Origin: Opitutus sp. GAS368
GTDB lineage: Bacteria > Verrucomicrobiota > Verrucomicrobiia > Opitutales > Opitutaceae
Length of the DNA: 47,752 nt
Assembly: GCA_945903545.1 (NCBI GenBank)
Contig: CAMDOO010000017.1
Location: 1-47,752, forward strand
Reading direction: 5' to 3'
Both the position numbers and the translations under genes were made by a program. Shown in pieces: positions 1 through 47,752 of this stretch. Numbering within the stretch: position 1 is the stretch's first letter; each line of letters opens with the position of its first letter. The notes beneath the pieces are model-generated. The model had not been told where the DNA came from and did no database searches. It saw only the letters and a list, made by a program, of their open reading frames with translations.

Positions 1-3000
1 ATGCAGATCTTCGCGCTTGGCGCCGTGTCGATCTTCAGGGGCCGGTACCGCAAGGTCACCCTCCTCGCCTTCTTCCTCTTCGCCACCAGCCCGCTCTTCG
101 GCCTCGGCACCCTCTACCAGCTGATTGCCCAGGTCGGCGGCATCTCGCTCCTGCTCGCGGCCGCCGCGGTGCTGGTTTCCACCCGCTACCTGACGTGGCG
201 CAAGGTGTTGCTCGCAGGTCTGATCACGGCCTGCCTCGCCATCCTTTACCCGGAGGTGGCGCCGTTCCTCGCGCTGAGCATCCTCCTTTTCGCGCTCCAC
301 GTCCGCACCACCGAGCGCGCCCGCTTCAACCGCTATGTCGTCTTCGTCGGCGGCGCGGCCGTCCTGACCTTCCTGCTGATCGGCACGAACACCTACCAGT
401 TCATCAACACGCTCGTGATGCAGTCGCTCGGCTCCGCCGGCCTCGGCGCCATGGCGGTGATCAACGACCAAAGCGGCGGCCTGGTGCTCTTCCCCTGGAC
501 GCTGGTGCCGTCGTTCATCCCGATGCTATTCGGCCTGCATCCCTTCGGCGTCGTGGGCGTCGATCCGTGGATCTCGATCCAGATCACGATCGGCCTCGGG
601 TTCCTCGGCTACGCGCTGTACCGGATCTATTGGAACCTGAAGGGCAAGGCCCCGGCGGGCTACATCGGCGTGATCATGGCCCTGACCGGCTTTTACCTCT
701 TCTTGAAGGGACAGGACTTCGGGCTCTTCAAGCTGGCGATGTTCGCGCAGCCCGTGATCACCCTCTACCTCGCACAGGGCTTCGCCGCCCTGTTCGCAGC
801 GGTCTCGGCGTCGCGCCGGAAATACGTCAGCGCCGTCCTCGTGGTGTTCTTCCTCGGCACCGTCCCCTCGCACTTGTACTACTCGTACGCTTCGCTCGGC
901 ACGTACGGTGGCGGCTTGACCGAAGTCGTCGGGGCGTCCCGGCTCGGAGTGGCCTTCACGCCACCCACCGACCTCGTGTACGACGGCATCGAGAGCGACA
1001 TCAGCAACGTCGTCAGCGCCAAGATGTTCGCCCAGTACACCCAAGGCATCGACACCCGCTTCCTCTCGCGCAGCTACATGGACAACATCGCCAACATCGC
1101 GGTGCTGAAGTTCCTGCGCACGCCCAATCCCGACCTCGGACCGCAGGCCCGGATCATCGAGAAGCTTTCCCTCCTCCGCGGCCTCCTGCCCAAGGAGATC
1201 ATGACCGGCAACGTCCCCGACTTCCGGGTGATGTCGATCACGAAGAACGACAATAACATCGACCACGCCAACAACTGGACCGAGACCAGTTCGCGCCCGC
1301 TGCGGTACCGCGACCGCCTCTTTGTTTCCGTGCTCCCCGAGCTGGACCACTTCAACAAGGCCAATCCCGATACCTACGCGGGCTGGACGACGCAGAACAT
1401 GTACCAGTACCAGCTCGAGCGCCGGGTGAAGAACCATCTCGTGTTCATCCACTCCGAGATCAGCCCTCACTATTACTCGTCCGCCCGCTTCCGGGCTGCC
1501 TTCTTCCAGCGCGAGCCCGAGCCGATCACGGGCGGCAAGGTCTATTTCCACGGCACCGGGCGCTTCAACTTGTTCAACATCGTCAATCCGACCCCGAACC
1601 TGCGCGTGCTGATCGACTTCTCCCGCACCTCGCTCGGGCAGGGCCGTTCCAAGCTGCCGGCGAAGGCCATCGTGATCGGCGAGGAGGACTACTCCCTCCC
1701 GTTCGTCGGGCACGGCTCCGCCCGCGTCGTCTCCCCGATCATCAAGCCCGAGGTCTTCGAGCAGCAGTCCTACATCACGATCGATTTCGGCGAGAAGGCC
1801 GAGACCATCGCCAAGGAGAAAACCGGCCTGATGCGCCTGTACGGCCTCAAGTTCAACCTGGACGACCGCCGCCTCGTCGGCTTCACCCGCGACATCTCGC
1901 TCATCACCGACGAGCAATACCGCGCGCTGGAAAAACCCACCCGGATCAGCGAGTTCCCCGCCGACCTCGCCCGCTATCCCGGCCTCGAGTACTCCGGCTT
2001 GTTCGAGGACGGCTGGATGGCCGAGGACGCCTTTTTCCGGATGGGTGCCTCCCACCCCGGGCAGGTGTTCAACTTCAAGGGCTATGTGCCCGACACCCCG
2101 AATTTCCGCCGCGACGGCGTCGACGTGACCATTTCGCTCAACGGCAAGCCGACCGAGATCGTCAACGTCAAGTCGGGTGAATTCTCCCTCTCCCGCCTCA
2201 TCCGCGAGACCGCCGAAGTCACTTCGATCTCCCTGCATTTCTCGACGTCCGAGGTGTACGACGACCGCGAGGACCGCCGCGCCGTCTCGGCCTTCGTGCG
2301 CGAACTCGCCATCGGCGACATCCCCGACTTCGCGTCCTTCCGCAAGCTCTCCAACCAGGGCGGCGAAAAACTCGCCCTGACCGGCGTGGACGACGACGGC
2401 TGGATCGGCCGCACCACGACCTTCGACGCCCCGACCTTCGCCGACTTCAAGGTGCTCAAGCTGGACTTCGAGATGCCCGGCTGGGCCCCGCTCCCGACGA
2501 ACGAGCTCAAGGTGACGCTCAACGGCCGGACCGTGGAGACCACGTCGATCGCGCGCGCCAACTACCACAGCCTCTACCTGCCATTGACGGCCGGCGCCCG
2601 GAACCACGTGGAGCTCGCGGCGGGCGGGGTGTTCCCCCTGCCGAACGAAACCCGCGAGCGCTCGCTCCTCATCAAGAACCTCTCGTTCGAGAACATCAGC
2701 CCGACCGACCTGTTTGCCCGCGGCTGGCACAAGAGCGGGTACTTGTTCAGCCTCGACCGCGCGGACGACGATGGCTGGGTCGACCGCCAGGTCGCCTTCC
2801 GCTTCCCGGCCACTGCCCAGTTCAAGACCGCGATCGTCGAGGTCGTGCGTTATCCGTCCCGGGCCGACCTGTCGCTGGCGGTCCGCAGCGGCGGCGCCCC
2901 CGCGGAGACCCGGGTCCTCGAGCTGGAGAAAACCGACCGGATCCGCGTCCCCCTATCGACCCAGGCCGAGGCGACACTGAGCCTCGCGACCGAGGCGAGC

Positions 3001-3066
3001 TTCCCCCTCGCCGCGCCGGACACGCGGTCGCGCTCCTTCCGTATCGTCAATATCGACTTTGAATAG
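1..3066 (+). CDS. Giant polytopic membrane protein with periplasmic DGW-type repeats (possibly 5' truncated)
   Basis: I do not recognise a named family. Residues 1 to about 300 hold roughly eight to ten hydrophobic segments, as in GT-C glycosyltransferases and O-antigen membrane proteins. The remaining 700 residues are soluble and probably face the periplasm. The tail contains three spaced copies of an acidic DGW motif (EDGWMAED near 669, DDDGWIGR near 797, DDDGWVDR near 921), each followed by beta-rich sequence and spaced by about 125 residues, which suggests tandem beta-sandwich modules. The ATG is base 1 of the window and opens directly into a hydrophobic stretch, so the real N-terminus may lie outside. 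It ends 25 bp before a GtrB-like glycosyltransferase gene on the same strand, so it is probably the first visible gene of that operon. A role in sugar transfer or export is inferred from architecture and neighbours only. Confidence 0.7.
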   Translation: MQIFALGAVSIFRGRYRKVTLLAFFLFATSPLFGLGTLYQLIAQVGGISLLLAAAAVLVSTRYLTWRKVLLAGLITACLAILYPEVAPFLALSILLFALHVRTTERARFNRYVVFVGGAAVLTFLLIGTNTYQFINTLVMQSLGSAGLGAMAVINDQSGGLVLFPWTLVPSFIPMLFGLHPFGVVGVDPWISIQITIGLGFLGYALYRIYWNLKGKAPAGYIGVIMALTGFYLFLKGQDFGLFKLAMFAQPVITLYLAQGFAALFAAVSASRRKYVSAVLVVFFLGTVPSHLYYSYASLGTYGGGLTEVVGASRLGVAFTPPTDLVYDGIESDISNVVSAKMFAQYTQGIDTRFLSRSYMDNIANIAVLKFLRTPNPDLGPQARIIEKLSLLRGLLPKEIMTGNVPDFRVMSITKNDNNIDHANNWTETSSRPLRYRDRLFVSVLPELDHFNKANPDTYAGWTTQNMYQYQLERRVKNHLVFIHSEISPHYYSSARFRAAFFQREPEPITGGKVYFHGTGRFNLFNIVNPTPNLRVLIDFSRTSLGQGRSKLPAKAIVIGEEDYSLPFVGHGSARVVSPIIKPEVFEQQSYITIDFGEKAETIAKEKTGLMRLYGLKFNLDDRRLVGFTRDISLITDEQYRALEKPTRISEFPADLARYPGLEYSGLFEDGWMAEDAFFRMGASHPGQVFNFKGYVPDTPNFRRDGVDVTISLNGKPTEIVNVKSGEFSLSRLIRETAEVTSISLHFSTSEVYDDREDRRAVSAFVRELAIGDIPDFASFRKLSNQGGEKLALTGVDDDGWIGRTTTFDAPTFADFKVLKLDFEMPGWAPLPTNELKVTLNGRTVETTSIARANYHSLYLPLTAGARNHVELAAGGVFPLPNETRERSLLIKNLSFENISPTDLFARGWHKSGYLFSLDRADDDGWVDRQVAFRFPATAQFKTAIVEVVRYPSRADLSLAVRSGGAPAETRVLELEKTDRIRVPLSTQAEATLSLATEASFPLAAPDTRSRSFRIVNIDFE

Positions 3067-3091
3067 GGCAGCCCGCTAGCCTCCCCACCCT

Positions 3092-4030
3092 ATGTTGCTC
3101 AGCATCGTCGTCCCCGTCTACAAGGAGGCCGAAAACATTCCGGAATTCCTTGGGCGGATCCGTCCCATCCTCAGCGGGCTGACCGAGGACTACGAAATCA
3201 TCTTCTCGATGGATCCGTCGCCCGACCGCACCGAGGACGTGATCTTGGAGCACCGGGCCAAGGACGAACGAATCAAGCTGCTCAAGTTCTCGCGCCGCTT
3301 TGGCCAGCCCATGGCCACGCTCGCCGGCATGGAATACTCGCGCGGCGACGCCGTCATCGTGATGGACGTCGACCTGCAGGACCCGCCCGAGCTGGTGCTC
3401 GAGATGGTCGCAAAATGGCGCGAGGGCTACGATGTCGTCCTCCCCCAGCGTCGCGCCCGGACCGGCGAACCGTGGCTCAAGAAAGTCGTGGCGAGCACCG
3501 GCTACAAGGTGATCAACAAGATCGCCGACGTGAAGATCCCCCGGAACACCGGTGACTTCCGCCTGATGGCGCGCCGGGTCGTGCTTGAGGTGGTGCGCCT
3601 GAAGGAAAGCCACGGTTTCCTGCGCGGCATGGTCGCCGTCGTCGGCTTCCGCCAGGTGATCATCCCGTTCGACCGTCCCGCCCGTTTCGCCGGCGAGACC
3701 AACTACAACCGCTTCCTCGGCTCCCTCCGGATCGGCTTCAACGGGATCTTCTGCTTCTCGACCTACGCGCTGACCCTCAGCACTCAGCTCGGTTTCGCCA
3801 TCGCGGGCGCCTCCTTCCTGATCGCCCTCGCTTACCTGGTCATGAAGCTCGCCGGCTTCCCCTTCCCGCTGGGCAATCCCACGCTGGTGATCCTGATCCT
3901 GTTCATGGGCGGCATCCAGCTGATCAGCGTCGGCATCCTCGGCGAGTACATCGGCCGCATCTACGAGGAGGTCCGGGCCCGCCCCAAGTACATCGTCGAC
4001 CGGGCCGAGGGTTTCCCGCCCCGCGAGTAA
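3092..4030 (+). CDS. GtrB/DPM1-like family 2 glycosyltransferase (polyprenyl-phosphate sugar synthase)
   Basis: A 312-residue GT2 enzyme, the usual length for GtrB/ArnC/DPM1-like proteins. It probably moves a sugar from a nucleotide sugar to undecaprenyl phosphate on the cytoplasmic side. The N-terminus SIVVPVYKEAENI is the typical GT2 opening. MDVDLQDPPE near residue 91 carries the DXD metal and nucleotide-sugar site, and GDFRLM and the GETNYN segment are typical of this subfamily. Two membrane helices follow near residues 230-290, then the conserved GEYIGRIYEEVRARP tail. The usual VDDGSxDxT motif is replaced by SMDPSPDRT, so the first acidic pair is altered. A GtrA-like protein is encoded at 27692, which fits a Gtr-type system. 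The gene follows the large membrane protein by 25 bp and precedes a methyltransferase by 24 bp, so it looks operonic. Confidence 0.9.
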   Translation: MLLSIVVPVYKEAENIPEFLGRIRPILSGLTEDYEIIFSMDPSPDRTEDVILEHRAKDERIKLLKFSRRFGQPMATLAGMEYSRGDAVIVMDVDLQDPPELVLEMVAKWREGYDVVLPQRRARTGEPWLKKVVASTGYKVINKIADVKIPRNTGDFRLMARRVVLEVVRLKESHGFLRGMVAVVGFRQVIIPFDRPARFAGETNYNRFLGSLRIGFNGIFCFSTYALTLSTQLGFAIAGASFLIALAYLVMKLAGFPFPLGNPTLVILILFMGGIQLISVGILGEYIGRIYEEVRARPKYIVDRAEGFPPRE

Positions 4031-4054
4031 CCCGCCTGGCGCCTTTCCCTTCGC

Positions 4055-4807
4055 ATGTCCTCCACCGCCAAATGGCCCAAGACCCTGCCCGCGCTCGACG
4101 CCGAGCAGCAGCAGCGCAGCAACGAGTTCATGAAGCTGTGGCACCTGGAGCTCGCCGGGCGTCCCCGCTACGGGCTGGTGGAAAAGTTCAACCACTCCTT
4201 CCCGGTCAAGCACTCCCAGGCGGCCTTCAAGACCACGATTGAGATCGGCGCCGGCCTCGGGGAACACCTCGAGTACGAGAAGCTGACCCCGGAGCAGGAG
4301 CAGAACTATTACTGCAACGAGTACCGGGAAAACATGGCCGCGGAGATCCGCCGGCGCTTCCCGCGGGTGAAGACCGTGGTGGGCGACTGCCAGCAGCGCA
4401 TGGATTTCCCGGACGGTTATTTCGACCGCTACATCGCCGTCCACGTCCTCGAGCATCTCCCCAACCTGCCCGCCGCCATCCGCGAGGCCCACCGCCTGCT
4501 CAACAAGGACACCGGTCGCCTCCTCATCGTCATCCCGACCGAGGGGAGCCCGGCGTACAGCCTGGCCCGCAAGATCTCCGCCGAGCGGGTGTGGAAGCGC
4601 CACTTCCAAGCCCCCTACTCCGAGTTCTACCGCCGCGAGCACATCAACCTCGTGCCCGAGATCCTCGCCGAGCTCGACCCGTACTTCACCATCGAGTCGC
4701 GGAGCTTCTTCCCGCTCGGCCTGCCCCTCTGGTTCTGCAACCTCTGCATCGGCTACGCGCTCAAGCCGCGCCGCTTAAGCGCGAGTGAACGTGAAAGAGG
4801 AAAGTGA
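4055..4807 (+). CDS. Class I SAM-dependent methyltransferase, paralogue of the one at 45835
   Basis: A 250-residue methyltransferase of the Methyltransf_11 type. Motif I is EIGAGLGEH near residue 66, the second acidic site is in VVGDCQQRMDFPDG near 108, and the post-motif AVHVLEHLPNLP near 130 is typical of sugar or lipid-linked methyltransferases. The C-terminal part contains a conserved REHINLVPEILAELDPYF block. The substrate is unknown; in this locus a glycan residue is likely. A close paralogue, roughly 60 percent identical by eye, lies at 45835 near the other end of the window. The last residues (SASERERGK) have no match in the paralogue, and their codons and the TGA fall within the left arm of the inverted-repeat element at 4782. 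The natural C-terminus was therefore probably replaced by inserted sequence. Confidence 0.9.
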   Translation: MSSTAKWPKTLPALDAEQQQRSNEFMKLWHLELAGRPRYGLVEKFNHSFPVKHSQAAFKTTIEIGAGLGEHLEYEKLTPEQEQNYYCNEYRENMAAEIRRRFPRVKTVVGDCQQRMDFPDGYFDRYIAVHVLEHLPNLPAAIREAHRLLNKDTGRLLIVIPTEGSPAYSLARKISAERVWKRHFQAPYSEFYRREHINLVPEILAELDPYFTIESRSFFPLGLPLWFCNLCIGYALKPRRLSASERERGK

Positions 4808-4928
4808 GTGGAAAGCGAAAAGTGAAAGCGGGATGACCACCTAGCCCCGCGCCGCCCCTCACCACGCTCACTTCCGCCCCACTGTCACTTTCTCCTCTCA
4901 CTCACCTTCCTCTTTCACTTTCACTTCG
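4782..4928. repeat. Gene-less inverted-repeat element with purine-rich arms (GTGAAAG type)
   Basis: The left arm, about 4782-4830, contains GTGAAAGAGGAAAGTGAG. The right arm, about 4862-4928, read on the other strand, contains GTGAAAGAGGAAGGTGAG, so the core matches with one difference. Both arms are built from short repeats related to AAAGTGA. A GC-rich spacer separates them and no ORF lies between. The element fills the whole gap between the methyltransferase and the epimerase gene. The left arm supplies the methyltransferase stop codon, and the right arm ends seven bases before the epimerase ATG. A perfect palindrome, CGCTTAAGCG, abuts the left arm at 4772-4781. Closely related arms occur at 9701 and 36270. 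Confidence 0.8.
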
Positions 4929-4934
4929 TCCTTC

Positions 4935-5921
4935 ATGCATCACGTCTTCGTCACCGGTGTCGCCGGCTTCATTGGGTCCAATCTCGCCGACCGGCTGCTC
5001 GCGGACGGCGTCAGCGTCACCGGCTGGGACAATCTCTCGACCGGGCAGGAACGTTTCATGGAGGGCGCGCTGAAACACCCGCGCTTCCGGTTGGTCCGCG
5101 GTGACAACCTGGACCTGCCCGCGCTGACCGCCGCCATGAAGGGCGCGGACTTCGTCTTCCACCTCGCGGCCAATGCCGACATCAAGGACGGCTGGCAGCA
5201 TCCCCGGAAGGACCTCGAGCAAAACACGATCGCGACCTTTAACGTCCTGGAGGCCATGCGGGCCAACGGCGTGAAGCGCATCGCCTTCTCCTCGACCGGC
5301 TCCGTCTACGGCGAGGCGCTCGTGACCCCCGAGCGGCCGACCCCCGAGACCGACCTGTTCCCCATTCAGACCTCCCTCTACGGCGCGTCCAAGACCGCCG
5401 GCGAGGGCCTGCTCGGGGCCTACGCCGAGGGCGGCCAGATCGACGAGGCCTACATCTTCCGCTTCGTCTCGATCCTCGGCGAGCGCTACACCCACGGCCA
5501 CGTCTTCGACTTCTACAAGCAGCTGCTCGAGCACCCCGACCGGCTCCGCGTCCTCGGCGACGGCACCCAGCGCAAGAGCTACCTCTATGTGCAGGACTGC
5601 CTCGACGCCATGCTCCACGTCACCCGCGGCCACACCGCGCGCGAGGCCAAGCACCACACGCAGGTCTACAACCTCGGAACCCCCGAGTTCGTGCAGGTCA
5701 ACGACTCGATCGCGCACATCTGCGCCAGCCTCGGCGTGACGCCGAAGCTCGAGTACACCGGCGGCAACCGCGGCTGGATCGGCGACAACCCCTTCATCTT
5801 CCTCGACACGAAAAAAATCCAGTCCGCCGGCTGGAAGCCCAAGCTGACCATCAAGCAGGGCATCGAGCGCACCCTCCGCTGGCTGGAGGCCAACCGCTGG
5901 GTCTACGAAGCCCGCCGCTAG
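4935..5921 (+). CDS. NAD-dependent epimerase/dehydratase (extended SDR, UDP-glucose 4-epimerase-like)
   Basis: A 328-residue extended short-chain dehydrogenase acting on a nucleotide sugar. The Rossmann motif VTGVAGFIGSNLADRLL is at the N-terminus, followed by WDNLSTG, where the acidic residue ends the second strand and prefers NAD. HLAANADI is the usual HxAA motif. Catalytic residues are visible as SSTGSVYG and YGASK (the YxxxK pair near residue 153). The C-terminal half carries the substrate-binding RVLGDGTQRKSYLYVQD segment typical of GalE/WbpP-like enzymes. Epimerase or decarboxylating subtypes cannot be separated by eye. The ATG lies just downstream of the inverted-repeat element, which leaves no room for a conventional upstream leader, so the element is presumably transcribed with the gene. 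The next gene begins 32 bp after the stop. Confidence 0.9.
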   Translation: MHHVFVTGVAGFIGSNLADRLLADGVSVTGWDNLSTGQERFMEGALKHPRFRLVRGDNLDLPALTAAMKGADFVFHLAANADIKDGWQHPRKDLEQNTIATFNVLEAMRANGVKRIAFSSTGSVYGEALVTPERPTPETDLFPIQTSLYGASKTAGEGLLGAYAEGGQIDEAYIFRFVSILGERYTHGHVFDFYKQLLEHPDRLRVLGDGTQRKSYLYVQDCLDAMLHVTRGHTAREAKHHTQVYNLGTPEFVQVNDSIAHICASLGVTPKLEYTGGNRGWIGDNPFIFLDTKKIQSAGWKPKLTIKQGIERTLRWLEANRWVYEARR

Positions 5922-5953
5922 TCGGACCGGCCGCCTGCCAACCCACCCTGGGA

Positions 5954-8900
5954 ATGCTGTTGTTCTTCGGCATCATTACCCTGCCTGCCCTCGCGGCGTT
6001 CGTCCTGAGCCGGCGCCTGGGCCTGGCCCCCGAACCGTGGCTCCGGACCGCCCTGCGGATGCTGGCCGTGTTCGCGGCCGGCCTGTTCGCGGCCGCGCCT
6101 TTCATCACCACGCGCGGCGTCGGGACGGGCGAGTCCTACAACTACCACCTGGCCCTCGCCGATGCCGTCACGCAGATGCGGGCCGGCGAGATCCCGCCGC
6201 TCGTCGGCCAGACCGAGTATGCCTTCAACGGCCGAATCCATCCGCTCCGCAACGCGCCCTATCTTTTCTACCTGGCCGGCGCGCTGGATGCGGCGAGCCT
6301 GCACCACTTCGCGTTCTGGACCCTGCAGAACCTGACGTTGTCGCTCAGCCTCATCGCGACGGTCTTCAGCGCCTACGGGAGCCTGCGCTGGTCCACCGGT
6401 TGCCCGCGGCTGCTGGCCTATCTGCTCGCGGTCATCTACGGGCTCTGTCCGGCGCTGCTGAACGCCGGCACCGTCAACCTGTTCATGACCGTGCATGTGG
6501 CGCCCTTCCTGCCCCTCGCGCTGGGCGCGTGCCTGCGCCAGTGCCGGCACTGGGAACTGGGCAATGACATCGTGATGGCCGCCGCGCTCGCGGCCGCCTG
6601 GCTGACCCACCCGCCCGTGGCTTTCTGGCTCACGGCGCCCGTCGGCCTCATCCGACTGCTCATCCTCTGGCTCAATCCGACCTGGCAGGCCCGCTGGGGG
6701 CTGTTCGCCGCCGGCGTGCTCGGCGCCTGCCTTGCGGGCTTCGTCTTTGTCTCCACCGCCGACCTGAACTCCGGCCTCGATGTCTTTCGCGACAACATCT
6801 CGATCCACTCGGATTCCGTTGTCGCTATCATGGGCAATGTGCAGGCCGCGTTTCCCGGCACCCTGCGGCCTGTCTCCACCTCGGCCAACACCCTCGCGGA
6901 CTTCAAGCTGGGTTATGCGAGCTGGTTCCTGCTGGCCGCGCTGCTCGTGAGCCTGGCCCCAATGTGGTTGCGCCACCGCCCGGGGATGGAAACCACGCGG
7001 CTGGCCGCCCTGGGCGTCGCCGCGGGCCTGCTCGTCCTGAACATCCTCTGCCTGCCGATCTCCTCCCTGACCACGGCGCTATGGGATGCCCTGCCGACCT
7101 CGGTGCTGATCCTCACCAATGTGTGGCCCATGCAGCGGCTCTACCTCGTCGGCACCGGCCTGGCCGTCTTCGGGGCCGCGCTGGTTGCCCCCCTCTGGAC
7201 CGGACGCAGCGCGCGCCGCGTCCTGCTGGCCGGGGCCGTGCTGGGCGCCGGCTGGACCCTGTGGGAGGCGCAGCCCTTCCGCGCCCGCAACGTCGCGTCA
7301 CGCTGGTCGCAGCCCGACACCGACCGCGCCCAGCTCGTGGACAACGTGGATCTGACCATCACCTCCTACTCCTTCCTGGGAGTGCCCGACACCTATGTGA
7401 GCGGAGTGATGGATCCCCGGCTGGAGTTCCGCCTGCTGCAGCACGACCGGGAGATCGCCTCGCGCCGCACCGTGGAAACCGCGGCCTCCCCGCCCGTCGC
7501 CCGCGGGGAACTCCTCCGTCCCACCGAAGGCACCGACCCGGTGGTGACAGGCTCGACGCGGCTCCGGCTCGAACCAGGCCGGCACTACCTGCTGACCTTC
7601 GACTTTTCCGGTCCCCTCGAGGCCAACCTCGAGATCACCGGACCCACGGTGTTCCGGAACTACGCCCTGCCCGTGGCGGGCCAGGCTCAGGGCTTTGGCA
7701 CCGGTCCGGAGAACTACCAATCGATCTCGCTCCGCACCGCCGCAGCCCAGCCGGAAATGGTGAATGTGCGCCTCGCCGTGCAGCGGTGGCTCCCGCCACA
7801 CGGGCCCGGCACGCGCCTCGCCACCTATACGCTCCACGAGCTGGATCCGTCCCGCCTCCCGGTCCAGGTCGCCTCGCTTTTTCCCCTGCGGCTGACGACC
7901 GAGGCCCCGGCCGCAGGCTGCACGGTGGTCACGCCCCGGAGCTACCTCCCCGGCTACGAGATCTTCGTCAACGGCGCCCGGGTCCAGGCCCTCCGCTCCT
8001 CCGACGGCATGCTGATGTTCCCGGTGCCGGCCGGGAAGAGCGACGTGCAGGTGAATTTCCCCGGCTCGCGGCCGCTCCGCGTCACGTTCTGGGTGGGAGT
8101 GGCCTCGTGGCTCGGATTGGTGTCGTGGTACGGCACCCGGTTCTTCCGGCTTGAGGTCGGCGCGGCGGTGGTCCGCCACGGCCGCTGGGTGGCGGTCCCC
8201 CTCCGCTGGCTGCGCCGGTATCGTCTGCCGCTGGCCGCCGCCCTCGCGCTGGCCGTCATCGCGGCCGTCGCCTGGCGGACCCGCGCCGCGTACCTCGACA
8301 GCTTCGGCCCGGTCGAGCTCCGCGTGATCTTCCCGCGCGGGCAGAATGGCGAGAACCAGCCCCTCCTCGTCACCGGCAGCACGGGCGCCGGCGCCAATGT
8401 CTTTGTCTCCTACGTCGACGACCAGCATGTCCGCCTCGGCGCCGACATCTGGGGGTCGCTCTACCAATCGGAGGTCCTCGCCGTCGACTACCACCAAGTC
8501 CAGACCGTCGTCGTCAATTCGAGCGGCCTCTATCCGCTGGAACACCCCCGTGCCCGCGAGTTCTCCCCCAACACCCTCGCCGGGTTGCGCCAGGACTTCC
8601 GGGTCGAGCTCAACGGCCGCCTCGCCATCTCGGTGCCCCGGCTGGCCTACGAGTCGACGGTCAACCAGGTCACCGTCGGCGCCACCCGGATCGGCGACTC
8701 GCTCACCAAGCCCCGCTTCAAGGGTCGGATCCTTTCCGTGCAACGCCTGCCAATCCCGGAGTCCGTCGTGCTCACCCGCGATCACGGGCTGCGCGTCGAT
8801 TTCAGCCTGCCCGCCGACCGCCAGGGCGAGACCGACACCCTGCTCGCCTTCGGCCAGCACGGGCAGGACGGCTCGCTGAGCCTCACCTACGTGGGCAAAA

Positions 8901-9691
8901 GATACCTCCGGCTGGCCCAGCGCGATTCCGCCGGGAAGGTGATCGCCTCGGCGCAGGTGGCCTATGCGACCGACCAGGCAACGCACCGGATGGACTTCAC
9001 CTTCGTCGCGCCGCTGGGCGCGCAGGAGCCGCCCCGGGTCTCCGCCCAACTCGACGGACGCCCGTTCCTCGGCGACGCCCAGGCCGTCCCCGACTCCCGG
9101 CCCCTGAACGTGCTCGTGGGCGGCACGCAGAATTACCAACCCGATGTCCAACCCCGGTTTTCCGGGCGGATCCTCCGCACGGCGCTCACCCCCCCGGCCA
9201 CCCGCGCGGCGGGCGCGGGGAAAACCGGTCCCATCCGCCTCACCCTCACCCTGCCGCGGGACAAAACCGGGCACGCCGAGCCGCTGGTGACCACCGGCCG
9301 CACGGGCAAGGGCGACTTCGTCTACCTGGTCTATGTCGACCCGAGCCATGTGCGCTTCGGCCTCGATCACTGGGGGCTGGACGGCGCGCTGAGCGAACCC
9401 GTGAAAATCGATTACTCCGCGCCGCAGGAAATCGAGGTCAGCCTCTCCTCGCTTTATCCCCCGGAAGGCGACGACACCTGGAAGGGCTGGGCCGAGGCGG
9501 AGCGTAACCGCCGCCTGTCCACCATGGAGATCCGCCTCAACGGCCGCACCGTCCTGCAGCATGGCCAGGCCGCCCATCCGAGCACGCCGGGGGAAGTCAC
9601 TCCCGGGCGGAATCTCATCGGCGGATCGAGTTCCGAGAAGGAATTCACCGGCGATCTCCATCTCGCGGAGCGGGTCGGACTGGTGCCGTGA
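5954..9691 (+). CDS. YfhO/GT-C-like membrane protein fused to three HWG-type periplasmic repeats
   Basis: A 1245-residue protein that joins two architectures kept separate elsewhere in the locus. Residues 1 to about 480 are polytopic and share the loop LVGQTEYAFNGRIHPLRN with the proteins at 19571 and 24844. A soluble beta-rich region follows, ending in a YfhO-like block (YLPGYEIFVNG, VPAGKSDVQV) and further membrane segments near 715-735 and 760-775. The last 460 residues contain three copies of the repeat found in the proteins at 9849, 15931 and 22365, starting near 785, 945 and 1091. The last copy has the clearest signature, HVRFGLDHWG followed by SSLYPP; the middle copy is degenerate. The likely job is periplasmic sugar transfer with glycan binding by the tail, inferred from fold and context. 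The gene ends ten bases before an inverted-repeat element and faces a convergent gene. Confidence 0.85.
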   Translation: MLLFFGIITLPALAAFVLSRRLGLAPEPWLRTALRMLAVFAAGLFAAAPFITTRGVGTGESYNYHLALADAVTQMRAGEIPPLVGQTEYAFNGRIHPLRNAPYLFYLAGALDAASLHHFAFWTLQNLTLSLSLIATVFSAYGSLRWSTGCPRLLAYLLAVIYGLCPALLNAGTVNLFMTVHVAPFLPLALGACLRQCRHWELGNDIVMAAALAAAWLTHPPVAFWLTAPVGLIRLLILWLNPTWQARWGLFAAGVLGACLAGFVFVSTADLNSGLDVFRDNISIHSDSVVAIMGNVQAAFPGTLRPVSTSANTLADFKLGYASWFLLAALLVSLAPMWLRHRPGMETTRLAALGVAAGLLVLNILCLPISSLTTALWDALPTSVLILTNVWPMQRLYLVGTGLAVFGAALVAPLWTGRSARRVLLAGAVLGAGWTLWEAQPFRARNVASRWSQPDTDRAQLVDNVDLTITSYSFLGVPDTYVSGVMDPRLEFRLLQHDREIASRRTVETAASPPVARGELLRPTEGTDPVVTGSTRLRLEPGRHYLLTFDFSGPLEANLEITGPTVFRNYALPVAGQAQGFGTGPENYQSISLRTAAAQPEMVNVRLAVQRWLPPHGPGTRLATYTLHELDPSRLPVQVASLFPLRLTTEAPAAGCTVVTPRSYLPGYEIFVNGARVQALRSSDGMLMFPVPAGKSDVQVNFPGSRPLRVTFWVGVASWLGLVSWYGTRFFRLEVGAAVVRHGRWVAVPLRWLRRYRLPLAAALALAVIAAVAWRTRAAYLDSFGPVELRVIFPRGQNGENQPLLVTGSTGAGANVFVSYVDDQHVRLGADIWGSLYQSEVLAVDYHQVQTVVVNSSGLYPLEHPRAREFSPNTLAGLRQDFRVELNGRLAISVPRLAYESTVNQVTVGATRIGDSLTKPRFKGRILSVQRLPIPESVVLTRDHGLRVDFSLPADRQGETDTLLAFGQHGQDGSLSLTYVGKRYLRLAQRDSAGKVIASAQVAYATDQATHRMDFTFVAPLGAQEPPRVSAQLDGRPFLGDAQAVPDSRPLNVLVGGTQNYQPDVQPRFSGRILRTALTPPATRAAGAGKTGPIRLTLTLPRDKTGHAEPLVTTGRTGKGDFVYLVYVDPSHVRFGLDHWGLDGALSEPVKIDYSAPQEIEVSLSSLYPPEGDDTWKGWAEAERNRRLSTMEIRLNGRTVLQHGQAAHPSTPGEVTPGRNLIGGSSSEKEFTGDLHLAERVGLVP

Positions 9692-9700
9692 GCGCGACGT

Positions 9701-9825
9701 GCGAGTGAGCGCGAAAGAGAAAGTGAGTGAAAAGTTAAGGTGAAGGAGAACGGACCATAAACTCCGCGCCCCTCCCCTTCCCCCTTTCACTTTCAAACCC
9801 ACTTTCCTCTTTCACTTTCACTCCG
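9701..9825. repeat. Gene-less inverted-repeat element between convergent genes (GTGAAAG type)
   Basis: The left arm, about 9701-9751, contains GCGAAAGAGAAAGTGAGTG. The right arm, about 9778-9825, reads GTGAAAGAGGAAAGTGGG on the opposite strand. The unit and layout match the element at 4782, with a short GC-rich centre and no ORF. It lies between the stop codons of two convergent genes, where it could also act as a two-way terminator. Confidence 0.75.
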
Positions 9826-9848
9826 AAGCCAGCGCCAGCTGGCTTCGG
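9823..9848 (-). terminator. Perfect hairpin directly after the stop codon of the minus-strand gene
   Basis: An 11-bp perfect stem, CCGAAGCCAGC pairing with GCTGGCTTCGG, around a 4-base loop. It starts at the first base after the TAG of the gene at 9849-12740 and overlaps the outer end of the neighbouring inverted-repeat element. No T-run follows on the minus strand, so it is either an mRNA 3'-end hairpin or part of the element rather than a classic intrinsic terminator. Confidence 0.5.
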
Positions 9849-12740
9849 CTACCGCCTCGGCTCAGCCAGCCGCTCCACGGGAATCATCCGGCCGTTGAAG
9901 ACCGGTCCGCAGGTCGAGCCGCCGATCAGGTTTTCCAGCAGGCGGATCTGGCCCGGCGTGGAGGGATGCGTGGGTGACTTGCCCTCCAGCACCGTTTTGC
10001 CATCGAGTTTCACCCGGATCAAGGTGCGCAGTTCCTCCCGCACGCCCGGCGCATACAGGGAGCCCATCGTCACCTCCAGCCGGTGCGACTGGCCGTAGTC
10101 GATCTCGACCGGCGCGCCGTTGATTGCACCTATCCCCCAGTGGTCAAAGCCGAAGCTCACGTGCTTCGCATCGAGGTAACGCACATAGATGATGTTACCG
10201 GCGCCGGTCAGGCCCGTGACGACCAGCGGGTCGGTCACGCCCATGACATGGGTCGGGAACGCGACCGTCATCTCAACTGCACCGCGCTCGCCGTCAAGGA
10301 TCAGCGGCGGCAGGCTCGCCAGTTCCACCGAGCGCGCGCTCACCACCCGTCCGGAAAAGCGCTGCGTCGCCGTGCTCGCGCGATGCGCGTTGAATCCGAT
10401 GACGGCGCTGTCGGGCGCGGCCGGATAGAAGTTCTGTTCGAGGTTCAAGACCACTTTCCCGTCGAAGATGACCACGAGCCGCTGGGCCGGAGCGATGGTA
10501 GTGGCCCCGTTGGCCGGCGTACCCGCCTCGGCCAGCGAGCCCATCCAAACCATGACCTGGTGCAGCTGAAGCGGATCGTACTCGATCAATTCGCTCCGTG
10601 GTCCGCCGTTGCCGAAATGATCCAAGGCAAACCGCACCCCATTTCGGCCTTCGTAGATGCAATAGAGGAGATCGCTCTTGTTGCCCCGTCCTGTCGACAG
10701 GACCGGCTCCGCGCCGGCCTGACGGTCCGCGGGGAACAATAGCGTCAGCTCCACCGGCGCGCGCTCGGTCAGGTCCGGGGCGCGCGGCTCGACGCTGGCA
10801 AAGGGCAGCCGGGTGGATTGCAGGATGCGGCCCGAAAACCGGTCCGCGAATCCTCCCGAGGGCCAGGTCAGTGCGCCCAGCACCAGATTGTCCGCGGTCG
10901 ACTCGTAGCTTTCGAGCATCGCCCGCAGGGTCTCGGTGCCGTTTACCTTCACCTGCAGGTCGCGCCGCACGGTGTCGACCGCCAGCGTATCCCAACCGGA
11001 GTAGTACGGATGGGCCAGCGGCGGCAGCAGCGAGCCGCACCTGGCCTCGACCGTGATGCGCCGATCCGCCGGGATCGTGAACTCAGTTCCCTCCATGGCG
11101 CCCAGGCCGGCGTGAAAAAAGCTCAGCCGCGCCCGGTCGGGCGCGAGATACTCGATAAAGAGCCAGTCGCGCCGCGGCGGCCCCAGGCCGGTCTGAAAAA
11201 GCGGCTCGGCGGTCCCGACCTTCCCCTCCGGCAGTTCCAGCTCGAGCCGCAGGGCACCCAATTCCTCTCCGCGCTGACGCTCCAGCATCGCGGTCGGGCG
11301 ATTCATCACCCGGGCAAACGAAAGCAGATGTCCCTCCAGTGGCAGTCGGCGGAACAGCATCGCCTGCCCGATGAAGACCGACCACGCCGCGACCGCCACG
11401 ACCGCCACTGCAAGCCCGCGCCGCGCGATGGCGACGGTGGGCCGGAACTCGCCCAATGTCATGGCCCCGAGCGCGGCCAGCAGCAGCCAAGTCGGCACAA
11501 TGTCCCCGGCATAACGGTCGTTCACGCCCGAGAAGGCCGAGAGCAGCACCAGGTTCACCCCGGCCGACATCCCGACGATCCACGGGAAAAACCGCCGCGC
11601 CTCGATCAGGGTCTCTCCCGGCTCCCGGCCCGGCCGCCAGAAGGCGAACGGCACCATCCAGAGCCAGGGCAAGTAACGCAGCATGCCCAGGGTCGTACCC
11701 GGGGTCGGCGCAAAGAACGGGAAATAGGACGACCACGCCCCCGCCCCCCAGAGATACGTGCTGCCGTTGCTCCAAAGATTGGAGAGCGAAAAGGGCACGT
11801 AGTTGGTCTGCTTCGACCCCGCCAGCATGTAGCTCACGCCGAATTCCGTGAGGGACCCGAAGCGCAGCCAGTTGTAGAGCAGCAGCCCGGCGCCGACCAC
11901 CGCCGCCGGGCCAAAGGCGGCGAGCAGAAGCCGGCGGGCCCCGGCCCGGCGCTCCGGCGCATCCGGCGGAGCGGATGTCCGCCAGACCCACCACGCCGCG
12001 AGCGCCAGCATCAGTCCGCCCGGCAGATAGTTCGGCCGCGCCCCGACCGAGAGACCGAAAAGCAAACTCGCGGCGGCGAGCCACCAGGTCCGCTTCGGAC
12101 CACCGACCAACGTCCGGTGGAGCGCCGCCAGCACCAGCAGGTGCAGGGCGTACGCGCAGGCGATGGGTACCTGATAAAATTCCGCCCATTGCGCGAGCAG
12201 GCCCACCGGGCTGGCCAGCCCCAGGCAGGCCACCGCCAAGGGCGCCATCCAAGCCGGCGCACCGGGAAACCACCGCCGCCGGACCGACCCGATCAGGGCC
12301 GCCCCAGCGCCGAGCCCCACCGTGAGGAAAAACGCGACGGCAAACGGCTCGGTGGGATAAAAACCCGTCAGGAGCCGCACGGGCAGGAACAGCAGCACCA
12401 CCGGCGTCACGCCAAAGTACAGGTAGTATTTCCCCTGGAAGAGCGACATGTCGTGCACCCGATAAGGCGCGTTCGCCACCGGATCGTAGGGATCGGGCAG
12501 CGCGAGCAGCGCCGGATGCGGCTCGATCGCGGCGTACAGGTGCCCGGACCTGAAGCCCTCGGCCAGCAACCCGTAATAGCCCTGCGGCGTCCGGCCGAAC
12601 GCCGTGTTCGGGTACTGCAGCGCGGTCCCGAAATAAACCGCGGCGCAGGCCAGCACGATCACAACCATCCACGGGATCTCACCCCGGCTGGAGATAGCGG
12701 CTCCCCGGGATGGCGTCGATCGATCGCTGGGCTTTGGCAT
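9849..12740 (-). CDS. Polytopic GT-C-like membrane protein with three C-terminal HWG-type repeats
   Basis: A 963-residue protein. Residues 25 to about 470 hold some ten to twelve membrane segments, with the signature HDMSLFQGKYYLYFGVTP near residue 90 and LYNWLRFGSLTEFG near 290. Both motifs recur in the proteins at 15931 and 22365, so these three form one family. Three beta-rich repeats begin near residues 493, 657 and 817; the third has the clearest signature (SFGFDHWG, then MGSLYAP) and ends with NLIGGST and FNGRMIPVERL. The family looks like a periplasmic glycosyltransferase of GT-C type in which the repeats are exported. No catalytic residue can be assigned with certainty. The ATG at 12740 is well placed before a hydrophilic N-terminus and the first helix. 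It is a single minus-strand gene between two plus-strand groups. Confidence 0.85.
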   Translation of the reverse strand: MPKPSDRSTPSRGAAISSRGEIPWMVVIVLACAAVYFGTALQYPNTAFGRTPQGYYGLLAEGFRSGHLYAAIEPHPALLALPDPYDPVANAPYRVHDMSLFQGKYYLYFGVTPVVLLFLPVRLLTGFYPTEPFAVAFFLTVGLGAGAALIGSVRRRWFPGAPAWMAPLAVACLGLASPVGLLAQWAEFYQVPIACAYALHLLVLAALHRTLVGGPKRTWWLAAASLLFGLSVGARPNYLPGGLMLALAAWWVWRTSAPPDAPERRAGARRLLLAAFGPAAVVGAGLLLYNWLRFGSLTEFGVSYMLAGSKQTNYVPFSLSNLWSNGSTYLWGAGAWSSYFPFFAPTPGTTLGMLRYLPWLWMVPFAFWRPGREPGETLIEARRFFPWIVGMSAGVNLVLLSAFSGVNDRYAGDIVPTWLLLAALGAMTLGEFRPTVAIARRGLAVAVVAVAAWSVFIGQAMLFRRLPLEGHLLSFARVMNRPTAMLERQRGEELGALRLELELPEGKVGTAEPLFQTGLGPPRRDWLFIEYLAPDRARLSFFHAGLGAMEGTEFTIPADRRITVEARCGSLLPPLAHPYYSGWDTLAVDTVRRDLQVKVNGTETLRAMLESYESTADNLVLGALTWPSGGFADRFSGRILQSTRLPFASVEPRAPDLTERAPVELTLLFPADRQAGAEPVLSTGRGNKSDLLYCIYEGRNGVRFALDHFGNGGPRSELIEYDPLQLHQVMVWMGSLAEAGTPANGATTIAPAQRLVVIFDGKVVLNLEQNFYPAAPDSAVIGFNAHRASTATQRFSGRVVSARSVELASLPPLILDGERGAVEMTVAFPTHVMGVTDPLVVTGLTGAGNIIYVRYLDAKHVSFGFDHWGIGAINGAPVEIDYGQSHRLEVTMGSLYAPGVREELRTLIRVKLDGKTVLEGKSPTHPSTPGQIRLLENLIGGSTCGPVFNGRMIPVERLAEPRR

Positions 12741-12813
12741 AGGGTGACCAGCCTTCCCGCCTTTCCCGGCGATTCAAGGACGCAAAATCGCCGCCCAGGC
12801 AGCGCCCCGCCCC

Positions 12814-12849
12814 GGGAATCTCAGATCTCAAATCTCAGATCTGAAATCC
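12814..12849. repeat. Short heptamer tandem repeat forming a hairpin
   Basis: Four and a half consecutive heptamers of the form RATCTSA (AATCTCA, GATCTCA, AATCTCA, GATCTGA, then AATCC) occupy 12817-12849. The same stretch folds back: TCAGATCT at 12821-12828 pairs with AGATCTGA at 12837-12844. It lies in the 191-bp gap between the divergent genes at 9849-12740 and 12932-13426. It resembles a single arm or a much-reduced member of the inverted-repeat family seen elsewhere in the window. Confidence 0.65.
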
Positions 12850-12900
12850 AAGGGGCCCGTGCCTTGGTTGGCTTGTGCGGTTCACCGAGAATTCCTTCGC

Positions 12901-12918
12901 CAAAGCCGGGCGGCTTTG
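12901..12918. other. Short perfect hairpin upstream of the small exported protein
   Basis: CAAAGCC and GGCTTTG pair around a GGGC loop, 13 bases before the chosen ATG of the gene at 12932. It may sit in the 5' leader of that mRNA. Similar compact hairpins adjoin several heptamer-repeat elements in this window. Confidence 0.4.
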
Positions 12919-12931
12919 CCTCCTTGCCAGC

Positions 12932-13426
12932 ATGAAATGGCTCCTGTCCGCCGCGGCCCTGCTGCTGTTCGGCGCGTTTCTCTACCAACAGCGCACGGCG
13001 CCGAAGAGTTCCTATGTCAACGGCCTGCCCGAGTACAACCAGCTCCCGGGCAAGGAATTCATCTTCCAGCGCGACTGCTACATTTTCAAATTCAAGGACC
13101 GCGACACCGACTGGCCGCTGGTTGGCACGCACCAGGTCGTGCCCGCCCTGCCCGCGGTCGTGGATCGGAAGAACGTGGGGGCGGACCTGCCCGACGTTCG
13201 CATCCTCAGCGTGGTGCGCACCGGCTGGATTGTCCGGCTCGTGTCCATCCGGCGCGACGAAAGCCGGCAAGGCACTAATCTCACCTACGAGCTGCTGATC
13301 CTCGACGAGGGGGAGAAGCTCTACACCCGGCTGGATGCCTACCACCTGCTGGACCACAGCTCCGACGCGTCCGGGGCCGCGCCGGCCTTCCTGCCGGACT
13401 ACGTCGCCCCCCGGATCAAGAAATAG
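12932..13426 (+). CDS. Small exported or membrane-anchored protein of unknown function
   Basis: A 164-residue protein with an N-terminal hydrophobic segment (WLLSAAALLLFGAFLY) preceded by a single lysine, so either a signal anchor or an uncleaved signal peptide. The rest is soluble and mixed in charge, with no motif I know. An upstream in-frame ATG at 12875 would add 19 residues, but that extension runs through a hairpin and sequence resembling repeat leader, and it places hydrophilic residues before the helix, so the start at 12932 is preferred. The next gene begins one base after its stop codon, a strong sign of translational coupling with the GT39-like membrane protein. A partner role in polymer handling is possible but is inferred from position only. 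Confidence 0.65.
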   Translation: MKWLLSAAALLLFGAFLYQQRTAPKSSYVNGLPEYNQLPGKEFIFQRDCYIFKFKDRDTDWPLVGTHQVVPALPAVVDRKNVGADLPDVRILSVVRTGWIVRLVSIRRDESRQGTNLTYELLILDEGEKLYTRLDAYHLLDHSSDASGAAPAFLPDYVAPRIKK

Positions 13427-13427
13427 C

Positions 13428-15071
13428 ATGGCGGCGGGAAACGCAGGATCCGCGGGGCGCGAAGGCCGTGGCTGGAGCCTCCTTGCGCTGGCACTCCTGT
13501 TCGCGGCGGAGTTCGTGTGGTTCGACACGCAGACCTCGCGGCACTTCACCTGGATCTATCCGCGCTGGAACGACCAGATCCAGTATCTCACCGAAAGCTA
13601 CACGGGCTTCGAGTACCTGAAGGCCCACGGCTTCTGGGCCGGGCTCCGCGCCACCTTGGTGAACCCATCGGCCCAAGGCACCCTCCACGACTTCGGGGCC
13701 GTCCTGCTCTTCTGCGTCGCGGGCCCGTCCCGCGGCGCCGCCCTCGCGCTCAACCTTTTCGCCCTGATCGCCTGGCAGGCCGCGCTATTCGTCGCCGTCC
13801 GGCGCGGCACGAATTCGCGCCCGCTCGCCTGGGCCGCCCTCGCCCTGCCGCTCGCCCTGCGCTGGGCCTGGAGCGCGGCCCCGGGCTCCGCGGTGGATTT
13901 CCGCCTCGACCACCTTGCCCTGTGCGCACTCGGCGCGACGCTTGCCTGCGCCCTGCTGACGCGCGGGTTCCGCGCGACCGGCTGGTCCGCCGTCTTCGGC
14001 GCCGCGACGGGGTTCACACTGCTGACGCGTTTTCTCACGGGCACGTATTTCACCCTGATCCTGCTCGGGTTGGTGATCTGGATCCTCAGCGGTGACCACC
14101 GCCTCCGCCGCCTGGGCAACCTCGCCCTCGCCGTGGTGATCGCAGCCGCTCTGGCCGGCCCGTTCTTCTGGATCAACCGCGACTGGGTCTGGAATTACTA
14201 CATGATCGGCCACTTCACCGGCCCGGAGAGCGCCATCCGCAATCCCAACATGGGCCTGTCGGCCTCCATCGCCTGGGTCTGGCACCACCTGTCGCAGAAC
14301 CATCTCGGCCCGGTTTTCTGGTGGCTCGCGGGGGCCGGGACCACCCTGCTCGCCCTCGGCTTCAGGCGGGACCGGGCCCCGTCGCCCGCGGTCCGCTCGC
14401 CCGGCAGCGACTGGTGGGTGCCCGGTGCGCTGTTCCTCGCCGCCCCGGCGCTCATCCTCACCCTCCACCAGCAGAAATCGGAGATCGTCGTCGGGGCCCT
14501 CGCGCCCGGCGCGGTTGTCCTCGTCCTCGCACTCTGGGCGCAGGTGCTCCCGCGCCAGCGTTTCCCGTGGGCTCCCGCCCTGCTGGCGGCGGGCTGCCTC
14601 GCCGCGACCGGCACCACCTTCGTGCTCCGGCAACTGCCGCCCGCGGGGGATGCGGGTTTCCAGGCGGCGGCCCGGAAGGTCAACGCCCTCGCCGATTACA
14701 TCTACCTTCGGTCCCAGGCGGCCGGGTTGAAAAATCCGCGCGTGGGCGTCGACCAGGTGACCGACTCGCTCGATGGCCAGGTGCTGCGCGTGATCTGCTA
14801 CGAGCGGAAGCAGGACTGGGTGCCCTTCATCATGACCCTGCCCACCGGCATCATGGAGGCGGACGAGGCCCTGATCATGGAGCGGCTCGCCAACAGCGAC
14901 TTCATCTTCCTCACCGAGGGCGGCTCGAACGGGAACTGGCCCTATGACCGCCAGCTGCGCGCCCTCCTGCCCAAGACCCAGGCGTGGTGCGACGCACACC
15001 TGAAGCTCGTCGAGCGCTTCGAGATCTTCGGCCGGCGCATGGTGCTTTACCAGCGGCCGGAAATCCCCTGA
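13428..15071 (+). CDS. GT39-like (PMT_2 type) polytopic glycosyltransferase
   Basis: A 547-residue protein with about ten to eleven membrane helices and a soluble C-terminal domain of about 140 residues. After the first helix comes a long periplasmic loop containing PRWNDQIQYLTES, an acidic position like the catalytic aspartate that GT39/GT-C enzymes carry in their first extracytoplasmic loop. FINAL-type motifs such as FFWINRDWVWNYYM follow in a later loop. The reaction would be transfer of a sugar from a polyprenyl phosphate donor in the periplasm, inferred from the fold. An ORF extension to 13335 exists but overlaps the upstream gene in another frame; the ATG at 13428, one base after that gene's stop, is clearly better. 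It is followed 22 bp later by an SDR gene. Confidence 0.75.
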   Translation: MAAGNAGSAGREGRGWSLLALALLFAAEFVWFDTQTSRHFTWIYPRWNDQIQYLTESYTGFEYLKAHGFWAGLRATLVNPSAQGTLHDFGAVLLFCVAGPSRGAALALNLFALIAWQAALFVAVRRGTNSRPLAWAALALPLALRWAWSAAPGSAVDFRLDHLALCALGATLACALLTRGFRATGWSAVFGAATGFTLLTRFLTGTYFTLILLGLVIWILSGDHRLRRLGNLALAVVIAAALAGPFFWINRDWVWNYYMIGHFTGPESAIRNPNMGLSASIAWVWHHLSQNHLGPVFWWLAGAGTTLLALGFRRDRAPSPAVRSPGSDWWVPGALFLAAPALILTLHQQKSEIVVGALAPGAVVLVLALWAQVLPRQRFPWAPALLAAGCLAATGTTFVLRQLPPAGDAGFQAAARKVNALADYIYLRSQAAGLKNPRVGVDQVTDSLDGQVLRVICYERKQDWVPFIMTLPTGIMEADEALIMERLANSDFIFLTEGGSNGNWPYDRQLRALLPKTQAWCDAHLKLVERFEIFGRRMVLYQRPEIP

Positions 15072-15093
15072 TGCTCCCGCGATCACGCGCCCC

Positions 15094-15921
15094 ATGAACC
15101 TCGTCATCACCGGCAGCAGCTCCGGCATCGGCCGGGCCTTGACCCGCCACTTCCTCACCCGAGGCCATGCCGTGTTCGGCCTGGCCCGTTCCGATCAGGC
15201 GGAACTGCAGGGGGAATTTCCGGCGCTGTTCCGGTTTTCGCGCTGCGACGTCGCGGACTGGCCGCAGGTCGAGCGCGCGGCCCGGGAAGCCGCCGCGGGC
15301 TGGGCGCACGCCGACGGGCTCATCGCCTGCGCCGGCGTGCAGGGTGAGCTGGGGCCGGCCATGGCGGCCGATCCCGCGCAGTGGAGCGCCACCGTGCGCA
15401 CCAATCTCGACGGCACCTTCTACTCGCTCCGGGCCTTTCACGGCCTGCTCGCCCGCGCCCCCCGGCGGGCCAAGGTTATCTGCCTCTCCGGCGGAGGCGC
15501 CACCAAGGCCCGGGTCAACTTCTCGGCCTACGGCGCCGCCAAGACGGCCATCGTGCGCTTGGTCGAGACCATCGCCGAGGAATTGAAGGGCCAGCCCATC
15601 GACCTGAACGCGATCGCTCCCGGCGCCATCAATACCCGGATGACCGAGGAGGTCCTCGCCCTCGGGCCGGGCGTCGTCGGCGAAGCCGAATACGCTGGCG
15701 CGCTAAAGCAGAAGGCCGCCGGCGGCGCCTCGCTCGACAAGGCCACCGGGCTGGTGGAGTGGCTGCTCTCTCCCGCGTCCGACGGCATCAGCGGACGCCT
15801 GCTCGCGGCCCCGTGGGATCCGTGGGCCACGCTCGGACAACACGCGGGCAAGATCGCCGGCTCCGACATCTACCAGCTCCGGCGCATCCTGCCGGAGGAG
15901 CGCGGGACCAAACTCGACTGA
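15094..15921 (+). CDS. SDR family NAD(P)-dependent oxidoreductase
   Basis: A 275-residue classical short-chain dehydrogenase. The cofactor motif TGSSSGIGRAL is at residues 6-16, the strand-4 motif CAGVQGE near residue 76, the active-site serine region CLSGGGATK near 130, and the catalytic YGAAK near 147. The NAG motif normally found after strand 4 is replaced by CAG. APGAINTRMTEE is the usual post-strand-6 segment. The substrate is unknown; with sugar genes on either side, oxidation or reduction of a sugar derivative is plausible. It is the third gene of a tight plus-strand group that begins at 12932. It ends nine bases before the stop codon of the convergent gene at 15931, and no terminator is evident in that gap. 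Confidence 0.88.
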   Translation: MNLVITGSSSGIGRALTRHFLTRGHAVFGLARSDQAELQGEFPALFRFSRCDVADWPQVERAAREAAAGWAHADGLIACAGVQGELGPAMAADPAQWSATVRTNLDGTFYSLRAFHGLLARAPRRAKVICLSGGGATKARVNFSAYGAAKTAIVRLVETIAEELKGQPIDLNAIAPGAINTRMTEEVLALGPGVVGEAEYAGALKQKAAGGASLDKATGLVEWLLSPASDGISGRLLAAPWDPWATLGQHAGKIAGSDIYQLRRILPEERGTKLD

Positions 15922-15930
15922 GCAGGGCAG

Positions 15931-18900
15931 CTACGGCGCCGGTCCCGGGCGATACCCGCCCTCGAGCGTACCGGTGAAGATCTTGTCGATCCTTTCGATA
16001 CCGACCCGGTTGAGCCCGACGTGAATGTCTGCCAGGCGCGAAGGGTGAAAATCCCCCCGGGCGGCAAAGACCTCTTTTCCATCCAGGCTCACCCTCAGCC
16101 GCTGCCGGCGCTGCGCGAGCTGCGCACCGGACATGATCCGGGACAGGGCCGTTGAGCTCTCCGGATAGAACGAGCCCATGTCCACCTCCAGCGCGTACGT
16201 CCGTCCCGGCTCGACGGAAATCAGACCCGAGGTTGGTCCGCCCAGGCCCCAATGATCCCAGAAGAGCCGGATGTGCGTGGCATCGACATACGTGATGCCC
16301 AGCGCGTCCGCCTTGCCCGTGACTCCGCTCACGATGAGGGGCTCCGTCCGCGATCCGGAATAGAAGGGCAATTTCATCGCGAACCGCATCGGCCCATAGT
16401 CCCGGGCAATCGCCGGTTCGATCCGATCGATGATCCCGCTGAATCCCGCCTGGCTCGTGGTCGCTCCGACCGGGTTGGATCCCACGTGGACCTCATCGGG
16501 CTCGGCAGGGAAAAAATCCGCCGGGGTTTCGAAAACCACCTGGCCATCGAGCCAGAGGCGGAAGGGAGCGCCGGGGCCGGCCAATGGCGTCGCCCCTTCT
16601 GCACGGGTTGCGGCCGGAGCGGGCGCCGGCAGCGAGGCCATCTCCAGGCCGACGAGATGAAGCCTGCCATAGTCGAGCGGAACGAGCGGGGACGTGCGCA
16701 GCGGTGCGCCCCAGTGATCGAGGCTGAAGCGGACATGGCCGTCATCCAAGTAGGTCACCGCGACAATATCCGCGCGGGCCGGAGCCCCGGTCGTCACCAG
16801 GGGCTCGGTTTGTCCCGCGCGGCCGGAGGGGAAGCGGACGCGAAGCTGCAGGCGATCCACCGGTCCCGGCGGCGCCGGCTCGTCCAGCGGCAGGCGCCGG
16901 AGCTGGATGATGTCGCCGTTGAAGACCGTGCCCGCACTCGAAAGGCCGATGTCGTTGGCCCCCATCTGGACGGTTTCGAGCGCGGTGGGATAGAATGCCA
17001 CCGCCTGATTAAGGACTTCGCGCCCGTCGACTTTGACCCGCACGAGATTTTTCGCCTGCTCCGCCCGCAACGGCGAAACCCGCGCCAGATTGTCGATCGC
17101 CGCCGGGGAAAAAAGGGAGCCCAGCGAGATCTCCAGCTCGTGAGGCACCGCCGCATCGAGTTCGACCGGCTCGGACACCGGTCCGCCCACGCCCCAGTGG
17201 TCAAAACCAAAACGGACATGCCGCTCGTCCACATACTTCACGTAAACCAAATCCCCGGTCCCGGGGAGCCCCGTCGACAGGAGTGGTTCCGGGTTGCGGC
17301 CGGCAAAGCCCGGAAAAACGACCCGCATGGCCACGGCTCCCTCCGCCATCTGCATCTTTTCCGCCTTCAGCCCGGCGATGCCGGCGCGCGTCACATTCGA
17401 GATCCGGCCACTAAACGTCCCGCCGATGCCGGGCGTGTTGCGAAACGGGCTTTCCCCCAGATAAACGGCCCCAGGCGAGGCATCGTAGAGCAGGCGCCTG
17501 GCATCGAATGCGACCTGCCCGTCCACCGTCACCCGGACCAAGCGCTTGATATAGCGGGTCTCGCCCTGGGAGAACTGCGCAAAAAACGGGTGTTCAGCCG
17601 GGGGATAAAGCGACCCCATCTCGACCTCCACCGCGTGCGCTTCATTGACCCCGACCTTGACGGAAGGTCCGACCACCGCCCCGTACCCATGGTGCTGCAG
17701 GACAAAACGCACATTGCCCTCGTCCAGGTAGTGCACGAGGAGGGAGTCGCTGTACTCGGAGGCGCCTGTCACGACAAACGGCTCCAGCCGGCCAACCAAC
17801 CCGCCCGGAAAAGTCGCCTGCATCCGGATGGGGCCCTGCCGCGGTTCCAGCCTCGAGCCGAGCCAGTGTGAAGGCGCGTTCAGCGTGGTCGCCAGTGTCT
17901 CGTAGGCGGTCCGGTTGGAATACCGGAACAACTCATAGAGCTGACAACTCGCCAAGACATTGTGCCAGCCGAGCACCACCACGGCGAGGACGGCCGCCGG
18001 CTGCATCAGGCGGCGCCAGCCGGACAGGAGCGGAACCCCGCCGCCCACGGCCAGGAGCCCGATGGCACCGAGGAGCAGGAACGTGGGCTGGAAATCGACG
18101 AGGTACCGGCTGGCCCGGCCGCCGAGGCAAAGCAGGAGCAGCAGGTTCGCCAGGTACAGCCAGAGGCCGCAGCCAAAGAAGACGGCGAGCGGGGCCCCGG
18201 CCGACGACCGACGGCGCCAGCAGAAGACCGCGCCACCCACCAGCGGCAGGAACCAGACCGTCGACCAGATCTGCCCGTGCACCTGCTCGATGCCGCCATA
18301 ACCCTCGGGCCGGAAGATCTCCCGCACAGGGGTGATGAACGGGAAGTACCACGAGGATTCGGGAAACGAGAAATAATAGAGCTTCAGGTTGTGCAGCAGG
18401 AACTGCGGGCCGAAGACCGTCTTGAACGAGAACATGTACTTCACGCCGAACTCGAGGACGTCGCCGAAGCGCAGGTAATTGTAGGCCATCAGCCCGGCCC
18501 CGCAGGCCGCGAGCGGGCCCAGGCCGGCGAGGGCCATCGCGCGCACTGGCCGCGGGAAGAGCGCACTGCGGTCCTCGCGGCGCCACCACAGCCACAGCAG
18601 CGCGAGTCCGACTACCGGGGGCGCGCCCAGCACCAGGTTGGCGCGGGCGCCCACGCCCAGCCCCGTGGCCAGGCCCGCCAGCGCCAGCCAGGCGAGCCGG
18701 CCGCGGCCCGCCGGGGCGTGCAAGGCCTGGAACAACGCCAGCAGCACCAATGCCTGGCAAAAATATGCGCAGGCGATGGCCACCTCGTAGAACATCGGGT
18801 GCCGCAGCATCACCGCGCAGCCGTTGCCCAGACCCAGCAGACCGGCGAAGAGCGGCAGCAGCCAAGGCGAGGACGGCGGGAAATACCGGCGCCGCACCGC

Positions 18901-19344
18901 CGCGATCAGGCCAAACGAGACGAGGAAGCCGGCACAGGCAAACATGGCCGCCACGAGGTTGTCGCTGAGGTCATGCCCCGTGAGCAGATGGTAGGGAAGA
19001 AAGACCGTGAGGACCGGCGTGGGCCCGAAATACAGATAATACTTCCCCTGGTAAAAGCTCGCGTCGTTCAGGTAGGGCATCCCGCCCAGCCCCTGGGGAT
19101 CCGGCGTCGGCGCCGGGCCCTCCGGCACCACGTCCATGTAGAGGTGCCCCTGCGCAAAGCCATGCGCCAGCTTGTTGTAGTAGTCGTTCGCACGCCCCTG
19201 CCAGGTGAAGGGATTCAGGTTGGAGCTCGCCGTCCACAGATAGAATCCGCAGACGAGCAGCACCACGACCGTGGCGGCAATGCCTGCAGCCAGCGACCGG
19301 CGGGGCGGCGCCGCGGAGGGAAGGGATTCGGACGGGGTCGACAT
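15931..19344 (-). CDS. Polytopic GT-C-like membrane protein with four C-terminal HWG-type repeats
   Basis: The longest member of its family here, 1137 residues. Residues 20 to about 480 are polytopic, with the family signature NDASFYQGKYYLYFGPTP near residue 90 and YNYLRFGDVLEFGVKY near 285. Four tandem repeats of about 155 residues begin near residues 501, 668, 830 and 983. The second shows the full pattern: LSTGLPGTGDLVYVKYVD, HVRFGFDHWGVGG, an EISLGSLFSP block, a VRVKVDG strand, then NDIGLS and FNGDI. Several repeats contain acidic and aromatic residues in loops, as in LamG or concanavalin-like sandwich domains, but I cannot assign them to a known family. The proposed location is the inner membrane with the tail in the periplasm. 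It is separated by 226 bp from the operon upstream, so it may have its own promoter. Confidence 0.85.
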   Translation of the reverse strand: MSTPSESLPSAAPPRRSLAAGIAATVVVLLVCGFYLWTASSNLNPFTWQGRANDYYNKLAHGFAQGHLYMDVVPEGPAPTPDPQGLGGMPYLNDASFYQGKYYLYFGPTPVLTVFLPYHLLTGHDLSDNLVAAMFACAGFLVSFGLIAAVRRRYFPPSSPWLLPLFAGLLGLGNGCAVMLRHPMFYEVAIACAYFCQALVLLALFQALHAPAGRGRLAWLALAGLATGLGVGARANLVLGAPPVVGLALLWLWWRREDRSALFPRPVRAMALAGLGPLAACGAGLMAYNYLRFGDVLEFGVKYMFSFKTVFGPQFLLHNLKLYYFSFPESSWYFPFITPVREIFRPEGYGGIEQVHGQIWSTVWFLPLVGGAVFCWRRRSSAGAPLAVFFGCGLWLYLANLLLLLCLGGRASRYLVDFQPTFLLLGAIGLLAVGGGVPLLSGWRRLMQPAAVLAVVVLGWHNVLASCQLYELFRYSNRTAYETLATTLNAPSHWLGSRLEPRQGPIRMQATFPGGLVGRLEPFVVTGASEYSDSLLVHYLDEGNVRFVLQHHGYGAVVGPSVKVGVNEAHAVEVEMGSLYPPAEHPFFAQFSQGETRYIKRLVRVTVDGQVAFDARRLLYDASPGAVYLGESPFRNTPGIGGTFSGRISNVTRAGIAGLKAEKMQMAEGAVAMRVVFPGFAGRNPEPLLSTGLPGTGDLVYVKYVDERHVRFGFDHWGVGGPVSEPVELDAAVPHELEISLGSLFSPAAIDNLARVSPLRAEQAKNLVRVKVDGREVLNQAVAFYPTALETVQMGANDIGLSSAGTVFNGDIIQLRRLPLDEPAPPGPVDRLQLRVRFPSGRAGQTEPLVTTGAPARADIVAVTYLDDGHVRFSLDHWGAPLRTSPLVPLDYGRLHLVGLEMASLPAPAPAATRAEGATPLAGPGAPFRLWLDGQVVFETPADFFPAEPDEVHVGSNPVGATTSQAGFSGIIDRIEPAIARDYGPMRFAMKLPFYSGSRTEPLIVSGVTGKADALGITYVDATHIRLFWDHWGLGGPTSGLISVEPGRTYALEVDMGSFYPESSTALSRIMSGAQLAQRRQRLRVSLDGKEVFAARGDFHPSRLADIHVGLNRVGIERIDKIFTGTLEGGYRPGPAP

Positions 19345-19570
19345 TAAGGATCAGGATGACAGCAGGCGGGCGGAGCAGAAAAACCCTGTCGCCTGATCGC
19401 GGCCAGCAGATTCCCGGCGACGGGGGTATCCCCATTCCCGGCAGGGCGGCGCCTCCGTCGCCGGCGTGCAGGCCTTGGGATTTCGGATTCCCTTCCCGCC
19501 AAGCCCGGTGGCGGGCGGGGTCTCCGTCCGGTCGGGAACTAGCCCGCCCGCACTCCGTGAGTTCCCCGGG
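19345..19570. other. Intergenic gap within the minus-strand gene series
   Basis: This 226-bp stretch lies between the start of the four-repeat protein and the stop of the next minus-strand gene. It has no convincing ORF. It holds CCCGCCA pairing with TGGCGGG around 19497-19517 and a second hairpin at 19534-19566. A promoter for the gene ending at 15931 is likely here, but I see no clear -35/-10 pair. Confidence 0.5.
19534..19566 (-). terminator. Possible hairpin terminator after the 19571 gene
   Basis: GGGAACT and AGTTCCC form a 7-bp stem around a 19-base GC-rich loop, starting four bases after the stop codon of the minus-strand gene that ends at 19571. No T-run follows, so this is weak support for termination or for mRNA 3'-end protection. 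Confidence 0.35.
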
Positions 19571-22354
19571 TCAACCGCGGGCCAGCTTTTTCAGCCGACC
19601 GCCCGCCAGCAGCGCCAGCCAGGCCGCGACGGAGACCCACCATCCAAGCCACAGGCGGACTGAGCCCCGGAATGCCAGCTCCACCTCGTGCCGGCCCGCC
19701 GGCACCGGGATCGTGACCAGCGAATCGATCGAGGCCCGGATGGGCACCGGCTGGCCGTCGACCTTGGCGGCATAGCCAGGGATGGAGACCCGCGGCGACT
19801 CCAGCCAGCCGGCGACCGGCATGTCGACCTCGACGCGGTAGGGGATCAGCCCGCGCAGGTGCACCGGACTTCTTTCAGGGATATAAGGCGACACGGTCAG
19901 ACGGGCAAAATCCCCGAACTCGCCCGTCGCACCGGCCCCGCCGCGCTGAAACAACAACCGGACGTGCTCAATCGTTGTGCCGGAGTTCCACAGCGAGATG
20001 ACGTTGGCCCGGCCGCGCTTCACCCCGAAGGCCTTGAAGCCCCCGGATTCCGGCAGCTGGTACTCCCGGTAACCGTGTTCGCTCCGGATGATCAGGAAAC
20101 CCTCGTAGTTCTTTTCAAGGAATTCGAAGCGCAGCAGGACGTGGGCACCCGGGGCGAGGGTCAGTTCGGGGTGGAGATTGAGCCAGGTCGGGCCGGTCGG
20201 TTCGACGGTGGACGTGAGCAGGAAACTCTCCGCCTGCGCCTGTTCCATCGTGACCGCGATTTCATTCGGGCCGACGACCAGCCGCCGGCGCTCGTCGAAA
20301 ATCCGGCTCTCCAGCCGCGGGTCGGATTTCCCATGCGAGTAATAGTTGGGTGCCGGCAGGAGGTCGTAGGCATAACGGGCCAGCGCGCTGTTCTCGGATC
20401 GCATGCGGTCATTCGTGACTGCCCGCGTGCTCGTCCGGCCGCCAGCGCCGGTCACGTATGTCGGCACCTGCGCCACCGACCACGCCGTGAGGCCCGCCAA
20501 CAGGACCAGTGTCGCCCAGCGCCGTGGACCCGCCTGCAACGCCAACCAGGAAAAGGCGCCACCGCAGGTGAATGCGACCATGGAGGGAAGCAGCCGGAAA
20601 TTCAGCGGGAAATTGGTCAGGGCGGCAAACGCCTCGGGAAAATAGCCGACCCACAGCCGGCTCACACCCGGCACGGGAAGGAAGGAGATGGCAAGCAACA
20701 CGACGACCAGGAACTGCAGCCTTGCCTGCAGGCGGCCGGAAAATGCCCCCCACGCCAGCACTCCCAGGAAGACCAATACACCCAAGCCGGGCTGGAAGTC
20801 GCCGAGACCGCGCATCCACGGGGCGAAGAAACCGGCCCGCGCGGCCGCATAATGGTCGAGGAGCACCACGGCTGGGGCGTTGAATTCCAGGTAACGCGGC
20901 ATCGCCGTCACGGAGGCTACTCCTGCTCCCGCGAGCAGACAGGCCGTGGCCAGCAGCAACCCCCATTCGCGCGGATCGAACCAGCCTCGCCGCCTCGCCG
21001 CGGCAGCCGTGGCGGCGGCCAATCCGCCCGCCACCAGCGCCGCCCACATCCACGGAGGTTGGCTCCAGGCCAGGAGTCCCAGCCCGGCCAGCAACGCCCC
21101 CCAGCCCCAGCGCTGGCTCCAGAGGGCACCCCGCACCAAGCCGGTCACAGCCAGCAACGCGCCCGCGGACTGCAGGACCGCGGGCCAGACGGGCAGCGCC
21201 TCGACGCCATGCAACTCGGACATCGAGGTGAAATAGCCGCAGCCGAGGCCCGCGAACCAGCCGGCCCCCCCCAGCGCTGCCCGCCACTGGTCCCGGGTCG
21301 GGGCGCCGAACAGGAAACGTCCTCCGATGATCAGGCCGACCGCGCTCGTGACAAAGAAAGCCGTGCCCGCGTGGCCCATCCACACCAGCACGAGGCCGGC
21401 CGCGAGCCAACGCCAGCCGCGGAGCCCGTCGGTCTGGTCGAGGCGCGCCAAGCCAAAAACCACCAGCGGCAGGGTTGCCACCGTCGTGAACATCATGAAT
21501 TCCTCCACGCCGTAGGCCCCCGCCAGAAACACCGGGCAGGAAATGTAGATCGCCGCGACCGCCGCCGCTTCCCAGCGCCGGTGCGGGGCGAGCGCTGCAA
21601 GCAGACCGTACATCCCCCCGGCGCCGAGCATCGCCAGCACCACCAAGGTCAGATGCTGCAACGCCAGCGGCGTCAGCGTCCGGATCGTCAGCAAGTCGAG
21701 GACTCCCGAGGTCTGAAACAGCAGCGGAGCCGAACGAAAGGGATGAACCGAGCCATTATACGCGAACTCACCCTGGCCCACGAGCACGGGGAACACGCCC
21801 GACCGCGCTTGCTCGACGAAATCCGTGAGCATCGCCCCGTACCAGCGCGCATCCACGCCCCCCACCAGCCGGTCCGTCAGGAATCCGACCATGGTCCCGG
21901 CCCCCACGCCGAAAACGAGGAGCAACCGGAAACACTCTCCCGCGGTTCGCGCCCCCTCCCGGCGCGCATGTTCCAGCCACCAGCGCAGGCCAAGCGCCAG
22001 GGTAGCCACGGTCACGAGGACAAAGGCGGCCTCGGCCCCCGTCAGCCCGCCCCGCAGGAAGGGTTGGATCGCTCCCAGCAACAATCCGGGTATGGCCACG
22101 TGCCCGAGCCAGCGTTGCCACCAACCCACGCGCGGCCACAGCCAAGCTCCCACCGGAGCCCATCCGAACCAGGCGAGGACCGTCAGGAGAAACCCCCGCC
22201 ATCCGAGCGGCCGATGCGCCAGTCCGTCCAAGGCGTAGAGGACCAATGCGGCTACCAGAATTTCAGCCAAGGCGACGGCCCACGCCCCTCCCACCCCCGC
22301 TTCGGCGGCGGGCGGGATGAAGTCTTCGGGGTCCGCTTTGTTTTTCCGACTCAC
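19571..22354 (-). CDS. YfhO-like giant polytopic membrane protein
   Basis: A 927-residue protein with about fourteen membrane helices, a beta-rich domain near residues 640-880, and a final helix. The early loop VLVGQGEFAYNGSVHPFRS, preceded by GGVDARWYG, recurs in the protein at 24844 and in part in the one at 5954. The tail has the YfhO-type block SIPGYAAKVDG, then VPAGRHEVELAFRG, then the last helix. YfhO proteins are GT-C enzymes that add sugars to cell-envelope polymers, so a similar role is inferred. Start choice: the GTG at 22354 lies ten bases after the upstream stop, whereas the ATG at 22447 would overlap the upstream gene by 83 bp and add an Arg/Pro-rich stretch that looks like a shadow frame. 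No Shine-Dalgarno sequence is visible at either. It is the last gene of the minus-strand series before the 226-bp gap. Confidence 0.82.
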   Translation of the reverse strand: MSRKNKADPEDFIPPAAEAGVGGAWAVALAEILVAALVLYALDGLAHRPLGWRGFLLTVLAWFGWAPVGAWLWPRVGWWQRWLGHVAIPGLLLGAIQPFLRGGLTGAEAAFVLVTVATLALGLRWWLEHARREGARTAGECFRLLLVFGVGAGTMVGFLTDRLVGGVDARWYGAMLTDFVEQARSGVFPVLVGQGEFAYNGSVHPFRSAPLLFQTSGVLDLLTIRTLTPLALQHLTLVVLAMLGAGGMYGLLAALAPHRRWEAAAVAAIYISCPVFLAGAYGVEEFMMFTTVATLPLVVFGLARLDQTDGLRGWRWLAAGLVLVWMGHAGTAFFVTSAVGLIIGGRFLFGAPTRDQWRAALGGAGWFAGLGCGYFTSMSELHGVEALPVWPAVLQSAGALLAVTGLVRGALWSQRWGWGALLAGLGLLAWSQPPWMWAALVAGGLAAATAAAARRRGWFDPREWGLLLATACLLAGAGVASVTAMPRYLEFNAPAVVLLDHYAAARAGFFAPWMRGLGDFQPGLGVLVFLGVLAWGAFSGRLQARLQFLVVVLLAISFLPVPGVSRLWVGYFPEAFAALTNFPLNFRLLPSMVAFTCGGAFSWLALQAGPRRWATLVLLAGLTAWSVAQVPTYVTGAGGRTSTRAVTNDRMRSENSALARYAYDLLPAPNYYSHGKSDPRLESRIFDERRRLVVGPNEIAVTMEQAQAESFLLTSTVEPTGPTWLNLHPELTLAPGAHVLLRFEFLEKNYEGFLIIRSEHGYREYQLPESGGFKAFGVKRGRANVISLWNSGTTIEHVRLLFQRGGAGATGEFGDFARLTVSPYIPERSPVHLRGLIPYRVEVDMPVAGWLESPRVSIPGYAAKVDGQPVPIRASIDSLVTIPVPAGRHEVELAFRGSVRLWLGWWVSVAAWLALLAGGRLKKLARG

Positions 22355-22364
22355 CGGGTTGGGT

Positions 22365-24776
22365 TCATTCGGATGCCTCGCGGACACGTTCCTGCAATTC
22401 GATCGTCCCCGTGAAGGCGGCCTCGGCCGTGCTGGCCCCAATCGCATTCACGCCCACCCGCACATCCTCGGGCCGGGAGGGATGGAAGGCCTCCTCCCGG
22501 TCGACGATCAGCCGGCCGTTCCAGCGGATCGTGAGCCGCGGCGCCGCCCCGGGTCGCAGCAGCGGCGGGCAGGAAATATCGAGCTCCACCTTGTCCCCGG
22601 CCACGTGCTCGATCGGGGCGCTTTCCCATCCGCCCCGGCCCCACTGGTCGTGACCCAGCACGACCCGGCCGGCATCGAGGTAGCGGAGATAAATCAGGTC
22701 GCCCCGGCCCGCGATGCCCGAAGACAGGAGCGGCTCGCTGTGCCCCCGGGCAAACCCGGGCAGCGCGAGCACGAGGTGCAGCCGGCCGCTGGTCGCCGGG
22801 GCGCGCGGCGCCTCGTCCGCCGGCACCCGGCGCCAGGAGATGATCCGGCCGGAAAAATCCTGCTTGAAGGCGGGTCGGCCCGGCTGGCTCGTACCGATCG
22901 ACGGCGACCAATCCGTGCTGTCGTAGCACACCACCGAGGCCCGCAGCGCCGTGCGGCCATCCAGGTCGATCCGGACCTCGTTCAGCCGCGCGTTCCGCTC
23001 CGCGACGGACAGGCCGTCGTGCGCCGGATGCTGGGGCGGCGGGTAAAGTGCACCCATCCGCACCATCAACGTGTGCTCCACCGCCGGGTCGATCTCCAGC
23101 GGGTGGCTGGTCCACGTGCTGCGGCTGGTATGTTCCAGGCCCAGCTGGATGAGCCCGGGCTCGAGGTAGTGGACAAAGACATAGTCGGCGAGGAATGAAC
23201 TGCCGGTGACCACCAAGGGCTCAATGGTGTTTCCTCCCTTCGCCGGAAACGTCAGGCGGATTTCCACGGGGCCATCCTGATGCCCGGTCAGTCCGGCCAG
23301 GGCGTGGGGCAGGCGATTGAACGCATGCGCCAGCCGGGCATACACCCTCGGGGAGTTCTGCTCGAGCAGGCGGTTGTGCTGCAGGCTGACCAGGACGTTG
23401 AAACCCGCCGACCACGCCGCGAGCCCGAGCACGAGCACGTTCCACGAACGCCGGCCGGCCGGCGACGTTCCACCCGCCGCCAGCCAGAACGCCCCGATGG
23501 CGCCGACCAGCACCAGGGCGGGAGTAAAGTCCACCTCGTAGCGGCCGGTGGTGCCGCCGAAGCAGAAGATCGTGAACATGGTGGCGCCCACGCCGGCCAA
23601 GGCCGCGAAGCACCAGGTCGCCAGCCGCCCGGGATGCCGCCACGCGAGCCCCAGCGCCACCAGCGCAAGCAGGACCCAGGGCATCCCCGGCACGATGCCG
23701 TAGGGATTCTCGATCCCGAACTGACCGGGCGGGATCGGCGGCGGCGAGATGACCGTGAGAAACGGGAAATAGGGGCTGATCCCCGGCATAGAAAACAGAT
23801 ACACCTGAAGATTGAACCAGATGTAGCCTGGGCTGAAATGAACGAGGTCCTTCTCCCCGCTGCCCGAGAGCTGGTAGGTCTGGCCAAACTCGAACGGATT
23901 GCCGAAACGCGCGGCATTGTACGCCGCCAGGCCGATGCCGACACAGGTGATGGGGCCGAGAATCGCCAGCCCGAGGCGCCACGCAGCCCGGTCGGTCCAA
24001 AACGCGCGGCCCTGCCGCAGCAGGCCGGGCAAGGGCGCCAGCAGCACCAGCGAGCCGAAGAGATAGGTCGGCCGGGCCCCGACGCACAGCCCCATCAACA
24101 GGCTCGCGAGGAGCCACCAGCCCGGGCGCAGCGGCTTGGCCAACCCGCGCCAGACGCACCACAACACGCCCATGAAAAGCATGTAGCCGCAGGCGATCGG
24201 CACCTCCCACATCGCCGGGCGCCGCAGGAGCGGCGGCACCATGTTCGCCCATCCCAGGGCCACCACCGCGGCCGCCTGCAGGGCCGGCGGCGTGCGCGGA
24301 AACCACGTCCGCCTCACGTCCAGCAGGAGGCCCAGCGCCAGCAGGAAGCCACCGTAACTGAAAAGCGCCACCGCCGCGCCATCAGTGATATAGCTTCCGG
24401 TCAGCCACCAGCACGGGAACTGGAGCAGCAGGACGGGAGTGACGCCGAAATAGAGGTGGAACTTGCCGCCATAATACGAGGCGTCGTGCAGGCCATGACC
24501 CTGCCGCTGTACCGGGTCGTATGGATTGGCCAGCGCCGCGAGAAACGGATCATCGGGCACATCGAGCGCGAGCTGCCCCTTGGCCCAGCCCCGCACCAGC
24601 AGGTCGTAATAGCCACGGTTTCCCTGGTCGAGCACCGCAAAGGAACCCTCCGGCGTCGCGGTCCAGAGGTAAAACCAGCCGAGCAATATCAGCAGGCCCG
24701 CCAACAGGAGGCCGCGCGCCCCGAACAAGGATCCTCCGCCAGTGAAGCTGGAGCGCGGCGTTTCTGATGGGGTCAT
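22365..24776 (-). CDS. Polytopic GT-C-like membrane protein with two C-terminal HWG-type repeats
   Basis: An 803-residue protein and the shortest member of the family that also includes those at 9849 and 15931. The membrane part covers residues 20 to about 480 and carries HDASYYGGKFHLYFGVTP near residue 90 and YNAARFGNPFEFGQTYQ near 290. Two repeats follow, starting near 502 and 662. The first keeps the MGALYPPPQHP block but has LGLEHTS where HWG is expected; the second has LGHDQWGRGG. Both end with the FSGRI or FTGTI strand. The ATG at 24776 is preferred over a TTG nine bases upstream. The stop is ten bases before the GTG of the next gene, so the two are probably translated from one mRNA. 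Confidence 0.84.
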   Translation of the reverse strand: MTPSETPRSSFTGGGSLFGARGLLLAGLLILLGWFYLWTATPEGSFAVLDQGNRGYYDLLVRGWAKGQLALDVPDDPFLAALANPYDPVQRQGHGLHDASYYGGKFHLYFGVTPVLLLQFPCWWLTGSYITDGAAVALFSYGGFLLALGLLLDVRRTWFPRTPPALQAAAVVALGWANMVPPLLRRPAMWEVPIACGYMLFMGVLWCVWRGLAKPLRPGWWLLASLLMGLCVGARPTYLFGSLVLLAPLPGLLRQGRAFWTDRAAWRLGLAILGPITCVGIGLAAYNAARFGNPFEFGQTYQLSGSGEKDLVHFSPGYIWFNLQVYLFSMPGISPYFPFLTVISPPPIPPGQFGIENPYGIVPGMPWVLLALVALGLAWRHPGRLATWCFAALAGVGATMFTIFCFGGTTGRYEVDFTPALVLVGAIGAFWLAAGGTSPAGRRSWNVLVLGLAAWSAGFNVLVSLQHNRLLEQNSPRVYARLAHAFNRLPHALAGLTGHQDGPVEIRLTFPAKGGNTIEPLVVTGSSFLADYVFVHYLEPGLIQLGLEHTSRSTWTSHPLEIDPAVEHTLMVRMGALYPPPQHPAHDGLSVAERNARLNEVRIDLDGRTALRASVVCYDSTDWSPSIGTSQPGRPAFKQDFSGRIISWRRVPADEAPRAPATSGRLHLVLALPGFARGHSEPLLSSGIAGRGDLIYLRYLDAGRVVLGHDQWGRGGWESAPIEHVAGDKVELDISCPPLLRPGAAPRLTIRWNGRLIVDREEAFHPSRPEDVRVGVNAIGASTAEAAFTGTIELQERVREASE

Positions 24777-24843
24777 GGCGGCCAAAGAGGCCTTTTAGAC
24801 AGGGGGACAACACCCTGAGCAAACCTGAAAACCTCCGCCCAGC

Positions 24844-27630
24844 TCAGATCCGGGCGCTGTCCGAGCCGGGGCGCCCAATCCACCCGCGCAACAGACAGAA
24901 GCCCACCCCGCACCAAGCCAGCAGGCTCACCCCGCATGCCACCCACCACCTCGACGTGCCCCGGTAGAACAATTCGACCCGGTGCGCACCCGGCGGGATC
25001 CGGACCTCCAGCAGGCCGTTGCCTGAGGTCCGGATCCCGGCAGGGGCCACCGGACTGCCATCCACCCGCACCTCGTACCCGGGCAGGAAAACGCGATGCG
25101 TCTCCAGCCAGGCCTCGGCGGGATAGTCGGTTCGGGCGCGCCAGGGCTGCAGCGACTCCAGCTGGATCGCCGACCGGGCGGGAACGTAGGGCGAGATCGT
25201 GACCTCGGCGTACACGCCGCCGTTGGCGTCAATGTCGTTGCCCGGCTCACGCAGCGCCTGGTACCAGTAATTTTCCGGCCGCGGACCGCTGTTCCACATC
25301 ACCAGGTGACGCGTGTGATTCGGTCCCGTGCCAAAGGCCTCCGCCAAGCCTGACTCCGGCAGCCGATACTCGCGATACGTGGTCTCGCTGATCAGCATCA
25401 GATAGCCGTTATAATGGCGGGCCGGATCGAAATTGAAGCGCAGGATCACGCGCTCCCCGGGCTGGAGGGTGAACCCGGGCTGCAGTTTCATCCAGCGTCC
25501 ATCGGTCCCAATGGGCTCGGTCCGCAACGTGAAGGTGCGGGAGCCGCCCGCCTCCATGGCGCTGATCGCCTGGGCCGGACCGTATACCACCCGTCCGGAT
25601 CCGTCCCGCAGGCGCAATTCGATCTCGGGATCGAAGCCCCCATGGTTGAAGTAGGCCGGGATGGGCAGCAGGTCATAGGCGAATCGCTCAAACCGCACGT
25701 TCTCCGTCCGCCAGGCCCGTTCCGTCAGCTCCGGGGTGGTGACGACACTGAAACCGCGCCGCACCATGATCGCGGCTTCGTATCCCGACCAAAGCACCGC
25801 CAGGCCCAGGATCGCGCCCGGCAGGGCGCGCCGGCCGCGCCCCGGATCCGCCCGCTGGCCCCGCAACGCGAGGATCAGGCCAAAGGCCAGGAGGCCGCAA
25901 AAGACCGGAACCGCGCGCAGCGGCATGACCAAGCCGCTCGCATCCCGGTAACCGGGCGGAAAGTATTCCACCAGAAACGCGCTGATCCCCGGCCAGGGCA
26001 GCAGATTCACCGAAAACAACGTGATCGCCGCCCACCAGACCTGCTGGGCCCGGGCGGCAGGCCGCCACGCCACCGCGGCGAGCGCCATCCACCCGAGCCA
26101 CAATCCCCAGCCCGGCTGGAAAGCGTCCTCCCCGACGGCCCCCGGGGACAAGGGCCGGAAAAAGTTCAGGCCCCAGGCGGTGCGCCAAGCACCGCTTTCC
26201 CGGCCATAATGGGGAGCCAGGTCGACCCCCGCGCGGAGCAGCTGGTCCAAGGCCAGGGCCGACAAAAACAGGCAGCCCAACGCCAGGATCGGACCATGAT
26301 CCGCCGGATCCCGGCCACTCCAGCGCCGCATCGCCCACGCCACCAACCAGAGCAAACCAGAACCCAGTCCCAGCCACCAGAGCCAGGGCCGGTTCGTTGC
26401 CCCCAAAACCACGACCCCCAGGATGAGGGGAATCCACCACCCCGCCGAGCGGCGGACGAGGATCACGCGACAAAGACCGCCCCAGCCAAGGATCAGTCCC
26501 GCCAGCTGGATCAAGTCCCGCGGCAGCGAACTCCCCGCCTGCGAGGGCACCTCGGACATGCCGGCAAAATAACCGGCGGACAGGGCACCGAATAACCCGA
26601 GACCGCCCGCCGCGCCCCACCAGGCGCGCCGGCCGCCCTCACCAAAAACCAACGCCCCTCCCTGTAACCCGCCCGTGACCAAGGTAGCCAGCATGGCGGT
26701 CGGAGGATGACTCATCCACGCGAGGCTCAGTCCCGCCGCCACGGCCATCCAACCCTTCTCCCCCGTGAGCAATCGGGCGTTGCCGTAAAGCAGCAGCGCC
26801 ATCGCCGTCCCACCCAGGTAGGTCATGTAGGCCTCCGAGACATACAGCGGCATCAGCCAGCCGGGAGTGGTCACGAAAAGGATGGCCACCGCCGCCACCT
26901 CCCAGCGCCGCTGCGGCGCGAGCCGGACGCCGCTCCGATACACCACCAGGCCGCTGGCGATCGCGGCCGTGATCGCCGTCAGATGCTGCAGCGCAACCAC
27001 GCTGAGCCGGCTTGCCGTGACCCAATCCCAGAGCCCCGCCACGTGCATGAACACCGGCGCACTGCGAAAGGGATGAATCCCGCCATTCCAGGCGAACACC
27101 CCCTGCCCGACCAACACCGGCGGCCCGGAGGTGCGCCATTGCGCGATGAAATCAGCCAGCACATGCGCGTACCAGTGCGCATCCGTGCCACCCAAAAAGC
27201 GGCTCGTGAACATGGGGGCCATGACTCCCGCCGCCGCCGCGGTCACCAGCACGACCCGCAGGACTTCCGCCACCCCGGCCCAGCCGCGATCCGGAATCGC
27301 CTTTCTCGTGACCAGCAGCACCAGGACCAGCAGCAGCGCGACATCGAGCGCCCCGCCCCACGCCGCTCCCGGCAGCCAGCGGGACGCCGCCGCCACCAGG
27401 GCGATGCCGCCCAGGAATTCGGCCAGCCAGGCGCGCGGCCGGCCGAGCGACCGCCAGCCGGCCGCCAGCGCGAGCACCAGGCCGCCGCCGCCCGCGAGGA
27501 GCGGCAGCCGGTTCGTGGCCAGGTATCCCGGGGCCAGCAGGTCCGCCGCCACCAGCACCGCCGTGCCCAGCAGACACTCCAAGGCGACTCTCCCCGCGAC
27601 CGCTCCCCATCCCGGACGCGCGGGATTCAT
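24844..27630 (-). CDS. YfhO-like giant polytopic membrane protein
   Basis: A 928-residue protein of the same family as the one at 19571, with matching layout: about fourteen helices, a beta-rich domain, a YfhO-type tail (LPGYEVRVDG, IPPGAHRVELFYRG) and a last helix. The early signature is GGTDAHWYAHVLADF followed by VLVGQGVFAWNGGIHPFRS. The acidic residue in GGTDAHWY sits where GT-C enzymes keep a catalytic aspartate in the first periplasmic loop, which is suggestive. An upstream GTG at 27669 is possible, but the ATG at 27630 directly precedes the hydrophobic region and is preferred. It follows the GtrA-like gene by about 60 bp and precedes the gene starting at 24776 by 67 bp, so all four minus-strand genes from 28090 to 19571 are likely cotranscribed. 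Confidence 0.84.
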   Translation of the reverse strand: MNPARPGWGAVAGRVALECLLGTAVLVAADLLAPGYLATNRLPLLAGGGGLVLALAAGWRSLGRPRAWLAEFLGGIALVAAASRWLPGAAWGGALDVALLLVLVLLVTRKAIPDRGWAGVAEVLRVVLVTAAAAGVMAPMFTSRFLGGTDAHWYAHVLADFIAQWRTSGPPVLVGQGVFAWNGGIHPFRSAPVFMHVAGLWDWVTASRLSVVALQHLTAITAAIASGLVVYRSGVRLAPQRRWEVAAVAILFVTTPGWLMPLYVSEAYMTYLGGTAMALLLYGNARLLTGEKGWMAVAAGLSLAWMSHPPTAMLATLVTGGLQGGALVFGEGGRRAWWGAAGGLGLFGALSAGYFAGMSEVPSQAGSSLPRDLIQLAGLILGWGGLCRVILVRRSAGWWIPLILGVVVLGATNRPWLWWLGLGSGLLWLVAWAMRRWSGRDPADHGPILALGCLFLSALALDQLLRAGVDLAPHYGRESGAWRTAWGLNFFRPLSPGAVGEDAFQPGWGLWLGWMALAAVAWRPAARAQQVWWAAITLFSVNLLPWPGISAFLVEYFPPGYRDASGLVMPLRAVPVFCGLLAFGLILALRGQRADPGRGRRALPGAILGLAVLWSGYEAAIMVRRGFSVVTTPELTERAWRTENVRFERFAYDLLPIPAYFNHGGFDPEIELRLRDGSGRVVYGPAQAISAMEAGGSRTFTLRTEPIGTDGRWMKLQPGFTLQPGERVILRFNFDPARHYNGYLMLISETTYREYRLPESGLAEAFGTGPNHTRHLVMWNSGPRPENYWYQALREPGNDIDANGGVYAEVTISPYVPARSAIQLESLQPWRARTDYPAEAWLETHRVFLPGYEVRVDGSPVAPAGIRTSGNGLLEVRIPPGAHRVELFYRGTSRWWVACGVSLLAWCGVGFCLLRGWIGRPGSDSARI

Positions 27631-27691
27631 GGGCGGGACCCCGGCGAGGCTCCCGCCCGGCGGGGACACCGCTCAACCTCCCGCGGAAAAG

Positions 27692-28090
27692 TCATGCGCC
27701 TCCCGCCTGCCCGGAAAAAATCCGGCGCTGCATGGCCACAAAGGTCACCGCCATCTGCGCGACGTTCGCCACCCCGGCGGCAATCCACGAGGGGAGTTCG
27801 GTGAAGTGGGTCAGCAATTTGAAAACCGCCGCCTGGATCAGGAAAGTAACCAGCACCATGGCGAAGTATTCCCCGAGTTGCCGGCCCGAATCCTGCCGCG
27901 TGCAGCCAAAGGTCCACCACTTGTTGAGGCAGAAATGCAGTGCCACCGCCGGGACATAGGCAACGAGGAAGGCCGGATCCTCCCCCAGCATGGGGGCAAG
28001 CAGCCAGTTCAGGCCGGTGAAAACCCCCATCACCACTCCGCCCACGAGGCCAAAACGGATCACCCGCTGAACTAACTCTGGCTTGAACAT
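27692..28090 (-). CDS. GtrA-like small membrane protein (probable polyprenyl-phosphate sugar flippase)
   Basis: A 132-residue protein with four membrane helices, the standard size and topology of the GtrA family (PF04138). The opening RVIRFGLVGGVVMGVF and the central HFCLNKWWTFGC (compare the NFxxNRxWTF motif of the family) are diagnostic. GtrA proteins are thought to move undecaprenyl-phosphate-linked sugar across the inner membrane for periplasmic transferases. A GtrB-like enzyme is encoded at 3092 and candidate acceptor-side transferases follow directly downstream. The ATG at 28090 is chosen because the family starts just before RFxxVG; longer ORF versions run into the divergent gene. Only 28 bp separate it from the divergent start at 28119, so the two promoters must overlap each other or the coding regions. 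Confidence 0.85.
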   Translation of the reverse strand: MFKPELVQRVIRFGLVGGVVMGVFTGLNWLLAPMLGEDPAFLVAYVPAVALHFCLNKWWTFGCTRQDSGRQLGEYFAMVLVTFLIQAAVFKLLTHFTELPSWIAAGVANVAQMAVTFVAMQRRIFSGQAGGA

Positions 28091-28118
28091 TATGCCTGTT
28101 AGCTGAGGCTCGCCCGTC

Positions 28119-29150
28119 ATGCCTGACAAGTCCCAATCCCCGCAGCACCTGGCGATCATCGGCTGCGGCCTGATCGGTCGCAAACGGGCGCTGGCGCTCG
28201 GCAAGATTCCCGGAGCCATCCTGCACACCACGTGCGACTTGGATGCCCGCCGCGCGACTGACCTGGCCCAGCTGGCCCCCGGCTGCACGAGCACAACCGA
28301 CTTCCACGCCGTGCTCGCCGACCCCGCGATCGACGCCGTCATCATCGCGACCCTCAACGCCTCCCTCGCCCCCATCACCCTCGCCGCCGTCCAGGCCGGC
28401 AAGCACGTGCTCGTCGAGAAACCCGGCGCCCTCAACGCCGCGCAGCTCCGCACCATCGCGGCCGCCGCCGCGAAAACCGGGACGCGCGTCCGGATGGGCT
28501 ACAATCACCGCTACCACCCCGCGCTGCAGAAGGCCCGCGAGCTGATCGACTCGGGGGTCCTCGGGCCGCTCATGTTCCTCCGCGGCCGCTACGGCCACGG
28601 CGGCCGCAAGGGCTACGACCGCGAGTGGCGCGCCGACCCCGCCCAGTCCGGCGGCGGCGAGCTCATTGACCAGGGCGTGCACCTCATCGACTTCGCGCAC
28701 TGGTTCCTCGGCGAGTGCCCGGTCGTCGAGGGCCACGCCGTCACCTCGTTCTGGGACATGAAGGTCGACGACAACGCCTTCCTCTCGCTGCGCACCGCGG
28801 CCAGCCAGACCGCCTGGCTGCACGTCAGCTGCACCGAGTGGAAAAACCTGTTCTCCCTCGAGATCTACGGCCGCGACGCGAAGCTCGCGCTCGACGGCCT
28901 CGGCGGCAGCTACGGCCAGGAACGCCTGGTCTATTACAAGATGCTGCCGCAGATGGGACCCCCGGAAACCACCGTGTTCGAATACCCGGGCGGCGACGAT
29001 TCGTGGAAGATCGAGACCGAGGTCTTCCTCGACGACATCCGCCTGGGCCGCGAACCCTCACCCGGCCTCGCCGAGGGCATCCGCATCCTCGACGTGGTCG
29101 AGACGATCTACACCCGCAGCGGCTACCCGGTCTCCACCGCGGGTTTCTAA
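28119..29150 (+). CDS. Gfo/Idh/MocA family sugar oxidoreductase
   Basis: A 343-residue NAD(P)-dependent dehydrogenase. The Rossmann motif IIGCGLIGRKRA is at residues 13-24, VLVEKPGALN near residue 105 holds the conserved EKP lysine, and GGGELIDQGVHLIDFAHW near 177 holds the usual catalytic-region Asp and His of the family. The C-terminal half is the expected beta-sheet substrate domain. The substrate is probably a nucleotide sugar or heptose-related sugar, since the next genes make activated heptose, but the motif set does not fix it. It opens the plus-strand heptose group and is divergent from the GtrA gene with a 28-bp gap. The next gene starts 61 bp after the stop. Confidence 0.9.
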   Translation: MPDKSQSPQHLAIIGCGLIGRKRALALGKIPGAILHTTCDLDARRATDLAQLAPGCTSTTDFHAVLADPAIDAVIIATLNASLAPITLAAVQAGKHVLVEKPGALNAAQLRTIAAAAAKTGTRVRMGYNHRYHPALQKARELIDSGVLGPLMFLRGRYGHGGRKGYDREWRADPAQSGGGELIDQGVHLIDFAHWFLGECPVVEGHAVTSFWDMKVDDNAFLSLRTAASQTAWLHVSCTEWKNLFSLEIYGRDAKLALDGLGGSYGQERLVYYKMLPQMGPPETTVFEYPGGDDSWKIETEVFLDDIRLGREPSPGLAEGIRILDVVETIYTRSGYPVSTAGF

Positions 29151-29211
29151 TACCGCGAAGGGCAGCGCAGGCTTGCCCCGGCCCGCGATCCGAAATCTAA
29201 ACTTCCTCCCG

Positions 29212-30195
29212 ATGATCATTACCCGATCCCCATTGCGCGTCTCCCTCGGCGGCGGCGGCACCGATCTTCCCAGCTATTACCGCGAACACGGCGGTTTCCT
29301 CGTCGCCGCGGCGATCGACAAATACATCTACATCACGCAGCACCGCACCTTCCAGCAGGAGATCATCGTCAAGTACTCGAAGCTGGAGCGCGTGGCCACG
29401 GTCGACCAGGTCGAGCACCCGATCGTCCGCGAGGCCCTCAAGCTCACCGGCGTCACCGAGCCCCACCTTGAGCTCACTTCCATGGCCGACATCCCCGGCG
29501 GCACCGGGCTCGGCTCGTCGGGCAGCTTCACCACCGCCCTGCTCAAGGCGCTCCACACCTACCGCAAGAACCTGCTCTCGCCCGCCGAGCTGGCCGAGCA
29601 GGCGTGCGACATCGAGCTCAACAAGCTCGGCGAGCCCATCGGCAAGCAGGACCAGTACATCGCCGCGATCGGCGGCATCACGGCCTTCACGTTCCACAAG
29701 GACGGCCGGGTTGAGTACCGCCCGTGCAAGATCGCGGAGGAGACCCATTTCAACCTCGAGGACAACCTCCTGCTTTTTTTCACCGGCTACTCCCGCAGCG
29801 CCTCGGCGATCCTCAAGGACCAGAACGACAAGTCCAAGAGCAACGACAAGGCGATGCTGGACAACATGCACTTCACCAAGGAGCTCGGCTACAAGTCGCT
29901 CGACGCCCTCGAGTCGGGCAACCTCGACGAGTTCGCCCGGCTCATGGATGTCCACTGGCAGCGCAAGAAGGCGCGCAGCGCGGGCATGAGCAACGCCGTG
30001 ATCAACGAGTGGTACGACCACGCGATGGGCAACGGCGCCCTCGGCGGCAAACTGATCGGCGCCGGCGGCGGCGGCTTCCTCATGTTCTACGCCGCCGACA
30101 AGAAGCGGCTCCGGCACGCCATGCGCGAGAAGGGCCTGCAGGAGGTCCGCTTCCGGTTTGATTTCGAGGGGACCAAGGTCGTCGCCCAGAACTGA
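29212..30195 (+). CDS. hddA: D-glycero-D-manno-heptose 7-phosphate kinase (GHMP family)
   Basis: A 327-residue GHMP kinase that phosphorylates C1 of heptose 7-phosphate. RSPLRVSLGGGGTDLPSYY at the N-terminus is the HddA-type substrate motif, GGTGLGSSGSFTTALL near residue 97 is the ATP-binding GHMP loop, and KLIGAGGGGFLMFY near 285 is the C-terminal motif 3. The length is typical. A TTG 39 bases upstream extends the frame, but the ATG at 29212 directly precedes the conserved MIITRSPLR opening and is chosen. With the hddC, gmhA and gmhB genes within 4 kb, it belongs to the GDP-heptose branch rather than the ADP-heptose branch. The acyltransferase gene starts six bases after its stop. Confidence 0.92.
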   Translation: MIITRSPLRVSLGGGGTDLPSYYREHGGFLVAAAIDKYIYITQHRTFQQEIIVKYSKLERVATVDQVEHPIVREALKLTGVTEPHLELTSMADIPGGTGLGSSGSFTTALLKALHTYRKNLLSPAELAEQACDIELNKLGEPIGKQDQYIAAIGGITAFTFHKDGRVEYRPCKIAEETHFNLEDNLLLFFTGYSRSASAILKDQNDKSKSNDKAMLDNMHFTKELGYKSLDALESGNLDEFARLMDVHWQRKKARSAGMSNAVINEWYDHAMGNGALGGKLIGAGGGGFLMFYAADKKRLRHAMREKGLQEVRFRFDFEGTKVVAQN

Positions 30196-30200
30196 ACCCC

Positions 30201-31247
30201 ATGGCCGGGATCCTCCTGCAGAATCCCTCCCCCCTGCCCGCGGGGACCCGGCTCCGGGAGGTCGATGAGCTCAAGGGCTGGGCGATGCTGCTGGTGCTGC
30301 TCTACCACATCGGCGGGGTGCTGGGCTGGCCGAACTGGCTGCACGGCGAGGTGGGCGTGGATGTCTTCGTCATCATCAGCGGGTTCACCCTCGCCCGCAG
30401 CTCCGCCCAGCTCGGCTGGAAGGATTTTGTGCTGCGCCGGATGCTCCGCATCTATCCAGCATACTGGATCGCACTCGGCCTTTTCCTCTATCTCAGCTGG
30501 CGCTTCTACGCTGTCGAGCGCGACGGTCTGAACATCACCCTGCACGTCCTCGGCGTCCACGGATTTTCCCTTCCGGCGTACTTCAGCGATATCAACGACT
30601 CTTTCTGGTTCATTTCGCTCATCCTGCTCCTCTACGCGGTCTTCCTCGGCGTGCGCCGGCACCTCGACGACGTGACGACCGTCCTCGGCGTGGGCTTCCT
30701 CCTCGCGGCCGGGGTCACCTGGGCCTACCTCGCGGCCGGCCACGGCGGCGCGATCGGCCACTTGGCCGTGCGCATCCCCAGCTTCTTTGTCGGGCTCGTC
30801 GCCGGGCGGCTGACGCTTCCCGAACCGGTCAGGATCCGGTTCAACCTGATGTTCGCCGTCGGCATGCTCGCCCTCGTCTATCTGGGATTCAGGACCAACA
30901 TCATCATGTTCTACGCCTTCGCCGCCCCGGCCCTCATGGCCGGGTTCCTCGTCGTGCGCCGGACCTTGGTGAAACATCCGGATGGCCGCTTCGTCCTCTC
31001 GGGTTTCGCCCTCCTGGGAGTGTACTCCTATGAGATCTTCCTTTTCCACCAGCCGCTGATCCGGGACTACAACCGACTCATCTGGGGCAGCACCATGGGC
31101 GTGGATAACCCGAACAATTGGCAACTGGGCACGGGAATCGCACTCGCCCTGCTCGTCACCTTTCTCATCAGCGCCATCGTCCACCGCCTGACCAACTTCA
31201 TCTTTTCGCGCCGCCAACCGGACGCCCCCGCCGCACCTCCCGCATGA
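30201..31247 (+). CDS. Acyltransferase family 3 membrane protein
   Basis: A 348-residue integral membrane acyltransferase (PF01757) with about ten helices. REVDELKGWAMLLVLLYHIGG near the N-terminus contains the catalytic-type histidine, and GVDVFVIISGFTLARS and RRMLRIYPAYWIAL are hallmark family segments. FLFHQPLIRDY near residue 285 is the conserved late motif. Such proteins usually O-acetylate or otherwise acylate a polysaccharide, using acyl groups passed through the membrane. The position between hddA and hddC suggests that the acceptor is heptose-containing, but this is inference. The gene begins six bases after hddA and its TGA overlaps the hddC ATG (ATGA), so these genes are translationally coupled. 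Confidence 0.92.
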   Translation: MAGILLQNPSPLPAGTRLREVDELKGWAMLLVLLYHIGGVLGWPNWLHGEVGVDVFVIISGFTLARSSAQLGWKDFVLRRMLRIYPAYWIALGLFLYLSWRFYAVERDGLNITLHVLGVHGFSLPAYFSDINDSFWFISLILLLYAVFLGVRRHLDDVTTVLGVGFLLAAGVTWAYLAAGHGGAIGHLAVRIPSFFVGLVAGRLTLPEPVRIRFNLMFAVGMLALVYLGFRTNIIMFYAFAAPALMAGFLVVRRTLVKHPDGRFVLSGFALLGVYSYEIFLFHQPLIRDYNRLIWGSTMGVDNPNNWQLGTGIALALLVTFLISAIVHRLTNFIFSRRQPDAPAAPPA

Positions 31248-31966
31248 GCCCGCCCTCCGCCGTCCTCCCCGTCGCCATCCTCGCCGGTGGCCTCGCCACC
31301 CGCCTCCGCCCCATCACCGAGAAGGTGCCCAAGATCCTGATCGAGGTCGCGGGCGAACCCTTCTTCTCCCACCAAATCCGCCTGCTCAAGCAGGCCGGCC
31401 TCACCCGGCTCGTGCTCTGCGTGGGTTACCTCGGCGAGAAAGTCGTTGAGCTTTACGGCGACGGGTCGAAGTGGGGCGTGCACATCGAGTATGCCTTCGA
31501 CGGCCCAAAGCTCCTCGGCACCGGCGGCGCCCTGATCCAGGCGCTCCCGAAGCTCGGCGACGCCTTCTACGTGCTCTACGGCGACAGCTACCTGCCGGTG
31601 GACTACCAGGCCGTCGGCCGCTTTTTCCTCGGCTCCGGCAAACTCGGGCTGATGACCGTCTACGAGAACGCCGAGCTCTACGACGCCAGCAACGTCCGCT
31701 TCGAGGCCGGCGCCATCCGCGTCTACGACAAGAAGCACCGCGTCCCGCAAATGCGGCACATCGACTACGGGCTGGGTGTTTTCCGGGCGGCGGCATTCCG
31801 GGATTTCCCTCGGGACAACTTGGTCGATCTCGCGACCGTGCAACAGTCCCTCCTCGCCCGGGGAGAGCTCGCCGGCTACGAGATGCACCAGCGGTTCTAC
31901 GAGATCGGCTCCCACGCCGGTCTCGCGGAACTCGATGCCTTGCTGCGGGCGCAGCCGAAGGAATGA
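31244..31966 (+). CDS. hddC: D-glycero-alpha-D-manno-heptose 1-phosphate guanylyltransferase-like nucleotidyltransferase
   Basis: A 240-residue nucleotidyltransferase. AILAGGLATRLRPITEKVPK near residue 10 is the nucleotide-binding signature with the K of the KxPK motif, and LYGDSYLPVDY near 104 holds the metal-binding acidic residue. YEIGSHAGLAEL near the end resembles the C-terminal HddC block. Its place among hddA, gmhA and gmhB makes HddC the best call; a related hexose 1-phosphate nucleotidyltransferase is the alternative. A longer ORF reaches back to 31118, but the ATG at 31244 overlaps the previous stop codon and directly precedes the catalytic loop. The stop codon lies within the left arm of the inverted-repeat element starting at 31960, so the last residue or two may be element-derived. 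Confidence 0.88.
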   Translation: MSPPSAVLPVAILAGGLATRLRPITEKVPKILIEVAGEPFFSHQIRLLKQAGLTRLVLCVGYLGEKVVELYGDGSKWGVHIEYAFDGPKLLGTGGALIQALPKLGDAFYVLYGDSYLPVDYQAVGRFFLGSGKLGLMTVYENAELYDASNVRFEAGAIRVYDKKHRVPQMRHIDYGLGVFRAAAFRDFPRDNLVDLATVQQSLLARGELAGYEMHQRFYEIGSHAGLAELDALLRAQPKE

Positions 31967-32399
31967 AGGAATGAGGGAGTGAGGGGGATATTCCGGCACC
32001 ATGTCACAGCACGACAGTCTTCATCGCTTCATCGCCTATCGGAAGGCGTGCGAGCTGTTTGACTTGGCGGTCGCCGACATGACGCCGCTGGCGCAGAATC
32101 CGCTCTGCGCGCGCCTCGTGGCCCAGCAGATTGCCAGCGCGGATTCTGTTTCGTCGAACATCGAGGAGGGCTACGGCCGGCGCAGCCGGGCCGACTACGC
32201 CCGTTTTCTCGTGATCGCCCGTGGCTCGGCTACTGAGACGCGTGGAAGATATGAACAACGCTTCAAGCATTGGCTCCCACCCGAGACCATCGCCGCGCGT
32301 GTTGACTTGTGTGAGGAAATCATCGCCATCCTCAGCGCCACAATCCGGACTTTACGCCCCGAAACCAAACCCTAACTCCCTCATTCCCTAACTCCCTTA
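31960..32399. mobile_element. Inverted-repeat element carrying an intact four-helix-bundle gene
   Basis: The left arm, 31960-31987, contains GGAATGAGGGAGTGAGGG. The right arm, 32370-32399, read on the other strand, contains GGAATGAGGGAGTTAGGG, one mismatch in 18. The arms are short tandem units of 7-8 nt. Between them is a single gene of the 23S-IVP/S23 four-helix-bundle family. The arms contribute the hddC stop and the stop of the carried gene, and the right arm ends six bases before the gmhA ATG. The layout resembles 23S rRNA intervening sequences but lies in a protein-coding operon. No target-site duplication is obvious. Confidence 0.75.
32001..32375 (+). CDS. Four-helix-bundle protein of the 23S rRNA intervening-sequence (S23/IVP) family
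   Basis: A 124-residue all-helical protein. The family signature is visible as FIAYRKACELFDLAVADM in helix 1, SADSVSSNIEEGYGR near residue 47, and YARFLVIARGSATETRGR near 66. These proteins (PF05635/TIGR02436) were first seen inside intervening sequences of fragmented 23S rRNA genes and are related to the bAvd accessory protein of diversity-generating retroelements, a pentameric basic four-helix bundle that binds nucleic acid. No reverse transcriptase is present in this window. The function of the stand-alone form is unknown; binding of the flanking stem in RNA or DNA is an inference. The gene lies 34 bp after the hddC stop, inside arms of simple repeats, and it interrupts an otherwise functional set of heptose genes. 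Its stop codon is in the right arm. Confidence 0.88.
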   Translation: MSQHDSLHRFIAYRKACELFDLAVADMTPLAQNPLCARLVAQQIASADSVSSNIEEGYGRRSRADYARFLVIARGSATETRGRYEQRFKHWLPPETIAARVDLCEEIIAILSATIRTLRPETKP

Positions 32400-32405
32400 C
32401 GCCTC

Positions 32406-33011
32406 ATGTCCTACTCCGTCCAACACTTGAAGGAAACCGCCGAGATCGTCTCCCAGATCAACCCCGAGGACTGCGAGAAGTGCGTCCGCGAGCTGGTCGG
32501 CGTGCGCACCCGCGGCGGGCGCCTCTTCATCCTGGGCGTGGGCGGCAGCGCGGCCAACGCCTCGCATGCGGTGAATGACTTCCGCAAGATCGCCGGCCTC
32601 GAGGTCTACGCCCCGACCGACAACGTCTCCGAGCTCACCGCCCGCACGAACGACGACGGCTGGGCCAGCGTCTTTGTCGAGTGGCTCCGCGGCTCCCGCC
32701 TCAACAGCAAGGACGCCATTCTCATCCTCTCCGTCGGCGGCGGCAACCTCGAGAAGAACGTTTCCCCCGGCTTCATCTCCGCGATCCAGCTCGCCAAGGA
32801 AGTCGGCGCCCGCGTCATCGGCATCGTCGGCAAGGATGGCGGCTACACCAAGCAGCAGGCCGACGCCTGCGTCCTGGTTCCGACCGTCAACGCCAACAAC
32901 ATCACGCCTCATTCCGAGGCCTTCCAGGCCGTCATCTGGCATCTCTGGGTTTCGCATCCCGACGTGAAGGTCAACCAGACGAAGTGGGAGTCGGTCACGC
33001 CGAAGGCGTGA
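32406..33011 (+). CDS. gmhA: Sedoheptulose 7-phosphate isomerase (SIS domain)
   Basis: A 201-residue SIS-fold isomerase, the expected size for GmhA, which converts sedoheptulose 7-phosphate to D-glycero-D-manno-heptose 7-phosphate, the first step toward activated heptose. LFILGVGGSAANASHAVNDF near residue 41 is the sugar-phosphate loop (compare GNGGSAAxAxH in GmhA), and ILSVGGGNLEKNVSPG near 108 is the second SIS loop, with GGG where serine-rich sequence is common. The altered second loop leaves room for a related ketose-phosphate isomerase. It is sandwiched between the two four-helix-bundle elements, six bases from each: one ends just before its ATG and the other begins just after its stop. 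Confidence 0.87.
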   Translation: MSYSVQHLKETAEIVSQINPEDCEKCVRELVGVRTRGGRLFILGVGGSAANASHAVNDFRKIAGLEVYAPTDNVSELTARTNDDGWASVFVEWLRGSRLNSKDAILILSVGGGNLEKNVSPGFISAIQLAKEVGARVIGIVGKDGGYTKQQADACVLVPTVNANNITPHSEAFQAVIWHLWVSHPDVKVNQTKWESVTPKA

Positions 33012-33017
33012 TCGACT

Positions 33018-33455
33018 GAGGCGGGAGGCTGGAGGCGGAAGGCCGGAGGCAAGATGCCGCAGACGTATCGCCAGTTGCAGGTTTGGCATCGGAGCAAGGC
33101 GCTGGCGGTTTCGGTCTATCGAATCACTGCAGCCGCTCCCTTGGGCACGGACTTTGGACTTCGCGATCAGCTTCGTCGGGCTTCTGTGAACATTTGCAGC
33201 AACATCGCGGAAGGCGATGCCCGCCAGACCGACAAGGAATCGGTTCAATTCTTCTTCATCGCCAAAGGCTAAACCGCCGAGGTTTCGGCCCAACTCGAAA
33301 TCGCCCGCGAACTCCACCCGGCAATCGCTCCCCAGGCCGACGATCTGATTCGCGAATGCGAAGAGATCTCGGCCATGCTCCAAGCCCTCATCAAACACCG
33401 CCGCAATTGATCCCCGCCGTGGCCTCCCCCCTCCAGCCTCCTGCCTCCCGCCTCC
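33018..33455. mobile_element. Inverted-repeat element carrying a nonsense-mutated four-helix-bundle gene
   Basis: The left arm, 33018-33050, is made of heptamers (GGGAGGC, TGGAGGC, GGAAGGC, CGGAGGC). The right arm, 33422-33455, on the other strand, is made of GGAGGCG, GGAGGCA, GGAGGCT and GGAGGGG. The arms are thus complementary over about 33 nt, with a different heptamer from the neighbouring element at 31960. The enclosed gene is a second S23/IVP family member with an in-frame stop. The element begins six bases after gmhA and its right arm runs into the 5' end of gmhB. Confidence 0.75.
33054..33410 (+). pseudogene. Four-helix-bundle (S23/IVP family) gene interrupted by one stop codon
   Basis: The frame from ATG 33054 reads 72 codons, with the signatures LQVWHRSKALAVSVYRIT and ASVNICSNIAEGDARQ, then meets TAA at 33270-33272 after FFFIAKG. 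Reading on in the same frame gives TAEVSAQLEIARELHPAI and a normal family C-terminus (ECEEISAMLQALIKH), ending at TGA 33408-33410. The intact neighbour and the family have Ser after the Gly (ARGSATE), so one C-to-A change turning TCA into TAA explains the break. The full-length product would be 118 residues. A sequencing error is possible. It lies inside the heptamer-armed element and has clearly diverged from the neighbour at 32001, so the two are separate acquisitions rather than a recent duplication. Confidence 0.85.
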
Positions 33456-34003
33456 AAGATAATCGCAAAGCGATTTTCTTGGATCGTGACGGCACCCTGA
33501 ACCTTCAGGTTGTCCGCGCCGGGAAACCCTATCCGCCTGATCGGCTGGAGGACTTCAAGCTCTTCGCCGATGTGCCCGCCGCCTGCCGCGCGCTTCATGC
33601 CGCCGGTTATGTCCTGGTGGTGGCCACGAACCAGCCCGATGTCGGCCGGGGCGACCAGCAGCAGGAGGTCGTCGAGTCCATGCATGCCCGCCTCAAGGAG
33701 CTGGTCCCCGAAATCGACCGCGTGGAGGTCTGCTACGCTCCCGGCCAAGGCGTGGAGCATCCCGAAAATCGCCGGCGCAAACCCGAGCCCGGCATGGTGC
33801 TCGATGCCGCCCGCGAGCTCGGGCTCGACCTGTCCCGCTCCTGGATGGTCGGCGACCGCTGGCGGGACGTCGACTGCGGCCAGCGCGCCGGCCTGCGCAC
33901 CGTCTTCATCGACTTCGGCTACGCCGAGGAGCTCCGCGCCGCCCCGGATTTCACCGTGAAGTCCTTCGGGGAGGCGGCCGGAATTATCCTTGCCCAGCGG
34001 TGA
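33419..34003 (+). CDS. gmhB: D-glycero-D-manno-heptose 1,7-bisphosphate phosphatase-like HAD protein
   Basis: A HAD-superfamily phosphatase of about 194 residues that removes the 7-phosphate from heptose 1,7-bisphosphate. FLDRDGTLN holds the catalytic DxD, VVATNQPDVGRGD is the T/N-containing motif 2, RRRKPEPGM the lysine motif 3, and MVGDRWRDVDCGQRAG the acidic motif 4. The usual GmhB zinc loop (CxH...CxC before RKP) is reduced to one Cys and one His. The start is uncertain: no ATG lies just before the core. The GTG at 33419 is taken as the most economical choice, while an ATG at 33356 would read through the tail of the four-helix pseudogene. In either case the first residues (ASPLQPPASRLQ) come from the right arm of the inserted element. 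The stop lies 30 bases before the transaldolase ATG. Confidence 0.85.
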   Translation: MASPLQPPASRLQDNRKAIFLDRDGTLNLQVVRAGKPYPPDRLEDFKLFADVPAACRALHAAGYVLVVATNQPDVGRGDQQQEVVESMHARLKELVPEIDRVEVCYAPGQGVEHPENRRRKPEPGMVLDAARELGLDLSRSWMVGDRWRDVDCGQRAGLRTVFIDFGYAEELRAAPDFTVKSFGEAAGIILAQR

Positions 34004-34032
34004 CGCCAAAACCTGACTTTGCCCCTTATCTC

Positions 34033-34752
34033 ATGAAGACCCTCCACGACCTGAAGATCCAACTTTATGCCGACGGCGCCGACAAGGCCGGCATCCTCGA
34101 ACTCTACGCCAAACCCTACATCAAGGGCCTGACGACCAACCCGACCCTGATGAACAAGGCCGGGATCAAGGACTACGAGGCGTTCTCCAAGGACATCCTC
34201 CAGACCGTCAAGTCCAAGCCCATCTCGCTCGAGGTGTTCACCGATGACCTCGTGGACATGAAGCGCCAGGCCCTCAAGATCGCCTCCTGGGGTAGCAACG
34301 TCTACACCAAGATCCCGATCACCAATTCCGTCGGCGTCTCCTGCCTCCCGCTCATCAAGGAGCTCGCCGCGCAGGGCGTGAAGCTCAACGTCACCGCCCT
34401 CCTCACGCTCAAGCAGGTGCAGGGCGTCGCCGAAGCTCTGAACCCCGCGGTGCCGTCCGTGGTCTCCGTCTTCGCCGGGCGCATCGCCGACACCGGCGTG
34501 GACCCGGTCCCGATGGTCCGCGCCTGCGGCGCCCTCCTCGAGGGCCAGCCCAAGGCCGAGCTGCTCTGGGCCAGCACCCGCGAGGTCCTCAACATCTTCC
34601 AGGCCCAGGACGCCGGCTGCGCCATCATCACCGTCCCCCACGACATCCTCGCCAAGGCCGCCAAGATGCTCGGCAACGACCTCACCGCCCTGTCCCTCGA
34701 CACGGTGAAGATGTTCGCCAAGGACGCCGCCACCGCCGGCTTCAAGCTCTGA
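34033..34752 (+). CDS. Transaldolase (small TalC/FSA-like type)
   Basis: A 239-residue class I aldolase-type protein, the length of the short transaldolase or fructose-6-phosphate aldolase group. KGLTTNPTLMNKAGI near residue 29 is the transaldolase signature, and VYTKIPITNSVG near 95 contains the Schiff-base lysine. ASTREVLNIFQAQDAGC near 180 matches the late family block. Transaldolases interconvert sedoheptulose 7-phosphate with hexose and erythrose phosphates, so in this place it probably feeds or balances the sedoheptulose 7-phosphate used by GmhA (inference). A GTG at 34000 overlapping the gmhB stop would add 11 residues; the ATG at 34033 fits the family start MKTLHDLKIQLYADGA better. 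A strong hairpin with a T-run follows 28 bp after the stop. Confidence 0.88.
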   Translation: MKTLHDLKIQLYADGADKAGILELYAKPYIKGLTTNPTLMNKAGIKDYEAFSKDILQTVKSKPISLEVFTDDLVDMKRQALKIASWGSNVYTKIPITNSVGVSCLPLIKELAAQGVKLNVTALLTLKQVQGVAEALNPAVPSVVSVFAGRIADTGVDPVPMVRACGALLEGQPKAELLWASTREVLNIFQAQDAGCAIITVPHDILAKAAKMLGNDLTALSLDTVKMFAKDAATAGFKL

Positions 34753-34780
34753 CCGGCTGACGCGTTATTCGTTTACCTCG

Positions 34781-34819
34781 GCGGCAGTCTTTCGCAGCGT
34801 CGAGAGCCTGCCGCTTTTT
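34781..34819 (+). terminator. Intrinsic terminator of the heptose operon, touching the next start codon
   Basis: GCGGCAG (34781-34787) pairs with CTGCCGC (34808-34814), and inside it CTTTCG pairs with CGAGAG around a 6-base loop. The stem is thus 13 bp with one mismatched pair, followed by TTTTT at 34815-34819. The last T is directly followed by the ATG of the 34820 gene. The structure fits a rho-independent terminator for the transaldolase transcript, or an attenuator placed in the leader of the next gene. Confidence 0.75.
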
Positions 34820-36259
34820 ATGATGTTCATTCGGAGTCTCCTCACCTGCCTTGGGCTTGCCGCGCTCGTTGCTGCCGCCGCCCCCCGTCTCCTCGCCGCC
34901 GCGGCCGCCGCCAACCAGCCGGCCGATGAGGCGCAGCGCCTCTACGAGCGCGCCAACGACTTGGTCATCACCCTCACCGAGGGCAAGTACTCCTACTCCT
35001 ACCTCCAGTTCTACTGGAAGCGGGCCCAGACCAACCTCGACTGGATCAACCTGGTTTATCCCGACACCCCCGTCGGCCGCGCCCTCAAGGCCGGGCAGGT
35101 CAAGGTCGGCCCCTTCGAACTCGCCTACTTCCGCGAGCGCGTCCTCCCGAAGCTCGAGGAAAAGCGACAGGCCACCGTCGACGCCATCACCTGCGCGATC
35201 TATCTCTGCGAGCAGAAGGGTGAGATTTGGGATGAGGCCCGGCTCGCGGCCGTGAATCGCATCCTCGAGGCGCTCAGCCGGCAGAGCCGCTGGGGCGAGG
35301 CCCTGAGGTTTCCCGTGCCTCCCCCGCCGGTGGCACCCCAGGCGGAAGCCGACAAGCTGGCGTCCATCTTCCAGGTCGCCGCGCGCTTCGAGCAGGACAA
35401 TCTCGTCAAGGAGCTCCTCGCCGCCACGCCGACCGAGCGCCTCCCCCGGATGCACGCCATCCTCGGCGAGGCCCTCGCCCTCCGCGGCCAGCCCCGGCAA
35501 AAGATCACCGACCTGCTCTCCTTGGACCCGGCCGATGAGGTCAAGCTGGCCGTCCTGTCCGGCATGGCCCAACGCGAGGCCCGGATCCGGCTCTCTGCCA
35601 CGCTAAAGATCCCGACGGCCAGGATCATGCTGATCGGCGACGTGCTCAAGTTCCCCGAGGTGCGCGATGACGTCGAGGCCGTGGCCCGCACCCTCTTCCC
35701 CGCGGGCAACCCGGCGGCCGACACCGTGCTCGCCGCCTACCGCGCCGCCCTGGGCGAGCGCCCCGCCGTCGGTGCCCGACTGCCCGTGCACCAGGCTTAC
35801 CTGGAATACCTGACCGCGACCGAGCGCTTCACGGACCTGGCCGCCTATCCTGGAACCCCGGGCCTGGCCGCCGCGACCCGCAGCGGCTGCGAACTGAAGC
35901 TCATCGAGCTCCTCGCCCAAGCCGGCCGTTTGCCGGACTCTGAGAAACTCCGGATCACGTTCTCGGCCACCAGCCCCACGGCCGCCGAGGCCGCCACCCT
36001 TGCCCAGTTCCGCGGCCGGATGAACTCCGAGAGCACCCCGCTCGTCGTCCACCAGTTCACCCTCTCCGAACTCCCCTTCAAGGACCCGACCTTCGCCGCG
36101 CAGGCCCTGATGGAATGGAGCCTCACGCCCAATCGCTCGATCCGCGGCGCCGGCCCCTACGACGCCGTGGTCCAGCAATTCGCCCCGGGCTTTGAGAATC
36201 TCCCCCTGCCCAAGAGCAAGGAAGTCGGCGAGGCCGCCAGCGTGCAGAAGGCGTACTGA
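34820..36259 (+). CDS. Exported protein of unknown function, helix-rich
   Basis: A 479-residue protein with a Sec-type signal peptide (MMFIRSLLTCLGLAALVAAAA, cleavage likely near residues 26-31 after ALAAAAA-like sequence). The mature part is mostly predicted helix by composition, rich in Ala, Leu and Glu, with segments such as YSYLQFYWKRAQTNLDWINL and EAQRLYERANDL that resemble TPR-like scaffolds, though I cannot fix a repeat register. I do not recognise a family. The start is a double ATG directly after a T-run terminator, with no visible ribosome-binding site, so translation may depend on a leaderless mRNA, or the true start may be the second ATG at 34823. It stands alone on the plus strand between the heptose operon and the convergent protease pair. 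Confidence 0.7.
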   Translation: MMFIRSLLTCLGLAALVAAAAPRLLAAAAAANQPADEAQRLYERANDLVITLTEGKYSYSYLQFYWKRAQTNLDWINLVYPDTPVGRALKAGQVKVGPFELAYFRERVLPKLEEKRQATVDAITCAIYLCEQKGEIWDEARLAAVNRILEALSRQSRWGEALRFPVPPPPVAPQAEADKLASIFQVAARFEQDNLVKELLAATPTERLPRMHAILGEALALRGQPRQKITDLLSLDPADEVKLAVLSGMAQREARIRLSATLKIPTARIMLIGDVLKFPEVRDDVEAVARTLFPAGNPAADTVLAAYRAALGERPAVGARLPVHQAYLEYLTATERFTDLAAYPGTPGLAAATRSGCELKLIELLAQAGRLPDSEKLRITFSATSPTAAEAATLAQFRGRMNSESTPLVVHQFTLSELPFKDPTFAAQALMEWSLTPNRSIRGAGPYDAVVQQFAPGFENLPLPKSKEVGEAASVQKAY

Positions 36260-36269
36260 CGGACACGGG

Positions 36270-36359
36270 GAAGTGAAAGTGAGCGAGGTAAGTGAGTGCC
36301 AGTGCCGGCACTTTCACGGATTGGCACCTTCACTCACTTTCCTCTTTCACTTTCACTTC
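36270..36359. repeat. Gene-less inverted-repeat element between convergent genes (GTGAAAG type)
   Basis: The left arm, 36270-36300, begins GAAGTGAAAGTGAGCGAGG. The right arm, 36323-36359, begins GAAGTGAAAGTGAAAGAGG on the opposite strand, so about 30 bases pair with few mismatches. The loop holds the perfect palindrome AGTGCCGGCACT at 36301-36312. The element fills the gap between the convergent stops at 36259 and 36362 and could form a roughly 90-base hairpin in either transcript. It is the most compact member of the group also seen at 4782 and 9701. Confidence 0.8.
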
Positions 36360-36361
36360 AG

Positions 36362-37591
36362 TCACTCCGCGCGCGCTGCGCGCGTCTTCAGGTCGGCAAT
36401 GATTTTCTGGACGAGTACGGACGGCAGGGCGTAGGACGCGACCCGACCGGCGCGGGCGATGTTGAGGCCGACGGCGCGGCCGTAAAGGTCGAGCAGCGGA
36501 CCGCCGCACTCCCAGGGTTCGAGGACCGTATCGTGCTGGAGCACGAGGTCGAAATCTTCCGCGCGCTTGCTCACGCGGGTGCCGGTGAAATTCCGCCCAT
36601 TGGCCCCGCCCCGGCCGCCCCGGCCGCCGGGCGCAGCGGTCTGGGCCTGCGCCGCGTTGACCACCGCCTCGGCGGTCAGCGCCACGCTCGTCTCGATGAC
36701 GTCAGCCCCGCGTTGCAGTTGGAGCTTTATCACGCGCCCGGCCCGGAACTCACGCAAGAGGGTCGTGAGTTCCGTCTTCGTCTGCACCGCCTTTTCATCC
36801 ACGGACAAAATGACGTCCCCCGGTTTAATCCCCGCCTGCTCGGCCCCGGAGCCGGCCGCCAAGGCCAGCACGCGCGGCAATTCACCATCGCCCGCAAAAT
36901 TCACCCCAATCAGGGCCCGGGGCGGAAGAATTTTCCGCGGGATGCCGCTGATGATGCCGACGGCTTCAGGGACGGTCGCGAGTCCCTGCGTGGCAACCCA
37001 TTCCCCGGGGGCGGTCTCGCCGTCGTTCCAAAGCACGGCCGTCAGGCCCTTGGCCTCGATTTTCAAGAGGGCCAAGTCGTTGTCCTCGTCAACCGCCAGG
37101 ATGCGGGCGTCCACCACCCGCTCATCCGCCAGCCGGGCCGTGAGTTTCCCGGGAACGAGCTCGCTCGCCTTGGTCGCAACCAGGCCGGCGGCCTCCACGA
37201 CCGTGCCGAGGGCGACCGCCTTCCCGTCGACTGACAGCTGCACGACCGAATGGCGCGCGGCGGCGGAGATGAACTTGAAGGCGTTCCGGACGGCGGCGCC
37301 GTTCTTGCGGTAGTCGCCCGTCAGCGCCGAAACGATCAGGGGCGGCGGCTCTTTCTCCGCCGGCTGGGCCGGCGCGGTCCAACCGGGCACGGCGAGTCCG
37401 AGGATTACGGCCAGAATGCAGGCGCCGGCGCCAAAGTGTCGCCCGCCGCGGGAGCGGCGGGAGGATCGAGCCCGATCAACCCTGCCCTCCCGGGCAGGGC
37501 TACAACCTGAAATCTGCACCGGTACCGGTCCGGCCGACCCGTCCACGGTCCGCCGCCCATCGTCCCCCGGAAGCGAAGCGATCCGTCTCAT
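36362..37591 (-). CDS. Trypsin/HtrA-like pseudoprotease with an internal PDZ domain
   Basis: A 409-residue exported protein related to its neighbour at 37588. The first half of a trypsin-like fold (KAVALGTVVEAAGLVATKAS, then VDEDNDLALLKIE) is followed by VATQGLATVPEAVGIISGI, then a complete PDZ domain near residues 235-315 (AEQAGIKPGDVILSVDEKAV), and only then a GNSGGPL-like segment, EPWECGGPLLDLYGRAVGLN. The PDZ thus lies within the protease fold rather than after it. The expected His is Ser (ATKASEL) and the catalytic Ser is Cys (ECGGPL); the Asp region remains. It is therefore probably an inactive binding or regulatory partner. A Gly/Arg-rich stretch (GGRGGRGGANGR) joins the two parts. The ATG overlaps the upstream stop (ATGA). 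The N-region before the membrane signal is unusually long, about 52 residues. Confidence 0.8.
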   Translation of the reverse strand: MRRIASLPGDDGRRTVDGSAGPVPVQISGCSPAREGRVDRARSSRRSRGGRHFGAGACILAVILGLAVPGWTAPAQPAEKEPPPLIVSALTGDYRKNGAAVRNAFKFISAAARHSVVQLSVDGKAVALGTVVEAAGLVATKASELVPGKLTARLADERVVDARILAVDEDNDLALLKIEAKGLTAVLWNDGETAPGEWVATQGLATVPEAVGIISGIPRKILPPRALIGVNFAGDGELPRVLALAAGSGAEQAGIKPGDVILSVDEKAVQTKTELTTLLREFRAGRVIKLQLQRGADVIETSVALTAEAVVNAAQAQTAAPGGRGGRGGANGRNFTGTRVSKRAEDFDLVLQHDTVLEPWECGGPLLDLYGRAVGLNIARAGRVASYALPSVLVQKIIADLKTRAARAE

Positions 37592-38697
37592 GGCGCCGCC
37601 CCTCCCCGGCCGCCGCGGCCGGAATTCGGGGTGTATTGCAGGTCCAGTTCCCGGTCGCCCCGCTTGATGGTCACGGTCAGTTTTTCCTCCGTGGCGGCCA
37701 ACTGGGCGAGGAAGTCGGCGGGCGACGCGACCCCCTGGCCGTTGAATTTCAGGACGACATCGCCGGGCTGGAGCATGACGCGTTGCGCCCGGCCGGTCTG
37801 GTTCACGGTGTCGATCCTGACACCCCCGGGAACGACGCTGCCGGTGGCGCCGGCGTCACGCCCGCCCCGGCCGCGCCCGCCGGCGGCGATGGCCGGGGTG
37901 CCCCAATTCTCGCTGCGCGCCAGACGGGTCCAGGTCGCCAGGAAGGCGGTGATCGGCACGTGGAAATTCTGCTCGGCCTCGGTGCTGATGCTGCTGTGGA
38001 TGCCGATTACCCGGCCGCTCATGTCGAAAAGCGGCCCGCCCGAGTCACCACTCAGGATGATGCAGTCGGTCTGCATGGTTTTCGGGGTCATCATGATGAT
38101 GCGCCCGAGCCGGGCGACCACCGGCCGCTGCGCCTCGAACCCCCCGGGGTGCCCGAGCGCCACGACCCAATCGCTCAACCGGGCGCCCGTGAGGTCGCCG
38201 ACCGGGGCAAACGGCCAGGGGCCGGCATCGGTGATCTGCATCAGGCCGGCATCCATGCCGTGGTCGGTGCCCAGCGTTTTCCCCTTGGCCGTGCGGCCGT
38301 CGGGAAACGTGAAGACCACGTCGCGGTCCGGCGTGCCGCCGACATGGGCGGCCGAAAGGACCAGGCCGTCGGCCGAGATGACGACCGCGCTGCCGCTGAT
38401 GGCGCCCCCGCGCAGGGTGACGGCGACGACGGCCGGCGACACCTGCGCGACGATGAGTTTAACGCGCGTCTCAATGGTCCGGAGCTCGGTGATCGTGGTC
38501 GGCGCGGGTTTCCGGAAGACGGCGGCCAAACGTTGGCCCGGAGCCACCTTGGGCGGGACCGGGATCGCCGGCCCGGCGGGGCTGGCGGCAACCACCGGGG
38601 TCTCGGCCGCGATCACGGCCACCGGGAACGCGAGCAGCAGGGCCCAGGCAAAGGGGCGGAAGGCGGCGCTAACGACACGTTCGCGAAGGGTGCGCAT
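37588..38697 (-). CDS. Trypsin-like serine protease with C-terminal PDZ domain (HtrA/DegP-like)
   Basis: A 369-residue exported protease. The signal peptide is FAWALLLAFPVAVIAAE. The catalytic triad is complete: His in VLSAAHVG, Asp in DHGMDAGLMQI and Ser in LSGDSGGPLFDMSGRVIGIH. A PDZ domain covers about residues 270-355 (QPGDVVLKFNGQGVASPADF), preceded by the Gly/Arg-rich stretch GGRGRGGRDAG, and the protein ends in GRGGRGGAAP. Likely envelope quality control or processing, acting in the periplasm. The start at 38697 directly precedes a normal signal peptide; a longer version from 38757 adds 20 residues and is less likely. The stop overlaps the start of the degenerate homologue downstream, so the pair is made together. 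Two palindromes lie in its upstream region, which is shared with the divergent gene at 39020. Confidence 0.86.
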   Translation of the reverse strand: MRTLRERVVSAAFRPFAWALLLAFPVAVIAAETPVVAASPAGPAIPVPPKVAPGQRLAAVFRKPAPTTITELRTIETRVKLIVAQVSPAVVAVTLRGGAISGSAVVISADGLVLSAAHVGGTPDRDVVFTFPDGRTAKGKTLGTDHGMDAGLMQITDAGPWPFAPVGDLTGARLSDWVVALGHPGGFEAQRPVVARLGRIIMMTPKTMQTDCIILSGDSGGPLFDMSGRVIGIHSSISTEAEQNFHVPITAFLATWTRLARSENWGTPAIAAGGRGRGGRDAGATGSVVPGGVRIDTVNQTGRAQRVMLQPGDVVLKFNGQGVASPADFLAQLAATEEKLTVTIKRGDRELDLQYTPNSGRGGRGGAAP

Positions 38698-38819
38698 CGG
38701 GGTGAAAGACGTCCCGGGCACCCTAATTGAGACAGATTTATTGTCGAGGAGTCGCATTTCCCGGCGTTACCCCAATTCGAAACGGATCCCGTGCGCGGCG
38801 CAGACTCCGTTCTACGCCT

Positions 38820-38844
38820 CAATGTCATCTATTAGATGACATTG
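38820..38844. promoter_or_regulatory. Palindromic site 1 in the divergent control region
   Basis: ATGTCATCT and AGATGACAT flank ATT at 38822-38842, and the symmetry extends two bases on each side to 38820-38844. The sequence is AT-rich in a GC-rich genome, in a region with no gene, between divergent starts. It looks like a dimeric regulator's operator. The reverse complement of its core is identical to site 2 at 38895-38915. Confidence 0.6.
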
Positions 38845-38894
38845 GGCGCTGGGATCCCCGGGACATGCCATCCATGGCGGTCTATGCCGGGGGA

Positions 38895-38915
38895 ATGTCA
38901 TCTAATAGATGACAT
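38895..38915. promoter_or_regulatory. Palindromic site 2 in the divergent control region
   Basis: ATGTCATCT and AGATGACAT flank AAT. The core is the exact reverse complement of site 1. The centres of the two sites are 73 bp apart, close to seven DNA turns, which would allow looping or cooperative binding. The 262-bp gap from 38758 to 39019 has no other recognisable feature; a purine-rich GGAGGGG lies at 38993-38999, rather far from the start at 39020. Confidence 0.6.
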
Positions 38916-39019
38916 CTTGCCGGTGCAAAGGGGTCGGTGGGCGTGGCGGCTTCCGCCCGGTGCCGGCGATCGCTGATTTTTGATCTAGCACGGAGGGGAT
39001 CATTTCCGGCACGCTGAAG

Positions 39020-42000
39020 TTGGTGAACATCCTCTTCGTCAACTACGGCGATTTCACAAGCAACAGCCTGAACCACATCGCCGGGTTCGCGAACACCCTC
39101 GTCGCTCAGGGTCACGCCTGCCTCGTCGCCGTCCCGACCGGGGCCGAGACCATCTCAGTCATCCCCGGCCCGCGCTTCACCCCCGCCTTTTTCGCCGACC
39201 TGCTGGCCAAGCCCGCCGCCTTTCCCGACGGCCGCCCCGCCGACCTGATCCACGCCTGGACTCCCCGCGAGGTGGTGCGCCGCTTTGTCCTCGCCTATCA
39301 GCCGCACGCGAAGGCCCGCCTCGTTATCCACCTGGAGGACAACGAGGACTTTCTGCTCTCGGCCTGGCTGCAGGCTCCGGTCGCGTCCGTGCAGGACATT
39401 CCCGAGTCCGACCTCGCGGAAAAATCCTCGCTCGGCCTCTCCCACCCCCGCCGCTACCGCCAGCTCCTGCGCGTGGCGGATGGCGTCACGCACATCATCG
39501 GACCGCTCGCCGAGTTCATCCCGGCCGGCGTGCCCGCCCTCGAGCTCCCGCCGGGGGTTGACCCCAAGCTCTATGCCCCGCAGCCGGCCGACCCGGAACT
39601 GCGCCGCGAGCTCGGGCTGCGCGCCGGCGAGCGCGTCATCACCTTCACCGGCAGCATCACCTTCGCCAACGCGCCCGAGATGCGTGACCTTTACGCCGCC
39701 GTGGCATTGCTGAATGCCCGCGGGACCCCCACCCGGCTCATCCGCACTGGACTGACCCAGCCGTCCTTCCAAGAAAGCCTGTCCCCGGCCGAACGCGCCT
39801 CCGTCATCGAGCTCGGCTTCGTCGCGAAGGCCAAACTCCCCCGCCTCCTCGCGCTGGCCGACGTCCTCGTTCAACCCGGCCGCGCCGGCCCCTTCAACGA
39901 CTACCGCCTGCCCTCCAAGCTGCCGGAATTCCTCAGCTCCGGCCGGCCCGTGGTCCTGCCCGCCACCAATCTCGGGCGCGTGCTGCGCGACGGCGCCGAC
40001 GCCCTGCTGCTGCGCACGGGTTCCGCGGCGGAGATCGCCGACGCCTGCACCCGGGTCTTCCAGGACGCCGCCCTCGCGAAAAAACTCGGTGAAAACGCCG
40101 CCGCCTTCGCCCGCCGGCATTTCGATCCCGTGGCCATCGGGGCCCGGCTCGGCAAATTCTACCAGCAACTCCTGGCCCAGCCGGGCACCACGGCCGCCCT
40201 CGCCGCGGGCGAATCCGAGATCTCACTCGTCCTCCGCCAGCTCGCCGCCCGGCCGGCCGATCCCGCCGGCGCCGCCATCGCGGGCGAACTCTTGCCCCTG
40301 GTCTCGTCCCTCGAACGCGGCGATGCCAGCCGGGCCGAGCACGCCCGGCTCGAACGTGACGCCGCGCATTGGCGCAAGCACCGCGAACTCGCCGAACAGC
40401 ACGCCGCCCAATGCGAGGAGAAGGCCCGCCTCGCCGGCGAGCATGCGGCCCACCTCGAGGGCCAGCTCCGGCTCGCCACCGACCACACCCACCATCTCGA
40501 GAATCAGCTCCGGCTCGCCACGGACCACACCCAGCATCTTGAGGGCCGCCTCCGGCTCGCCGAGCAGCACGCCCAGAATCTCGGCGCCGAATTCAAGGCC
40601 GTCCAGATCCAGCTGCGAGAGGTCCAGGCCCAGCACGCCGAGGCGGCACGCCTGACCCACCAGCACATCACCAACCTCGAGCAGATCCGCGATTCCCTGC
40701 AACGGCGCGTCAACGAACTCGACGCCCACCTCGCCACCGCCACCCAGGCCCGGGACGCGGCCCAGGCCCGCCTCCGCAACCTCCAGCAGAGCTTCTCCTG
40801 GCAGGTCACCCTCCCCCTGCGCTGGCTCCGCCGGACGTTTGTCGATCCGCTGACGCGAAAGACCGAGGACAGAGGACAGAGGACGGAGGACGGAAGACCG
40901 AGGACCGCCTCTTCTTCCCTGCCCCTTACTCCCTCGCCCGTCCCTGCTCCCTCGCGATCCGCCGAAGGCGGAATCGCGGTCTGGCACAGCGTCGACTACC
41001 CCCAGAGCTGGAGCCTGCCCCCGCGCACCCATGTCCTCCGGGGCTGGTGCTTCGCCGACGACGCCCGGAAACTCACGGGCATCCGCGCCGTGCTGCCTGA
41101 GCGGATCGTCGAGGGCACCTACGGACTCAAGCGGCTCGATGTTCTCGCCTCCGTCCGGGACAAAAAACAGGCCGAATACTGCGGCTGGCGCCTCGAACTC
41201 GAGCTCCGCGAGGGCGACATGCTGCTCGACCTCGAGACGAAGGACGCAGACGGACGCTGGCACCGCTTCTTCCATGCCGATCTCAAGGTCGGCGAAGGAC
41301 TCGGCGCACTCGACCTCACTTCCTACGAAAAGTGGATCGAGGTCTACGATCGCCTCACCCCCGAGCGCTGGCAGGCGCAAGCTGCGGAGTCAGACCGCCT
41401 CGCCAACCAGCCGCTGATCTCCGTCCTTGTCCCCGTCTACAACACGCCCGAGCGCTGGCTGGTGAAGGCAGTCGATTCCGTCCGCCGGCAGTCCTACCCC
41501 AACTGGGAACTCTGCCTCGCCGACGACGCCTCGCCGCAAGCCCACATCCGGCCCCTGCTGGAAAAAATCGCGGCCTCCGATCCCCGCATCAAGGTCACCT
41601 TCCGCGAGAAAAACGGTCACATCTCCGCCTGCTCCAACTCGGCGCTCGCGCTGGCGACCGGCGAGTTCATCGCCCTGCTCGACCACGACGACGAACTGAC
41701 GCCCCATGCGCTGTTCGAGGTCGTGAGCCTGCTGAATGCCCGGCCCGACACCGACTATGTCTACAGCGACGAGGACAAGATCGACGAGGACGGCCGCCGC
41801 CATGAGCCGTACTTCAAGCCCGACTACCTGCCCGACCTCTTCCTCGCCCAGAATTACACCTCGCACCTTTCCGTCTACCGCGCCGCGCTCGTCCGTGTGG
41901 TCGGCGGCTTCCGCCAGGGCTACGAGGGCAGCCAGGACTGGGATCTCGCCCTGCGCGTGGTCGACCGCTCCACGCCCGACCGCATCCGGCACATCCCCAA

Positions 42001-43063
42001 GGTGCTCTACCACTGGCGCGCCATCCCCGGCTCCACCGCCCTGCTGATCAGCGAGAAGAACTATCCACTCGAGGCCGCGCGCCGCGCGCTGACCGATCAT
42101 TTCGCCCGCCTCGGTCAGCCCGTAACCCTTGAGCACGTCCCCGGCGACCATTGGCGCGTCCGTTATCCGCTGCCCGCCCAGCCGCCCTCGGTCACGCTCA
42201 TCATCCCGACCCGCAACGGCCTCAAGTTCCTCCAGCGCTGCATCGACAGCATCCTCGCCAAGACCAGCTACCCGTCGTTCGAGGTGCTCGTGCTGGACAA
42301 CGGCTCCGACGATCCCGCCACCCTCGCCTACCTCCGCACGCTGTCCGACGGCACCCACCCGCACCTCCGCCCCGGCCACACCGCCCGCGTCATTTCCGAT
42401 CCCTCCCCTTTCAATTATTCCGCCCTCAACAATCGCGGCGTGCGCGAAGCGCAGGCCACGATTGTTGGACTGCTCAACAACGACCTCGAGGTGATCCACC
42501 CCGACTGGCTCGACGAGATGGTCGCCCAGGCCGTCCGCCCCGGGATTGGCTGCGTCGGCGCGATGCTCTACTATCCCAACGACACCATCCAGCACGCCGG
42601 GGTGGTGATCGGGCTCGGCGGCGTCGCCGGCCACGCCTTCCGCGACTTCCCGCGCGGCAGCCACGGCAAGTTCAACCGCGCCCGACTCGTGCAGAACTAC
42701 AGCGCCGTCACCGCCGCCTGCCTGCTCATCCGCAAGTCGACCTACGAGCAGGTTGGCGGGCTGGACGAAAAGGACCTCGCCGTCGCCTTCAACGACATCG
42801 ACTTCTGCCTGAAGGTGCAGGCCGCCGGCTACCGCAATCTCTGGACCCCGTTCGCCGAGCTCTACCACCACGAGTCCGCCACCCGCGGCGCCGACGACAA
42901 CCCCGAGAAGGCCGAGCGCTTCCGCCGCGAGGTCGAGACAATGATGCTGCGCTGGGGTCCGGTGCTCACGAGCGATCCGGCGTACAATCCGAACCTCACG
43001 CTCGAGCTGAACGACTTCACGCTCGCGGTCCCGCCGAGGGCACCAGTGACGGGTGACAAGTGA
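39020..43063 (+). CDS. Large glycosyltransferase with one GT4-like and two GT2 domains plus coiled coil
   Basis: A 1347-residue cytoplasmic enzyme. Residues 1-390 are a GT4-like (GT-B) domain with NILFVNYGDF at the start and DYRLPSKLPEFLSSGRPVVL near 295. Residues about 440-605 form a coiled coil with 14-residue repeats. Residues 613-652 are a low-complexity linker made by an in-frame repeat element. Residues about 655-770 are a beta-rich domain with the motif LRGWCFADDARK. Two GT2 domains follow: one from about 797 (ISVLVPVYNTPERW, LLDHDDEL, YSDEDKIDEDG) and one from about 1054 (VTLIIPTRNGLKF, SPFNYSALNNRG, LLNNDLEVIHPDW). Such multi-domain enzymes usually build a repeat unit or chain, with each domain adding one linkage. 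The start is unclear: TTG at 39020 or GTG at 39023, with no close ribosome site. The last residues PVTGDK come from the inverted-repeat element at 43045. Confidence 0.88.
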   Translation: MVNILFVNYGDFTSNSLNHIAGFANTLVAQGHACLVAVPTGAETISVIPGPRFTPAFFADLLAKPAAFPDGRPADLIHAWTPREVVRRFVLAYQPHAKARLVIHLEDNEDFLLSAWLQAPVASVQDIPESDLAEKSSLGLSHPRRYRQLLRVADGVTHIIGPLAEFIPAGVPALELPPGVDPKLYAPQPADPELRRELGLRAGERVITFTGSITFANAPEMRDLYAAVALLNARGTPTRLIRTGLTQPSFQESLSPAERASVIELGFVAKAKLPRLLALADVLVQPGRAGPFNDYRLPSKLPEFLSSGRPVVLPATNLGRVLRDGADALLLRTGSAAEIADACTRVFQDAALAKKLGENAAAFARRHFDPVAIGARLGKFYQQLLAQPGTTAALAAGESEISLVLRQLAARPADPAGAAIAGELLPLVSSLERGDASRAEHARLERDAAHWRKHRELAEQHAAQCEEKARLAGEHAAHLEGQLRLATDHTHHLENQLRLATDHTQHLEGRLRLAEQHAQNLGAEFKAVQIQLREVQAQHAEAARLTHQHITNLEQIRDSLQRRVNELDAHLATATQARDAAQARLRNLQQSFSWQVTLPLRWLRRTFVDPLTRKTEDRGQRTEDGRPRTASSSLPLTPSPVPAPSRSAEGGIAVWHSVDYPQSWSLPPRTHVLRGWCFADDARKLTGIRAVLPERIVEGTYGLKRLDVLASVRDKKQAEYCGWRLELELREGDMLLDLETKDADGRWHRFFHADLKVGEGLGALDLTSYEKWIEVYDRLTPERWQAQAAESDRLANQPLISVLVPVYNTPERWLVKAVDSVRRQSYPNWELCLADDASPQAHIRPLLEKIAASDPRIKVTFREKNGHISACSNSALALATGEFIALLDHDDELTPHALFEVVSLLNARPDTDYVYSDEDKIDEDGRRHEPYFKPDYLPDLFLAQNYTSHLSVYRAALVRVVGGFRQGYEGSQDWDLALRVVDRSTPDRIRHIPKVLYHWRAIPGSTALLISEKNYPLEAARRALTDHFARLGQPVTLEHVPGDHWRVRYPLPAQPPSVTLIIPTRNGLKFLQRCIDSILAKTSYPSFEVLVLDNGSDDPATLAYLRTLSDGTHPHLRPGHTARVISDPSPFNYSALNNRGVREAQATIVGLLNNDLEVIHPDWLDEMVAQAVRPGIGCVGAMLYYPNDTIQHAGVVIGLGGVAGHAFRDFPRGSHGKFNRARLVQNYSAVTAACLLIRKSTYEQVGGLDEKDLAVAFNDIDFCLKVQAAGYRNLWTPFAELYHHESATRGADDNPEKAERFRREVETMMLRWGPVLTSDPAYNPNLTLELNDFTLAVPPRAPVTGDK
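40400..40567 (+). repeat. Four 42-bp tandem coding repeats in the glycosyltransferase coiled coil
   Basis: Units begin at 40400, 40442, 40484 and 40526 and encode 14 residues each, two coiled-coil heptads, of the type H-x-x-H-L-E-x-Q-L-R-L-A-T-D. The second and third are nearly identical at the DNA level, and a partial fifth follows to about 40582. Copy number may change by slippage, which would alter the length of the spacer between catalytic domains. Confidence 0.75.
40859..40978. repeat. Heptamer-repeat element inserted in frame in the glycosyltransferase gene
   Basis: Seven consecutive heptamers occupy 40859-40907: AAGACCG, AGGACAG twice, AGGACGG twice, AAGACCG, AGGACCG. A pyrimidine-rich stretch follows to about 40952, itself in 7-nt units such as GAGGGAG and CAGGGAC on the other strand, then a hairpin CGCGATCCGCC, GAA, GGCGGAATCGCG at 40953-40978. 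The length keeps the frame open and adds about 40 residues beginning KTEDRGQRTEDG and rich in Ser and Pro. It lies exactly between the coiled coil and the next beta domain. Confidence 0.7.
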
Positions 43064-43144
43064 CGGGTGACGAGTTCGATCCCCGGAAAGATCTTTCCCT
43101 CCCCCCTGTCCGCTCTCGTCACTCGTCACCTGTCACCCGTCACT
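43045..43144. repeat. Gene-less inverted-repeat element with GTGACGG heptamer arms
   Basis: The left arm, 43045-43074, and the right arm, 43115-43144, match in 28 of 30 bases when one is read on the opposite strand. Heptamers are GTGACGG, GTGACAA, GTGACGG and GTGACGA. The loop contains the perfect palindrome GGAAAGATCTTTCC at 43085-43098. The glycosyltransferase stop codon (43061-43063) is in the left arm, and the ATG of the next gene follows the right arm by six bases. Confidence 0.82.
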
Positions 43145-43150
43145 CCATCC

Positions 43151-43840
43151 ATGCCTGCGCCCAATCAAGACGAGCTGCCCCAGTTACGCACCCGGCTCGA
43201 GGAGGCCCTGCAGCGCGAGGCGGCGCTCCGGGAAAGCACGACGCGCGAGCTCCTCGAGCTGCACGCCCGGCTGCAACCGCTGACGGCGGTCATCGGCGAA
43301 CGCGGTCGGGCCATCGAGGACCTGAAGCAGCGCGAACTCGCTCTCCGCCTCGAACTCGAGCAGGCGACCGCCGACCTCGAGGCCTTGGTCTGGATGCTGC
43401 AGGACATGGAACAGGCCAAGTTCAAGGCGGACGCCCGCACGCCGGCCGGCTGGCTGCAGGCGCTGATCGGACCCGGGCGAAAAGCGCCCGAGTCCCGGAC
43501 CCCACCCGGTGATTTCATCTACCATCTGACGACCTCGCCCTTCCGCGTCTACCGCGCCGAGGCGTTCACCCTGCGCGGCTGGGCCTTCCCGCGCGACCAC
43601 CGCGCCGTGACGGCGATCCGCGCCCGCATCGCCGGGCGGGAATTCGCCGGCCGCCACGGCCTGTCCGTACCCGAGGCCGTCGCCCCGCCCGGCGCGGCGG
43701 CGAAGAATCCGCACCCCGGTTTCGAGGTGACGTTCGCCACCCCGCCCGGCCGCCACCGCCTCGCGCTCGAGGCGCAGATAGCCGACGGCGAGTGGCGCTC
43801 GATCCTCGACGTGCCGGTCTGGTGCCGACCCGCGGCCTGA
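43151..43840 (+). CDS. Coiled-coil protein with C-terminal GW-type beta domain
   Basis: A 229-residue protein without an evident catalytic motif. Residues about 8-95 are a strong coiled coil (TRLEEALQREAALRESTTRE and the following heptads). Residues 120-225 form a beta-rich domain with the motif TLRGWAFPRDHR, ending in GFEVTFATPPGRHRLALEA and DGEWRSILDVPVWC. The large glycosyltransferase directly upstream has the same pairing of coiled coil and GW domain (LRGWCFADDARK). The two proteins may therefore bind through their coiled coils, with this one serving as a scaffold or chain-length partner; this is inference. A longer frame to 43067 reads through the inverted-repeat element, so the ATG at 43151 is chosen. 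It ends six bases before a convergent methyltransferase gene. Confidence 0.78.
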   Translation: MPAPNQDELPQLRTRLEEALQREAALRESTTRELLELHARLQPLTAVIGERGRAIEDLKQRELALRLELEQATADLEALVWMLQDMEQAKFKADARTPAGWLQALIGPGRKAPESRTPPGDFIYHLTTSPFRVYRAEAFTLRGWAFPRDHRAVTAIRARIAGREFAGRHGLSVPEAVAPPGAAAKNPHPGFEVTFATPPGRHRLALEAQIADGEWRSILDVPVWCRPAA

Positions 43841-43846
43841 TCCAGG

Positions 43847-44581
43847 TCAGGCCTTCGTCGCCACCGCAAAGACCGACGACCCGAACGGCAGCCCACCGCC
43901 GTCGCGGATCCATCCGTTCTCCAGCGCGGCCAACGTGCGCAGAACCGCCTCAACCGGCGCCGGCTGCAGCTCGACGTCGCTCCCGCCCTTCGGCGCGGGA
44001 AACAATTTGCGCCGCGCCACCACCAGTGGGAACACGCTGAGGTTGGCATGCGTGGCGCAGACCGCCGAAAAACCGGCCGCAGTCAGGAGCTTGACCAAAC
44101 CCGCCCGGCGGTAACGCCGCCGGCCGCCGACCGCCTCGTCGTGGTACGACCAGAGCCACGGATAAGCCGGTACATTCACGATCAAGACTCCGCCGGGCCG
44201 CAGCACGCGGAAAGCTTCGTTCACCGCCGCGGCATCGTCATCGAGATGGTAAAGCACGTCGGCCGAGACCACCGCATCGAAAGAGCCGTTCGGATAAGGC
44301 AGCGACGTGACGGAACCTTCGGCCAAGCGAACCGGCTCGCCGACCCGCTCGCACGCCAGACGGACGGCCAGGGGATCCATGTCGATTCCCGTCCAGCGCC
44401 AGCCGGGAAGTTTCCGCCCCAGCCGGCGGATCAATCCACCCGTGCCACAGCCAGCGTCGAGAATTTCGCCCGTACTGCCCACCCGAGCCGCCAATTGGTC
44501 CGCAATCCGGCCGTGCAGCGCCTGGAAGTACCACATGCGGTCCTCCACCTCGGCGAGCTTGAGATATTCGGCGGATTGCAT
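43847..44581 (-). CDS. Class I SAM-dependent methyltransferase
   Basis: A 244-residue methyltransferase. Motif I is EILDAGCGTGGLIRRLGRKL near residue 39, the ribose-binding acidic residue is in WTGIDMDPLAV, motif post-I is SVTSLPYPNGSFDAVVSADV, and ADVLYHLDDDAAAV with VLRPGGVLIVNVPAYPWLWS completes the UbiE/Methyltransf_11 set. The N-terminus contains EDRMWYFQALHGRIADQL, seen in methyltransferases that sit in polysaccharide clusters. The frame stays open far upstream, but the ATG at 44581 fits the conserved region and leaves a normal divergent gap of 108 bp to the gene at 44690. It converges with the coiled-coil protein gene. The acceptor is unknown. Confidence 0.87.
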   Translation of the reverse strand: MQSAEYLKLAEVEDRMWYFQALHGRIADQLAARVGSTGEILDAGCGTGGLIRRLGRKLPGWRWTGIDMDPLAVRLACERVGEPVRLAEGSVTSLPYPNGSFDAVVSADVLYHLDDDAAAVNEAFRVLRPGGVLIVNVPAYPWLWSYHDEAVGGRRRYRRAGLVKLLTAAGFSAVCATHANLSVFPLVVARRKLFPAPKGGSDVELQPAPVEAVLRTLAALENGWIRDGGGLPFGSSVFAVATKA

Positions 44582-44689
44582 CCTGGGGCGACGCCGAGAG
44601 TGCGAGCGGGCGCGGACGCGGCAAGCCAGCACACACACTGCACCCATTTTCCACTGGCCGGTAAGCGGCGCTCCTGTAGTCCCTGATCC

Positions 44690-45778
44690 GTGCCCCCCAC
44701 CGTGTTGTTCTGCCTCGATCATCCGGTCCATCATCCGGTGACGGACCAGGTGCTGGTGTCCGGCTGGCTCGCGGCGAGCGCCCCGGTGGAAAGTGTCCGG
44801 GTCGTCACCCCGACCGGGCGCATCAGCGAGCCGCTGCCCCTCATCAACCGGCCTGACATCGCGCAACGCCACCCCGAGCTGCCGCAGGTGCGGGGCTTCT
44901 CCGCCCGCCTCCCGGCCTCGTGGGCCGCGGAGGGCGAGATTGGCATTCTCCACTGCGCCGGCGGGATCGAGCAAAAGTACACCCGGGCCCTGCCGCCTGC
45001 CGCGGACCTGTCCGCCAAGGCGGCGAAACTCCGCCGCATCTCCGCCGTGCTCCGCCCCGATCGTGCCGGCCGGCTCAATGCCTACCATTTCAATTGCCTG
45101 ACCGACGAGCTGCGCGCCGCCTACGACGTGGTCGACGTCGACGCCGTCTCCGCCCTGCCTTACGACGGAATCGCCCTCGACCTCATCCGGCGCCATCCGG
45201 ACGGGCTGATCCTCGACGCCGGCGCCGGCTTCCGCGCCGAATACCTGCCCAACGTCGTCAACTTCGAGATCGTGCCCTACCCGTCGACCGACGTCCTCGG
45301 CGTCGGCGAGGAACTGCCCTTTGCGGATGACAGCTTCGACGCCGTCCTTTCCCTGTCCGTGCTGGAACACGTGAAGGATCCCTTCGCCTGCGCCCGCGAA
45401 CTCGCCCGGGTGCTGAAACCCGGTGGCACACTCTACGCCGCCGTGCCGTTCCTCCAGCCCTACCACGGCTACCCGCACCACTACTACAACATGACCCACC
45501 AGGGCCTCGCCAACCTGTTCGCCGGCCGCCTGGTGGTGCAGGAGCAGAAGGTGCTGGAGAGCGGACACCCGCTCTGGACGCTCAACTGGTTCCTCCGCAG
45601 CTACGCCGACGCGCTGCCCCCGGCCGCGCGGGAGAAGTTCCAGGCGATGACCGTCGCCGAATTCCTCGGCGCCCCCAAGGCCCTGCTCACCCACGACATC
45701 GCCTCCGCCCTCCCGGAAAAGGCCCGCTTCGAACTCGCCGCCGCGACGATGCTGCTCGCGACCAAGCCGACCGGCTGA
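44690..45778 (+). CDS. SAM-dependent methyltransferase with N-terminal GW-type accessory domain
   Basis: A 362-residue two-domain protein. Residues 1-110 are beta-rich, with VLVSGWLAASAPVESVRVVT, similar in layout to the GW domain of the large glycosyltransferase and of the coiled-coil protein. Residues about 160-360 are a methyltransferase: LILDAGAGFRAEYLPNV is a modified motif I, GVGEELPFADDSFDAVLSLS is the post-I region, and LEHVKDPFACARELARVLKP with GGTLYAAVPFLQPYHGYPHH follows. The third position of motif I is A-G-A-G rather than G-C-G-T-G, which is unusual but seen in sugar methyltransferases. The start is a GTG at 44690 with no upstream in-frame alternative of quality. The gene is divergent from the methyltransferase at 43847 and is followed by another methyltransferase 56 bp on. 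Confidence 0.8.
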   Translation: MPPTVLFCLDHPVHHPVTDQVLVSGWLAASAPVESVRVVTPTGRISEPLPLINRPDIAQRHPELPQVRGFSARLPASWAAEGEIGILHCAGGIEQKYTRALPPAADLSAKAAKLRRISAVLRPDRAGRLNAYHFNCLTDELRAAYDVVDVDAVSALPYDGIALDLIRRHPDGLILDAGAGFRAEYLPNVVNFEIVPYPSTDVLGVGEELPFADDSFDAVLSLSVLEHVKDPFACARELARVLKPGGTLYAAVPFLQPYHGYPHHYYNMTHQGLANLFAGRLVVQEQKVLESGHPLWTLNWFLRSYADALPPAAREKFQAMTVAEFLGAPKALLTHDIASALPEKARFELAAATMLLATKPTG

Positions 45779-45834
45779 GGGCGAATTCGCTTCCCCGGCC
45801 GGGGCCATATGCTTGGATCGCACCTTCCGCACCC

Positions 45835-46575
45835 ATGCCGACCAACAAATGGCCCAAAGTCCTGCCTCCGCTGACTCCGGAGCAAAGTCGCATCAGCGAC
45901 GATTTCATGAAGCTCTGGCACGAGGTGCTGCCGCGGAAGTTCGGGATGATCGACCGCTACAACCACACCTTCCCGGTGAAGTATTCCCGGCCCGGTTTTC
46001 GCACGACCCTCGAGAGCGGCTCCGGCCTGGGCGAGCACATCAACTACGAGAAGCTCACCCCGGAACAGGAGGAGAATTACCACGCCAACGAGTTTCGCGA
46101 GAACATGGCCGCGGAGATCCGCCGGAAATTTCCCCGGGTCAAGACCGTCGTGGCCGACTGCCAGGAGCGCCTGCCGTTTGCCGACGGGTTTTTCGACCGC
46201 GTGATCGCCGTCCACGTGCTCGAGCACCTGCCGAATCTTCCCGCCACGATCCGCGAGGCGCACCGCCTCCTCGACAAGTCCCGCGGACAATTCCTCGTGG
46301 TCATCCCCTGCGAGGGCAGCCCCGCCTATACGTTCGCCCGGAAAATCTCCTCCCAGCGCCTCTTCGAGAAGAAGTACCGCGTGCCCTACCACACGTTCAT
46401 CGGCCGCGAGCACATCAACCTGCCCGCCGAGATCCTGGCCGAGCTCGACCCGTACTTCACCGTGGAGGCCCGGAATTTCTTCCCGCTCCCATTCCTGCCG
46501 TTTGCCTTCAACAACCTGGTGATCGGCCTCAGCCTCAAGCCCAGGCCGGTGGCCTTGGCGGACGGCCGGACCTAA
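45835..46575 (+). CDS. Class I SAM-dependent methyltransferase, paralogue of the one at 4055
   Basis: A 246-residue protein that aligns over its whole length with the methyltransferase at 4055. Shared blocks include EKLTPEQEENY, FRENMAAEIRRKFPRVKTVV, VIAVHVLEHLPNLPATIREA and REHINLPAEILAELDPYFTV. Motif I is ESGSGLGEH rather than EIGAGLGEH. Unlike the other copy, its C-terminus (GLSLKPRPVALADGRT) is not built from repeat sequence, so it shows what the natural end looks like. The pair probably act on related sugar residues; a duplication or recombination across the cluster is plausible. A compact hairpin follows seven bases after the stop. Confidence 0.9.
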   Translation: MPTNKWPKVLPPLTPEQSRISDDFMKLWHEVLPRKFGMIDRYNHTFPVKYSRPGFRTTLESGSGLGEHINYEKLTPEQEENYHANEFRENMAAEIRRKFPRVKTVVADCQERLPFADGFFDRVIAVHVLEHLPNLPATIREAHRLLDKSRGQFLVVIPCEGSPAYTFARKISSQRLFEKKYRVPYHTFIGREHINLPAEILAELDPYFTVEARNFFPLPFLPFAFNNLVIGLSLKPRPVALADGRT

Positions 46576-46581
46576 CCACTT

Positions 46582-46604
46582 CCAAAATGGCGGAGCCATT
46601 TTGG
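46582..46604 (+). terminator. Compact hairpin after the methyltransferase gene
   Basis: A 10-bp perfect stem, CCAAAATGGC and GCCATTTTGG, around a GGA loop, seven bases after the stop. A short T-containing run (TTCTGCTC) follows. It may terminate transcription or, like other tight hairpins in the window, be a repeat of its own. Confidence 0.5.
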
Positions 46605-46639
46605 TTCTGCTCTTGCACGTCCCCCGGCCGGACAGCGAA

Positions 46640-47752
46640 ATGACCGGCGCCCGCATGAAACTGCTCCCTGATCCGCGCGCCGTGCTGCTGGCTGCGCTCT
46701 TCGCGGTCGCCGCGATGCTCCCCGGGGTCGCCACGAGCGGACAAAGCCGCGAGTTTTTCCTCTTCCAGGTCACGCTCACCTCGTCCGAGGCCGGGCTGAC
46801 CCAGTTTTTCTGGGACGACGGCCGCGGCACGACCGAGGAGGAATCCTCCGCCCAGCCGCTGCGGGCGGGAGCCAAGCCGGTCCGCTACGGCTACCTCCTC
46901 GCGCAGGGCACCTTCAAGTCCCTGCGCTTCGACCTGATCGACCGGGCGGCGACGCTGTCGTTGCGCGACGCCTCCATCGTCGACCGGGCGGGCCGCGTCG
47001 TGCGCCGCTTCGCTCCCGCGGATTTCCGCCCGGCCAACCAGATCGCGCGCTTCGCGATCGAGGGCGACACGCTGCGGGTCGAAACCGAGCCGAACGGCGG
47101 CAATCCCGTCCTCGACCTCCCGCTGGCGGAACCGCTCACCCTCCGCGCCGGCTGGCCCGCCCGACTGCGCGACCCGTCCCGGCTCGGCCTCGCCGTCCTG
47201 CTCGCGGGGCTGGTTCTCGGGTCCCCCGCCGTGCTCGGCCGGCTGCGCCCGGGGTTGGAAAGACTCGGCGCCGGCCTCCGCGCCCGGCCCAGGCGCTCCC
47301 TCTTGCTGCTGTCCGCGCTCGCCGTCGCGGTCCAGAGCCATCCCGTGATCTTTCAGGGTCGCAGCTTCGTCTCCCCGAACAACGGGTCGCTCATGCTCTA
47401 CGGGGAGCTGCCAACCCTGCCCGGCGCGGACGCACGGCTTTTTTCGGATGGGATGGGCTCCGATGTTGGGGCCATGCTGTTCCAGCACCTGTACTATCCG
47501 ATGGTGCAGCGGGACGCGTTGTCCCAAGGCGAGTGGCCGCTCTGGAACCGCTACAGCCTCTCGGGCGAGCCGCTGCTCGGCCAGGGGCAATCGATGTTCG
47601 GCGACCCGTTCAATTTCCTCACGATCGCCGCCGATGGCGCGGCCTGGGCGTGGGACGTGCGTTTCCTCGTCACGCGCTGGCTCTTTTCCGCCGGCCTCGG
47701 GCTGACAGTCTGGCTCCTCACCCGGCGGTTGTGGCCGGCGGCCCTCGTCGCG
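46640..47752 (+). CDS. YfhO/GT-C-like membrane protein, 3' end beyond the window
   Basis: The frame is open from ATG 46640 to the last base, 371 codons with no stop. The N-terminus has a signal-type helix (AVLLAALFAVAAMLPGVA), then a periplasmic domain of about 130 residues with FDLIDRAATLSLRDASIVD, then a second helix near residues 183-200 and another near 223-235. A long loop contains DALSQGEWPLWNRYSLSGEP and GQGQSMFGDPFNFLTI, a set typical of YfhO-like and related bacterial GT-C proteins, where a sugar acceptor or donor site lies in such loops. A second ATG at 46655 is an equally good start. It appears to be the next gene after the methyltransferase and may continue the cluster to the right. 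Confidence 0.78.
   Translation, partial: MTGARMKLLPDPRAVLLAALFAVAAMLPGVATSGQSREFFLFQVTLTSSEAGLTQFFWDDGRGTTEEESSAQPLRAGAKPVRYGYLLAQGTFKSLRFDLIDRAATLSLRDASIVDRAGRVVRRFAPADFRPANQIARFAIEGDTLRVETEPNGGNPVLDLPLAEPLTLRAGWPARLRDPSRLGLAVLLAGLVLGSPAVLGRLRPGLERLGAGLRARPRRSLLLLSALAVAVQSHPVIFQGRSFVSPNNGSLMLYGELPTLPGADARLFSDGMGSDVGAMLFQHLYYPMVQRDALSQGEWPLWNRYSLSGEPLLGQGQSMFGDPFNFLTIAADGAAWAWDVRFLVTRWLFSAGLGLTVWLLTRRLWPAALVA

Follow-up and report, generated by a model that had tools for sequence, protein, structure and literature searches.

S23/IVP genes between inverted arms of short tandem repeats: probable small mobile elements located between protein genes

In the present study, we describe a short S23/IVP gene that is enclosed by inverted arrays of short tandem units and lies between two protein genes of Opitutus sp. 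GAS368. It is located in a 47,752-nucleotide stretch of contig CAMDOO010000017.1, analyzed as a whole and referred to here as the window, and the whole feature probably represents a small mobile genetic element whose S23 protein recognizes the arms and helps to mobilize them. Sequence comparisons show that the arms and the S23 gene belong together as a single unit, which appears to move over evolutionary time. Elements of related sequence are found at sites that are themselves unrelated, and their similarity stops at the arms. Moreover, where some relatives carry the element, others have an empty site, a gene-less hairpin, or a different occupant.

RESULTS

Element a and other features of the window

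An earlier note on this DNA had described inverted arms around an S23/IVP gene, and both parts of that description were confirmed. The arms of this element (element a) were re-found independently at 31960-31985 and 32370-32395 (26 nt each, with 22 of 26 positions paired, i.e., 85% complementary, and 384 nt apart), and the reported 17/18 match of the 18-nt arm core was reproduced when read off the sequence. The enclosed ORF matched PF05635 at 53.5 bits (cut-off, 33.8) as well as TIGR02436, four helix bundle protein. PF05635 was its sole Pfam match, and no transposase family (DDE, HUH/Y1, or serine) was found in this ORF. The whole element measures ~440 nt and has an arm score of 16, a value that 2 of 417 control pairs with the same spacing attained. 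With a period of 8, it belongs to a minority type, and its units do not follow the 7-nt YYAG pattern described below. The closest relatives of its protein among those compared came from other families or phyla and were 34-47% identical; none of the 12 listed relatives has the 8-nt unit. No Rfam match at the gathering score was detected anywhere in the window, and element a is not located inside a 23S or 16S gene.

The earlier note had placed element a in a heptose operon. The hddC-like, gmhA-like, and gmhB-like neighbors (the last a HAD-IIIA phosphatase) speak for this setting, which is nevertheless likely rather than proven, because the NTP transferase read as hddC (71.6 bits; HddC model cut-off, 300) and the SIS-domain protein taken to be gmhA (52.6 bits) both score below the cut-offs of their models.

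Table 1. Positions of the arms, S23 genes, host genes, and hairpins in the window
Feature	Position	Strand	Remarks
Left arm, element a	31957..31985	+	TRF array; 8-nt units, GGAATGAG type; overlaps stop codon of hddC-like gene
S23/IVP gene, element a	32001..32375	+	PF05635, TIGR02436; 124 aa, open frame
Right arm, element a	32370..32397	+	TRF array, 8-nt units; overlaps stop codon of S23 gene
hddC-like nucleotidyltransferase, upstream host gene	31244..31966	+	Profile search
gmhA-like SIS-domain isomerase, between elements a and b	32406..33011	+	Profile search
Left arm, element b	33018..33050	+	7-nt units GGAGGCN
S23 gene remnant, element b	33054..33411	+	In-frame TAA at 33270-33272
Right arm, element b	33422..33456	+	TRF array, arm scoring
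Gene-less hairpin	43045..43144	.	Unit of S23 element L004 (GGTGACA/AGTGACG)
Gene-less hairpin-like pair	4784..4930	.	GTGAAAG/CTTTCAC units, by eye; outside computed list of periodic pairs
Gene-less hairpin-like pair	9702..9823	.	GTGAAAG/CTTTCAC units, by eye; outside computed list of periodic pairs
Gene-less hairpin-like pair	36270..36360	.	GTGAAAG/CTTTCAC units, by eye; outside computed list of periodic pairs

The window hosts a second armed S23 copy, element b (33018-33456), which has a period of 7 and starts seven bases after the gmhA-like gene. Neither element b nor the overlap of the element a arms with two stop codons (Table 1) figured in the earlier note. In the nearest relative compared, G030 (same genus; gmhA 98% identical), the copy at the place of element b carries an apparent frameshift, read off the sequence comparison. 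The site of the hairpin at 43045-43144 is empty in G030.

Two other repeat features were observed in the window. An array of GACCGAGGACAGAG-type 7-nt units occupies 40861-40907; it has no inverted partner among the listed periodic inverted pairs, and similar strings recur at several places in G030. In addition, a palindrome, GTCATCTA(T/A)TAGATGACAT, occurs in two copies at ~38820-38920, and G030 does not have both together.

Arms are found at most S23 loci within and beyond the phylum

The host genome (3.08 Mb, 122 contigs) yielded 13 PF05635 matches, and 12 of these loci (all but L012) have an arm score of at least 16. S23 genes were found in 81 of 100 genomes of the host family and in 181 of 240 genomes of the phylum. 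Taking an arm score of at least 14 as armed, we found arms in 79 of the 102 listed family loci, which were drawn from the best-scoring PF05635 matches rather than at random, and in 20 of 29 other S23 loci of the phylum, versus 5 of 417 control pairs. Across phyla, 59 of 78 unclipped loci (from the best 80 of 560 confirmed places) were armed versus 8 of 604 control pairs. All 10 plasmid copies fetched, from among 39 records with a PF05635 match, were armed as well; nine are cyanobacterial and one is from Gemmatirosa. PIN-domain genes of the family genomes served as a gene-based control and had arms in none of 25 unclipped loci. None of the 80 best-scoring cross-phylum loci overlapped an rRNA model at the gathering score (1.2-kb flanks were covered; rRNA genes are often absent from MAGs).

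These counts keep duplicates, namely L083/L247 (overlapping coordinates, i.e., one locus twice), L077/L172, and L085/L090 (identical arms). The S23 arms of L077, from this phylum, and L172, from a MAG labeled Spirochaetaceae, are near-identical, which reflects either recent transfer or mis-binning.

The arms have a 7-nt unit and a fixed orientation relative to the gene

We analyzed the arms of 169 armed loci, comprising 99 from the family and phylum, 61 cross-phylum loci, of which two are clipped, and all plasmid loci except L171 (nine of ten). Arm identity was 0.72, 0.71, and 0.69 at lags 7, 14, and 21, whereas the remaining lags between 2 and 20 gave 0.24-0.28. A period of 7 fitted best in 153 loci, and the left arms of these, aligned in phase, gave the unit NNNYYAG, with A at 86% and G at 87%, values that are somewhat high because the phase was fitted. 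The number of units varies between loci. Relative to the gene, the 5' arm displays the AG strand in 146 loci and the CT strand in 7, with a tie in 16, and the gene and its arms therefore stand in a fixed mutual orientation. Unit variants tended to be mirrored in register between the arms (20.8 observed versus 17.7 permuted; higher in 71 of 96 loci), with p ≤0.05 singly in 10 of the 96 and with arms cut out by an alignment that itself favors register.

S23 elements occupy operon interiors and recur at different sites

The ten representative family sites that we read all lie inside operons, and S23 there is codirectional with both neighbors: rfbB-rfbA, livK-livH, a sigma-54 response regulator-kinase pair, gyrB-gyrA, pheS-pheT, nuoF-nuoG, lysC-thrC, two ABC permease-ATPase pairs, and gatA-gatB (at seven sites one gene was checked by Pfam; the remaining names were read from the sequence). 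Plasmid placements include those between cas6 and cas4 and between two ribonucleotide reductase genes, and 3 of the 9 annotated plasmid copies are opposite to both neighbors. The Anabaena plasmid pANA02 (L432) has an armed element at 44265-44633, with S23 between cas4 and cas6, and also an annotated avd gene (10186-10539) beside an RNA-directed DNA polymerase gene.

Among pairs of elements from different sites, unit similarity was 6.08/7 at a protein identity of at least 70% (37 pairs) and 3.75/7 at an identity of 40-50% (1,649 pairs). The high-identity pairs are not independent, as 25 of the 37 join gyrB-gyrA, pheS-pheT, and gatA-gatB (mean, 6.6); the other 12 had a mean of 5.1/7, with a range of 3 to 7. 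In 20-nt windows, the match between elements from those three sites was 0.91 for the left arm, 0.82 for the right arm, and 0.69-0.83 for the two ends of the gene, but 0.41-0.49 in the flanks, starting one window outside the arms (eight chosen element pairs; best of 17 shifts). Homology bounded by the arms looks like that of a mobile unit.

At nuoF-nuoG, the unit shifts on both arms between genera (GGAGTCA versus GAATCCA). The livK-livH site is represented by 13 loci, and several sites are occupied across many genera; movement is therefore slow or partly vertical. Judging from codon comparisons, the S23 gene is under purifying selection: the median dN/dS was 0.06-0.19 at four sites (from 21/28, 11/28, 50/78, and 19/21 pairs), at dS values of 1.3-2.0, which are near saturation. 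An in-frame stop was present in the S23 gene of 4 of 102 family loci, with frameshifts outside this count. Site cluster 0 (18 loci) was not used as one site, since it arose by single linkage across several gene families. An apparent inversion at the same site between species proved to be an artefact of loci being kept in the orientation of their contigs; once they had been re-oriented, the rows listed contained no edge of opposite orientation.

Junctions are occupied, gene-less, or empty in relatives

The gyrB-gyrA junction was compared in 30 genomes. S23 with AGTAGCG arms was found in five. Five others hold gene-less hairpins with a score of at least 14 and other units (L273, L274, L275, L292, and L294, of which L274 is that of G030), four hold a PDDEXK_3 gene (L285, L286, L298, and L301), and two hold PIN genes (L281 and L297). 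Ten are empty (junction of ≤96 nt, arm score ≤9), and four are weaker or unclear (L288, L293, L299, and L300).

At hddC-gmhA, S23 was present only in the host genome among the 26 loci with both genes mapped (hddC was not found in L046, L050, L059, and L064). One of these junctions, L072, has gene-less TGAGGGAGTGAGG arms of the unit type of element a with a score of 13, and its genome, G029, has no S23 match. Downstream of gmhA, S23 was found in 4 of 30 loci (L043, L044, L051, and L070), and L046 has like arms without a gene (score, 17.5). The flanks of occupied and empty relatives are too diverged for a target-site duplication to be read. In several genera of the family we also observed a hairpin family with 6-nt GTTCTC-type units (L275, L292, L420, L423, L429, and L008 of the host).

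Collectively, the arm-to-arm homology at different sites and the occupied versus empty junctions bear out the earlier proposal of an IVS-like module, consisting of arms and S23 gene, that has inserted itself among protein genes, as it were, and appears to be mobile. That note had named independent variation of arms and gene as telling against it, and here the result is mixed: gene-less arms do occur at the same junctions, but arms move with the gene between sites. The latter led us to reject, as a general rule, the homing of a bare S23 gene into pre-existing arms, although this may have happened at hddC-gmhA, where L072 has its gene-less arms. Domestication, also raised earlier, is unlikely for both window copies, because none of the 25 other genomes with a mapped hddC-gmhA junction has copy a, and the gene of copy b is broken.

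Gene-less hairpins share units with the S23 arms of their genome

In 447,752 bases of the host genome, we identified 32 periodic inverted pairs versus 4 in resampled sequence, and 19 of the 32 are gene-less, with a period of 6-8 and loops of 10-150 nt. The mean best similarity of these 19 hairpins to the 12 armed S23 elements of their own genome was 15.58; random sets of 12 elements from other family genomes gave 9.93 (maximum, 12.05), and none of the 2,000 sets reached 15.58. Matches in unit were seen with L004 (GGTGACA type), L008 (CGTTCTC), L002 (AGTAGCG), L010 (GATTTTC), and L005 (AGAAGTC), and 6 of the 19 hairpins scored below 11 against every S23 element of the genome. Unit sharing had the same direction in G027 (p 0.093; 3 hairpins, 7 of 15 S23 arms compared) and G037 (p 0.057; 7 hairpins, 4 of 10 S23 arms compared), in both cases not significantly. 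As for internal sequence, the best loop-loop local score among the 19 hairpins was 9; their loops are unrelated, and the hairpins therefore do not represent copies of a single MITE.

A second protein family has arms with its own unit length

PDDEXK_3 (PF13366) genes were found in 52 of 61 family genomes, with 11 copies in the host genome and 1 in G030. In 21 of 27 unclipped loci, these GxxExxY genes have inverted arms with a score of at least 14, and the best period was 9 in 12 loci, 8 in 5, and 10 in 4. The units resemble, by eye, CACRGAGNN; genes inside such ~9-nt-unit arms include the four at gyrB-gyrA (L285, L286, L298, and L301) and those among L332-L361. A unit length that is specific to the protein family is our strongest hint of arm recognition by the proteins, and a second family with a unit length of its own suggests a general rule.

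DISCUSSION

We propose that the S23 protein would recognize its own arms and take part in their mobilization, and that gene-less hairpins with the same unit as the S23 arms would be derivatives of the element or targets served in trans. The element would persist mainly between co-transcribed genes, read in the host direction, because there it could use the host transcript and break nothing.

The earlier note had proposed an mRNA-processing or insulating element, in which the stem formed by the arms is cut by RNase III or shields the mRNA and S23 could bind the stem; selection on the RNA would then keep the arms matched. We regard this as unlikely, although part of it agrees with our data: predicted RNA folds pair the arms of both window elements (z of -2.0 and -2.8), so that the transcribed arms are probably able to form a stem, as had been suggested. 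The codirectional placement at all ten representative operon sites would suit such a role, as would the register matching above permutation in 71 of 96 loci, with only 10 at p 0.05 singly and an alignment that favors register; the Coxiella IVS, moreover, is cut by RNase III in vitro (PMC4990558). Selection for a stem was not borne out, however. On the sense strand of the 169 armed loci, we counted 154 G-U wobbles and 204 A-C mismatches, a difference opposite to that expected for a selected stem (p 0.0095); by locus the count was 43 against 66. Since G-U is not favored over A-C, this test gave no sign that RNA pairing maintains the arms. In addition, two species of the genus have different units at one junction, many junctions are empty, and the three plasmid copies opposite to both neighbors do not fit. 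An RNA hairpin may still form and be cut by RNase III, by analogy with published rRNA IVSs.

That the arms are ordinary simple repeats made by slippage and unlinked to the gene is extremely improbable. Short tandem units expand and contract by slippage, and the unit number does vary between our loci, but the control counts (5/417, 8/604, and 0/25), the 146:7 strand polarity, and a period that is specific to the protein family all speak against it. The gene-less hairpins that share units with the S23 arms of the same genome would also agree with a regulon, in which S23 would be a nucleic-acid-binding regulator that controls its own gene and acts in trans on the hairpins; indeed, the annotation of heptanucleotide pairs in Geobacter gives them as predicted binding sites of a global regulator (PMC2700814, in the part available). 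We consider this quite improbable, as there is no conserved target set, units at gyrB-gyrA differ or are absent across genera and in a same-genus relative, and such arms occur in a genome without S23 matches (L072 in G029). A mobile element with an arm-recognizing S23 protein thus remains our preferred reading.

This reading predicts that each S23 protein binds its own unit and that gene-less hairpins with that unit depend on it. A 2024 study of CPR rRNA genes describes PF05635 as functionally uncharacterized (PMC11270868, as far as its available text goes). S23 genes within repeat-array arms across many phyla, for the most part with protein genes on either side, would explain both this family and IVSs in one way, and they offer a possible source of the heptamer repeats of bacteria. 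More tentatively, and at somewhat less than an even chance, mobile elements that lack a recognized transposase may form a pan-bacterial superclass. A small protein would set the word length of their tandem-array inverted ends (7 nt, NNNYYAG, for S23; ~9 nt, CACRGAGNN, for PDDEXK_3/GxxExxY), and ribosomal IVSs, cyanobacterial and Xanthomonas heptamers, and the Geobacter "regulator sites" would belong to the superclass as members or gene-less derivatives.

Comparison with known systems

RAYTs are Y1 transposases, and S23 is, to our knowledge, no known nuclease. In having a small gene between inverted hairpin repeats and many gene-less copies, the S23 elements resemble REP elements with their RAYTs, and MITEs, as presented in the available part of PMC2817692. 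Unlike in REP/RAYT systems and classical MITEs, the gene-less hairpins have loops that show no relation to each other. Structures have been solved for two S23 relatives, 2gsc, the product of the Xanthomonas S23 gene XCC0516, and 2rld, and the passages available of PMC10053308 describe Avd (4DWL) and the PF05635 protein 2GSC as homologous folds. In contrast to diversity-generating retroelements with their Avd, the S23 elements that we read enclose no reverse transcriptase (arm interiors only).

Cyanobacterial STRRs are repeats of 7-nt units and are largely intergenic. According to the portions available of the respective papers, the heptanucleotide GGGAATC forms 70 inverted pairs in Xcc, with repeats in Nostoc too (PMC4692102), Geobacter has paired heptamers (PMC2700814), and Beggiatoaceae have a TAACTGA heptamer (PMC4679880). 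The arms described here are like these heptamers in their 7-nt units and largely intergenic position, and in the inverted pairs often seen in Xanthomonas and Geobacter. The abundance of heptamer repeats in bacteria has been noted, and the Xanthomonas repeats have generally shown no association with mobile elements (PMC4692102, same portions). Neither S23 nor a four-helix gene is mentioned alongside the heptamers in the portions available of the three papers, and a search of the open-licence PMC literature (titles, abstract starts, and passages) returned no published link between S23 and heptamers.

The closest parallel is with the IVS of Coxiella, which, in the available text of PMC4990558, is 428 nt long, has an S23 ORF and terminal inverted repeats that form a 28-bp stem, carries tandem heptameric repeats (GACAGAT) before the ORF, in its 5' region, and is called selfish; the function and origin of IVSs are there said to remain unclear. 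Element a shares with it an S23 ORF within terminal inverted repeats and a similar size, and differs in lying between protein genes, whereas the Coxiella IVS sits in helix 45 of the 23S rRNA and is cleaved by RNase III (PMC4990558). Because the Coxiella IVS combines an S23 ORF, terminal inverted repeats, and heptameric repeats, we take rRNA IVSs, by analogy, to be the rRNA-sited members of the armed S23 family.
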